Origin: Catenulispora pinistramenti
GTDB taxonomy: Bacteria; Actinomycetota; Actinomycetes; Streptomycetales; Catenulisporaceae
NCBI RefSeq assembly: GCF_018274385.1
Contig: NZ_JAAFYZ010000069.1
Span: forward strand, 1-43,189
DNA length: 43,189 nt
Reading direction: 5' to 3'
Notes under the pieces: generated by a model
Database searches by the model: none
What the model saw: the letters and a program-made list of their open reading frames with translations, nothing else
Told to the model about the DNA's origin: nothing
Made by a program: the position numbers and the translations under genes
Part shown: positions 1 through 43,189 of the stretch, piece by piece
Numbering within the stretch: the stretch's first letter is position 1
How the letters are laid out: each line of letters begins with the position of its first letter

Positions 1-1605
1 CCCCAGCGTCCCGAACGTCCGCCCCCAATCCCCGCCAAGCCGCGAAGCGACAAAAGCGTCCGCGCTCTCCGGCGGCGCATACCGCAGCATCAGCGAGCCC
101 TGGAGCAGCAATGCCATCCGCTCCACGAACCGGCGTGCCCCGGTTTCGTCGACCGAGGCCACCTCGTCCTTCAGCTCCTTGAACGCGGAGTCGAAGCGGG
201 CGTCCGCGCCGCGCGCCGCGCCGACCTCTGTGCAGAAGGCGTCCCATACGCCGGATTCCTTGGCGAGGGCGCGTAGGACGTCCAGCGCGTTGACGTTGCC
301 CGAGCCCTCCCAGATGGAGTTCAGGGGCGCCTCTCGGTAGAGCCGCGGCATGCCGGACTCCTCGACGTAGCCGTTCCCGCCGAGGCATTCCAGTGCCTCC
401 GCGGTGAATGGGGCGCAGCGCTTGGTGACCCAGTACTTCGCTACCGCCAGGCCGATGCGGCGGAACAGGCGGGCGGATTCGTCGGAGCCCGCGTCGGTGG
501 CTGCGGCGAGGTGGAGTGAGGTGAGGGTCGCTGCCTCGGATTCGAGGGCCAGGTCGGCCAGGACGTTGCGCATCAGTGGCTGGTCGGCGAGGAGCTTGCC
601 GAAGGCCATGCGGTGCCGGGTGTGGTGGACCGCCTCGGCGAGGGCCGCGCGCATCAGGGCGGCGGAGCCGGTGACGCAGTCCAGGCGGGTCATGGCGACC
701 ATCTCGATGATGGTGGCCACGCCGCGGCCCTCGTCGCCCAGGCGCCAGGCGCGGGTGTTGTGGAACTCGACTTCGGAGGAGGCGTTGGCGCGGTTGCCCA
801 GTTTGTCCTTGAGGCGTTGGAGGCGGAAGGAGTTGCGGGTTCCGTCGGGCAGGACGCGCGGGATCACGAAGCAGGTCAGGCCGCCGGGGGCTTGGGCCAG
901 GACCAGGAAGACGTCGCACATGGGCGCTGAGGTGAACCACTTGTGGCCGATCAGCGTGTACTCGCGGCCGTCGCCGGGGACGGGGGTGGCGCGGGTGGTG
1001 TTCGCGCGGACGTCGGAGCCGCCCTGTTTCTCCGTCATGCCCATCCCGGCCAGGCAGCCGGCTTTGGTGGCGAGGTCGCGCAGGCCGAAGTCATAGGTCT
1101 TCGATGCCAGGCGGGGGGTCCATTCCGCGGCCAGCATCGGGTCGGCGGCCAGGGCCGGGACCGCGGCGTAGGTCATGGAGACCGGGCACAGGTGGCCGCC
1201 CTCGACCTGGCCCCAGACCAGCATCTTGGCGGCGCGGGCGGTGTGTCGCAGGGTGCCGGCGTCCTCCAGCCACGGGGCGGCGGCGATGCCGTGGCCCACC
1301 GCGACCGTCATCAGTTCGTGCCAGGCCGGGTGGAACTCGACCTCGTCGATGCGGCGGCCGTAGCGGTCGTGGGTGCGCAGTATGGGGTGGTTCGCCTCGG
1401 CCAGCCGCCCCCACTCGCGTGCCTCGAAGGACCCGGCCAGCGCGCCCAGGCCGGTGAGCTCCCCGTCGGTGGCCGAACCGGCCCCGAACAACCGCGTCAC
1501 GGCCGCGACCAGCGCGGGGTCCGCGGTGTAGGCGTTGTAACCGGCCAGCGGCGGGACCTGGTTGCCGGGCTCGTCGGCGGGGCCGACGAGGGTTCCTTCG
1601 GGCAT
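1..1605 (-). CDS. AidB-type acyl-CoA dehydrogenase (3' end beyond window)
   Basis: This flavoprotein belongs to the acyl-CoA dehydrogenase superfamily, in the branch containing isovaleryl-CoA-like enzymes and AidB, the adaptive alkylation-response protein. Reading leftward, the frame is open from an ATG at 1605 to the window edge (535 codons), so only the C-terminus is missing. Visible marks are the FAD-contact stretch GMTEKQGGSDVRANTT, followed by GHKWFTSAPMCDVFLVLAQ and the segment ending EALECLGGNGYVEESGMPR. The N-terminal NHPILRTHDRYGRRID region is characteristic of AidB rather than of short acyl-CoA dehydrogenases. A GGAG lies about 11 bases before the ATG. It is divergent from the YihY gene, with a 10-bp inverted repeat between them. 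The AidB assignment is firm at family level. Whether it acts in DNA-damage protection or in acyl-CoA oxidation cannot be told from sequence. Confidence 0.9.
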   Translation of the reverse strand, partial: MPEGTLVGPADEPGNQVPPLAGYNAYTADPALVAAVTRLFGAGSATDGELTGLGALAGSFEAREWGRLAEANHPILRTHDRYGRRIDEVEFHPAWHELMTVAVGHGIAAAPWLEDAGTLRHTARAAKMLVWGQVEGGHLCPVSMTYAAVPALAADPMLAAEWTPRLASKTYDFGLRDLATKAGCLAGMGMTEKQGGSDVRANTTRATPVPGDGREYTLIGHKWFTSAPMCDVFLVLAQAPGGLTCFVIPRVLPDGTRNSFRLQRLKDKLGNRANASSEVEFHNTRAWRLGDEGRGVATIIEMVAMTRLDCVTGSAALMRAALAEAVHHTRHRMAFGKLLADQPLMRNVLADLALESEAATLTSLHLAAATDAGSDESARLFRRIGLAVAKYWVTKRCAPFTAEALECLGGNGYVEESGMPRLYREAPLNSIWEGSGNVNALDVLRALAKESGVWDAFCTEVGAARGADARFDSAFKELKDEVASVDETGARRFVERMALLLQGSLMLRYAPPESADAFVASRLGGDWGRTFGTLG

Positions 1606-1636
1606 GTGCCGGTCATCTCCATTTCGGCATGATGCT

Positions 1637-1669
1637 GGTACTACGGCCTGCTGCCGTTACCGTAGTACC
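1637..1669. promoter_or_regulatory. 10-bp perfect inverted repeat between aidB-like gene and yihY
   Basis: GGTACTACGG (1637-1646) and CCGTAGTACC (1660-1669) are perfect inverted copies separated by 13 bases. They sit 32 bases upstream of the AidB-like start. A further TACCGGTA palindrome follows at about 1687. The dyad could be a regulator site or a hairpin in the aidB-like leader. The repressor is unknown. Confidence 0.5.
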
Positions 1670-1760
1670 CGATCCTTGTATTCGCTACCGGTAAGTAACA
1701 ACCACCGAGAAACCCCGTCAGCCGCCCGTGAATCCGACCGTAGGACCCGAGGACCCGCGC

Positions 1761-2843
1761 ATGCGCCCAGTGCTCGACCTGCCCGCAGGCTCCGGCTCCC
1801 CCGCCGGTTCCGACGCCCCGCCGCCGGAGCAGCCGGCCGGGACGGGTCACGCAGAGCACGCGGATCACCACGAGCAGCAGGGGCCGCGCGAGCGCTTCGG
1901 CGCGCAGGCGCGCAACTGGTGGGCGGTCACCAAGATCACCTTCTCGATCTGCATGCGCTACCGGATCACCGGGCTGGCGGCCGAGGCGGCGTTCTTCGCC
2001 CTGCTCTCGCTGCCGCCGCTGGTGATCGGGCTGGCCGGGACGCTGGGCTATCTGAACGGCTGGATCGGCACCGCGCGGATCAACGAGATAAAGCACCACA
2101 TCGACGGCGCCGCCGGCACGATGCTGTCCGGACCGGGCGTGCAGAAGCTCGACGGGCTGCTGACCAGCCTGCTCACCAACGGGCACCCGGAACTGATCTC
2201 GATCGGGTTCCTGCTGGCCCTGTGGGCGGGCTCACGCGCCATGAACGTCTACGTCGACACCATCACGATCGCCTACGGCCTGTCCGGCCGCCGCGGGATA
2301 GTGCGCACCCGGCTGCTGGCTTTCGGCATGTACCTGCTGGGCCTGCTCCTGGGCTCGGTGGCGCTCCCGCTGCTGGTGATCGGGCCGGACCTGCTGGTCA
2401 GCGCGTTCCCGCCGGTCACCGACCTGATCCACGCGCTGTACTGGCCGCTGATGCTCACGGTGCTGGTGGCGTTCCTCAACACCCTGTACCACCTCGCCGT
2501 TCCGGTCCGCACCCCGTGGTCGCAGGACCTGCCGGGCACGGTCCTGGCGCTGCTGGTCTGGCTCGGCGGGTCGGTGCTGCTGCGGGACTACGTCTCCAAC
2601 ACCTTCTCCGACACCGACCCCACCAACTCGCTCTACGGCGGACTCGCCGCGGCCGTTGCGATCCTGGTCTGGCTCTACGTCACGGCGCTGGCGGTGCTGC
2701 TGGGGGCGGCGCTGAACGCGGCCGTGGAACAAGTGTGGCCCTCGCGGCGGTTGTGGCTGGCGAGGCTGGCACTGCGCCAACGCGTCGCCGCTCAGCGGGA
2801 CGCGGACACCCCCGTTCCGGAAGGGTTCGTCACGGACGACTGA
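1761..2843 (+). CDS. YihY/BrkB-family inner-membrane protein
   Basis: This is a multi-pass membrane protein of the YihY/BrkB family, once annotated as ribonuclease BN. After a Pro/Gly/His-rich cytoplasmic N-terminus of about 50 residues, the family signature appears: an amphipathic ITFSICMRYRITGLAAEAAFFALLSLPPLVIGL stretch (given here in outline), then about five more hydrophobic helices, including one with LGLLLGSVALPLLVIGPDLL and the last with AAVAILVWLYVTALAVLLGA. The ATG at 1761 is chosen because GAGGA precedes it by 7 bases. An in-frame GTG at 1728 would add 11 residues but has no clear ribosome site. The C-terminal tail is charged and cytoplasmic. Function is unproven in the family. The neighbours do not form an operon with it. 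Confidence 0.85.
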   Translation: MRPVLDLPAGSGSPAGSDAPPPEQPAGTGHAEHADHHEQQGPRERFGAQARNWWAVTKITFSICMRYRITGLAAEAAFFALLSLPPLVIGLAGTLGYLNGWIGTARINEIKHHIDGAAGTMLSGPGVQKLDGLLTSLLTNGHPELISIGFLLALWAGSRAMNVYVDTITIAYGLSGRRGIVRTRLLAFGMYLLGLLLGSVALPLLVIGPDLLVSAFPPVTDLIHALYWPLMLTVLVAFLNTLYHLAVPVRTPWSQDLPGTVLALLVWLGGSVLLRDYVSNTFSDTDPTNSLYGGLAAAVAILVWLYVTALAVLLGAALNAAVEQVWPSRRLWLARLALRQRVAAQRDADTPVPEGFVTDD

Positions 2844-2931
2844 GCTGGCCGAAAACTCCGGCGACAACGTGTCGGGGGCGTACGTACCATGAAGCGATCT
2901 TCCGGGATTTCGGTAGATACCGGGACAGGCG

Positions 2932-3333
2932 ATGGACCTGACACCCGGTCGACATGAACCGGACAGAACAGTGAAAGCTGGGACAGCATACGTGTCAACC
3001 GCAGGTCCGATGGGCTCACAGCGGCTCCGGGCGCTGGGCTGGACGGAGGGCCACGAGAAGGCCTTCGCGATCCTGCAGGAAGCCGCCGGCGCCGACCTCA
3101 TACCGGCGTTGGTCACGGAGGCCGGTGAGGGCGGCTGTACGACCGAATCCGGCACCGGCACCCTCCGGGCCACCTACGGCGCCAATCTGCTGCTGTCGAT
3201 GGCGGCAGACCCCCTCCGACGACCCCTCAACGACGACTGGATCGCCGTCCGCCGCTGGCCGGACGGACGAGCCACCGCGGAGGCCATCCTGAGCCGCCGC
3301 GTGACCCTCATGCGCCAAGAACCCTCCCGATAG
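2932..3333 (+). CDS. Free-standing RsgA-like OB-fold domain protein (tentative)
   Basis: This small protein resembles only the N-terminal OB-fold part of RsgA, the ribosome small-subunit GTPase. It contains ALGW followed by an acidic helix, a 'GxLRATYGANLL' strand region, then PLNDDWIAVRRWPDGRA and AILSRRVTLMRQEPSR. These match the RsgA order 'PAVGDWVAVR ... LPRR..LVRK'. The chain stops exactly where RsgA continues into its GTPase domain, and no GTPase motifs (GxxxxGKS, DxxG) follow. The start is uncertain: ATG 2932, GTG 2992 and ATG 3010 are all in frame, and the recognisable similarity begins only after 3010. It could be a decayed RsgA paralogue or a dedicated OB protein. The assignment rests on eye alignment only. 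Confidence 0.55.
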   Translation: MDLTPGRHEPDRTVKAGTAYVSTAGPMGSQRLRALGWTEGHEKAFAILQEAAGADLIPALVTEAGEGGCTTESGTGTLRATYGANLLLSMAADPLRRPLNDDWIAVRRWPDGRATAEAILSRRVTLMRQEPSR

Positions 3334-3419
3334 CGCCGCCGACCCCTCCCGCGGCCCGGACTCCTGGCGGACTTCGAGGATTTTTCCCCGCGCCATAGCG
3401 GACAATCCTGCCTTTACCC

Positions 3420-3441
3420 CACCGGACTTCCACCGGACTTC
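3420..3441. repeat. 11-bp tandem duplication
   Basis: Two perfect tandem copies of CACCGGACTTC occupy 3420-3430 and 3431-3441, in the gap between the RsgA-like gene and the flavohemoglobin. A looser copy (GGCGGACTTCG) lies near 3367. No function is visible. Confidence 0.6.
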
Positions 3442-3496
3442 AACAGTCCGCGACGTCACCGGAGCCTAAGGTAATCGCTTGCACTGGGTATGCGCT

Positions 3497-3516
3497 CCGT
3501 GACGCAAAGGTCACGG
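3497..3516. promoter_or_regulatory. Dyad CCGTGAC-N6-GTCACGG before the flavohemoglobin gene
   Basis: A perfect 7-bp dyad with a 6-bp spacer ends 31 bases before the likely ATG. Flavohemoglobin genes are commonly controlled by nitric-oxide regulators, so an operator is plausible. The GTGA/TCAC half-sites are 8 bases apart rather than the 6 expected of a CRP-type site, so the regulator is left open. Confidence 0.45.
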
Positions 3517-3547
3517 GGCCCGGTGAAAGGCTTTGGGGGCGCGAGAG

Positions 3548-5086
3548 ATGGTGCGGCAGACAGCGGCGGAGAACGCCGCCGACTCCGACGGAACAGATTT
3601 AGCCGAGGCGATCGAGGCGGCCCCGGCGACTGAGGCGATCGAGGCGAGCCGGGCAACCCGGGCAAGCGATGGAACCGACCTGGACCCGGCCCGCGTCCCG
3701 GCACTGATCCGGGACAGTTTCGCGCTGGTCTCCGACGGTTTCGACCGGGTCGTCTCGCACTTCTACGCGCTGGTCTTCACCGAGTACCCGGCGCTGCGGG
3801 ACATGTTCCCGCCGATGATGGACGCCCAGCGCGACCGCCTGTTCCAGGCCCTGGTACGCATAGTCGGCCAGGCCGAGCACCCTGACGGCCTGGCCGACTA
3901 TCTCCGGGACCTCGGTCGCGAGCACCGCAAGTTCGGGGTGCGCCCGGAGCACTACGACATGGTCTGGCGGTGCCTGATATCAGCCCTGAAACACCACGCG
4001 GGCAGCACCTGGACCGCCGAGATGGACGCCGCCTGGCTGGCGGCGTACCAGCTCATCGCCGGGACGATGATGGAGGCGGCCGAGGAGCACGCCCGGCACG
4101 CGCCGGCGTGGTGGAACGCGCGGGTGGTCGGGCACGAACAGCGGACCCCGGACATCGCCGTCCTGACGCTGCAACCAGACGCCCCCTACAAGTTCCGGCC
4201 GGGACAGTACCTGTCCTTGGAAACGCAGCGCTGGCCCCGGGTGTGGCGGCACTACTCGATCGCCAACGCGCCGCGCCCCGACAACACCCTGACTCTGCAT
4301 GTGCGCACCGTTCCCGCGGGGTGGGTGTCCACCGCGCTGGTGAACCACACGAAGGTCGGGGACACCGTCCGGCTGGGGCCGGCCTCGGGGACGATGGTGT
4401 GCAACACGACGTCGATGCGGGACGTGCTGTGCATCGCCGGCGGGACCGGACTGGCGCCGCTCAAGGCGATGGTCGAGGACATGGCCAAGTGGAACACCAC
4501 ACGCCAGGTGCGGTTGTTCTATGGCGCTCGGCATGACGACGAGCTCTACGACCTGGCAGACCTCGAACGGCTGGCGTACCGGCGGCGGTGGCTGTCGGTG
4601 GTCCCGACCGTGTCGCACGATCCGCGGTACCCCGGGGAGCGCGGGATGCTGCCCGATGTCGTGACCCGCTATGGGGAATTCTTCGACCACTGGGCCGGAC
4701 ACGACGTGTACGTGTCGGGGTCGGTGCCGATGGTGCGGGCGACGATCGCGCGGTTGCAGGAGTTGAACATTCCGCTGGCGAGCATCCGGTTCGACGCCTA
4801 CGGCGGGATGGACGGACTGTGGCAGCCCGGCGCGGGGCAGGGCGCGCCGGTGCCGCCATCGGCTCCCGCGGCACCCGGGACGGCCACGAATGAGCGCTCT
4901 GACCCGCCCGTACCCGGCTCGCCCAACTCACTCGGCGCACCCCCCGGCGCACCCGACACACCCGGTTCCTGGGCCGCCGCTTCCCATGGAGCGTGGCGGA
5001 GGGACAGCGGATGGCGGGCGGAGGTGGCCGGTCAGGTGCGGGCTCCGCAGACGATCGACGAGTGGCTGCTTTCGCAGGCCTCTTAG
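3548..5086 (+). CDS. Flavohemoprotein (globin-FAD-NAD reductase) with terminal extensions
   Basis: Predicted nitric-oxide dioxygenase-type flavohemoglobin. An Ala/Glu-rich leader of about 45 residues precedes the globin domain, whose LGREHRKFGV carries the proximal haem histidine. The reductase follows with RHYSIAN (FAD), CIAGGTGLAPLKAM (NAD(P)H) and YVSGSVPMV. Typical Hmp proteins are about 400 residues; this one is 512. The extra C-terminal stretch of about 90 residues is rich in Pro, Gly, Ala and Ser and ends in a folded-looking TIDEWLLSQAS. The ATG at 3548 has GGGGG 8 bases upstream. A TTG at 3533 is an alternative. The reductase half is divergent from classic Hmp, so peroxide or other electron-transfer roles are possible. 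The stop codon is followed at once by tandem repeats. Confidence 0.88.
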   Translation: MVRQTAAENAADSDGTDLAEAIEAAPATEAIEASRATRASDGTDLDPARVPALIRDSFALVSDGFDRVVSHFYALVFTEYPALRDMFPPMMDAQRDRLFQALVRIVGQAEHPDGLADYLRDLGREHRKFGVRPEHYDMVWRCLISALKHHAGSTWTAEMDAAWLAAYQLIAGTMMEAAEEHARHAPAWWNARVVGHEQRTPDIAVLTLQPDAPYKFRPGQYLSLETQRWPRVWRHYSIANAPRPDNTLTLHVRTVPAGWVSTALVNHTKVGDTVRLGPASGTMVCNTTSMRDVLCIAGGTGLAPLKAMVEDMAKWNTTRQVRLFYGARHDDELYDLADLERLAYRRRWLSVVPTVSHDPRYPGERGMLPDVVTRYGEFFDHWAGHDVYVSGSVPMVRATIARLQELNIPLASIRFDAYGGMDGLWQPGAGQGAPVPPSAPAAPGTATNERSDPPVPGSPNSLGAPPGAPDTPGSWAAASHGAWRRDSGWRAEVAGQVRAPQTIDEWLLSQAS

Positions 5087-5138
5087 GGCGTCGGCGGGCT
5101 GGGCGGCGTCGGCGGGCTGGGGCGTCGGCCGGTTAGGG
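5087..5138. repeat. 16-18-bp tandem repeat directly after flavohemoglobin stop
   Basis: Three units start with GGCGTCGGC: 5087-5104, 5105-5120 and 5121-5138. The first two share the same 16 bases. The third is diverged and ends GGTTAGGG, echoing the CTTAGGG of the stop-codon region. A run of CCGG units follows up to the paaE stop. Confidence 0.8.
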
Positions 5139-5162
5139 AACCGGCCGGCCGGCCGGCCGATG

Positions 5163-6227
5163 CTACGCGTCGAAATCCAGCTCCACGGTCGAGGTGAGAG
5201 GGCGGGACTGGCACGCCAGCACGAAGCCCTCAGCCTTCTCCTCCGGCTCCAGCGCGTAGTCGTGGGCCATCGCGACCTCGCCGGTGACGATCTTCGCGCG
5301 GCAGGTGCCGCAGACGCCGCCGGTGCAGGAGTAGGGGGTGTCGGGGCGGGCCTTGAGAACGGCGGCCAGGACCGAGTCGTCGTCCTTCGACATGGCCAGC
5401 TGGGTGCGGCGGCCGCCGAGGGTGACCGTGACGTCGACGTCGCCGTCGGCCAGGACCTTGGCGGTCTCGGCGTAGGCGGCCGGCGGCGGCGCGTCCTCGG
5501 CGTGGAAGAGTTCGAAGTGCACCTGCCCGCGGCCCACGCCGCGCCCGGCCAGCACCTCCTTGGCGGTGTCGACCATCGCCATCGGGCCGCAGAGGTAGTA
5601 GCGCGCCTCAGGCCCTGGCGCGGCCGCGTCCAACAGCTCCGGCAGCCGCTCGGCGTCGATCCGCCCGGTCAGCAACGCGGCCTCCCGCGGCTCCCGGGAG
5701 AGCACGTGCAACACCATCAGCCGTTCGGGGTAACGGTCCTTGAGGTCGGCCAGCTCCTCCAGGAACATGACCGAGGAGGCGGTCCGATTGCCGTAGATCA
5801 GAGTGAAGCGATCCCCGCGGGCCAGCGCGACCTCGGCCATCGCCAAGACCGGCGTCACGCCGCTCCCGGCGACGATGCCCACGTGCTCGGGCCCCGTCTG
5901 CAAGACGAAACGCCCGGCCGGCGGCAGCACCTCCACCAGGTCCCCGACGCCCAGCTTGGCGGCCGCGATCTCCCCGAACCCACCGGGCCCGAGCTCCTTG
6001 ACCGCGATGCTCAGCGTCGCCGCGTCCGCACCCACGCCATCGCCGAACGGCGCCGCGCACAACGAGTAGGCCCGCCGGGCCTCGGTCCCGCCGAGCTCCA
6101 CCCGCACGGTGACGTGCTGCCCCGGCGCGTACCGGAACACATCCCGCTCACCCGCCGGCACGCCGAACACGACGCGCACGGCGTCATCGGTGAGCCGGTC
6201 CAACCCGACGACAGGAAGCAAGGTCAC
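5163..6227 (-). CDS. paaE: Phenylacetyl-CoA epoxidase reductase subunit PaaE
   Basis: PaaE passes electrons from NADPH through FAD and a [2Fe-2S] centre to the di-iron epoxidase PaaAC. The 354-residue length is normal. Order: FAD domain with RRAYSLCAAP, nucleotide domain with GIVAGSGVTPVLAM and YYLCGPMAMV, then a plant-type ferredoxin domain in which CTGGVCGTC supplies three cluster cysteines (C-x4-C-x2-C) and VLACQSRP the fourth. It is last in the leftward paaABCDE operon, 45 bases after paaD. It ends at 5163 facing the flavohemoglobin gene. Confidence 0.95.
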   Translation of the reverse strand: MTLLPVVGLDRLTDDAVRVVFGVPAGERDVFRYAPGQHVTVRVELGGTEARRAYSLCAAPFGDGVGADAATLSIAVKELGPGGFGEIAAAKLGVGDLVEVLPPAGRFVLQTGPEHVGIVAGSGVTPVLAMAEVALARGDRFTLIYGNRTASSVMFLEELADLKDRYPERLMVLHVLSREPREAALLTGRIDAERLPELLDAAAPGPEARYYLCGPMAMVDTAKEVLAGRGVGRGQVHFELFHAEDAPPPAAYAETAKVLADGDVDVTVTLGGRRTQLAMSKDDDSVLAAVLKARPDTPYSCTGGVCGTCRAKIVTGEVAMAHDYALEPEEKAEGFVLACQSRPLTSTVELDFDA

Positions 6228-6272
6228 AGCACTCTCACAAGGACTCGGTCACAGACAGGGGACGAAGGACGA

Positions 6273-6959
6273 CTACAGGGACTTCATCGCCCCGAACGGC
6301 TCCCCGCAGGCCCGGCAGGCCCGCAGGGACTGGCACGGCGTGCTGCCGAACGCGCTGATCTCGCGCGTGTCGGTGCTGCCGCAGTGGGGGCACGCTTGCG
6401 CTGCGCGCGGGGCAGGGAAAGAAGCGCCATCGCCAGGCAGCGGACCGGCTTCGAGCCCGCCCCGCCGCCCGATCGTCACGGCGACCGGTCCACCGGCGTG
6501 GCGCGCACCGCCCCGCGGCGGCGCGATGCCGTGCTCGGCGAGCTTGCGGCGGCCGTCCTCGCTGATCCAGTCGGTGCTCCAGGGCGGGGACATCGCCGTG
6601 CGGGTACGGACCTCGACGGCCGGCGCGCCGGAGTCGCTGAGGTAGGCGGCCACCGCGGTGCGCACGTCGGCGGCGATCACCTCGGTCGCCGGGCAGCCCA
6701 CGAAGGTCGGGGTGATGCGCACCTCGACCGCGCCGTCCTCGGTCAGCGACACGCCGCGCACAATGCCCAGGTCGCCGAGCGTCACCACCGGCAGCTCCGG
6801 GTCCGGCACCGCCGCCGCGGCGGCTTCGAGCCCCGCGAGGTCGAGCGCTGCGAGGTCGAGCGCCGCGAGGTCCAGGGCCGCGCCGGCCACCGCGGTACCA
6901 GCCGCTGCGCCGTGCGTCGCGCGCCCGCGCTCCCCAGCCGTCACCATCGCCATCGTCAT
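6273..6959 (-). CDS. paaD: Phenylacetyl-CoA epoxidase subunit PaaD (MIP18-like, zinc ribbon)
   Basis: PaaD is needed for maturation of the epoxidase, probably for iron-sulfur supply. The MIP18/DUF59 core is visible (DPELPVVTLGDLGIVRGV ... ITPTFVGCPATEVIAADV), and the C-terminus is a zinc ribbon, CPHCGSTDTREISAFGS followed by CRACGEP. At 228 residues it is longer than the usual 160-190, because of an Ala-rich N-terminus with a repeated LDLAA motif and a Gly/Pro insert in the middle. In-frame ATGs lie at 6959, 6953 and 6947. A GGAGG upstream is best spaced (8 bases) for the one at 6953. It is 74 bases after paaC, and that gap contains the paaC stop-codon repeats. Confidence 0.93.
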   Translation of the reverse strand: MTMAMVTAGERGRATHGAAAGTAVAGAALDLAALDLAALDLAGLEAAAAAVPDPELPVVTLGDLGIVRGVSLTEDGAVEVRITPTFVGCPATEVIAADVRTAVAAYLSDSGAPAVEVRTRTAMSPPWSTDWISEDGRRKLAEHGIAPPRGGARHAGGPVAVTIGRRGGLEAGPLPGDGASFPAPRAAQACPHCGSTDTREISAFGSTPCQSLRACRACGEPFGAMKSL

Positions 6960-6995
6960 CGCCTCCGCTCCACCGAGATCGCCGCCAAATCCTGC

Positions 6996-7046
6996 TGACC
7001 TACCAGCTCGCCTGACCTACCAGCTCGCCTGACCTACCAGCTCGCG
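6996..7046. repeat. 17-bp x3 tandem repeat carrying the paaC stop codon
   Basis: The unit TGACCTACCAGCTCGCC occurs at 6996-7012, 7013-7029 and 7030-7046, with the last base changed in the third copy. The copy at 7030-7046 contains the real paaC stop (7034-7036) and its last codons. The other two are duplications of the gene's 3' end lying in the paaC-paaD spacer. Confidence 0.9.
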
Positions 7047-7822
7047 CCGGGGTACTGCCGATGCAGCGCCTGCATCTCCCCCAGCAGCAGTCCGAATCCC
7101 TCGCCGTGCTTCCCCGCACGCCCGCCGCGCGGCTGCCAGCCGTCGGCCGGCACGGTCAGCGTCGCGGCCTCGATCACACCCGCCACCGACGCCTCCCACG
7201 CGGGACGCAGCGTGCGCGGGTCGACCGCGATGCCCTGCTGCACCAGCTCCGTGGCCACCGGGTCGAGGAAGAACAGCTCGGCGGTGTAGGGCCACAGTTG
7301 CTCCAGGCCCGCCTGCATCCGGCGGTGGCTCTCCGCGGTGCCGTCGCCGAGCCGCAGCGTCCACTGCACCGCGTGGTCGCGGTGGTACGCGACTTCCTTC
7401 ACGGCCTTCGCCGCGAGCGCCGCCAGCTCCGGGTCCGTGGAATCACACAGAGCTGCGTACAGCTCGCTCTGGTACGTCGCGAAGTACAGCTGCCGCGCGA
7501 TCGTCACAGCGAAGTCGCCGTTGGGCTGCTCGACCAGGAGCGCGTTGCGGAACTCCCGCTCCGTGCGCAGGAACGCGAGGTCGTCTTCAGAACGTCCGGC
7601 ACCCTCTAGAGAACCGGCGTACGTCAACAGAGTCCGCGCCTGCCCCAGCAGATCCAGCGCGAGGTTCGCCAGCGCGACGTCCTCTTCCAGCTCCGGAGAA
7701 TGCGCGCACCACTCCGACAGCCGGTGCGACAGGATGAGCGCGTCATCGCCCAGCTGGAGCGCGTATTGCGCGACCGACGCGGGAGAGGCGGAGCCTGTAG
7801 AGGCCTCAGTAGTAGCGGTCAC
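7034..7822 (-). CDS. paaC: Phenylacetyl-CoA epoxidase subunit PaaC
   Basis: PaaC is the structural ferritin-like partner of the catalytic PaaA in the oxygenase that epoxidises phenylacetyl-CoA. The 262-residue chain matches the family: YALQLGDDALILSHRLSEWCAHSPELEEDVALANLALDLLGQ-type helices at the N-terminus (shown in part), a QLYFATYQSELYAAL helix and the EVAYHRDHAVQWTLRLGDGT segment. It overlaps paaB by 4 bases (ATGA), showing translational coupling. Its stop codon lies in a triplicated 17-bp sequence. Confidence 0.95.
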   Translation of the reverse strand: MTATTEASTGSASPASVAQYALQLGDDALILSHRLSEWCAHSPELEEDVALANLALDLLGQARTLLTYAGSLEGAGRSEDDLAFLRTEREFRNALLVEQPNGDFAVTIARQLYFATYQSELYAALCDSTDPELAALAAKAVKEVAYHRDHAVQWTLRLGDGTAESHRRMQAGLEQLWPYTAELFFLDPVATELVQQGIAVDPRTLRPAWEASVAGVIEAATLTVPADGWQPRGGRAGKHGEGFGLLLGEMQALHRQYPGASW

Positions 7823-8103
7823 AGGTTCTTCACCCCGTCTGGAACCCTGTAGAACGTCGGATGCCGATAGACCTTGTCCCCGGCCGGGTCGAAGAAGGGC
7901 TCCTTCTCATCCGGCGAAGAGGCACAGACGGACGCCGCCGGGACGACCCAGATGGAGACTCCCTCGCCGCGCCGCGTATAGAGATCCCGCGCATTGCGCA
8001 GCGCCATCTCCGCGTCCGAGGCGTGCACGCTCCCGACATGCTGATGCGACAGCCCACGCCGCCCGCGGATGAAGACCTCCCACAGAGGCAGACCCGTGCT
8101 CAT
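7819..8103 (-). CDS. paaB: Phenylacetyl-CoA epoxidase subunit PaaB
   Basis: PaaB is a small subunit (94 residues, normal length) that bridges the PaaAC heterodimers. [31 protein letters not shown] at the N-terminus (outline) and the closing [19 protein letters not shown] are typical. It overlaps both paaA and paaC by 4 bases, so the three are probably made in step. Confidence 0.95.
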
Positions 8104-9101
8104 GCTGCCGCAACTCCCTTGTCACTGTGCTTGGCCGCATAAGCCAAAGCTGCTTCCCGCACCCACTCGCCGTCCTCGTGCGCCTGCACCCGCGAAGCGA
8201 CCCGCTGCCGGTTGCAGGGACCGTTGCCGGCCAGCACCTCCTGGAACTCGGTCCAGTCGATCACGCCGAAGTCGTGGTGCCCGCGCTCCTCGTTCCACCG
8301 CAGATCGGGGTCCGGGATGCGCAGCCCCAGCGCCTCGGCCTGCGGGACGCTGATGTCCACGAAGCGCTGCCGCAGTTCGTCGTTGGAGTGCCGCTTGATG
8401 CGCCAGGCCATCGACTGCGCGGAGTGCGCCGACTCCGCGTCCGGCGGGCCGAACATCATCAGCGACGGCCACCACCAGCGGTCCAGCGCGTCCTGGGCCA
8501 TGGCGTGCTGCTCGGGCGTGCCGTGGGCCAGGTCGTGCAGCAGCTCGAAGCCCTGGCGCTGGTGGAAGGACTCCTCCTTGCAGATGCGCACCATGGCCCG
8601 CGCGTAGGGGCCGTAGGAGCAGCGCTGGAGCGGGATCTGGTTGATGATCGCCGCGCCGTCCACCAGCCAGCCGATGGCGCCGATGTCGGCCCAGGTCAGC
8701 GTGGGGTAGTTGAAGATCGAGGAGTACTTCTGGCGGCCGGTGTGCAGGGCGTCGAGCAGGTCGGCGCGGTCCACGCCCAGCGTCTCGGCGGCCGCGTAGA
8801 GGTAGAGCCCGTGCCCGGCCTCGTCCTGCACCTTCGCCAGCAGGATCGCCTTGCGCCGCAGCGAGGGGGCGCGGGTGATCCAGTTGCCCTCGGGCTGCAT
8901 CCCGATGATCTCGGAGTGCGCGTGCTGCGCGATCTGCCGCACCAGCGTCTTGCGGTACGCCTCCGGCATCCAGTCGCGCGGCTCGATCCGCTCGTCGGCG
9001 CCGATCAGATCGTCGAAGCGCCCCTGCAGCTCCGACTGCGCCGACAGCTCCGGTTCCGCCACGGCTGCCGCCGCGTCCTGCGTCCTGGCCTGGGCCGTCA
9101 C
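8100..9101 (-). CDS. paaA: Phenylacetyl-CoA epoxidase catalytic subunit PaaA
   Basis: PaaA is the di-iron monooxygenase subunit that converts phenylacetyl-CoA to its 1,2-epoxide in aerobic phenylacetate breakdown. Di-iron carboxylate and histidine motifs are visible: [17 protein letters not shown] (ExxH) and [19 protein letters not shown] (ExxxxH region). The closing block is [21 protein letters not shown] favour a GTG start at 9101, because AGAGG stands 8 bases before it. The longer GTG at 9110 (adding three residues) has its ribosome site too close. It is first in the paaABCDE operon. No paaK ligase, ring hydrolase or PaaR gene lies in this window. Confidence 0.94.
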
Positions 9102-9120
9102 GGCTTCCACCTCTCAACCG

Positions 9121-9134
9121 ACCGAACGTTCGGT
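9121..9134. promoter_or_regulatory. PaaR-type operator
   Basis: ACCGAACGTTCGGT is a perfect 14-bp palindrome of the form ACCG-N2-CG-N2-CGGT. That is the core of the TetR-family PaaR operator as I recall it for actinobacterial paa operons (Corynebacterium glutamicum). It covers the expected transcription start of the paa promoter, so binding should repress until phenylacetyl-CoA accumulates. Confidence 0.8.
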
Positions 9135-9137
9135 TCT

Positions 9138-9167
9138 ATCGTCCCGCCAGGGTGGCGGCAGTGTCAA
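9138..9167 (-). promoter_or_regulatory. Predicted promoter of paaABCDE
   Basis: On the minus strand a perfect TTGACA (9167-9162) is followed after 18 bases by GACGAT (9143-9138). The start point would fall near 9131, inside the PaaR palindrome. Confidence 0.65.
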
Positions 9168-9277
9168 CAGCAAGGGTGCCGGTGACTTCGGCCGATGGCC
9201 GATGATGGGTCGCCTGATGGGTCGTTGTCCGACGGGTCGCCGTCGCAGGCCCGCCAGGCGAACAGGGGGAGATGGGG

Positions 9278-10411
9278 ATGGAGCGTCACATCACAGCGGT
9301 GCCGCCCGGGCTGACACACGGTGCGCAGATGTTCCTCCAGACCCACGGCGTCCGCCTGGAGCCCCTGGCCCTTGAGGAGTACCGCGATCGGTGGCTCGCG
9401 GCGGGGATTCCGGGCGAGCAGATCGACCGGGCCGTGGCGTTCGAGCAGACGTGGGGCGGGTTCGTGCTGCCGCCTTCGGCCCGCAACGACGGCGGCCCGA
9501 AGTATCTGGACGCCGATGCCCCCGGACACGTGCCCGGGGTGGGATGGCTCTTCGAGGTCGGCGCGCAGCGTACGGCCGTGCCGTACTCGTTCCAGATCGG
9601 TCCGGACGGCGCGTTCGGGATCCTCGGCTCGGAGGGCTGGGTCCGGCTCCACGAGAGCATCGAGGGCTGGCTTGAGGCCCTGTCCCTGGCTCACCACGCC
9701 TCGACGCATGCAACCGGCATCAGGGTCCTGCAAGGTGCCGAGGCCGCCGCCATCGATCTCGGCGGGTTCGAGGAGGTCCCCGCGGTCCGGGGCGTCGCCG
9801 ATCGGTGGTGGCGCGGCCCCGACTCGCTGGTCGCCGTCTACTCGGGCGAGGCGGAGGCGTTCGGGCATCCGGGGGCGGATGCGGCCCTCGTCTACTCAGG
9901 GCTGGACGAGTGGGGCCTGGGAACGGAGCTCTGGGCGGCCTCCACCGGCTGGCACGTCGAGGGGTCGGCGAAGCCGCTGGTGGGCTGGGACATCAACGGT
10001 GTCCTGATCGAACGCCGGACGCGGGGCGTCTACGAATCCTGGTTCGAGCATCCGGACGGCCGCCGCCTGGGCTTCGTCACCAACGGCGAGCGCGTCCTGC
10101 TCATGCTGATGGACGACGAGGACGACCCGGGAGAGCACGCCGTCGACGAAGCCGCCGAAGGCTGGTCGGACGGCTTCCGCCTGCTCAACGGCCAGGTCGA
10201 CCGCTACCCGACCCGCGACACCGTCGCGTTCGGCGTCGGTGTCGCGAGCCTGCGGCGCATTATCGACACGGGGACGTGGCCCGGGCACGTCCGCCGGGAA
10301 AGCGACCGGGCCGTCAGCCCGACCGCAAGCCCGACCGTCAGCCCGACCCTCAGCCGGCCGCCAGCACCCGCTCCAGCCACGACCGACGCGCCGCCCGAGC
10401 CGCCCGGCTGA
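9278..10411 (+). CDS. Probable SUKH/Imm1-like immunity protein
   Basis: I do not recognise a named gene. The N-terminal third has a SUKH (SMI1/KNR4)-like pattern: a helix, then AVAFEQTWGGFVLPPS resembling the 'fE...gG..LP' core. The C-terminal third resembles the Imm1 immunity fold: RRLGFVTNGERVLLMLMDDE, a Gly-containing strand, FRLLNGQVDRYP, then a final helix with GVASLRRIIDTGTWP. Multidomain immunity proteins of this kind protect against contact-dependent toxins, but no toxin gene is present here. The tail is a Ser/Pro/Thr repeat (VSPT-ASPT-VSPT-LS) encoded by a 12-bp tandem repeat. ATG 9278 has GGGGGA 7 bases upstream. An ATG at 9272 is in frame. The 3' end overlaps the convergent esterase gene by 62 bases. 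Confidence 0.7.
   Translation: MERHITAVPPGLTHGAQMFLQTHGVRLEPLALEEYRDRWLAAGIPGEQIDRAVAFEQTWGGFVLPPSARNDGGPKYLDADAPGHVPGVGWLFEVGAQRTAVPYSFQIGPDGAFGILGSEGWVRLHESIEGWLEALSLAHHASTHATGIRVLQGAEAAAIDLGGFEEVPAVRGVADRWWRGPDSLVAVYSGEAEAFGHPGADAALVYSGLDEWGLGTELWAASTGWHVEGSAKPLVGWDINGVLIERRTRGVYESWFEHPDGRRLGFVTNGERVLLMLMDDEDDPGEHAVDEAAEGWSDGFRLLNGQVDRYPTRDTVAFGVGVASLRRIIDTGTWPGHVRRESDRAVSPTASPTVSPTLSRPPAPAPATTDAPPEPPG
10313..10348. repeat. 12-bp x3 tandem repeat at the esterase stop codon
   Basis: Units GTCAGCCCGACC, GCAAGCCCGACC and GTCAGCCCGACC occupy 10313-10324, 10325-10336 and 10337-10348. A diverged fourth unit follows at 10349-10360. On the minus strand the series begins at the TGA stop of the esterase (10352-10350). 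On the plus strand it codes for the SPT tail of the opposing gene. Confidence 0.85.
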
Positions 10412-11339
10412 GCGCGGCGTCCGGGACCACCAGGTCGAAGGCGTGGTAGCCGCCGGGCCAGACGTGCAGCTCCGCCGAGCCGCCGGCCCGCCAGATCTTG
10501 TCGGCGTAGGCGACGGCCTCGTCGCGCAGCGTCTCGGCGGAGCCGACGTCGATGAACGCCGGCGGCAGGCCGGACAGGTCCGTGGCCCGGGCCGGCGCGG
10601 CATACGGCGACACGTCCGGGCCGCCGCGAGCCGAACCCAGCATGGCCTGCCATCCGAACCCGTTCCAGCTCCGGTCCCAGACATCGGCGCCGTCCATCTG
10701 CAGTGCCGAATCGCTGTCGTTGCCGTCGTCGAGCATCGGGCACATCAGCAGCTGCCCGAGCAGCCGCGGGCCGCCCTTGTCGCGCACCATCGAGGCCAGC
10801 GCCGCCGTCAGGCCGCCGCCGGCGCTGGTGCCCGCGGCGACGATCCGCTCCGGGTCCAGTCCGAGCTCGGCGGCGTGGTCGGCGGTCCACAGCAGTCCGG
10901 AGTAGACGTCATCGATCTGCGCGGGATACGGATGCTCCGGCGCGAGCCGGTATCCCACCGAGATCACCGACGCCCCGAAGTGCTCGGCGTCATCCAGCAT
11001 CGGGTCCAGGAAGAACAGGTGCCGGTGGTCGCCGCTGAAGTAGCCACCGCCGTGCGTGAAGTAGATCGCCGGGCGCGCGGCGGCCGGGGCCGAGACCGGC
11101 GTGCAGACCAGCAGGGTGACCTCGGGATCGCCGGACTCCGCCGGGATCTGGTACGAAGTCACCTCGAACCGGCCACCCCGGCGCAGCTCATCGAGCGTCG
11201 GCAGCTCGGCGGCGTCCTCGGCCCGGATCTGCGGCAGCCGCTCCATGCTCATCGGTTCCGCCGTGGTCCCCCGCAGCGCGTGGTACCCGTCCAGCAGCCC
11301 GGCGTCGAAAGGCAATGAGGGCGGTATCGCCATCGTCAA
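10350..11339 (-). CDS. Alpha/beta-hydrolase, hormone-sensitive-lipase type
   Basis: Predicted carboxylesterase of the HSL/bacterial family IV type, 329 residues. The oxyanion motif is HGGGYFSG and the nucleophile elbow is GTSAGGG, where most relatives have GDSAGG. The catalytic histidine lies in PGGYHAFD. No signal peptide is visible, so it should act in the cytoplasm on small acyl esters. It is the last gene of a leftward GNAT-map-esterase operon, and its start overlaps the map stop by 4 bases. Its own stop lies in a 12-bp tandem repeat shared with the convergent gene. Confidence 0.9.
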   Translation of the reverse strand: MTMAIPPSLPFDAGLLDGYHALRGTTAEPMSMERLPQIRAEDAAELPTLDELRRGGRFEVTSYQIPAESGDPEVTLLVCTPVSAPAAARPAIYFTHGGGYFSGDHRHLFFLDPMLDDAEHFGASVISVGYRLAPEHPYPAQIDDVYSGLLWTADHAAELGLDPERIVAAGTSAGGGLTAALASMVRDKGGPRLLGQLLMCPMLDDGNDSDSALQMDGADVWDRSWNGFGWQAMLGSARGGPDVSPYAAPARATDLSGLPPAFIDVGSAETLRDEAVAYADKIWRAGGSAELHVWPGGYHAFDLVVPDAALSRAARAARRSWLERVLAAG

Positions 11340-12103
11340 TCCACCTTTGTCAATACTCGTGCGCCATCCTCGGTGATGGCGATGGTGTGCTCGGAGTGCG
11401 CACCCCGCGACCCGTCCTGGAAGCGCAGCGTCCAGCCGTCGGGGTCGGTGAAGATCTCACTCGTCGTCGCCGACCACCAGGGCTCAAGGGCCAGCGTCAG
11501 GCCGGGGCGCAGCACCAGGCCGCGACCGGCGCGGCCGGCGTTGGCCACGTGCGGGTCCTCGTGCATGGTGTGGCCCAGGCCGTGTCCGCCGAACTGGAGG
11601 TTGACCGGATAACCGTACTCGACCGCCACCGCCTCGATGGCCGCGGAGACGTCGCCGAGCTTGGCGCCGGGGACCGCGGCGGCGATGCCGGCGTCCAGGG
11701 CCCGGCGGGTGGACTCGATCAAGCGGACGTCCTCCTCGCGCGGGGTGCCGACGATCACCGTGCGGGCCGAGTCCGCGACCCAGCCGTCGATCGCCACCGC
11801 GAAGTCCAGCGTCAGCACGTCGCTGTCGCGCAGCGTGTACTTGTGCGGCAGGCCGTGCAGGACCGCGTCGTTCACCGACAGGCAGATGACGTTGCCGAAC
11901 GGGCCGCGGCCGAAGGAGGGCGCGTAGTCCCAGTAGCACGACACCGCGCCGCGCTCCTTGACCAGGCGCCGCGCCCGGTGCTCCAGGTCCATCAGGTTCA
12001 TCCCCGGGCGGGCCAGCTCCGCGAGCTCGGCCAGGGTCTCCCCCACGAACCGCCCGGTGACCGCCATCTTGTCGATCTCCTGCGGCGTCTTCAGCTCGAT
12101 CAC
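11336..12103 (-). CDS. map: Type I methionine aminopeptidase
   Basis: This enzyme removes the initiator methionine from new proteins using a dinuclear metal site. The 255-residue chain begins IELKTPQEIDKMAVTGRFVGE and carries the metal ligands in TLDFAVAIDGWVADSARTV (two Asp), GHGLGHTMHEDPHV (His), ALEPWW (Glu) and AHSEHTIAI (Glu). The GTG at 12103 is the start because it overlaps the GNAT stop (GTGA) and the conserved N-terminus begins there. Actinomycetes usually have several map copies. This one is not beside the ribosomal-protein/adk locus, so it is likely a secondary copy. Confidence 0.93.
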   Translation of the reverse strand: MIELKTPQEIDKMAVTGRFVGETLAELAELARPGMNLMDLEHRARRLVKERGAVSCYWDYAPSFGRGPFGNVICLSVNDAVLHGLPHKYTLRDSDVLTLDFAVAIDGWVADSARTVIVGTPREEDVRLIESTRRALDAGIAAAVPGAKLGDVSAAIEAVAVEYGYPVNLQFGGHGLGHTMHEDPHVANAGRAGRGLVLRPGLTLALEPWWSATTSEIFTDPDGWTLRFQDGSRGAHSEHTIAITEDGARVLTKVD

Positions 12104-12642
12104 CGGGTCGTCTCCGTCCGCTCTGAATCCGTCTGCTCCGGCGCACCCTGCGCGCGCCAGATCTGCTCGCCCTCGTCGTCCAGTTCGCCGGTCGGCGCCA
12201 GGCCGATCCGCTCGGCGACCCGGGCCGAGGCCGCGTGGCCAGGGTGGATGTTCGCGCGGATCTCCGCCACGCCACGCTCCCGCAGCCAGGCCACCAGTGC
12301 CGAGGCGGCTTCGACCGCGTACCCGCGGCCCTGCCAGGACAATCCCACCACCCACGCGATATCGGCGCGCCGGCCCCCCTCGACGATCGTCGCCTGCACG
12401 GTCCCGACCGCGGCGCCGTCCTCGGCCCGCCGCGCGATCCAGTTCACCCACTCCTGGGAGCCGTCCGGGGAATGGCCCACGGCCAGCCGCGTGTAACGGA
12501 TTCGCAAGCCGTCCGCCGTCGGGGGCTCGCCGCCGATGAAGGTGTAGAGCTCGGGGGCGGCCAACACCTCGGCCATCTCGGCGGCGTCGGCCTCCGTCAA
12601 GGGTTTCAGCACCAACCGGGTGGTCGTCGACTCTCTAAACAT
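12100..12642 (-). CDS. GNAT-family N-acetyltransferase (RimJ-like)
   Basis: This 180-residue acetyltransferase resembles the RimJ/RimL subgroup: RLVLKPLTEADAAEMAEVL at the N-terminus, a central strand DIAWVVGLSWQGRGYAVEAA containing the Q/RxxGxG/A acetyl-CoA loop, and ANIHPGHAASARVAERIGL near the end. The substrate is not predictable. It heads a three-gene operon with map, coupled by a 4-base overlap. A TAGCAT hexamer lies only 6 bases before the ATG on the minus strand, which would give a leaderless transcript, although no good -35 was seen. Confidence 0.88.
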   Translation of the reverse strand: MFRESTTTRLVLKPLTEADAAEMAEVLAAPELYTFIGGEPPTADGLRIRYTRLAVGHSPDGSQEWVNWIARRAEDGAAVGTVQATIVEGGRRADIAWVVGLSWQGRGYAVEAASALVAWLRERGVAEIRANIHPGHAASARVAERIGLAPTGELDDEGEQIWRAQGAPEQTDSERTETTR

Positions 12643-12783
12643 GCTTGCATGCTATGCGCGACACCCCGTACCGGCGGCTCAGGCAAGTCGATAGGTAGTC
12701 CAGCCCCGATACCCGCAAACGCGCGACACCCCCTTTCAGGTTGCCGCCGTTGCGCGATCGTTACCCACCTGTGACGACGTGAG

Positions 12784-12812
12784 TTGACACCCTTACGCCG
12801 CGAGAGGATCCT
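12784..12812 (+). promoter_or_regulatory. Predicted promoter of the M-box transcript
   Basis: TTGACA at 12784-12789 is followed after 17 bases by GATCCT at 12807-12812. The start point would fall near 12819, directly at the 5' edge of the M-box RNA. Confidence 0.65.
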
Positions 12813-12816
12813 TGGT

Positions 12817-12990
12817 TTCCGTTAGGACACCTCGTTCGGTGAGGCGTCTTCACGGACAAAGGCCACTGATCCCATCGGTCGAGAGACCCTCCGGATCAGG
12901 ACAGATCTCCTCGGATTAAGGGGTGATCCCAAGTGGCTGCGCAGCTGACGCTACGCCGTGAAGTGCCGAAGCTCTGACGAGAGAGGTGGC
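12817..12990 (+). ncRNA. M-box (ykoK) magnesium riboswitch
   Basis: The conserved M-box blocks appear in order. CGTTAGG is followed by a hairpin rich in ACCTC/GAGG, then the variable arm with GATCCCATCGGTCGAGAGAC and GGATCAGG. Next comes the near-invariant TTAAGGGGTGATCCCAAGTG, then GGCTGCGCAGC, and the 3' strand GTGCCGAAGCTCTGACGA at 12963-12980. M-boxes fold tightly when Mg2+ is abundant and switch off downstream Mg2+ transport genes. It lies 356 bases ahead of an NRAMP-family transporter with a small ORF between, and a promoter fits its 5' edge. Recognition is by motif, not covariance scoring. The ends are approximate. Confidence 0.88.
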
Positions 12991-13140
12991 CGGGACAGGT
13001 CTTGGCCTTGCCGTGCGACGGCGGGCCGACGGGACCTCCCGGGTGCTCCTCCCAGAGGTGTCGAGCGCGTCCGCCGCGATCGGCGGAACCGCGCGGGACA
13101 TCAGGCGCCGCGGCGCCACGGCGGTCGGGAGGTGGTAGCG

Positions 13141-13224
13141 ATGAAATCCGGTAGTAGGTCGGGCCACAGTCGGCCCCGCATCGCGCACGACCCAGCCCAC
13201 CGCCCGTCCCCCGGCGCGCGTTAA
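13141..13224 (+). CDS. 27-codon leader ORF between M-box and NRAMP gene
   Basis: An ATG at 13141 is preceded by GGGAGGTGG, one of the strongest ribosome sites in the window, and runs 27 codons to TAA at 13222-13224. The peptide begins MKSGSRSGHSRPR and ends HDPAHRPSPGAR: basic, with four prolines and a DP pair, and no membrane or domain features. Position, strong initiation signal and Pro/Arg content suggest a translated sensor in the leader, by analogy with the proline-containing mgtL ORF ahead of enterobacterial mgtA. That role is inference. The alternative is a chance ORF. Confidence 0.6.
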   Translation: MKSGSRSGHSRPRIAHDPAHRPSPGAR

Positions 13225-13258
13225 CCGCATCAGAGCTCTGCCACCACCCGGCCACACC

Positions 13259-13277
13259 GGGACCCCGCCCGGGTCCC
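13259..13277 (+). promoter_or_regulatory. Leader hairpin between uORF and NRAMP gene
   Basis: GGGACCC (13259-13265) and GGGTCCC (13271-13277) form a perfect 7-bp stem with loop CGCCC. There is no U-tract. It could be an attenuator hairpin coupled to leader-ORF translation. The function is inferred only from position. Confidence 0.45.
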
Positions 13278-13346
13278 ACCGCGGCCGGCGGGGTTCACGC
13301 GTGCCACCCGACCAGCCGCTCCTACTCGGCAGCAGGGGGTGTTCCC

Positions 13347-15017
13347 ATGACCACGGCCACGCTGAACGGCGAAGTCCGCGACACGCAGCACGGCGCGAGT
13401 CCGTCCGCGGTGCTCGACCAGGCGCACGTCGGTGACATCAAAGGCGCTTTCGGCACCATCAAGCTCGGCGACCACGACGAGCGGGCCGGCCTGTCGGCGA
13501 AGCTGAAGACGCTGCTGGCGATCGTCGGCCCCGGGCTGATCGTGATGGTCGGCGACAACGACGCCGGCGCCTTCGCCACCTATGGCCAGGCCGGCCACGA
13601 CTACGGCACCAAGCTGCTGTGGACGCTCCTGCTGCTGGTCCCGGTGCTGTATGTGAACCAGGAGATGGTGCTGCGGCTCGGCGCGGTCACCGGGGTCGGG
13701 CACGCCCGGCTGATCTTCGAGCGCTTCGGCAGGTTCTGGGGCGCGTTCTCCGTCATCGACCTGTTCATCCTCAATGCCCTGACACTGGTCACCGAGTTCA
13801 TCGGGATCACGCTGGCGACCAGCTACCTGGGGCTGCCGAAGGTGCCCTCGGTGATGATGGCCGCGCTGGTCATCGTGGCGGCCGCGATGAGCGGTTCGTT
13901 CCAGCGGTTCGAGCGGATCGCGCTGACCCTGTGCGTGGGCTCGCTGCTGCTGATCCCGATCTCGATCATGGCGCACCCCAGCGCCGGCAGCATGACCCAC
14001 GGCTTCGTCACCCCGGTGCTGCCCGGCGGCTCGGGCCAGATGGCCACGGTGATGCTGGTGGTGATCGGCATCGTCGGGACCACGGTCGCGCCGTGGCAGC
14101 TGTTCTTCCAGCAGAGCTACGTCATCGACAAGCGCATCACCCCGCGCTTCATGAAGTACGAGAAGGCCGACCTGGGCCTGGGCATCGTCGTGGTGGTGGT
14201 CGGCGCGGCGGCGACCATCGGCCTGGGCGCGGTGGCCGCCGCCCACCTGGCCGGACCGTTCACCGACGCCGACGACGTGGCCCGCGGCCTGACCGTCTAC
14301 GGCGGCCGGGTCCTGGGCGACATGTTCGCCGTGGCGCTGCTGGACGCCTCGATCATCGGCGCGTTCGCGGTCTCGCTGTCCACCGCCTACGCGATGGGCG
14401 ACTGCCTGAAGATCAACCACTCGCTGCACCGGGGTGTGAAGCAGGCCAAGGGCTTCTACGCGGTCTACGCCGGGATCATCGCCTTCGCCGCGACGATCGT
14501 GCTGGTGGCCAGCGACCACGTGCAGGGCGTGCTGACCGTGGGCGTGCAGGCGCTGGCCGGGGTGCTGCTGCCCTCGGCGTCGGTGTACCTGCTGCTGCTG
14601 TGCGTGGACAAGGACGTCCTCGGGCCCTGGGTGAACAACCGCAAGACCACGGTGTTCACCGGCTCGGTGATCGCGGTGCTGGTGGCGCTGTCGCTGGTGC
14701 TGACCGGTTCGGTGCTGGACCAGAACATCACCGCCGGGCAGATCGAGGCGATCCTCGGCGGCTGCATGGTCGTCGCGCTGGCCTTCGGCGGCTGGCTGGG
14801 GATCAGGGCTCTGCGGACGCGCCGGGCTCCGGACTTCGTGGCCGAACACCTCGACCGCTCGGGCCGCGCCGACTGGCGGACCCCGCCGCTGGACCAGCTC
14901 GGCCAGGTCAGGTTCTCGGTCGGCACCCGGGTCGGGCTGACCGTGCTGCGCGGCTACCTCGCGGTGGCGACGGTGCTGGTGGCGGTCAAGCTGGTCTCGA
15001 TGATGCTCGGGCACTGA
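13347..15017 (+). CDS. NRAMP-family transporter, predicted to carry Mg2+
   Basis: This 556-residue polytopic protein (about 11-12 helices) has the NRAMP/SLC11 fold, but its metal-site motifs are changed. The helix-1 DPGN motif reads D72-A-G-A within GDNDAGAFATYGQAG. The helix-6 'MPH' motif reads A248-P249-W250 in TTVAPWQLFFQQ. Loss of the helix-6 methionine is the mark reported for NRAMP-related magnesium transporters (NRMTs). An M-box Mg2+ riboswitch leads the transcript. Together these point to Mg2+ uptake rather than Mn2+/Fe2+. The start is ATG 13347 with AGGGGGTG upstream. The stop TGA opens an array of 8-bp repeats that leads to a strong terminator. Confidence 0.88.
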   Translation: MTTATLNGEVRDTQHGASPSAVLDQAHVGDIKGAFGTIKLGDHDERAGLSAKLKTLLAIVGPGLIVMVGDNDAGAFATYGQAGHDYGTKLLWTLLLLVPVLYVNQEMVLRLGAVTGVGHARLIFERFGRFWGAFSVIDLFILNALTLVTEFIGITLATSYLGLPKVPSVMMAALVIVAAAMSGSFQRFERIALTLCVGSLLLIPISIMAHPSAGSMTHGFVTPVLPGGSGQMATVMLVVIGIVGTTVAPWQLFFQQSYVIDKRITPRFMKYEKADLGLGIVVVVVGAAATIGLGAVAAAHLAGPFTDADDVARGLTVYGGRVLGDMFAVALLDASIIGAFAVSLSTAYAMGDCLKINHSLHRGVKQAKGFYAVYAGIIAFAATIVLVASDHVQGVLTVGVQALAGVLLPSASVYLLLLCVDKDVLGPWVNNRKTTVFTGSVIAVLVALSLVLTGSVLDQNITAGQIEAILGGCMVVALAFGGWLGIRALRTRRAPDFVAEHLDRSGRADWRTPPLDQLGQVRFSVGTRVGLTVLRGYLAVATVLVAVKLVSMMLGH

Positions 15018-15111
15018 AGCACTGAAGCACTGAAGCACTGAAGCTTTGAAGCTTTGAAGCACAGAGGTACAGAGGCGCTGAGGAACTGAGGCGCTGAGGC
15101 GCTGAGAAACT
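15016..15111. repeat. 8-bp x12 tandem repeat from the NRAMP stop codon to its terminator
   Basis: Twelve head-to-tail octamers begin inside the stop codon: GAAGCACT three times, GAAGCTTT twice, then GAAGCACA, GAGGTACA, GAGGCGCT, GAGGAACT, GAGGCGCT, GAGGCGCT and GAGAAACT. All start with GA. Divergence grows with distance from the stop codon. The array ends 5 bases before the terminator stem. Confidence 0.92.
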
Positions 15112-15116
15112 GACAG

Positions 15117-15143
15117 GGGCTGGGCGAAGCGGACGCCCGGCCC
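15117..15143 (+). terminator. Terminator of the NRAMP gene
   Basis: GGGCTGGGCG (15117-15126) pairs with CGCCCGGCCC (15134-15143), 10 bp with one G-U pair and loop AAGCGGA, followed by TTGTCGTT. It stands between convergent genes and may serve both strands. Confidence 0.8.
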
Positions 15144-15184
15144 TTGTCGTTCGCGCCGAGCGGACCCCGCGCCCGGCTGCGCTA

Positions 15185-16795
15185 CTACCGCCGCTCCATA
15201 TAAGCCTCTTCGAGGTCCAGCTGGTGCAGCACCCGGCGGTAGACGTCGTCGTTGATCTCCCGCATGTCCCGCAGGTGCTCGATCGCCGCGCGCTCGGCGT
15301 CCAGCATCGAGCGCCGCGCCTCCTCGACCGCCGCCGCGCTGGCGCTCGGGGCCCCGGACGCCACCTGCATCGCGAACCTCTTGGCCCGGTCGCCGCGCCA
15401 CCTCGCCTGGTCCCGCATGCGGTCCACGGCCGGGTCCGGCAGCGTGGCCTCCAACTCCTCCAGGCGCGCCATCCCGGCAGTGGCGGCCGTTCCCATCGCG
15501 CTGCAATAGGAGAACGCGTCCTCCTTCTCCTCGTCCTTGGCCTCGACGCCGAGCCGGCGGATCAGCGGCGGCAGCGTGAGGCCCTGGACGATGAGCGTGG
15601 CCAGGACCACGAACAGGGTGAGGAACTGGACCAGTTCGCGATCCGGGAGCGGCCCGCCGTGGTTGTCGGTCAGCGGGATCGCGGCCGCGGCGGCCAGCGA
15701 GACCACGCCGCGCATGCCGGCCCAGCCCACGACGAACAGGATCTTCGGGGCCTGGGTCTGGGCCGGCGGCGGCGCGAGCGCCGAGTTGCGCCGCAGGTGG
15801 CGCATCAGGAAGCGGCCGATGTACCCGAAGGTGTACACGCCGCCGAAGCGCGCCACCACCACGATCGCGAAGGCCGCCGAGCCGTAGCCGATCAACTCCG
15901 CGGCGCTCCAGTGGTCCACGTCCCGCAGGATCGGGATCAGCTGCAGGCCGATCAGCGCGAACACCGTGGCCTCCAGGATCTCCACGATCACGTCCCACAG
16001 CGCGGTGTCCAGCATGCGGGTGGCGTAACCGGCACGGACGCGGCGGTGGCCGAGGTAGAGCCCGAGGATGACGACGCCCATGACGCCGGACACGTGCACC
16101 GCTTCGGCCGTGATGTAGACGACGAACGGCAGTATCAGCGAGATGCCGCTCTCGGCCCGCGGATCGCGCATCCGGAACCGGATCGGATCCCAGAGCACGG
16201 CCACCACCGCGCCGATCGCGATGCCGCCGGCCGCCGAGAGCACGAACCGGCCGACCGCGTCGAAGACCGTGACCGTCTCCCCCACCGCCGCGGCCAGCGC
16301 GATCCGGAACGCGGTCAGCGCGGTGGCGTCGTTGAACAGGCCCTCGCCGACCAGCACGTCGACGGTCCGGCGCGGTAATCCCAGGCGTTTGGCGATGGAG
16401 ATCGCCGCGACCGTGTCCGGTGGCCCGAGCACCGCGCCCAGCACGAACGCCACCGACAGCGGCAGCCCGGGGATCAGCAGGTGCATCGCGAATCCGGTGA
16501 GCAGCGTGGTGACCAGCACCATCCCCACCGACAGGATCAGGACCGCCGACCAGTTCTCGCGCAGCGAGGGCACCGAGGTCTCCACGGCCGCCTGGTAGAG
16601 CAGCGGCGGCAGCAGGATCATCAGCACGAACTCGGGCTCGAGGTCGTAGTCCGGGATGAACGGCGCGATCGACACCAGCAGCCCGACGGCCACCAGGACG
16701 AGCGGCCCGTTGAGCTCGAACCGCCGGGCGAGCGCGGACACCACGACGGAGAAGAACGGGACGCCGAGTAAGAACAAGAGGTGTTGCGCCGTCAT
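15185..16795 (-). CDS. CPA1-family Na+/H+ antiporter
   Basis: Monovalent cation:proton antiporter of the NhaP/NhaK type, 536 residues. About 12 membrane helices are followed by a charged cytoplasmic C-terminus of about 110 residues with ERAAIEHLRDMREINDDVYRRV-type helices. The ion-binding helix reads VGEGLFNDATALTAF, carrying the ND pair. The flexible-helix motif GAVLGPPDTVAAISIAKR is also typical. The frame is open and the ATG at 16795 begins directly with the first helix. It is convergent with the NRAMP gene, with only the repeats and terminator between. No regulatory feature was seen upstream. The transported ion cannot be assigned. Confidence 0.92.
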   Translation of the reverse strand: MTAQHLLFLLGVPFFSVVVSALARRFELNGPLVLVAVGLLVSIAPFIPDYDLEPEFVLMILLPPLLYQAAVETSVPSLRENWSAVLILSVGMVLVTTLLTGFAMHLLIPGLPLSVAFVLGAVLGPPDTVAAISIAKRLGLPRRTVDVLVGEGLFNDATALTAFRIALAAAVGETVTVFDAVGRFVLSAAGGIAIGAVVAVLWDPIRFRMRDPRAESGISLILPFVVYITAEAVHVSGVMGVVILGLYLGHRRVRAGYATRMLDTALWDVIVEILEATVFALIGLQLIPILRDVDHWSAAELIGYGSAAFAIVVVARFGGVYTFGYIGRFLMRHLRRNSALAPPPAQTQAPKILFVVGWAGMRGVVSLAAAAAIPLTDNHGGPLPDRELVQFLTLFVVLATLIVQGLTLPPLIRRLGVEAKDEEKEDAFSYCSAMGTAATAGMARLEELEATLPDPAVDRMRDQARWRGDRAKRFAMQVASGAPSASAAAVEEARRSMLDAERAAIEHLRDMREINDDVYRRVLHQLDLEEAYMERR

Positions 16796-16848
16796 GACAC
16801 CTGATCATCCCATGACAGATGGGTCGAACGGCGCGGTGGCCGGTCGGA

Positions 16849-17514
16849 TCAGCCGCGCGCCGTGCGCCACACCCCGTCCGGGACCGCCTCGGCGAGCGCC
16901 ACCAGCATGTTGAGACCGGTATCCACCCACTCCGGCTTGACCGTCCCCTTGCCCCAGGTCAGAAGCCTGTTTCCCTCGATCCGCCAGGCGAAGTCCGGCC
17001 AGGAGGCGATCAGCCGCAACACCTTCGGGTCCAGGACGTCGGCGGCCAGCCGGTGGTCCGCGGCGCTGACCCGGTAACGGTGGTCGAAGGCGGGATCGCC
17101 GCGGACGAACTCCAGGGCGCCGGCCAGGATGCCGGGGCCGACGCGCCGGTCCTTGTAGCCGCGCGGCACGACTTCCACCGGCGGCAACGGGACCGGGAGG
17201 TCGTCGACGCAGGCGACCCAGTAGTGGTGGACGTCGTCGCTCTCGCTGCCCCGGGTCCGGAACTCGTAGTCGATCACGAGGATGGCGCGGCCGTGGTGCG
17301 TGCCGCGCATCACCAGGCGCGCGAGGCGGCCGTGGCCCGCGGTGAACGGCTGGCCGCCGAAGGTCGTCGGCAGCCGGCGGTCCTTCTTGGCCAGCTGCCA
17401 CCCCTTGACCGCCGCCATCGCGGCGAGCGCCTTCTTGCGCCGGGCATTGGCGGCGATCCCGGCGGCCAGCAAGACCACTATGAACCCGGCGAAGATCAGC
17501 AGAGGCACGGTCAC
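16849..17514 (-). CDS. Membrane-anchored protein of unknown function
   Basis: No confident family. The 221-residue chain starts with one membrane helix (VPLLIFAGFIVVLLAAGIAA) followed by a basic stretch (RRKK), so the rest faces the cytoplasm. The soluble part has alternating strands such as GRAILVIDYEFRTRG and HYWVACVDDLPVPLPPVEV, then DFAWRIEGNRLLTWGKG and a final helix. This layout is seen in actinobacterial proteins annotated only as hypothetical or DUF3137-like. It is probably monocistronic. Codon use matches its neighbours, which supports a real gene. Confidence 0.75.
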   Translation of the reverse strand: MTVPLLIFAGFIVVLLAAGIAANARRKKALAAMAAVKGWQLAKKDRRLPTTFGGQPFTAGHGRLARLVMRGTHHGRAILVIDYEFRTRGSESDDVHHYWVACVDDLPVPLPPVEVVPRGYKDRRVGPGILAGALEFVRGDPAFDHRYRVSAADHRLAADVLDPKVLRLIASWPDFAWRIEGNRLLTWGKGTVKPEWVDTGLNMLVALAEAVPDGVWRTARG

Positions 17515-17558
17515 CGGACCATGCCTACCATCGCGGCGCGGGCGGCGTCACCCGCGCC

Positions 17559-17602
17559 GCTGAGAGTTCGGCGCACCGGGCGAACGCGCTGAGGGTTCAG
17601 CG
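17559..17602. repeat. 15-bp duplication spanning a stop codon
   Basis: GCTGAGAGTTCGGCG (17559-17573) and GCTGAGGGTTCAGCG (17588-17602) differ at two bases. The second copy contains the stop (minus strand, 17599-17597) of the peptidoglycan-binding protein and is itself a CGCTGA/TCAGCG dyad. Confidence 0.6.
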
Positions 17603-18640
17603 GGTGCCGTTGCAGTAGTAATAGGTCCCGTTGTAGGACTGGTTGTCCCAGAAGTACAGGTCGGCCCAGGTCTGCGGGCCGGCGACGCCGTCCACAGCCA
17701 GCTTCGGGTAGGGCGGATTGCCGCCGGGCGAGTGCACGTTCTGGGAGTTGTTACAGCCTTGGAAGTCCGTCATCGCCGTCTGCGTGTCCGGGCCCCACTG
17801 GCCGTCGATCGCCAGACTCGGGATGCCCAGCTCCGCCTTCTTCAGCAGGCACTGGAGTTCCTTGACCGCGTTGACGTTGCCGGAGCCTTCCTTGATCTGC
17901 GGCATCTGCGTGGCCGGGAGGTCCAGGTACGTGCAGTCGCTGGAGGGCCGGGCCGGGTTGCTCGGCTTCGGCACCGCCACGGTGGTCACCGGAGCGCTCG
18001 GCTTCGGTGCGCTGGGGGCCGGGGCGGCGGGGGCGGAGGTCGTCGCCTTGCCGGGGTTCGACGCCACCGGCTTGCCCGGCACCGAGGTCGTGCTGGTGGT
18101 GCCGCCCCCGCCGGTGCTCGCACCCTGGCCGGTCTGGCCGGGCTGGCCGCCGTTGGTGACGCTGGAGGTCGCGGTCGGATTCTCCGGGACGTTCGCCCCC
18201 TGTGCGCCGTTGCTCGACGGGTCGGCCGCGATGCTGTCGCCGTCCGGCTTGCCGCCGCCGATGCCGCTGCCGCCGGTCTCGGTGGCACCGGCGCCGGCCA
18301 GGGCGGTCGAGTCGTGCTTCTTCGAGGAATCGCTGCTGGCGAAGGCCACCGCACCGCCGATACCGACCACGGCCACCACCGCCAGGGCGGAGGCGATCAG
18401 GGTCTTGCGACGCCGGTTCGGGTTTGGGTTGCCGTCACCGGGCCCGCCGGGGCCGTAGCCGCCCGGCCCGAAGCCGCCAGGTCCCTGCGGACCGCCGTTC
18501 AGCGGCATGCCGTAAGGGGACGCCATCGGCGGCGGCGCGGACTGCGGCGCTGACCCGAACGGCGGCAGCGAGCCGCCGTCCGGCATGCCGGACGGTGACT
18601 GGGGCGTCCCCCAGGGCGGGTTCTGGTCGGACGAGCTCAT
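17597..18640 (-). CDS. Membrane-anchored peptidoglycan-binding domain protein
   Basis: A 347-residue surface protein. A cytoplasmic Pro/Gly/Ser/Met-rich N-terminus of about 75 residues (repeated GPGG) precedes a basic NRRRK and one membrane helix (TLIASALAVVAVVGIGGAVAF). A disordered Ala/Pro/Ser/Thr linker of about 120 residues follows. The C-terminal domain is a PG_binding_1 fold: VKELQCLLKKAELG, LAIDGQWGPDTQTAMTDFQ and LAVDGVAGPQTWADLYF. Two cysteines near its ends may form a disulfide. It probably tethers the membrane to the cell wall. No catalytic domain is present. A TACGAT hexamer lies 8 bases before the ATG, so the transcript may be leaderless. Confidence 0.85.
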   Translation of the reverse strand: MSSSDQNPPWGTPQSPSGMPDGGSLPPFGSAPQSAPPPMASPYGMPLNGGPQGPGGFGPGGYGPGGPGDGNPNPNRRRKTLIASALAVVAVVGIGGAVAFASSDSSKKHDSTALAGAGATETGGSGIGGGKPDGDSIAADPSSNGAQGANVPENPTATSSVTNGGQPGQTGQGASTGGGGTTSTTSVPGKPVASNPGKATTSAPAAPAPSAPKPSAPVTTVAVPKPSNPARPSSDCTYLDLPATQMPQIKEGSGNVNAVKELQCLLKKAELGIPSLAIDGQWGPDTQTAMTDFQGCNNSQNVHSPGGNPPYPKLAVDGVAGPQTWADLYFWDNQSYNGTYYYCNGTR

Positions 18641-18749
18641 GACCGGTCATCGTATCTTCGCCGTCGCGGGGCCGGTCCCCGGCCTCGGCAAAGTGCGGGT
18701 AAAACAACCCTTGCGGCGGGCCGAGTATGCATGAACCTCGACAAACGTG

Positions 18750-18779
18750 TTGTGGCCGGACGTCCCGGGGCGGGATCAT
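18750..18779 (+). promoter_or_regulatory. Predicted promoter for a leaderless DUF5925 transcript
   Basis: TTGTGG (18750-18755), an 18-base gap and GATCAT (18774-18779) stand exactly 7 bases before ATG 18787. That spacing places the start point at or beside the ATG. Confidence 0.5.
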
Positions 18780-18786
18780 CGAGGAC

Positions 18787-20046
18787 ATGACGCTGCCCCG
18801 CCAGCGCCCTCAGGGGCCTGCCATCCACCCGGCGCCGGACCCCGGAGAGCTGGGCGAACCGGCCGAGGCCGCGGCCCCCGCCGCCCCGGCGGCCAGCGAT
18901 CCCGGGCAGCGGCTGCCGTTCCGGGTCACGATCGACGACTCCGACACCCCTTACGACGTGGTGGACGCGCTGCTGCTGACCCCGTTCACCACCGGCGTCC
19001 AGCCGCACGCCCGGCACGCCCGGCTGGACGCGCTGCGCGAGGACGCGACGCTGGTCCCGGCCGAGGGCGAGGTGCTGCGCTCGGTGGTGGAGGACAAGCG
19101 CGAGTCGTGCCTGACCGCCGGCCCCGGCTGGACCGCCCGCTCGGTCCGCTGGTCCAGCGGCGGCGGCGAGGTCACGGTGGTCGCCGAGACCCCGGAGCTG
19201 GCGACCAAGATCCTGGAGCAGGCCACCGACGGCGTCGCGGCCGAGGAGGAGCCCGAAGAGGAGAAGGTCTCGGTCGGCTTCTGGTACGCCGCTCCCCAGC
19301 GCGGCCCGTACCGCACCGTCCGCACCATCACGGCCGAACCGTGGGAAGCCGTCCGCAAGAACTACTCGGCCACCGCCTCGGCGGCCATGGACAAGCTGAT
19401 GGCGGTCCGCCGCAGCGAAGCCGCCGGCCGCATGATCCTCCTGCACGGCGCGCCCGGCACCGGCAAGACCACGGCCCTGCGCACCCTGGCCCGCGAATGG
19501 CGTGAGTGGTGCCAGGTGGACTACGTCCTGGACCCCGACGCCCTGTTCTCCTCCCCCGGCTACCTCATGGAAGTCGCGATGGGCGTGGAGTATCACGGCC
19601 ACGGCGAGGAGGAGGAGAACCGCCGCCGCTGGCGCCTGCTGCTGCTGGAGGACTGCGACGAGCTGATCCGCGGCGAGGCCAAGGCCACCAGCGGCCAGGC
19701 CCTGTCGCGCCTGCTCAACCTCACCGACGGCCTGCTCGGCCAGGGCCGCGACGTCCTGGTCGCGATCACCACCAACGAGAACCTGGCCAGCCTGCACCCG
19801 GCGGTCATAAGGCCGGGCCGCTGCCTGGCGCAGATCGAGGTCGGGCCGCTGCCGCGCGCCGAGGCCATGGCCTGGATGGAACGCGAAGGCGCCGACCCGG
19901 CCCGGCTGGCCGCCGCGCGTCAGGGCCGCGGCGGCCCCGGCGGGCCGATCGGCGGCGCGACGCTGGCGGAGCTGATCGCGGCTCGGGACGGGAACGAGCC
20001 GGTGGCCTCGGCCGGGAACGACACCGGGACAGGGTTGTATTTGTAG
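18787..20046 (+). CDS. DUF5925-domain AAA+ ATPase
   Basis: Actinobacterial AAA+ ATPase of unknown cellular job, 419 residues. The N-terminal DUF5925-type domain (FRVTIDDSDTPYDVVDALLL through the acidic EEEPEEEKVS) precedes an AAA module. Its Walker A is HGAPGTGKTTALRTL, Walker B is RLLLLEDCDEL and sensor 1 is VAITTNE. The segment RPGRC carries the arginine-finger-like residues. The ATG at 18787 is preferred over the ATG at 18727, because the conserved region starts well inside and a -10 hexamer stands 7 bases upstream. It is followed after 74 bases by a DUF6295 gene. Confidence 0.9.
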   Translation: MTLPRQRPQGPAIHPAPDPGELGEPAEAAAPAAPAASDPGQRLPFRVTIDDSDTPYDVVDALLLTPFTTGVQPHARHARLDALREDATLVPAEGEVLRSVVEDKRESCLTAGPGWTARSVRWSSGGGEVTVVAETPELATKILEQATDGVAAEEEPEEEKVSVGFWYAAPQRGPYRTVRTITAEPWEAVRKNYSATASAAMDKLMAVRRSEAAGRMILLHGAPGTGKTTALRTLAREWREWCQVDYVLDPDALFSSPGYLMEVAMGVEYHGHGEEEENRRRWRLLLLEDCDELIRGEAKATSGQALSRLLNLTDGLLGQGRDVLVAITTNENLASLHPAVIRPGRCLAQIEVGPLPRAEAMAWMEREGADPARLAAARQGRGGPGGPIGGATLAELIAARDGNEPVASAGNDTGTGLYL

Positions 20047-20120
20047 GGCGCGGTGCCGCGCTGTTGGATAATCGGTCCCCAGACCGGCGTTCGTCCCACC
20101 GATTGCGAGGATCCGGATCC

Positions 20121-20414
20121 ATGTGCACCTACCAGACCTTCAAGCTCGCCGTGGCCGGCAGTGCCAAGGGCACCAGCGCGTGGATCCGGGTCACCGAGGC
20201 CAGCGTGTACTACGACCATCCGGTGCACGCCACCGATGAGCACACGCTCAACATCGACCTGCGCAACCCCGAGCGCGGCCCGTCGGCGCGGATCGCGGTG
20301 GAGTTGAGCGCGCAGGCCGCGTACGACCTGGCGCAGGCCATCCTAACGGCGCTGGAGAGCGTGCCGGAGGCGATGCTGCCGCCGGGACTACTCATTGACA
20401 CAGCGCGGGTCTAA
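20121..20414 (+). CDS. DUF6295 family protein
   Basis: A 97-residue actinobacterial protein of unknown function, beginning MCTYQTFKLAVAGSAKGTSA and containing VYYDHPVHATDEHTLNIDLR and GPSARIAVELS, then a C-terminal helix. This pattern is the one I associate with DUF6295. There is no signal peptide or membrane segment. GAGGA stands 10 bases upstream of the ATG. The gap before it contains a GCGCGG/CCGCGC dyad that may end the preceding transcript. The GMC oxidoreductase begins only 10 bases after its stop, so the two are probably cotranscribed. Confidence 0.82.
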   Translation: MCTYQTFKLAVAGSAKGTSAWIRVTEASVYYDHPVHATDEHTLNIDLRNPERGPSARIAVELSAQAAYDLAQAILTALESVPEAMLPPGLLIDTARV

Positions 20415-20424
20415 CTTCGTAGAC

Positions 20425-22017
20425 ATGGCCACCGACGACGCACGGACCGATACCGGGAGTGTTTACGACTACGTCGTCGTCGGGGCCGGCTCCGCCGGGT
20501 CCGCGGTCGCGGCGCGGCTGAGCGAGGACCCGGGATGCCGGGTGGCGCTGCTGGAGGCCGGGCCGGTGGATCGCAATCCGCTGATCCACATACCGGCCGC
20601 GTTCTCCGAGCTCTTCGAGAGCAAGCTGGACTGGGCCTATCGCACCGTCAACCAGCCCAAGCTCGGGGGCCGGCGGATCTACTGGCCGCGCGGCCGGATG
20701 CTCGGCGGGTCCTCGTCGATCAACGCGATGATGTGGGTGACCGGGTTCGCGGCCGACTACGCCGAGTGGGCCCAGGCCGCCGGGCCGCAGTGGGGGCCGG
20801 ACGCGATCGCGGCCGCGCTGCGCCGCGTCGAGGCCTTCACCGCCGCGCCGGACGGCACCGAGCACGGCGCGACCGGCCCGGTGCTCGTCGAGGACCTGCG
20901 CTCCCCGCACCCGCTGACCGCCCGCTTCCTGCAAGCGTGCACGTCCCTGGGCATACCCGGCACCCAGACCGCGGTGACCCAGCACGAAGGCCGCCGCTGG
21001 TCCGCCGCCGACGCCTACCTCAAGCCCGCGCGCAGCCGCCCCAACCTGGTCGTCCACACCGGCGCGCTGGCCACCCGGGTGCTGTTCCACGACCGCCGCG
21101 CGACCGGCGTGCGCTATCTGGACGGCCGCCGCGTCGGCTCCGTCGCGGCCCGGCGCGAGGTGATCCTGTGCGGCGGCACGATCAACACCCCGCAGCTGCT
21201 GATGCTCTCCGGCATCGGGCCGGGCGAGCATCTGAGGCAGCGCGGCGTGAAGATCGTGGCCGACCTTCCCGAGGTCGGCCGCAACCTGCGCGACCACCTG
21301 GCCTCCGGGGTCGTGGTGAAGACCAAGGACGCCAAGTCGCTGATCAGCGGCCGCACCCCGGCCGGCTTCGCGCGCTACCTGACCCGGCGTCAGGGCCCGC
21401 TGTCGTCGAACGTCGCCGAGGCGTACCTGTTCACCGCCAGCCGGGACGGTCTGGAGCAGCCGGACCTGGAAGTGCTGTTCGCGCCGGTGGCGTTCCTGGA
21501 CGAAGGCCTCACCCGCCCGAAGGAACACGGCTACACGATCAGCGCCGTCGTCCAGAAGCCGCGCTCACACGGCACGATCACGCTCTCCACCCTGGACCCG
21601 ACCTCCGCGCCGAACATCGACCCGGCCTACCTCAGCGATCCCGACGGCGCGGACTACGCGACGCTGGCGCGCGGCATCGCGCTGTGCGAGAAGATCGCCG
21701 CCGCCCCGGAACTGGCCCCCTACAGCGACGGCTACATGCTGCTCCCCGGCATGTCCGGCGAAGAACTGGCCGAAGCCTCGATCCGCCGCTACGCGCAGAC
21801 CCTCTACCACCCGGTCGGCACCTGCCGGATGGGAAGCGACCAGGGCTCGGTGGTGGACCCGGAACTGCGGGTCCGCGGCATCGAGGGGCTGCGGGTGGCC
21901 GACGCCTCGGTGATGCCGGCGATCATCCGGGGTCACACGAACGCACCGTCCATCGTGATCGGGGAAAAGGCCGCCGAGCTGGTCAAGGACGCCGAGCGCG
22001 CGGCCCGCAAGGCCTGA
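20425..22017 (+). CDS. GMC-family FAD oxidoreductase (choline-dehydrogenase-like)
   Basis: Predicted alcohol oxidase or dehydrogenase, 530 residues. The FAD dinucleotide fold is VVVGAGSAGSAVAARLSEDP at the N-terminus, and the GMC signature region is YWPRGRMLGGSSSINAMMW. The second signature, EVILCGGTINTPQLLMLSGIGP, is also clear. The active-site His lies in LYHPVGTCRMG, and the closing GLRVADASVMPAIIRGHTNAP carries the second His/Asn pair. The substrate cannot be assigned; nothing nearby belongs to betaine metabolism. ATG 20425 is preferred because the FAD motif begins shortly after it and an upstream extension would overlap the DUF6295 gene. Confidence 0.92.
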   Translation: MATDDARTDTGSVYDYVVVGAGSAGSAVAARLSEDPGCRVALLEAGPVDRNPLIHIPAAFSELFESKLDWAYRTVNQPKLGGRRIYWPRGRMLGGSSSINAMMWVTGFAADYAEWAQAAGPQWGPDAIAAALRRVEAFTAAPDGTEHGATGPVLVEDLRSPHPLTARFLQACTSLGIPGTQTAVTQHEGRRWSAADAYLKPARSRPNLVVHTGALATRVLFHDRRATGVRYLDGRRVGSVAARREVILCGGTINTPQLLMLSGIGPGEHLRQRGVKIVADLPEVGRNLRDHLASGVVVKTKDAKSLISGRTPAGFARYLTRRQGPLSSNVAEAYLFTASRDGLEQPDLEVLFAPVAFLDEGLTRPKEHGYTISAVVQKPRSHGTITLSTLDPTSAPNIDPAYLSDPDGADYATLARGIALCEKIAAAPELAPYSDGYMLLPGMSGEELAEASIRRYAQTLYHPVGTCRMGSDQGSVVDPELRVRGIEGLRVADASVMPAIIRGHTNAPSIVIGEKAAELVKDAERAARKA

Positions 22018-22037
22018 GCGCGGCACTGGGGCGAAGC

Positions 22038-22053
22038 ATCCGCGGCCGCGGAT
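22038..22053. repeat. 16-bp perfect palindrome
   Basis: ATCCGCGGCCGCGGAT is fully self-complementary, without a loop, 20 bases after the GMC gene stop. It could be part of a terminator or a protein site. No partner sequence is visible. Confidence 0.5.
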
Positions 22054-22162
22054 CCCGCCGCCCGACTGGCGAGCGCAGCCGACCTGCCTGAGGCTGGGTC
22101 GTGGGGCGCGGCGGCGTGTGGCCGTCGGGCGGGGCGCGGCCCGGACGTCAGGAGCACGTGCG

Positions 22163-22780
22163 ATGGCCGGTTTCGACATCAACTCGCTGCTGAACCAGCT
22201 GATGGGCAAGCAGGAACAGCAACCGCAGCAGCAGGAGGGCCAGCCCGGCGACCAGGCCCAGATGCAGGCCCAGGACCAGAGCCAGCAGCCGGCGCACGCG
22301 ATGGGAGCGGCGCCCAGCGGTGGTGGCGGCGGCCTGGGCAACCTGCTGAGCAGCGGCATGATCCAGAAGCTGGCGCCGATGATCGGCAGCCTGGTCGCCG
22401 GCGGCGGTCTGGCGAAGCTGATGGACAACCTCAAGGGCGCCGGCGCGGGTTCGCAGGCGAAGTCCTGGGTCAGCTCGGACCAGCCGAACCAGCCGGTCAG
22501 CGACGAGCAGATCACCCAGGCCCTGGGCCACGAGCAGATCTCGCAGGTGGCCAACACCCTGGGCATGACCCACGAGGAAGCCGCGCACACGATGGCGGCG
22601 GCCCTTCCGCAGGTCGTCGACGCGATGACGCCGGAAGGCCAGCTCCCGCAGGCCGCCACGGCCGGGGCTGGAACCGGCGCCGGAACCGGCGCCGGCGGCA
22701 TGGAGAACCCGGCGGCATCGCAAGCCCAGAACCGCCCGCAGGCCGGTGGGACCTCCGAGGGCCGCCCGCAAGGTACTTGA
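22163..22780 (+). CDS. YidB/DUF937-family protein
   Basis: A 205-residue protein of the YidB-like DUF937 group. The N-terminus (FDINSLLNQLMGKQ) runs into a Gln-rich low-complexity stretch, then a Gly-rich hydrophobic middle (GLGNLLSSGMIQKLAPMIGS). The family core is EQITQALGHEQISQVANTLG followed by THEEAAHTMAAALPQVVDAMTPEGQLP. The C-terminus is disordered and includes a 12-bp coding duplication (GTGA twice). GGAG stands 8 bases upstream of the ATG. The function is unknown. The start of the next gene lies 33 bases beyond its stop, across a palindrome. Confidence 0.85.
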   Translation: MAGFDINSLLNQLMGKQEQQPQQQEGQPGDQAQMQAQDQSQQPAHAMGAAPSGGGGGLGNLLSSGMIQKLAPMIGSLVAGGGLAKLMDNLKGAGAGSQAKSWVSSDQPNQPVSDEQITQALGHEQISQVANTLGMTHEEAAHTMAAALPQVVDAMTPEGQLPQAATAGAGTGAGTGAGGMENPAASQAQNRPQAGGTSEGRPQGT

Positions 22781-22795
22781 TCCCACCAGGTGGGA
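22781..22795. promoter_or_regulatory. Perfect 7-bp dyad ahead of the PRPP synthetase gene
   Basis: TCCCACC-A-GGTGGGA begins at the base after the YidB stop and ends 18 bases before the likely ATG. With a one-base centre it cannot form a good hairpin, so a protein-binding site is the likelier reading. Confidence 0.45.
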
Positions 22796-22813
22796 GATCG
22801 CTACCATGCAGGG

Positions 22814-23761
22814 ATGCGCGACATCGCAGTATTCAGCGGAAGCGCCCATCCGACCCTGGCCGCGGAGATCTGCGCGCACCTGGAGACCCCACTGAGTCCG
22901 GTGCGTGTCAGCCGCTTCGCCAACGACTGCCTGGAGGTCCAGCTCCAGGCCAACTGCCGCGAGCGCGACGTGTTCCTGGTCCAGCCGCTGGTCGCGCCGG
23001 TCCAGGAGCACCTGGTCGAGCTCCTGCTCATGTGCGACGCGGCCCGCGGCGCCTCGGCGGCGAGGATCACCGCCGTGGTGCCGCACTACGCCTACGCCCG
23101 CAGCGACAAGAAGGACGCGCCGCGCATCTCGATAGGCGGCCGCCTGGTCGCCGACCTGATGGTGGCCGCCGGAGCCGACCGGGTGCTGGCGATGACGCTG
23201 CACTCGCCGCAGGTGCACGGGTTCTTCTCGGTGCCGGTCGACCACCTGCACGCGTTGCGGGAGTTGGCCGAGCACTTCCACGGCTCGGACCTGTCCAACA
23301 CCACGGTCGTCTCCCCGGACCTGGGCAACGCCAAGGAGGCCGCGGCCTTCGCGCGCCTGCTCGGCGTCCCGGTCGCGGCCGGGGCCAAGCAGCGGTTCGC
23401 CGGCGACAAGGTGGCGATCAGCTCGGTGATCGGCGACGTGGCCGGCCGCGACGTGATCGTGCTCGACGACGAGATCGCCAAGGGCAGCACCATCATCGAG
23501 CTGCTGGAACGGCTGCGCGACCTGGGAGCCCGCAAAGTGCGCGTGGCCTGCACGCACGGCCTGTTCGCGGCCGGCGCCCTCAAGCGGCTCTCCGACCAGC
23601 CCGAGGTCGAGGAGATCGTGTGCACCAACACCGTGCCGATCGCGCCGACCGAGGACTCCGACAACGGCAAGCTCACGGTGCTGTCCATCGCCCCGGCGCT
23701 GGCCGAGGCGATGCGGCGGATCCACAACGGCGAATCGGTCAGCGCGCTGTTCGAGGCGTAG
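22814..23761 (+). CDS. Divergent ribose-phosphate pyrophosphokinase
   Basis: Makes PRPP from ribose 5-phosphate and ATP; 315 residues, normal length. Family marks: FSGSAHPTLAAEICAHL, VVPHYAYARSDKKDAPRIS, TLHSPQVHGFFSVPVDHL, VVSPDLGNAKEAAAFARLL, and the flexible-loop residues in AKQRF. The PRPP-binding loop reads VLDDEIAKGSTIIE, whereas housekeeping Prs enzymes have DDMIDTGGT. This is therefore a paralogue or special-purpose enzyme. ATG 22814 has only AGGG directly before it. A GTG at 22790 is in frame but lies inside a palindrome. No nucleotide-synthesis neighbours are present. Confidence 0.85.
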   Translation: MRDIAVFSGSAHPTLAAEICAHLETPLSPVRVSRFANDCLEVQLQANCRERDVFLVQPLVAPVQEHLVELLLMCDAARGASAARITAVVPHYAYARSDKKDAPRISIGGRLVADLMVAAGADRVLAMTLHSPQVHGFFSVPVDHLHALRELAEHFHGSDLSNTTVVSPDLGNAKEAAAFARLLGVPVAAGAKQRFAGDKVAISSVIGDVAGRDVIVLDDEIAKGSTIIELLERLRDLGARKVRVACTHGLFAAGALKRLSDQPEVEEIVCTNTVPIAPTEDSDNGKLTVLSIAPALAEAMRRIHNGESVSALFEA

Positions 23762-23860
23762 AAGATCCGAGCCGTAGAGAACTCGGAGGGTGCGGTCTGT
23801 CGGATCGCGTCGGGCTCGTTCGTGGAGCAGGTGAGAGCACAACGAACCGAGGAGGACACC

Positions 23861-24439
23861 ATGACCGCCACCTACACCTTCGACGTCTTCAGCAGCCTGG
23901 ACGGCTTCGGCGGCAGCACCGGGGACTGGGGCGGCTACTGGGGCAAGCAGGGCCCGGAGCTGCTCGCGCACCGGCTCGCCCTGTACAGCGAGGACCAGCG
24001 CATGGTCTTCGGGGCCCAGACGTACCGGGACTTCGTGGAGATGCTGGCCGGAGCCGGCGAGGACGACGAGGTCTACGACCCGTGGGTGACCAAGATGATC
24101 AACCTGCCGGCCACGGTGGTCTCCTCCACCCTGACCGGACCGCTGGACTGGCCGGACGGGACCGTCGCCGCCGGCGACGCCGTGGACGTGGTCGCCCGGC
24201 TCAAGAAGGAGTCCGCCGTGCCGCTGCGCTCGCACGGCAGCCTGGCGATGAACCGGGCGCTGCTGGCCGCGGGCCTGGTCGACCGGATCCAGGTGACCGT
24301 CTTCCCGGCGCTCACCGGCCGGACCGGGGCGGCGCCGGTCTTCGCCGGAGCCGCGGATTTCGACCTCGAACTCATCGACAGCCGCACGCTCGACGGTCGC
24401 ACCCAGGAGCTCATCTACCGGCCGACTCTGCACCCCTGA
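23861..24439 (+). CDS. RibD C-terminal/dihydrofolate-reductase-like protein
   Basis: A 192-residue reductase-fold protein of the RibD_C/DHFR superfamily, widespread in actinomycetes and mostly uncharacterised. Typical parts are FDVFSSLDGFGGSTGDWGGY at the N-terminus, MVFGAQTYRDFVEML, then PLRSHGSLAMNRALLAAGLVD-type NADPH-binding residues and IQVTVFPALTGRTG. A strong GAGGAGG stands 6 bases before the ATG at 23861. It is probably transcribed alone and ends at a strong bidirectional terminator. The substrate is unknown. Confidence 0.88.
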   Translation: MTATYTFDVFSSLDGFGGSTGDWGGYWGKQGPELLAHRLALYSEDQRMVFGAQTYRDFVEMLAGAGEDDEVYDPWVTKMINLPATVVSSTLTGPLDWPDGTVAAGDAVDVVARLKKESAVPLRSHGSLAMNRALLAAGLVDRIQVTVFPALTGRTGAAPVFAGAADFDLELIDSRTLDGRTQELIYRPTLHP

Positions 24440-24457
24440 GGCCCCCGAGCCCGCACG

Positions 24458-24518
24458 CGAAAGCGCCGACGGCGATCACGATGATCGCAGTGATCACGGT
24501 GATCCGTCGGCGCTTTCG
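24458..24518. terminator. Bidirectional terminator with 15-bp perfect stem
   Basis: CGAAAGCGCCGACGG (24458-24472) pairs with CCGTCGGCGCTTTCG (24504-24518). The 31-base loop holds repeated GATCAC/GTGATC dyads that could form an inner stem. It separates the convergent reductase and dienelactone hydrolase genes. Confidence 0.88.
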
Positions 24519-24530
24519 GGGCGTACCGGC

Positions 24531-25295
24531 TCAGGACAGGTGCGTCCCGTAGAACTCGAAGATCCGGTCCCAGGCGTCCATCGCGGCCTCCGGCCGGTAG
24601 GAGGTCCGGTTCACGTTGAAGAACGCGTGCCCGGCGCCTTCATACGTCTTGAAGTCGTACGGCTTCCCCAGCTTGTCCAGGACCGCGGCCAGCTGCGCGG
24701 TCTGCTCCGGCGACGGGAACTTGTCGTCCGCGCCGAAGTTGCCCAGCAGCGGGCAGGAGAGCTCCGGCAGCCGGGACTCCAGGGACGTGGCCCGCATCCC
24801 GCTGCCTTCCGGACTGTCGAGCATCACGAACGCGCCGTAGTTGTCGACCGCCGCCTGCAAGTCCAGCCCGGCGCAGGCGACGAGCAGCGCCTGCCGTCCG
24901 CCGGAGCAGTGCCCGATGACGCCCACCTTGCCGTTGGCCGTCTCCAGCCCGCGCAGGTAGGCCGCGGCCGTGCCGACGTCGGCGATCAGCCGCTCGTCCG
25001 GCACGCCGCCCTCGGCGCGCACCGCGGCCGCGGCGTCCTCCGGCGCGATCCCCGGGCCGCCCTCGCGGCTGTAGAGGTTCGGGACGACCGCGTTGTAGCC
25101 GTGCACGGCGAAGGTGCGCGCGAACTCGCGTGTCGCCTCGTCGTAGCCGGGCAGGTGGTGGATCAGCACGACACCGCCGCGCGGACCGTCGGCACTGTCC
25201 TGGGGCACCGCCAGGTAGGCCTCGATCTGTGCGCCGTCGGCCGCGGGATAGTGGACGGTCCCGGCCTGGATGCCATTCGTCATCGCGATCTGCAT
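24531..25295 (-). CDS. Dienelactone-hydrolase-family protein
   Basis: An alpha/beta hydrolase of 254 residues in the dienelactone hydrolase family. The cysteine nucleophile lies in GHCSGG. The acid is in GADDKFPS and the histidine in GAGHAFFN. The N-terminus VVLIHHLPGYDEATREFART is typical. Many members are general esterases rather than aromatic-ring pathway enzymes, and no chlorocatechol genes are nearby. The ATG at 25295 is taken as the start. An ATG 12 bases further in is also possible. It lies 18 bases downstream of the RlmA-type gene stop and may be cotranscribed with it. Confidence 0.88.
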   Translation of the reverse strand: MQIAMTNGIQAGTVHYPAADGAQIEAYLAVPQDSADGPRGGVVLIHHLPGYDEATREFARTFAVHGYNAVVPNLYSREGGPGIAPEDAAAAVRAEGGVPDERLIADVGTAAAYLRGLETANGKVGVIGHCSGGRQALLVACAGLDLQAAVDNYGAFVMLDSPEGSGMRATSLESRLPELSCPLLGNFGADDKFPSPEQTAQLAAVLDKLGKPYDFKTYEGAGHAFFNVNRTSYRPEAAMDAWDRIFEFYGTHLS

Positions 25296-25313
25296 GCCGA
25301 AATACTGGCACGC

Positions 25314-26147
25314 TCAGGTCGGGGACAGAACGTAGGCACGGACCGCGACCGTCACCGCACCGCCCGATCGGACCTCTTCTGCCCGCTCGTGCCAGGCATT
25401 GGGACCCATGCCGACGACTTGAGAAACCTGCTCCGCGGACAGGGTCGGCCTCGCGCTGTGCGGATGCTCGGACTCGATCCGGAACCGGTCGGCGAACTGC
25501 TCCCGCAACCGCTCGGGCTTGCGGTCGTCGACGGCCATCAGAGCGTACTCGGCGATCAGCTCCCTGAGATGATCCGGCTCGGGCACCACGACGATCGCCC
25601 GGCCGCGCGGATGCAGCACCCGCCGCATCTCGCGCGGATTGCGGGGCGCGAAGACGTTGAGCACGACCGAGGCACTCCGGCCGCGGACCGGCAGCCCGGC
25701 CCAGGCGTCGGCGACCACGGCGCCGATCCGCGGATGGGCCTTGGCCGCGAGGCGGGCGGCGTGCTTGGAGATGTCCAGCGCGATGCCCGGGCGGTCCACG
25801 GCGTCCAGGACCCGCGCCAGGTAGTAACCGGTGCCCGCGCCGAGGTCGAGGACGCAGGTGCCCTCGGAGTCGTCCCCGGCACCGACCTCCGACGCCAACC
25901 CGGCGACCAGATCCGCGATCCCCGCATAGTGTCCGGCTCCGAGGAACGCGGCGCGATCGGCGACCATCGCAGCGGTGTCGGCGGTGCCGCCCGCCCCGGC
26001 CCCGGCGAGCAGGGAGACGTACCCGGGCCGCGCGACGTCGAAAGCGTGCCCCTCCTCACACACCAGCCGGGACCCCGCACCGGCCTCGACGATCAAGGCG
26101 GTGGCACAATGCGGGCAGGACAGCCAGTCGACGACGTCGGAGATCAC
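25314..26147 (-). CDS. RlmA/TlrB-type 23S rRNA guanine-N1 methyltransferase
   Basis: SAM-dependent methyltransferase of the RlmA family, which modifies G745/G748 of 23S rRNA. In actinomycetes the family includes the tylosin-resistance enzyme TlrB. The N-terminal zinc finger reads LSCPHC with C-x-x-GHAFD further on. The SAM-binding motif is VLDLGAGTGYYLARVLDAV, and NVFAPRNPREMRRVLHPRG follows as in the family. I place the start at GTG 26147, because the zinc-finger region begins immediately after and GGGGAG abuts it. The closeness of that site leaves the start uncertain. Whether it is housekeeping or a resistance enzyme cannot be decided. There are no macrolide genes nearby. Confidence 0.82.
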   Translation of the reverse strand: MISDVVDWLSCPHCATALIVEAGAGSRLVCEEGHAFDVARPGYVSLLAGAGAGGTADTAAMVADRAAFLGAGHYAGIADLVAGLASEVGAGDDSEGTCVLDLGAGTGYYLARVLDAVDRPGIALDISKHAARLAAKAHPRIGAVVADAWAGLPVRGRSASVVLNVFAPRNPREMRRVLHPRGRAIVVVPEPDHLRELIAEYALMAVDDRKPERLREQFADRFRIESEHPHSARPTLSAEQVSQVVGMGPNAWHERAEEVRSGGAVTVAVRAYVLSPT

Positions 26148-26203
26148 CTCCCCAGTGTGACGGATCCGGCACCGGGAAAAGGAACAAGCGGAGGCGCCCT
26201 CCT

Positions 26204-26232
26204 CGTTGATACACTTTAAACGCGATACAACG
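26204..26232. promoter_or_regulatory. Low-GC dyad region between the RlmA-like gene and a membrane-protein gene
   Basis: CGTTG (26204-26208) and CAACG (26228-26232) bracket an unusually AT-rich patch with TTTAAA and two GATAC copies. It likely contains the divergent promoters. Exact -35/-10 boxes are not clear. Confidence 0.4.
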
Positions 26233-26265
26233 CGTCTTTGGGGCCGCAGCCGAGAGGGAAGAGCC

Positions 26266-26616
26266 ATGGCCAGTAAATCGATCCGCTACGACGGTGACCG
26301 CTCCCCGTCCGCCAAGCCGTTGATCCTGCTCACCACGATCGCGGTACTGCTCCTGGTAGCGGTGCCGATCTCGATCCTGGTGGCACTGTTCATGATCGTG
26401 TTCGGGCACGTCGTCGGCGGCTTCGCGGTCATCGGCATCACCGTGCTGGCCGCGATCCTCGCCGTGGTCGCCGCCGGCGCCAGCGGGATCCGGCATCTGC
26501 AGCGCATCGTGGAGCAGAAGTCCTTCCGAGTGGTGCAGCTGGGCAAGCGGGACTACCACTACGAGGGCGACAACTGCGGTCACGACCACTCCAACGACGA
26601 GATCCGCATCATCTGA
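26266..26616 (+). CDS. Small two-helix membrane protein
   Basis: Unrecognised protein of 116 residues. Two membrane helices (LILLTTIAVLLLVAVPISIL region and GGFAVIGITVLAAILAVVAAG) are joined by a short loop. The cytoplasmic C-terminus has HLQRIVEQKSFRVVQLGKRD and a His/Asp/Asn-rich end (GDNCGHDHSNDEIRII) that could bind a metal. GAGGGAAG precedes the ATG at 26266. It is divergent from the RlmA-type gene and convergent with iolB, so it stands alone. Confidence 0.75.
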   Translation: MASKSIRYDGDRSPSAKPLILLTTIAVLLLVAVPISILVALFMIVFGHVVGGFAVIGITVLAAILAVVAAGASGIRHLQRIVEQKSFRVVQLGKRDYHYEGDNCGHDHSNDEIRII

Positions 26617-26642
26617 GCCCCGGCTGAGCGATCCCCGCCTCG

Positions 26643-26688
26643 CGGCAGACCTGGACGCGCCGTTCCCTCAGGCGCTCCAGGTCTGCCG
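26643..26688. terminator. Bidirectional terminator overlapping the 3' end of iolB
   Basis: CGGCAGACCTGGA (26643-26655) and TCCAGGTCTGCCG (26676-26688) form a perfect 13-bp stem with a 20-base loop. The right arm encodes the last residues of IolB, so the terminator is built partly from coding sequence. Confidence 0.75.
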
Positions 26689-27447
26689 TATCCAGGCGTG
26701 CCGCGGATCGTCGCTGAACGCCATCGAACGGTCCGGCCCGCGGTCCCGGCCGGCCAGCACGTTCAGGTAGTACAGGTCGTAGCCGGGCATGGCCATCGAC
26801 GGGCCGTGGTAGCCGTACGGGATCAGCACCACGTCCCCGGCCTCGACCTCCCGGAGAACGTCGATCTCGCCGGCTGCCGAGGAGTAGACCCGTTGGTATC
26901 CCGGCCCGCCTTCGTAGTAGTAGATCTCCTCTTTGGCGCGCTCGCCGCCTTCCACGTCCTCGTCATGCTTGTGCGGCGGCCAGGACGACCAGTTCCCGCC
27001 CGGAGTGATCACCTCCACCGCCAGCAGCCGGTCGGTCTCGAAGGCCTCCGGAGCGCAGAAGTTGCGCACCGTGCGCGCGGCCGATCCGGCTCCCCGCTGC
27101 TCGACCGGGACCGCTTCGCGCGCGCCGTACCGGAACGGCAGATCCAGCTCGGCCCGCGCGGTGGGGATCGCGACGTGGCACTCGCCGTCGACCGCGGTCA
27201 GCTGGACCGTGCTGCCGCGCGGGATGTAGGCGAAGTCGCTCGGTCCGGCGAAGACGTCCTTGCGGCCGTCCAGAAGGAATTCTTCGCCGCCGCACCTGAC
27301 GGTGCACGATCCCGCCAACGGCAGGACCAAAGCTTCTTCCTCGGTAGTCCCGAACTCGTACGAGCCGGCGAATTTCGAGGTCTTCAATCCCGCGTACCGC
27401 CAGCCCGCCGATTCCGGCGTGATGTCGATGTTTGCCATGTCTGCCAT
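26668..27447 (-). CDS. iolB: 5-deoxy-glucuronate isomerase IolB
   Basis: IolB converts 5-deoxy-glucuronate to 2-deoxy-5-keto-gluconate in myo-inositol breakdown. The 259-residue bicupin shows GSCTVRCGGEEFLL, AYIPRGSTVQLTA and the metal-binding block NWSSWPPHKHDEDVEGGERAKEEIYYY (given in outline), where HKH and the Glu residues are the expected ligands. GDVVLIPYGYHGPSMAMPGYDLYYLNVLAG closes the second cupin. ATG 27447 has GGGAGG 4 bases upstream; ATG 27438 is weaker. It is divergent from a GntR regulator and sugar-uptake operon and shares one operator with it. Other iol genes (iolC, D, A) are not in the window, apart from related folds in the facing operon. Confidence 0.93.
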   Translation of the reverse strand: MADMANIDITPESAGWRYAGLKTSKFAGSYEFGTTEEEALVLPLAGSCTVRCGGEEFLLDGRKDVFAGPSDFAYIPRGSTVQLTAVDGECHVAIPTARAELDLPFRYGAREAVPVEQRGAGSAARTVRNFCAPEAFETDRLLAVEVITPGGNWSSWPPHKHDEDVEGGERAKEEIYYYEGGPGYQRVYSSAAGEIDVLREVEAGDVVLIPYGYHGPSMAMPGYDLYYLNVLAGRDRGPDRSMAFSDDPRHAWIRQTWSA

Positions 27448-27463
27448 ACCGCCTCCCGTTTGC

Positions 27464-27492
27464 TGCATAGCAGGACGGCGTTCGCCGGTCAA
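27464..27492 (-). promoter_or_regulatory. Predicted iolB promoter
   Basis: On the minus strand TTGACC (27492-27487) and TATGCA (27469-27464) are separated by 17 bases. The -35 lies 4 bases from the GntR palindrome. Confidence 0.65.
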
Positions 27493-27496
27493 CCTG

Positions 27497-27508
27497 TTGT
27501 CCGGACAA
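27497..27508. promoter_or_regulatory. GntR operator palindrome
   Basis: TTGTCCGGACAA is a perfect 12-bp palindrome, the only one in the 85-bp iolB-gntR gap. Its left half is the -35 box of the gntR promoter, and it adjoins the -35 of iolB, so one dimer could control both directions. Confidence 0.7.
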
Positions 27509-27525
27509 AGTGACCGCAGCATACT
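27497..27525 (+). promoter_or_regulatory. Predicted gntR promoter, leaderless transcript
   Basis: TTGTCC (27497-27502), a 17-base gap and CATACT (27520-27525) stand 7 bases before ATG 27533, and no ribosome site is visible. Transcription should start at or next to the ATG. Confidence 0.6.
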
Positions 27526-27532
27526 GACGCCT

Positions 27533-28273
27533 ATGGGGATCCGACCGCGGATCGAGGTGGACCGCTCCTCCCCGATCCCGCTCTACTTCCAGGTCGCCGA
27601 ACAGATCGCCGAGGCGATCCGGACCGGCGAGCTGGCGCCGGGCGACCAGCTGGACTCCGAGGTGCAGATCGCGGAGTCGCTGGGCCTGTCCCGGCCGACC
27701 GTGCGGCAGGCGATCGGCCACCTCGTGGACCGCGGCATGATCGTGCGGCGGCGCGGCGTGGGCACGCAGATCCTGCCGATGCCGGTGCGGCGCGAGATGG
27801 AGCTCACCAGCCTGCACGACGATCTGGCCCGCAGCGGCCGCGCCCCGGCCACCGACGTGCTGCTGCTGGCGCGGGTCCCGGCCGAGCCGGAAGCCGCGGC
27901 CGCTCTGGGCCTGGCCGCCGGGACCCCGGTGACCAAGGTGGTGCGGCTGCGCCGGTCCCAGGGCGAGCCGCTGGCGGTGATGCGGAACTGGCTGCCCGAG
28001 CCGGTGCCGCCGCTGACCGAGGAAGTGCTGGAGACCAGGGGCCTGTATGAAGTGCTGCGCAAAGCGGGTATCCGCATCTGCGTGGCCCGGCAGCGGATCG
28101 GCGCCTGCACCGCCGACGCCGAACAGGCGGCCCTGCTGGAGGAACGGCGCGGCGCGGCCCTGCTGACCATGGAACGCACGGCCTTCGACGACAGCGGGCG
28201 GGCGGTGGAGTTCGGCAGCCACATCTACCGCGCGTCCCGGTACAGCCTGGAAGTGACCGTCACCGAACACTGA
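27533..28273 (+). CDS. GntR-family regulator (HutC type, UTRA domain)
   Basis: Likely local repressor, 246 residues. The winged-helix domain (IPLYFQVAEQIAEAIRTGEL, then SEVQIAESLGLSRPTVRQAIGHLVDRGMI with the recognition helix) is followed by a UTRA ligand domain of the HutC group. It starts at ELTSLHDDLARSGR and ends with the strand RASRYSLEVTV. The effector is probably the imported sugar or a breakdown product. It is first in the operon with the binding protein (33 bases to the next ATG). An operator overlapping its own promoter implies autoregulation together with control of iolB. Confidence 0.92.
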   Translation: MGIRPRIEVDRSSPIPLYFQVAEQIAEAIRTGELAPGDQLDSEVQIAESLGLSRPTVRQAIGHLVDRGMIVRRRGVGTQILPMPVRREMELTSLHDDLARSGRAPATDVLLLARVPAEPEAAAALGLAAGTPVTKVVRLRRSQGEPLAVMRNWLPEPVPPLTEEVLETRGLYEVLRKAGIRICVARQRIGACTADAEQAALLEERRGAALLTMERTAFDDSGRAVEFGSHIYRASRYSLEVTVTEH

Positions 28274-28306
28274 AGCCGTACTGAACCGACACCCGCGGAG
28301 GCACCG

Positions 28307-29737
28307 ATGGGAGCACGTTCGGCACCTGCCAGAAACCTTCGAGCCCTGATAGCGATCGGCGTCACGGCCGCGACCCTTCTCGCCGGCTGTTCCAGTTCCT
28401 CGTCCGGCTCCAAGCCGGCCGACGTGAACTCCTCGAACCAGCCGAAGAACCCGACGCTGGTGATCACCGCCAACGACATCGCCGGCGGCAAGAACAGCAA
28501 CGAGGCGAACTGGATCTCCAAGACCCTGATCCCGGACTTCGTGAAGGCCGAGGCGGCCAAGGGGATCACGGCCCACGTCACCTTCCGCCCCAACGGCGTC
28601 GACGACAACTCCTACAAGTCCAAACTCGCGCTGGACCTGCAGTCCGGCACCGGGGACGACGTCTTCTCGCTGGACGGCATCTGGGTCGGCGAGTTCGCCG
28701 ACGCCGGCTACCTCAAGCCGCTGAACCAGGTGGCCGGGTCCCAGGCCGACAGCTGGGACGGCTGGTCCCAGATCACGCAGGCGGTCCAGGCCCTCGGCGA
28801 GTACCAGGGCCAGCGCTACGGCGTCCCGAACGGCACCGACGCCCGCGTCATCTTCTACAACAAGAAGCTGTTCGCCCAGGCCGGACTGCCGGCCGACTGG
28901 CAGCCCGCCAGCTGGCAGGACATCTACGACGCGGCCGCCAAACTCAAGGCCCTGCCGGGCGTCACCCCGGTGCAGTGGGACGCTGGCGTCCCCATGGGGG
29001 AGGCCACCACGATGCAGGGCTTCCTGCCACTGCTGGCCGGCGCGAACGGCACGTTGTGGGCCAACGGGAAGTGGGTCAAGGCGGGCCCGGCGTTCACCGC
29101 GGCGCTCGGCTTCTACCAGAAGATCTACGGCGGCGGCTACGGCGATCCGGTACTCCAGGAGGACGCCAAGGGCCGCGACGAGTCCTTCGCCGAGTTCGCC
29201 GCGAACAAGATCGGCATCTACGCAGAGTCCGACTACATGTGGCGCTCGGTGGTGAACCCCGCCGGCGGCACCGCGCCGATGGCCGACCGCGACACCGATG
29301 TCGGCTACGCGCTGATCCCGTCGCAGACAGCCGGCTCGGGCATCAAGGGCCAGAGTTTCGTGTCCTACTCCGGCGGATCCGACTGGTCGATCAACCCCAA
29401 GACCAAGTACCCGCAGGCCGCGTGGGACTTCCTGGCCTTCCTGAACTCCAAGTCCGAGACCGTCTCCCGGATCGCCGGGGCGCCGCTGCTCACCGCGCGC
29501 ACGGACGTCAACCAGCAGGTGCTGGCCAGTGACCCGATGCTGAAGTTCGCCACCGACAAGGTGCTGCCGATCACCTCGTTCCGGCCGTCGCAGGCGGCGT
29601 ACAACGACGTGTCGAGCCTGGTGCAGAAGGCGACCGCGGACGTGGTCGGCGGCAAGAGCCCGGCCGATGCCGCGGCGGCCTACGAGAAGGCGTTGGAGGC
29701 GCTCGTTGGCCCGGACAGCATCGCCGCGGGGAACTGA
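28307..29737 (+). CDS. ABC sugar transporter, lipoprotein substrate-binding component
   Basis: Extracellular solute-binding protein family 1, 476 residues. The lipoprotein signal peptide is RNLRALIAIGVTAATLLAGC with the LAGC lipobox, so it is anchored to the outer face of the membrane. A Ser/Gly linker follows. Family marks are GDDVFSLDGIWVGEFADAGYLKPL, YGVPNGTDARVIFYNKKLF and the aromatic-rich WSINPKTKYPQAAWDFLAFL. The GGAGG upstream gives a clear start. The first permease begins inside the last codons. Binding proteins of this class take di- and oligosaccharides or glycerophospho compounds. The ligand is unknown. Confidence 0.93.
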   Translation: MGARSAPARNLRALIAIGVTAATLLAGCSSSSSGSKPADVNSSNQPKNPTLVITANDIAGGKNSNEANWISKTLIPDFVKAEAAKGITAHVTFRPNGVDDNSYKSKLALDLQSGTGDDVFSLDGIWVGEFADAGYLKPLNQVAGSQADSWDGWSQITQAVQALGEYQGQRYGVPNGTDARVIFYNKKLFAQAGLPADWQPASWQDIYDAAAKLKALPGVTPVQWDAGVPMGEATTMQGFLPLLAGANGTLWANGKWVKAGPAFTAALGFYQKIYGGGYGDPVLQEDAKGRDESFAEFAANKIGIYAESDYMWRSVVNPAGGTAPMADRDTDVGYALIPSQTAGSGIKGQSFVSYSGGSDWSINPKTKYPQAAWDFLAFLNSKSETVSRIAGAPLLTARTDVNQQVLASDPMLKFATDKVLPITSFRPSQAAYNDVSSLVQKATADVVGGKSPADAAAAYEKALEALVGPDSIAAGN

Positions 29738-30638
29738 CACCGAGGATCCCGCGGGGCTCGGCAGGGCGCGCGCGGCGGCGATCTCCGCGCCCGCCCTGCT
29801 GATCATCGCCGCCTTCCTGGTCTTCCCGGCCCTGTGGACCCTGTATCTGGGCACGACCGACTACCGGCTCACCGGTTTCGCCGCGCGCCATCCGCGCGGC
29901 GTGGGCCTGCAGAACTACACGAACGTCATCCAGGACCCGGACTTCCACCACTCGCTGTGGCTGACCGTCGAGTACGTGCTGTTCTCGGCGGTGCTCGGCC
30001 AGGCGCTGCTCGGCTTCGTCATCGCCTGGATGCTGCGCGACACCCGGGGCTGGCTCAAGCGGCTGATCGAGGCGCTGGTGCTGCTGGCCTGGATCCTGCC
30101 GAGTTCCGTGGTGGCGTTCCTGTGGGTGGCGATGCTGGACCGCGGCTCCGGCACGCTGAACGCGCTGCTGAACACCCCGGGCACGGCGTGGGCGATCGAG
30201 CACCCGATGGCCGTCATCGTGGTCTTCAACATCTGGCGCGGCACGGCGTTCTCGATGCTGCTCTACAGCGCCGCGCTCACCGGCGTGCCGCCGTCGCAGC
30301 TGGCCACGGCCCGGATGTTCGGCGCGAACTCCTGGCAGCAGCTGCGCGACGTGGTGTTCCCGCACATCCGCGGGCACATCCTGACCAACCTGCTGCTGAT
30401 CTCGCTGTGGACGTTCAACGACTTCACGCCGTACCAGATCACCGCCGGCGGCCCGGACGGCAAGTCGGAGATCCTGCCGGTGTACATCTACCAGACCGCG
30501 CTGTTCGACGGGCAGATGGGCCTGGGGGCCGCGATCTCGCTGCTGATGCTGCTGATCAACCTCGTGGTGGCGCTGGTGTACCTGAGACTGCTGCGGGAGC
30601 GGCGGGGCGGGCGGAAGCCGGAACGGGTGGCGCCGTGA
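29706..30638 (+). CDS. ABC sugar transporter permease 1 (MalF-like)
   Basis: Inner-membrane permease of 310 residues with six helices. The cytoplasmic coupling loop GVPPSQLATARMFGANSWQQLRDVVFPHI contains the EAA-type motif, here with Ala-Arg-Met in place of the usual E-A-A. I set the start at TTG 29706, which overlaps the binding-protein gene by 32 bases, because GGAGG stands exactly 6 bases before it. No ATG or GTG fits better. It overlaps permease 2 by 4 bases (GTGA). Confidence 0.88.
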   Translation: MARTASPRGTDTEDPAGLGRARAAAISAPALLIIAAFLVFPALWTLYLGTTDYRLTGFAARHPRGVGLQNYTNVIQDPDFHHSLWLTVEYVLFSAVLGQALLGFVIAWMLRDTRGWLKRLIEALVLLAWILPSSVVAFLWVAMLDRGSGTLNALLNTPGTAWAIEHPMAVIVVFNIWRGTAFSMLLYSAALTGVPPSQLATARMFGANSWQQLRDVVFPHIRGHILTNLLLISLWTFNDFTPYQITAGGPDGKSEILPVYIYQTALFDGQMGLGAAISLLMLLINLVVALVYLRLLRERRGGRKPERVAP

Positions 30639-31465
30639 AGGATCCCACCGTCCGCGCGGTCCTGGCGAAGATCGGCCGCTACACGTTCCTGTCGGTGCTG
30701 CTCGGTTTCTTCGCGCTGCCGATGTTGTGGCTGGCCTCGACGCCCTTCAACGCGCACCCCACGTTGGACGTCAGCATCAGCTCGTTTACTCTTCACAACT
30801 TCTCGGTCCTGCTGAAGGATCCGTATGCGCTGCCGTCGCTGTGGAACTCTCTACTGCTGGCAGGGGGTACGGCTCTGCTGACAGTGGGGTTCGCAGCGGC
30901 GGCGGCGTACGCGCTGAGCCGGGTGCGCATCCCCGGCCGCAACGGGATCCTCTACGCGCTGCTGCTGCTGTCCTCGATCGTGACCGGCACGGCCGCGATG
31001 GTGCCGCTGTTCGAGCTGGCCTTCAAACTGCACCTGATCGACTCCCGGGTCGGGGTGATCCTGGTCTTCACCGGCGGCCTGCTCCCGGCGGCCATCTTCA
31101 TCCTGAAAGACTTCACGGACAACATGCCGCGCTCCTACGAGGAGTCGGCACGGGTGTTCGGCGCCTCGCCGTTCCAGATCATGCGGCACATCGTGCTGCC
31201 GATGATCCGTCCCGGGCTGGCCACGGTGACGGTCTGGGCCGTGGTCAACGTCTGGAGCAACTTCCTGATCCCGTACATCCTGATCCGGAACCCAGACAAG
31301 TACCCAGCCTCGGTGGTGCTCTACACCTTCTACACCGAAGGCGGCCAGCCCGACCTGGCGCTGATCTCGGCCTTCTCTCTGCTTTACTCGATCCCGGTGG
31401 TTCTTTTGTACCTGTTCGTCAGCCATCGCTACGGTTTCCGGTTCCACGGCGGGATCAAGCGGTAG
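30635..31465 (+). CDS. ABC sugar transporter permease 2 (MalG-like)
   Basis: Second permease subunit, 276 residues, six helices. The EAA loop reads MPRSYEESARVFGASPFQIMRHIVLPMIRPGL, matching MalG-type subunits closely. The C-terminus YGFRFHGGIKR is also typical. The start is GTG 30635, coupled to the preceding stop. The gene is followed by an 18-base minicistron and then the ATPase. The base composition dips slightly around 30780-30850 compared with its neighbours, without any break in the frame. Confidence 0.92.
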   Translation: MKDPTVRAVLAKIGRYTFLSVLLGFFALPMLWLASTPFNAHPTLDVSISSFTLHNFSVLLKDPYALPSLWNSLLLAGGTALLTVGFAAAAAYALSRVRIPGRNGILYALLLLSSIVTGTAAMVPLFELAFKLHLIDSRVGVILVFTGGLLPAAIFILKDFTDNMPRSYEESARVFGASPFQIMRHIVLPMIRPGLATVTVWAVVNVWSNFLIPYILIRNPDKYPASVVLYTFYTEGGQPDLALISAFSLLYSIPVVLLYLFVSHRYGFRFHGGIKR

Positions 31466-31479
31466 GAGGAGCGCTCTTA

Positions 31480-31497
31480 ATGGCAAGGGTTTCGTAG
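31480..31497 (+). CDS. Five-residue minicistron before the ATPase gene
   Basis: ATG GCA AGG GTT TCG TAG encodes MARVS. AGGAGGA stands 9 bases upstream, while the ATPase ATG follows the TAG directly and has only AAGGG of its own. This arrangement would allow ribosomes to terminate and restart on the ATPase gene. It may instead be simply a spacer; no homologue can be judged at this length. Confidence 0.45.
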   Translation: MARVS

Positions 31498-32592
31498 ATG
31501 ACACAGATAAGAACCGCCGACCTGACGAAGACGTTCGCCGACGCCGGCGGCGGCGTCACCGCGCTGGACGCGCTGACCCTGACGATCGAGGACGGGGAGT
31601 TCTTCGCGCTGCTGGGCCCGTCCGGCTGCGGGAAGACCACGCTGTTGCGGACGCTGGCCGGGCTGGAGACGCCGAGCAGCGGCGCCGTGTACATCGGCGA
31701 GGCGGACATGACCCGCACGCCGGCGGGCAAGCGGGGCGTGGCCATGGTGTTCCAGGACTATGCCCTCTTCCCGCACATGACCGTGACGGAGAACATCGCG
31801 TATCCGCTACGGGTACGAGGGGTGCCGAAAGCCCAACAACGGGAAGCCGTTCTGGCCGCGGCCGCCGATCTCGGGCTCACCGGCACCGACACCACCGTGG
31901 GACTTCTGGACCGCAGACCGGAGGCTTTGTCCGGCGGGCAGCAGCAGCGAGTGGCCCTGGCCCGCGCCACCGCGGCCAAGCCGTCCGTTTTTCTCTTTGA
32001 CGAACCCCTGTCGAACCTTGATGCTCGTCTCAGGCTCGAGGCGCGGACGTTCCTCAAGCGACTGCAACGCGAACTCGCCGTCACCACGGTCTTCGTCACC
32101 CACGACCAGGCCGAGGCGCTGGCGCTCGCGGACCGCATCGCGGTCATGCAGTCCGGCCGTATCCGCCAGCTCGGCACGCCTCGTGAGGTGTACCGCAGGC
32201 CGGCGAACACGTTTGTGGCTTCTTTCATCGGCTCCACGCCGATGAACTTGCTGGAGGGGGTCGTCCGTGACGGACGCGTTCTGGTCGCAGATTCCGAGAT
32301 CGCGCCACCTGACGGGACCGGGGAGCGCCTGGCCGAACGCGCCGCGGTGGTCCTTGGCGCGCGCCCGGAGTACTTCCGCGTATCGCCGGATCCGCTCGAC
32401 GGGGCGTTTCGGGGCACGGTAGAGGTCGCCGAGAACCTGGGCAGCTCGCTCCTGCTCACCCTGGACGTCTCCGGGACCGCCGTGCAGGTCGTGGTGGCCG
32501 AGGAGGACGAGCCGGAACCCCGAGCCACTGTGTGGGCACTGCCCCGCGCAGACCGGACCCTGCTCTACGCGGATGGGGAGTTGGTGGGCTGA
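31498..32592 (+). CDS. ABC sugar transporter ATP-binding protein (UgpC/MsmK-like)
   Basis: Energises the importer; 364 residues. Walker A is GPSGCGKTT, the Q-loop is VFQDYALFPHM, the signature is LSGGQQQRVALARA, Walker B is VFLFDEPLSNLDARL, and the switch His lies in VTHDQ. After residue 240 comes the OB-type regulatory domain (TOBE) typical of sugar importers that share an ATPase. Many actinomycete sugar importers lack their own ATPase and use a common MsiK. A dedicated copy here makes the locus self-contained. The stop overlaps the next start by one base. Confidence 0.93.
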   Translation: MTQIRTADLTKTFADAGGGVTALDALTLTIEDGEFFALLGPSGCGKTTLLRTLAGLETPSSGAVYIGEADMTRTPAGKRGVAMVFQDYALFPHMTVTENIAYPLRVRGVPKAQQREAVLAAAADLGLTGTDTTVGLLDRRPEALSGGQQQRVALARATAAKPSVFLFDEPLSNLDARLRLEARTFLKRLQRELAVTTVFVTHDQAEALALADRIAVMQSGRIRQLGTPREVYRRPANTFVASFIGSTPMNLLEGVVRDGRVLVADSEIAPPDGTGERLAERAAVVLGARPEYFRVSPDPLDGAFRGTVEVAENLGSSLLLTLDVSGTAVQVVVAEEDEPEPRATVWALPRADRTLLYADGELVG

Positions 32593-33815
32593 TGCGGCTG
32601 GACGGCGTGTGGTGGCTGGAGGACCGGCTGCGGCAGCAGCTGCGGCCGGTCCCGTTCGAGGTGCCGGCCGGCACCTCGCTCATCCAGGTCCGGCTGGACT
32701 ACGACCGGTCCGCCGGCGCCGTCCTGGACCTCGGGTGCGCCGGCCCCGAGGGCTTCCGCGGATGGTCCGGCGGGGCGCGGCAGGAGTTCGAGGTCGGGCC
32801 CGGGCGGGCGACGCCCGGGTATCTGCCCGGGGAGATCCTGCCCGGGGTGTGGCACGTGTGGCTGGGGCTGCACCGGGTTCCGCCGGAGGGCGTCCGGTAC
32901 TCGCTGGAGATCACGTTCAGCGACCAGACCACCAAGGTCGCCCGCGACCTCGGATACCACCACGTACGACTCCTGGAGCGACCGCCGGCCCGCGAGCTGC
33001 CGACCGTCGACGGCGCCCGCTGGTACGCCGGAGACCTGCACGCCCACACCGAGCACAGCGACGGCACGCTGAGCATCCGCGCGCTGGCCGAGCTGGCGGC
33101 GACCGTGGGCCTGGACTTCCTCGCGGTCACCGACCACAACACGATCAGCCACTACCCCTACCTCGAGAAGCAGTCGGCCCGAAGCGGCGTGACGCTGATC
33201 CCGGGGCAGGAGGTCACGACCGATCTCGGGCACGCCAACGTGTGGGGCTCGCCGGAGTGGATCGACTTCCGGCGCCCGGCCTCGCAGTGGATGAAGCAGG
33301 CGGAGAAGGCCGGCGCGCTGTTCTCGGTGAACCATCCGCTGGCCGGGGACTGCGCGTGGCGGCACCACCTGACCACCCAGCCCTCGATCGCGGAGGTCTG
33401 GCACTGGTCCTGGTTCGACCGGACCTGGGGCTGGCCGCTGGCCTGGATCCGGCGGCATCCGGCCGCGATCATCCCGGTCGGCGGCAGCGACTTCCACGAG
33501 CCCGACGGCACCCCGGCCTCGCTCGGCGAGCCGATCACGTGGGTGCTGGCCGAGGAGTGCACCACCGCGGCCCTGCTGGCCGGCATCGCCGCCGGCCACA
33601 CCGCGATCTCGGCCACCCGCACCGGACCGCTGGTCCTGCGCTGCGGGGACCAGGTGACGACGATCGACGCCGACGGCCTGATCCTGGTCCGCCCGGACGA
33701 GACCCGGGTGGTGGTGCGCGCCGACAGTTCGGGACGGCAGTCGTTCCCGGCGTCGCAATCGGGCATGTACCGGTTGGAGACCTGGCGCAACGAGGTGATG
33801 GCACTGTGCGCGTGA
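32592..33815 (+). CDS. CehA/McbA-type PHP metallohydrolase
   Basis: A 407-residue PHP-superfamily hydrolase with an N-terminal beta domain of about 130 residues. The PHP metal motifs are GDLHAHTEHSDGTL, LDFLAVTDHNT, LIPGQEVTTDLGHANVWG, NHPLAGDC and VGGSDFHEP, all ligands present. The N-terminal extension plus WYAGDLHAHT places it with CehA/McbA family proteins, which include carbaryl hydrolases and phosphoesterase-like enzymes. In this operon a phosphodiester, phosphomonoester or carbamate substrate is possible. It starts at ATG 32592 (one-base overlap) and overlaps the next gene by 4 bases. Confidence 0.85.
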   Translation: MRLDGVWWLEDRLRQQLRPVPFEVPAGTSLIQVRLDYDRSAGAVLDLGCAGPEGFRGWSGGARQEFEVGPGRATPGYLPGEILPGVWHVWLGLHRVPPEGVRYSLEITFSDQTTKVARDLGYHHVRLLERPPARELPTVDGARWYAGDLHAHTEHSDGTLSIRALAELAATVGLDFLAVTDHNTISHYPYLEKQSARSGVTLIPGQEVTTDLGHANVWGSPEWIDFRRPASQWMKQAEKAGALFSVNHPLAGDCAWRHHLTTQPSIAEVWHWSWFDRTWGWPLAWIRRHPAAIIPVGGSDFHEPDGTPASLGEPITWVLAEECTTAALLAGIAAGHTAISATRTGPLVLRCGDQVTTIDADGLILVRPDETRVVVRADSSGRQSFPASQSGMYRLETWRNEVMALCA

Positions 33816-34633
33816 CGGAGCCGCCGGCGCGAGAGTCGGCCTGGCCGGTGAAGGTGGCGACCGCACCGGTCAACTTCGGGATCTACTCGGCCCGGGAGCC
33901 GTTCATCAGCGCCGCGGAGTACGCGCGGATCGCTGTGGACTGCGGGTATGCGGGCACTGATCTGGGACCGCGCGGGTATCTGGAGGAGGTGCCGACCGAC
34001 TCCTGTCCGGCGCTGGCCGGCGGCTGGCACGACTTGCGGTTCGGGCAGCAGGAGGGCTTCGCCGAGGACTTGTCAGCCCTCGAAGACACCGCGTGGCTGC
34101 TGCACAGCCGCAACCGCTACCCGGACATGAGCAGCTTCGCGCCGAAGCCGACCCTGGCATGCCCGCCGTCGGGACCGTTGGACGCGGCCGGGTGGGGTCT
34201 GCTGGTCCGGCAGGCCTACCGGGCCGCCTCCCGCTGCCGCGACCACGGCCTGGAACCGGTGTTCCACCACCACCTGGACACCAGCATCGAGACCCCGGAC
34301 GACATCGACCGGCTGCTGGAGCTGACGGAGCTGGAGCTGTGCCTGGACACCGGGCACCTGCTGGCGGCGGGCGGGGATCCGCTGGCGACGCTGGCCCGAT
34401 GGGGGCACCGGGTGCGGCACGTGCATGTGAAGGACGCGCTGGCCGACGGGACGTTCTGCCGGCTCGGCGCGGGGCGGCTGGACCTGGCGGCGTTCCTCGA
34501 CGCGTTGCGGGCGCTGGCGTACGAGGGGTGGATCGTCGTGGAGCAGGACGTGCCGGACGGCGGGCAGGATCTGGGGCGGATCATCGGGGATATGCGGCAC
34601 AACCGGGCGGTGCTGGCCGGGTTGGGGGTTTGA
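33812..34633 (+). CDS. IolE-like TIM-barrel isomerase/dehydratase
   Basis: Sugar phosphate isomerase/epimerase fold, 273 residues, closest by eye to inosose dehydratase IolE. VATAPVNFGIY and CGYAGTDLGPRGYL match the IolE 'AP..WG' and 'GY.GtElGp.Gy' motifs. Metal ligands are the Glu in LEPVFHHHLDT, the Asp-His in LCLDTGHLL, the His in VRHVHVKD and the Glu in IVVEQDV. IolE removes water from scyllo-inosose, but xylose isomerase-like relatives act on many keto sugars. The GTG 33812 start is coupled to the PHP gene stop. A GTG at 33806 is also in frame. Confidence 0.83.
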   Translation: MTEPPARESAWPVKVATAPVNFGIYSAREPFISAAEYARIAVDCGYAGTDLGPRGYLEEVPTDSCPALAGGWHDLRFGQQEGFAEDLSALEDTAWLLHSRNRYPDMSSFAPKPTLACPPSGPLDAAGWGLLVRQAYRAASRCRDHGLEPVFHHHLDTSIETPDDIDRLLELTELELCLDTGHLLAAGGDPLATLARWGHRVRHVHVKDALADGTFCRLGAGRLDLAAFLDALRALAYEGWIVVEQDVPDGGQDLGRIIGDMRHNRAVLAGLGV

Positions 34634-35633
34634 TGAGTGGCGGGATAGCGAATTCCGACGCGGTCGTCCGGGTGGGCGTCGTCGGGCTGGGCCACGTGGC
34701 GCGCCATGTGCATCTGCCGCTGCTCACCGCCCTGGATCAACACTTCCGGATCACAGCTCTCTGCGATTCCGCCCCCGGCTACGCCGCCGACCTCGCACGC
34801 GGCCTCGGCATCCCCGACTCCGGCGTGTTCACCGATGCGCAGAGCACGTTGGAGCATGGCGAGTTCGACGCGGTGCTGTTGCTGACCTCCGGGTCGCACG
34901 CGTCGCTGGCCGCCGAGGCGTTGAAGCGCGGGTATGCCGTCTTCTGCGAGAAGCCGCTCGCGCACACGATCGAGGAGGCCGCGCTAGTGGCTGGAGCCGG
35001 AGTCGGGGCCGGGGCCGGGGCTGCGACCGGCGAGCGCCTGATGCTCGGCTACATGAAGCAGTACGACTCCAACGTCACCGAGGCCGTCGACTCGCTCGAT
35101 CCGGCGACCGTGCGGCACATCGATGTCAACGTCCTGCATCCGCCGGAGAGCTTCCCGGCGACCGACTGGACTCCCGTCGCCGCTCCCCCGCCCACGCACC
35201 GCGGGCCGCGCGCGCACTGGGAGTACCGCGCCGTGCTCGACAGCGCGTGCCACGACGTGGCGCTGATCCGGCTGCTGGCCGGTGTCGCGGAACTCGATGT
35301 CGACTTCGCGGCGTCGTGGGGCGCACGGGGCGACGAGCCGGGCTCGCTGGAGTTCTCCGGGCCGCTCCCCCACGGCCGTTACAGCGTGCGCTGGCACTTC
35401 CTGCCCGACCATCTCGATTACGAGGAAACCGTCCGCGTGCACACCGAGACCGACACCCACTACCTGGCGTTCGGCAACCCCTACTTCTTCGGCGCCAAAT
35501 CAGGCTTCGAACGCGAGCTACTGGCCTTCCACGCCCTCGTCACCGCCGGCACCGCACCGCTGAGCGGCGTCGCCGAGGGCACCGCGGACATCCGGACGGC
35601 GCTGAACGTCCTGCGCGCCCTGGGCAGGACCGC

Positions 35634-35637
<4 letters not shown>
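34633..35637 (+). CDS. Gfo/Idh/MocA-family NAD(P)-dependent dehydrogenase
   Basis: Dehydrogenase of 334 residues in the family of myo-inositol 2-dehydrogenase IolG. The Rossmann motif is VGVVGLGHVARHVHLPLL. The catalytic lysine lies in VFCEKPLAH, and DSACHDVALIRLLAG is the conserved helix with the active-site His/Asp. A Gly/Ala run (AGVGAGAGAATG) is inserted between strands just before RLMLGYMKQYD, where relatives have a short loop. The start overlaps the preceding stop by one base and the stop overlaps the GH38 start (ATGA). The substrate is an inositol or sugar; not resolved. Confidence 0.88.
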
Positions 35638-38561
<2,924 letters not shown>

Positions 38562-38570
38562 TTCAGCTCA

Positions 38571-38599
38571 GGTATTTGGCTACCTTGGGTATTCGGCTA
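38571..38599. repeat. 12-bp repeat with 17-bp period after the GH38 stop
   Basis: GGTATTTGGCTA (38571-38582) and GGTATTCGGCTA (38588-38599) differ by one base and lie in the 56-bp gap between the GH38 gene and the convergent small ORF. Confidence 0.75.
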
Positions 38600-38617
38600 T
38601 ACAGATCAAGCCCCGGT

Positions 38618-38800
38618 CTACCGGGTTCCCGCCCAGTGCCCGTTCGCCTGCCGGTACTCAGGTTGTTTGCGGTACTTCCGGAGCAGCTGTTCCTTGGAGT
38701 GGCGGATCGCGTAGGTGACACGCGTGTGGAAGTAGAGGAGCTTCCCCTGGCCGCGTGCACCGAGTCCGTGTTGCCCCTTGGCCGGGCTGTTCTTCGCCAT
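38618..38800 (-). CDS. Small basic protein of unknown function
   Basis: A 60-residue Lys/Arg/Gln-rich protein beginning MAKNSPAKGQHGLGARGQGK and ending KYRKQPEYRQANGHWAGTR. No membrane segment or metal motif is present. The central LLYFHTRVTYAIRHSKEQLL may be a helix, and the charge would suit nucleic-acid binding. AAGGAG stands 9 bases before the ATG, which supports a genuine gene. It lies downstream of, and in the same direction as, the UBP zinc-finger gene, but a strong hairpin separates them. I do not recognise the family. Confidence 0.65.
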   Translation of the reverse strand: MAKNSPAKGQHGLGARGQGKLLYFHTRVTYAIRHSKEQLLRKYRKQPEYRQANGHWAGTR

Positions 38801-38878
38801 GCGTTTTCAACTCCTTGCCTGCCGGAGCCGCGGGGGAACGGCTGCCGTGTCCTCACGCTAAGCCGGGGCATCGGCCCG

Positions 38879-38902
38879 GGCCACCGGAGCACTCCGGTGG
38901 CC
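38879..38902 (-). terminator. Terminator after the UBP zinc-finger gene
   Basis: GGCCACCGGA (38879-38888) pairs perfectly with TCCGGTGGCC (38893-38902) around loop GCAC, about 30 bases past the stop of the leftward zinc-finger gene. Flanking GCCCGG/CGCGGGC may extend the stem. Confidence 0.75.
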
Positions 38903-38932
38903 GCGGGCCGCCCTGGGGTGCGGGACGCCTGC

Positions 38933-39256
38933 TCAGGAGCAGTCGGCGGGCAGCAGCATGGCCTCGTCCGGGTAACACCAGGCCCAGACCTCGCCGGGCT
39001 CCAGGGAGCGGATCAGCGGGTGGCCGGTGGCGCGCCAGTGCGCGGTCGCGTGCCGGTTCTGGGAGTTGTCGCAGCAACCCACATGGCCGCAGACCAGGCA
39101 TTCGCGCAGGTGCAGCCAGCGACCGCCGACCGCGCGGCAGGCCCGGCACTCGTCCGCGGCGGCGGTTTCGCCGACTCGGGGCGGCTCACCGGGCCGCGGC
39201 TGCTCGAGGTGGTCGCAGCGACCGCCGTTCGCGGGGACGTACACGGGGACGGGCAT
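38933..39256 (-). CDS. UBP-type zinc-finger protein
   Basis: A 107-residue protein with a ZnF-UBP fold. The cysteine/histidine ligands follow the family order: CDHL, then ECRACRAVGGRWLHLRECLVCGHVGCCD, NRHATAHWRATGHPLIRSLEPGEVW and WCYPDE (given in outline). In eukaryotes this domain binds the C-terminal tail of ubiquitin. Bacterial copies are common in actinomycetes and their ligand is not established. Here the domain is the entire protein. It is likely monocistronic with its own terminator. Confidence 0.88.
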   Translation of the reverse strand: MPVPVYVPANGGRCDHLEQPRPGEPPRVGETAAADECRACRAVGGRWLHLRECLVCGHVGCCDNSQNRHATAHWRATGHPLIRSLEPGEVWAWCYPDEAMLLPADCS

Positions 39257-39538
39257 GGGGTGGCTCCTCGCGTGTCTGATTCATCACGTCGCGCCCCATC
39301 TGACCGGGTGCGGTGACGCTTGGCGCGGAGCGTACCGGCTGGAGATGACCTGCCATGGGACGCGCGGGAAACAGCGGATCCGGATAGGCTGGCGTACTCC
39401 GCCGGGGCGACCCTTACGGCGGGACGGCCGCAGACCACGACCAAAGCCCTACCATGGAGTGATGCGGAATGTGGACCCGGGGTATGACGCGTCCACGCCA
39501 CGTACCCTGGCAGACTTGCTTGTCATGGGGGTGAACTC

Positions 39539-40546
39539 GTGACGACGACACAGCCGCTGGAAAGCACCGCCGAGGCTACGACGCAGCGCGGGCCGGTCGG
39601 ACCGACGGGCCCCGAAGACAGCGCCGGGACCGAGACGGGCCGAAAGCGCCGAAGCTGGATCCCGGGGCCGATCCTGCCCCAGCGGTTCCGCCCGACCAAC
39701 CGGCCCAAGCTCTGGCTGGAGATCGCGCTCATCGCGCTCGGGTACTACCTCTATACCCTGACCCGGCTGGCCGCCCCGTCCCACGCGACCGCGGCCCAGC
39801 AGCGCGGGCACGACATCCTGCACCTGGAGCACTACCTCGGGCTGAACTTCGAGCACACCTTCAACCACTGGGTGTACAGCGTGCGCTGGCTGGCGTTCTC
39901 GATGAACGTCTACTACGCCACCCTGCACTTCATCGTGCCGATCGTGCTGCTGGTCTGGGTGTACTTCAAGTTCCCGGACCGCTATCGCGCGGTGCGCACC
40001 GTGATGATCGCGATGACGCTGATCGCGCTGTTCGGCTTCTACTTCTACTCCCTGGCCCCGCCGCGGCTGCTGCAGGGCGGCAACTTCGTCGACACGTTCA
40101 AGCTGCTCAACCCCTGGGGCCAGCCGGCGTCGACCTCCGACGGGGTCGCGGGCCTGGGCTCGTCGACGAACGAGTACGCGGCCATGCCCTCGCTGCACAT
40201 CGGCTGGTCCACCTGGTGCGCGCTGGTCATCGCGCACCTGGCGCAGCGCAAGTGGGTCAAGGCGCTAGGCATCGCCTACCCGCTGTGCACCTTCGCGGTC
40301 ATCATCGGCACCGCGAACCACTACGTCCTGGACGCGGTCTTCGGCCTGGTGACCCTGGGCCTGGGCTTCCTGGTCCAGCGGATCGTCCAGGGCCGCAAGG
40401 TGTTCGCGGCGCCGCCCGCCCCGGCCGGGGACGCCCCGCAGCCGCAGCAGCCGCCGCAGGCGGACACCACCGCGGCCGAGAAGCCGGACAACGGGAGCTC
40501 GACGTCGGCGGAGCCTGCGCGACCGTCGATCCATCCGCGGATGTGA
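39539..40546 (+). CDS. PAP2-family membrane phosphatase
   Basis: A 335-residue membrane protein of the PAP2-like (inositolphosphotransferase/Aur1-type, PF14378) group. Six helices follow a soluble N-terminus of about 55 residues. The phosphatase-type motifs AMPSLHIGWS and IGTANHYVLDAVFG carry the expected catalytic histidines and aspartate. The C-terminus is a Pro/Gln/Ala-rich cytoplasmic tail. A GTG start at 39539 has GGGGG 8 bases before it; the competing GTG at 39531 stops after three codons. It probably acts on lipid phosphates or lipid-linked phosphodiesters. A canonical terminator follows. The 282-bp gap upstream of it shows no recognisable promoter or gene. Confidence 0.9.
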   Translation: MTTTQPLESTAEATTQRGPVGPTGPEDSAGTETGRKRRSWIPGPILPQRFRPTNRPKLWLEIALIALGYYLYTLTRLAAPSHATAAQQRGHDILHLEHYLGLNFEHTFNHWVYSVRWLAFSMNVYYATLHFIVPIVLLVWVYFKFPDRYRAVRTVMIAMTLIALFGFYFYSLAPPRLLQGGNFVDTFKLLNPWGQPASTSDGVAGLGSSTNEYAAMPSLHIGWSTWCALVIAHLAQRKWVKALGIAYPLCTFAVIIGTANHYVLDAVFGLVTLGLGFLVQRIVQGRKVFAAPPAPAGDAPQPQQPPQADTTAAEKPDNGSSTSAEPARPSIHPRM

Positions 40547-40587
40547 CAGGCGCACGTGATAGTCCGGCGACGGACTTTCCAAGCCGA

Positions 40588-40614
40588 ACGGGCCCCTTCT
40601 CGGGGCCCGTTTTT
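40588..40614 (+). terminator. Intrinsic terminator with U-tract
   Basis: ACGGGCCCC (40588-40596) pairs with GGGGCCCGT (40602-40610) around TTCTC and is followed by TTTT. It lies between the convergent PAP2 and TetR genes and is the only terminator here with a clear U-tract. Confidence 0.93.
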
Positions 40615-40636
40615 CATTGCTCCAATTGCTCCGACC

Positions 40637-40672
40637 GCTCAAGCCACTCAAGCCGCTCAAGCCGCTCAAGCC
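40637..40672. repeat. 9-bp x4 tandem repeat next to the tetR stop codon
   Basis: GCTCAAGCC, ACTCAAGCC, GCTCAAGCC and GCTCAAGCC run 40637-40672, one base from the TetR stop (minus strand, 40676-40674). They fill the space between that stop and the terminator. A looser pair, TTGCTCCAATTGCTCC, continues the series toward the hairpin. Confidence 0.88.
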
Positions 40673-40673
40673 C

Positions 40674-41357
40674 CTAGCGCTCCGCCCCGGCCGCCAACCG
40701 CGCCTGGAACCCGTCCAGCATCCCGGTGAGCCCCAGCTCGAAGCTGTCCTCCGGGGTCCCGGCGTAGGACGCGGCCGGGCTGTCGATCCGCTCGCGCAGC
40801 CGGGGAAAGGTACGGGCGATCGCCACGGAGTTCTCCTGCGCCTCCGCGAACGCCCGCGCCGCGTCCTCGCCGCCGATCGCGAGCCGGCGGTTCAGGGCCA
40901 CCATCGCCGCCGGGGCCAGGGCGTTGCCCAGCACGTAGGTGAACACGGCCGCGGCAGCCCGGTCGGCGTCGGCGGGGGCGAAGCCCGCGGCCTCGTAGAC
41001 CGCGAGCAGGTGGTCGTCGTGGCGGGACTTGCCGGGGCCGTAGAGCAGGTAGCCGCCGAAGGCCTGGCCCATCCAGGGGTGGCGGGTGAACATCGCGTGT
41101 GAGCTGGTCGCGGTGCGGACGGCGGCCGCGCGCCAGCCGACCCGCGCCGGGTCCGGGAGCTCCACCTCGGCCCAGGCCGCGTCGGCGGCCAGCCGGACCA
41201 GCTCGTCCTTGGTCTTGATGTGCCAGTAGACGGCGGTCGCGGCGACGTCCAGGCGTTTGCCGAGGGCGCGCATGGTGAGGCCGTCCAGGCCCTCCTCATC
41301 GAGGTGGGCGATGGCCGCCTGGACGATCTGGTCCGCGGTGAGCGTGTTCCGGGGCAT
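40674..41357 (-). CDS. TetR-family repressor
   Basis: A 227-residue TetR-type regulator. The DNA-binding domain is ADQIVQAAIAHLDEEGLDGLTMRALGKRLDVAATAVYWHIKTKDEL (in outline), with the typical YWHxxxKxxL recognition helix. The C-terminal domain resembles the tetracycline-repressor class (TetR_C), with ATSSHAMFTRHPWMGQAFGGYLL and a dimerisation helix. It is divergent from a serine hydrolase. The 87-bp gap holds two mirrored 19-bp operators, so it most likely represses both itself and the hydrolase. The ligand is unknown. Confidence 0.92.
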   Translation of the reverse strand: MPRNTLTADQIVQAAIAHLDEEGLDGLTMRALGKRLDVAATAVYWHIKTKDELVRLAADAAWAEVELPDPARVGWRAAAVRTATSSHAMFTRHPWMGQAFGGYLLYGPGKSRHDDHLLAVYEAAGFAPADADRAAAAVFTYVLGNALAPAAMVALNRRLAIGGEDAARAFAEAQENSVAIARTFPRLRERIDSPAASYAGTPEDSFELGLTGMLDGFQARLAAGAER

Positions 41358-41369
41358 GGCGTCCAGTGT

Positions 41370-41388
41370 ACTTGCACTTAGTTCAAGT
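41370..41388. promoter_or_regulatory. TetR operator O1
   Basis: ACTTGCACTTAGTTCAAGT is a near-palindrome (ACTTG...CAAGT, ACT/AGT inner pair). It overlaps the -35 of the rightward promoter and lies 12 bases from the tetR start codon. Confidence 0.85.
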
Positions 41389-41400
41389 ACGGGCTACCGT
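41372..41400 (+). promoter_or_regulatory. Predicted promoter of the serine hydrolase gene
   Basis: TTGCAC (41372-41377) and TACCGT (41395-41400) are 17 bases apart. The -35 sits in operator O1 and the expected start point falls in operator O2. Confidence 0.6.
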
Positions 41401-41403
41401 TCC

Positions 41404-41422
41404 ACTTGAACTAAGTGCAAGT
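41404..41422. promoter_or_regulatory. TetR operator O2
   Basis: ACTTGAACTAAGTGCAAGT is the exact reverse complement of O1, 15 bases away. The same spacing gives a symmetric TTGCAC box for a leftward promoter. Confidence 0.85.
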
Positions 41423-41444
41423 TACTCGGCAAGGGGAGATCGAG

Positions 41445-42875
41445 ATGACCGCGCAGCAGGGCGAGCAGAACAAGCAGGAGATCGCGCAGGAGCTGGCCGC
41501 GTTCGTCGCCGAGGCGGCGAAGGCGTACGACGTGCCCGGGGTGAGCGTCGGGGTGCTGTTCGAGGGCACGGAGCTGTGCACCGCGCACGGCGTGGCCACC
41601 GCCGCCAACCCGGTCCCGATCGACCAGCACACGCTGTTCCACATCGCCTCGGCGACCAAGTCCTTCACCGCGACCGCCCTGATGCGGCTGGCCGCCGAGG
41701 GCAAGGTCGACTTCGCGGCGACGGTGCGGACCTACGTCCCGGAGCTGAAGCTGGCCGACGAGGCGCACGCGGCGCGGCTCACCGTCCGGAACCTGCTGGA
41801 CCACACCGGCGGCCTGGAGTGGAACCTGATCGACACCGGTTCCTCTGCCGACACCGCCCACGGCGACGGCACGCTGGCGGCGTTCGTGGCGAAGCTGGAG
41901 GCGCTGCCGTTGATCGGCGAGCCCGGCTCCCGCGCCTCCTACAGCCAGGCCGGATACAACCTGCTGGGCCGGGTGATCGAGAAGGTCACCGGGCAGCCCT
42001 ACGAGCGGGCCGTGGCCGAGCTGGTGCTCGCCCCGCTGGGCCTGGCCGACACCGTCTTCGACCTCGATGACGTCATGACCCGGAAGTTCGCCGTCGGCCA
42101 CAACCGGGACGCGCAGGGCGCTCTGCACACCGCCACGCCGTGGAAGTCCTACCCGGCCGGCACGCACGGCAACAACCCCGGCGGCGGCGCCGCGTCCTGC
42201 ACCCGGGACCTGCTGCGCTGGGCCCGGTTCCACCTCGGGCAGGACACCGCGGCCGACAACGAGGTGCTGTCAGTCCAGGACCGCCGCTCGATGCAGGAGC
42301 CGAAGTCCGAGGTGCGCGGCTCCACGCTCGGCGACGCGTTCGGTTTCGGCTGGTTCCTCAAGGAGATCGGCGGCGTCCGCGCCTTCGGGCACGGCGGCAG
42401 CGGCAACGGTCAGTTCGCCGAGGTGCTGATGGTGCCCGAACACGGCTTCGCGGTGGTGGTGCTGAGCAACTGCGCGCCCGAGGGCTACCAGCTGAATCAG
42501 GATATTGTGAAGTGGGCGCTGGAGCACTTCGTCGGCGTGGCCGAGCAGGACCCGGAGCCGGTGGCCTACGACCCGCGGCGCAACGGCGACGTCGTCGGCC
42601 GCTACGAGATCGACGCGATGAACCTGGATGTGCTCGACGACGGCGAGCGCCTGGCCCTCGCGGTCGGCATCAAGCCGGAGATCCGCGCCGCCTCCGAGAC
42701 CGACATGCCGCAGGACTACCCGGCCGCGGCGATGGGGTTCCTCGGCCAGGACGGTGACGACTACATCATCACCGAGGGCGGGCTCAAGGGGCAGCGCGGG
42801 TTCTTCACCCGGGACGAGAGCGGCGCGGTCGTCGGGATCGACATCGCCGGGCGGCTGTTCGGGCGCGCGAACTAG
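41445..42875 (+). CDS. Serine hydrolase, class C beta-lactamase/esterase family
   Basis: A 476-residue beta-lactamase-fold hydrolase without a signal peptide, so probably a cytoplasmic esterase or D-aminopeptidase-like enzyme rather than an antibiotic-resistance enzyme. The SxxK motif is S69-A-T-K72 in HIASATKSFT. The tyrosine motif reads YSQ in ASYSQAGYNLLG, where most relatives have YSN. The third motif is FGHGGSGNGQF. A C-terminal beta-barrel domain follows, ending IDIAGRLFGRAN. AGGGGAG is 7 bases upstream of the ATG. Its TAG stop lies inside the terminal inverted repeat of the neighbouring element, so the natural C-terminus may have been altered. Confidence 0.92.
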   Translation: MTAQQGEQNKQEIAQELAAFVAEAAKAYDVPGVSVGVLFEGTELCTAHGVATAANPVPIDQHTLFHIASATKSFTATALMRLAAEGKVDFAATVRTYVPELKLADEAHAARLTVRNLLDHTGGLEWNLIDTGSSADTAHGDGTLAAFVAKLEALPLIGEPGSRASYSQAGYNLLGRVIEKVTGQPYERAVAELVLAPLGLADTVFDLDDVMTRKFAVGHNRDAQGALHTATPWKSYPAGTHGNNPGGGAASCTRDLLRWARFHLGQDTAADNEVLSVQDRRSMQEPKSEVRGSTLGDAFGFGWFLKEIGGVRAFGHGGSGNGQFAEVLMVPEHGFAVVVLSNCAPEGYQLNQDIVKWALEHFVGVAEQDPEPVAYDPRRNGDVVGRYEIDAMNLDVLDDGERLALAVGIKPEIRAASETDMPQDYPAAAMGFLGQDGDDYIITEGGLKGQRGFFTRDESGAVVGIDIAGRLFGRAN

Positions 42876-43066
42876 ATGATTGATTCCTGGGGGTACCGGC
42901 GCGAAACGACTGATCAGCGGCGCCTGACCGCCCCGGCCGGCCACCCGAAGCCAACCAGGCTGAGGGAGGCCGTCCGGGTCGCCCATGCTTGCTGCTGAGC
43001 CGTTTCGCAATTTCACGTGTCAGCGGCGGTTCCATATGCCGGAACCCCCAGGAATCAATCATCTAG
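42872..43066. mobile_element. 195-bp MITE-like element with 29-bp terminal inverted repeats
   Basis: Left end 42872-42900 and right end 43038-43066 are inverted copies with 28 of 29 bases matching. Both begin CTAGATGATTGATTCC and contain CCTGGGGG. Beyond the ends, similarity resumes at GCGAAACG (left 42901-42908, right inverted near 43008-43015) with about 29 extra bases on the right side. No gene is inside. The left end supplies the TAG stop of the serine hydrolase. CTAG at the outermost positions could be part of the repeats or a target duplication. It lies 63 bases before a transposase start. Confidence 0.75.
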
Positions 43067-43128
43067 AAGACTCATGAAAATCATGCGTTCTGACCTCGTC
43101 GGTTCTCCGGTGGGGTCAGACTGCTGTT

Positions 43129-43189
43129 ATGCAGGGTGAGTGGACTGGTGAGCTGGTCGGGGCGGATGTGTGGGAGACCTGTCGGGAGT
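43129..43189 (+). CDS. IS1182-type transposase, N-terminal fragment (window edge)
   Basis: The frame from ATG 43129 reads MQGEWTGELVGADVWETCRE to the window end. The opening 'MQGEW.GE' followed by an acidic helix is how I recall actinobacterial IS1182-family transposases starting. Only 20 residues are visible, so no catalytic residue can be checked. Upstream lies a CATGA-AAA-TCATG dyad (about 43073-43085) that may belong to the insertion-sequence end or its promoter. The call is tentative. Confidence 0.5.
   Translation, partial: MQGEWTGELVGADVWETCRE

Follow-up and report, generated by a model that had tools for sequence, protein, structure and literature searches.

An M-box-linked NRAMP-fold protein of the NRMT clade, a predicted Mg2+ importer, in Catenulispora pinistramenti

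What does an NRAMP-fold protein carry when its gene lies behind a riboswitch for Mg2+? The question is posed by a locus of the soil bacterium Catenulispora pinistramenti (assembly GCF_018274385.1, contig NZ_JAAFYZ010000069.1), examined here on the forward strand of positions 1-43,189, the whole stretch of 43,189 nucleotides being referred to as the window. The aptamer, the gene, its clade, its site residues and its recurring Mg2+ gene neighbours are observed directly. The explanation that fits them best, with high probability, is that the M-box controls a divalent-metal importer of NRAMP fold, a DxxA variant within the NrmT/NRMT clade, which most likely imports Mg2+ under Mg2+ shortage. The kind is already known from NrmT (Shin 2014, PMC4072509) and EleNRMT (Ramanadane 2022, PMC8806188).

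The M-box and its linkage to NRAMP genes

The M-box that the preliminary description placed upstream of the NRAMP gene is borne out by the Rfam covariance model. Cmscan of the whole window returns a single RF00380 match, on the plus strand, with a score of 144.4 bits (E 7.2e-33; gathering score 44) over model positions 1-169 of 169, which identifies the element as a complete M-box (Table 1). In 10 genomes of the genus, all 15 M-boxes have a same-strand NRAMP gene downstream, and DAGA...TTVAPW is found in each of the 15 encoded proteins. In the phylum, an NRAMP gene follows 24 of 47 M-boxes taken from outside this genome (a count that omits this genome's two M-boxes and one below-cut-off match, G381:C90); helix 6 is readable in 23 of these 24 proteins and carries Met in none. 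In a reading of 80 loci, two (L162, L207) came out in a wrong frame and gave no usable residues. As a point against the best explanation, no M-box was detected near close relatives of the gene in four genomes from other genera of the family, in stretches scanned at E 1, or in any of 19 mostly proteobacterial relatives scanned. The Catenulispora genome itself has two more NRAMP genes, one of them paired with an M-box of its own.

Table 1. Features of the M-box/nrmT locus, in window coordinates
Feature	Position	Strand	Basis or remark
M-box (ykoK leader) Mg2+ riboswitch aptamer, full length	12824..12992	+	RF00380
3′ strand of aptamer closing region, AGAGAGGTGG	12980..12989	+	Proposed partner: pyrimidine stretch 13046-13053; suggested by single-sequence folding
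Proposed anti-Shine-Dalgarno, CTCCTCCC	13046..13053	+	Suggested by single-sequence folding
Shine-Dalgarno of leader ORF, GGGAGGTGG	13127..13135	+	Sequence; in 10/10 window-type genus leaders
Leader ORF, MKSGSRSGHSRPRIAHDPAHRPSPGAR*, 27 codons	13141..13224	+	Sequence comparison of leaders
Hairpin GGGCC-ACAGTC-GGCCC within leader ORF	13161..13176	+	Pairs kept in related leaders
Shine-Dalgarno-like AGGGGG of NRAMP gene	13334..13339	+	Sequence
nrmT-type gene for a 556-aa NRAMP-fold protein with DxxA-TxxA site, predicted Mg2+ importer	13347..15017	+	PF01566, EleNRMT match, tree, AlphaFold2/Foldseek
Helix 1 site codons, D72-A73-G74-A75	13560..13571	+	Sequence
Helix 6 site codons, T245-T-V-A248-P-W250	14079..14096	+	Sequence

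A DxxA member of the NRMT clade

The gene product belongs to the NRAMP/SLC11 family by both profile score (PF01566 Nramp, E 2e-70) and fold, NRAMP structures standing at the head of both fold-search lists obtained with its AlphaFold2 model (pLDDT 82.4). Foldseek gives EleNRMT as the top match (1.2e-16, the first MntH following at 1.6e-12), but the VIA-align Z values of DraNramp (38.5) and EleNRMT (36.8) are so close that the fold comparison cannot tell NRMT from MntH.

The subfamily assignment comes instead from sequence similarity and phylogeny. EleNRMT of Eggerthella lenta (PMC8806188; 7qia, 7qji) is the closest solved structure, at E 1.1e-48, and the runner-up, an MntH-type protein, follows at 3.2e-15. 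In the tree, for which long branches were flagged by the tree tool and from which duplicates, fragments shorter than 320 aa and the majority of the similar outgroup rows from Streptomyces were left out, the window protein and EleNRMT share one clade (support 96/93), apart from the DPGN/MPH proteins, which form a separate group (99/96). By this phylogenetic grouping the protein is a member of the NRMT/NrmT clade.

The metal-site residues had been quoted exactly, positions 72-75 reading DAGA and 248-250 reading APW. That the transition-metal ligands are absent, as was also claimed, is true of Asn and Met but not of Asp, since the metal ligand D72 is retained; the canonical MntH/NRAMP patterns DxxN and A/CxxM do not occur. 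D72, A75, T245, A248, W250, E150 and Q401 align with EleNRMT D55, G58, T224, A227, W229, E133 and Q379 (EleNRMT numbers being counted along the pairwise alignment), so that the site Asp, Thr, Ala, Glu, Trp and Gln are all conserved; the two proteins differ in Ala75 for Gly58 and in Q255 for N234. Relative to the published NRMT signature, DxxG-TxxA/T, the helix 6 part is present (T245-T-V-A248) and helix 1 departs from it, and because it reads D72-A-G-A75 the protein is classed within the clade as a DxxA variant rather than a strict DxxG member. The less familiar features of the locus are the signature of this subgroup, which reads DxxA-TxxA, and the small leader ORF described below. The helix-1 Ala, where the published signature has Gly, is a point against the best explanation.

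Which metal the predicted importer carries

At the level of sequence, the prediction of an Mg2+ importer is supported by the M-box score, the grouping with EleNRMT and the company the gene keeps. A paralogue has mgtC behind it and an MgtA-type Mg2+ ATPase nearby, and the MgtA ATPase beside paralogues scores above the equivalog cut-off. An mgtC homologue lies directly 3′ of nrmT at 12 of 83 loci examined and at 4 of 29 further loci, MgtE-N/CBS genes are found upstream of distant NRAMPs, and a Pfam search of the genome yields one CorA and no MgtE. The preliminary description had offered itself for rejection on a missing M-box score or on clear grouping with canonical MntH combined with Mn2+-dependent expression; at sequence level, the score is very high and no such grouping is seen. 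Its two lines of evidence, riboswitch and ligand site, do agree, but are not as independent as it supposed, because the NrmT clade was itself found through M-box linkage.

Transport would probably proceed in the mode of EleNRMT and would not be coupled to protons: a partly hydrated Mg2+ would be held by D72, by T245 and by the main chain of helix 6, the loss of Asn and Met having widened the site. The missing helix-6 Met, taken at the outset as a mark of Mg2+ transport, is indeed absent, but its loss is reported to be insufficient: an EcoDMT triple mutant carrying the NRMT residues showed no interaction with Mg2+, and T224 of EleNRMT is described as required for detectable Mg2+ transport (PMC8806188).

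The likelier of two rival identities is an NRMT-clade importer of manganese, or of divalent metals broadly, the M-box being present either because the aptamer answers Mn2+ in this organism or for historical reasons. EleNRMT is reported to transport Mn2+ besides Mg2+ (PMC8806188). In addition, NrmT of A. capsulatum was judged a likely manganese transporter, having fully rescued an Mn2+ transport defect, while its rescue of a strain deficient in Mg2+ transport was confined to low millimolar Mg2+ (PMC4072509). All three NRAMP genes of the Catenulispora genome are NRMT-type, so that no DPGN-type Mn2+ importer was found in it. The A. capsulatum gene, however, is without an M-box, the window protein retains T245, the equivalent of EleNRMT T224, and the mgtC, MgtA and MgtE-N neighbours indicate Mg2+. 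Moreover, the only Mn2+ riboswitch among 57 Rfam-scanned relatives, near a proteobacterial one, directly precedes a different gene, which we take to be UPF0016-like. On balance, we regard the manganese importer as improbable. A canonical MntH-type Mn2+/Fe2+ importer that happens to adjoin an unrelated M-box is rejected as very improbable, for although the fold is that of NRAMPs and the top NCBIfam model is PRK00701 (MntH), the score of 86.5 bits is far under the cut-off of 430, the Asn and Met ligands are missing, the protein falls in a different clade together with EleNRMT, and M-box linkage is complete (15/15) in the genus.

The predicted Mg2+ importer has a close precedent in NrmT of Clostridium acetobutylicum (Ca_c0685; Shin et al. 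2014, PMC4072509), where an M-box likewise precedes an NRAMP-related gene outside canonical MntH, and for which Mg2+ import, predicted in Catenulispora, is reported as shown. According to that account, nrmT genes come mostly from Clostridia and Deltaproteobacteria, and most M-boxes control an intrinsic terminator. The Catenulispora system differs from it in belonging to an actinobacterium, in having a leader ORF and no terminator found, and in the mgtC behind its paralogue, where the described system has a partial MgtE. M-box control of predicted NRAMP-type Mg2+ importers is thereby extended to a subgroup from actinobacteria that has a metal-site signature of its own, and this DxxA-TxxA subgroup tests what lets an NRAMP accept Mg2+.

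The leader ORF and a possible switch

Between the aptamer and the NRAMP gene, a small ORF (MKSGSRSGHSRP...) follows a strong Shine-Dalgarno, and a consensus scan of 12640-13400 detects no intrinsic terminator. The arrangement shares its M-box, long leader, strong-Shine-Dalgarno small ORF and lack of an intrinsic terminator with the pe20 M-box of Mycobacterium tuberculosis and its uORF2/Rv1805A, for which experiments are reported to have shown a translational M-box that works together with Rho and with a small ORF (D'Halluin et al. 2026, PMC12810186). The downstream gene there is PE/PPE rather than nrmT, and the uORF2 peptide, described as specific for mycobacteria, is of the MSPSDSPYP type rather than the SGHSRP type of Catenulispora. 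In the literature consulted, mostly at abstract level and with few subscription journals, we recognised no description of M-boxes in Catenulispora, of nrmT together with mgtC, or of an M-box leader ORF in bacteria other than mycobacteria.

By analogy with M. tuberculosis, we propose that the M-box acts on translation of the leader ORF. At high Mg2+, the aptamer would close and keep hold of its 3′ strand, and the downstream pyrimidine stretch, left unpaired, could mask the Shine-Dalgarno in front of the 27-codon ORF; Rho would then terminate transcription in the untranslated leader, and the importer would not be produced. At low Mg2+, the leader would be translated and transcription would extend into nrmT. 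Single-sequence folds fit an anti-Shine-Dalgarno that alternates between the aptamer strand and the Shine-Dalgarno. Across 47 leaders, duplex energies of the anti-Shine-Dalgarno pairing do not exceed those of dinucleotide shuffles in most (p<0.05 in 2/47 for Shine-Dalgarno pairing and 2/47 for aptamer pairing), and the best partners of the two pairings overlap in 26 of the 47. Among the antisequester cells in the alignment of ten streptomycete-type leaders, 80% are paired, compared with 37-53% when the helix is slid; 19 of 500 shuffles reach this percentage and 58 reach the covariation score, covariation being weak. The Shine-Dalgarno helix is 82% paired (44-67% when slid) and lacks covariation, 302 of 500 shuffles reaching its score.

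Related ORFs recur. Of 29 other Streptomycetales M-boxes, 25 are followed by an ORF with a GHSRP-like core (G[HR]x[RCQ]P), ahead of nrmT, MgtE-N/NRAMP or mgtC; this count selects the ORF by its core, and a Shine-Dalgarno-first scan blind to the core recovers 24 of the 25. Six more places have the core but no M-box in their leader, and one of these precedes nrmT; at one M-box-less leader (L269) an M-box lies ~1 kb off on the opposite strand. Another M-box-less pattern match (L270), which lacks a PGH ORF led by a Shine-Dalgarno, was discarded as chance. By eye, these ORFs share with the Rv1805A/uORF2 peptide (MSxxDSPYP type, with a conserved Pro) no more than a short S/P-rich resemblance, seen through the Nocardia and Catenulispora forms. 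That related ORFs stand before different Mg2+ genes, and in M-box-less leaders too, speaks for regulation in cis and not for a component of any single transporter. Their recurrence also gives a handle on the mycobacterial question of what purpose the small ORF behind the M-box serves.

It is possible, though less likely than not, that the leader ORF is untranslated and that what is conserved is RNA, namely the GGGCC...GGCCC hairpin together with a purine run, serving for instance as a switch part or a Rho-related site. In 10 related leaders, 92% of cells retain the hairpin pairs, a share that falls to 22-70% when the hairpin is slid; covariation is absent. Changes are spread across all codon positions, and a coding test by substitution type detects no consistent frame-0 conservative excess in three leader-ORF groups, a test that likewise gives no consistent signal in two mycobacterial control groups. 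Against this stands the reading frame: of 50 leaders whose starts were chosen without regard to frame, 47 have the Shine-Dalgarno-anchored start in the frame of the core, even though the distance takes several values. One of these matches, at 98 nt, probably arose by chance. In the three exceptions (L239, L011, L015), a GTG or TTG lies closer to the Shine-Dalgarno than the ATG. The remaining 33 of the 83 leaders, including C157-type, Leifsonia, Nocardia and mycobacterial leaders, have no usable core or Shine-Dalgarno. In addition, the core (n=45) varies its codons, with Arg as CGG (35) or AGG (7) and His as CAC (27) or CAT (17), and translation of the mycobacterial counterpart is reported to have been shown by others (PMC12810186).

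A more speculative and rather doubtful idea is that the SPGHSRP-type leader ORF is itself the regulatory device, common to actinobacterial Mg2+-transport operons (nrmT, MgtE-N/NRAMP, mgtC) with or without an M-box. The ORF would then serve as an additional gate, for example a nascent peptide or early-abort sequence read by the ribosome, with the mycobacterial uORF2 peptides as one branch; enterobacterial mgtL is a model for such a gate. In the window, the leader ORF would then lie in series with the riboswitch and place the importer under two sensors.

The M-box and NRAMP gene of the window

Scoring against Rfam bears out the M-box named in the preliminary description, with RF00380 being the single family that matches the window, over its full length (144.4 bits, E 7.2e-33). 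The product of the downstream reading frame matches the NRAMP family (PF01566, E 2e-70), and the site residues reported for it are exact: residues 72-75 are DAGA (helix 1) and residues 245-250 are TTVAPW (helix 6, containing the reported APW). Neither an intrinsic terminator nor a sigma-70-like promoter was seen in a consensus scan of 12640-13400.

Features of the window, with coordinates on the contig
Feature	Position	Strand	Remark
paaA and paaB, phenylacetyl-CoA epoxidase genes	7819-9110	-	side observation
M-box (RF00380)	12824-12992
Shine-Dalgarno of leader ORF, GGGAGGTGG	13127-13135	+	between M-box and gene
Leader ORF, MKSGSRSGHSRPRIAHDPAHRPSPGAR*	13141-13224	+	between M-box and gene
NRAMP gene	13347-15017	+
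Imperfect tandem repeat, ACTGAAGC-like units	15013-15110		around and beyond the NRAMP gene stop codon; seen by eye

The closest solved relative of the window protein is EleNRMT, the Mg2+ transporter of Eggerthella lenta (1.1e-48), followed by a Bacteroides NRAMP (3.2e-15); among the matches listed, the nearest relative from a named species is that of Catenulispora pinisilvae (77% identity). In a 60-row tree, in which the tool flagged long branches, the window protein falls within an actinobacterial clade of 26 rows (support 100/100) and is united with EleNRMT in a clade of 48 rows (96/93), while DraNramp, BfraNramp, plant NRAT and four DPGN proteins are set apart (99/96). The EleNRMT site is described in the available text of Ramanadane et al. 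2022 (PMC8806188); in the alignment, the positions of EleNRMT D55, E133, T224, A227, W229 and Q379 are conserved in the window protein, and that of G58 is occupied by Ala.

In an AlphaFold2 model built from 24 sequences (pLDDT 82.4, pTM 0.84), helices are interrupted at residues 70-72 and 247-248, matching expectation for unwound helices 1 and 6. The top Foldseek match is EleNRMT (1.2e-16), but NRMT and MntH cannot be told apart by structural Z value. The M-box score, the clade and the site residues support, at the level of sequence, the proposal of an NRAMP-fold Mg2+ importer. A separate branch nested within the NRMT-side clade (L129, L130 and L131, from genomes G004, G010 and G011) reads DAGS or DAGC at the helix-1 site and AVIMPW or AVVMPW at that of helix 6, combining the Met ligand with the NRMT-type Trp. 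A match to the ASdes sRNA (RF01781, 63.5 bits) occurs at L133 3079-3146, close to an NRAMP gene of DPGN type from the genus.

M-box linkage and the DxxA variant

The 11.46 Mb genome holds three NRAMP genes in total and a second M-box (131.2 bits) on another contig, at C157:15953-16130. The gene led by this M-box, in an island designated L006, reads DAGA...TTVAPW and is directly followed by an MgtC-family gene (180.7 bits against PRK15385, under the cut-off of 255). The island also includes an MgtA-type Mg2+ ATPase (TIGR01524, scoring 991.7 bits where the cut-off is 610.75) and, on the opposite strand, an NRMT gene that reads DAGG...TTVAPW. One CorA and no MgtE came up when the genome was searched with Pfam.

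By coordinates, each of the 15 M-boxes in ten genomes of the genus has a same-strand NRAMP gene behind it. Four genomes from other genera of the family carry close relatives of the gene; the genome search gave no M-box in them, and neither did a scan of the gene's surroundings at E 1. Across the phylum sample, 37 of 396 genomes (the source genome included) contain an M-box. With the source genome's own excluded, 24 of the 47 fetched M-boxes are followed on their own strand by an NRAMP gene; the helix-6 site, readable in 23 of these, is always TxxA or TxxT and never has Met.

The best 80 named-species relatives listed, from Actinomycetota and Proteobacteria, comprise 68 DxxA-TxxA, ten DxxG-TxxA and two unreadable proteins (window row excluded), a DxxA share that is not a clade-wide proportion because these relatives were selected by likeness to the window protein. 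An M-box precedes the gene in 19 of 57 loci drawn from them and scanned with Rfam, all 19 being actinobacterial (16 DxxA, three DxxG). The published NRMT signature is DxxG-TxxA/T (PMC8806188), and the DxxA-TxxA subgroup is therefore a variant. An mgtC homologue lies directly behind the gene in 12 of 83 loci examined, including L006, L136 and L137 of the genus; at L143, a CorA-like ORF, whose match covers the N-terminal half of the CorA family, has its own divergent M-box. Two further M-box-led proteins (L104 2107-3417, minus strand; L111 731-1993, plus strand) have MgtE_N, CBS and PRC domains with the MgtE membrane domain unmatched, and an NRAMP gene directly after; similar partial MgtE genes appear in the available text of Shin et al. 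(PMC4072509).

The same text (Shin et al. 2014, PMC4072509) places M-boxes ahead of NRAMP-related genes chiefly in Clostridia and Deltaproteobacteria, demonstrates Mg2+ transport, and deems an M-box-less relative a likely manganese transporter. The sequence evidence supports the window locus as a case of this M-box/NRAMP Mg2+ importer kind, in a DxxA variant that also has a leader ORF. An M-box branch of manganese-transporter type is reported in mycobacteria (D'Halluin et al. 2026, PMC12810186, available text). The M-box-led NRAMPs of L081, L083, L085 and L087, probably Mycobacteriaceae, are DxxG-TxxA, and the mycobacterial branch may therefore serve Mg2+ transport too.

A leader ORF behind the M-box

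The leader ORF is present in 10 of 10 window-type leaders of the genus; second-type leaders (four genomes and C. pinisilvae) contain MDSPSSSTTRQP...-like ORFs in which the GHSRP core is missing, and a further leader of the genus, L019, has MDSSSPGHSRPPIRACTPSSGTR*. ORFs resembling M[DE]CSSPGHSRPxxRLSSHSSGTR* occur 77-118 nt 3′ of the aptamer in nine named or MAG leaders from Streptomyces, Kitasatospora, Streptosporangiaceae and others. Across the order, 28 of 391 genomes scanned contain M-boxes, and of the 29 M-boxes outside the genus, 25 have behind them an ORF whose core reads G[HR]x[RCQ]P (L240, L255, L266 and L267 being without one). The gene next after these 29 is nrmT in 13 cases, mgtC in three, and unassigned or past a contig end in four; the other nine have an NRAMP gene 1.7-2.2 kb downstream, preceded by an MgtE_N/CBS protein in both of the two tested.

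Conservation at the RNA level is a live rival to a conserved peptide, because the substitution-type test gives no clear coding-type signal and a hairpin overlaps the core; a start in frame with the core is found in 47 of 50 leaders by a frame-blind count. An anti-Shine-Dalgarno switch is compatible with single-sequence folds, its pairing is no better than in shuffles, and covariation for it is weak or absent. If the leader ORF were a regulatory device in its own right, enterobacterial mgtL would offer a comparison.

In M. tuberculosis, an M-box that acts on translation, is linked to Rho and has a small ORF has been demonstrated, the peptide being termed mycobacteria-specific in the available text (D'Halluin et al. 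2026, PMC12810186). A literature search reaching few subscription journals returned no earlier account of a leader ORF behind M-boxes outside mycobacteria.

A frame-blind core pattern of 21 bases, run on the 391 genomes of the order with at most one mismatch, gave 28 matches against two for a reversed control. Behind order-scan M-boxes lie 21 of the 28; one of the other seven is put down to chance, and six combine a Shine-Dalgarno with an ORF of PGHS type, with no M-box at E 1 within the stretch fetched. At L268 such an ORF lies upstream of nrmT, whose product is 65% identical to the window protein; three M-box-less ORFs have a distant NRAMP gene about 1.5-1.75 kb downstream, and at L269 an opposite-strand M-box lies about 1 kb from the PGHS-type ORF.

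By eye, an imperfect TTGC...GCAA inverted repeat is seen upstream of the M-box-less leader ORFs at L268, L272, L273 and L274, shortly preceding a TATnCT-like element. Perhaps this repeat is a repressor operator replacing the M-box. A sequence resembling it, likewise seen by eye, stands ahead of the M-box at L002, L016, L017 and L018.
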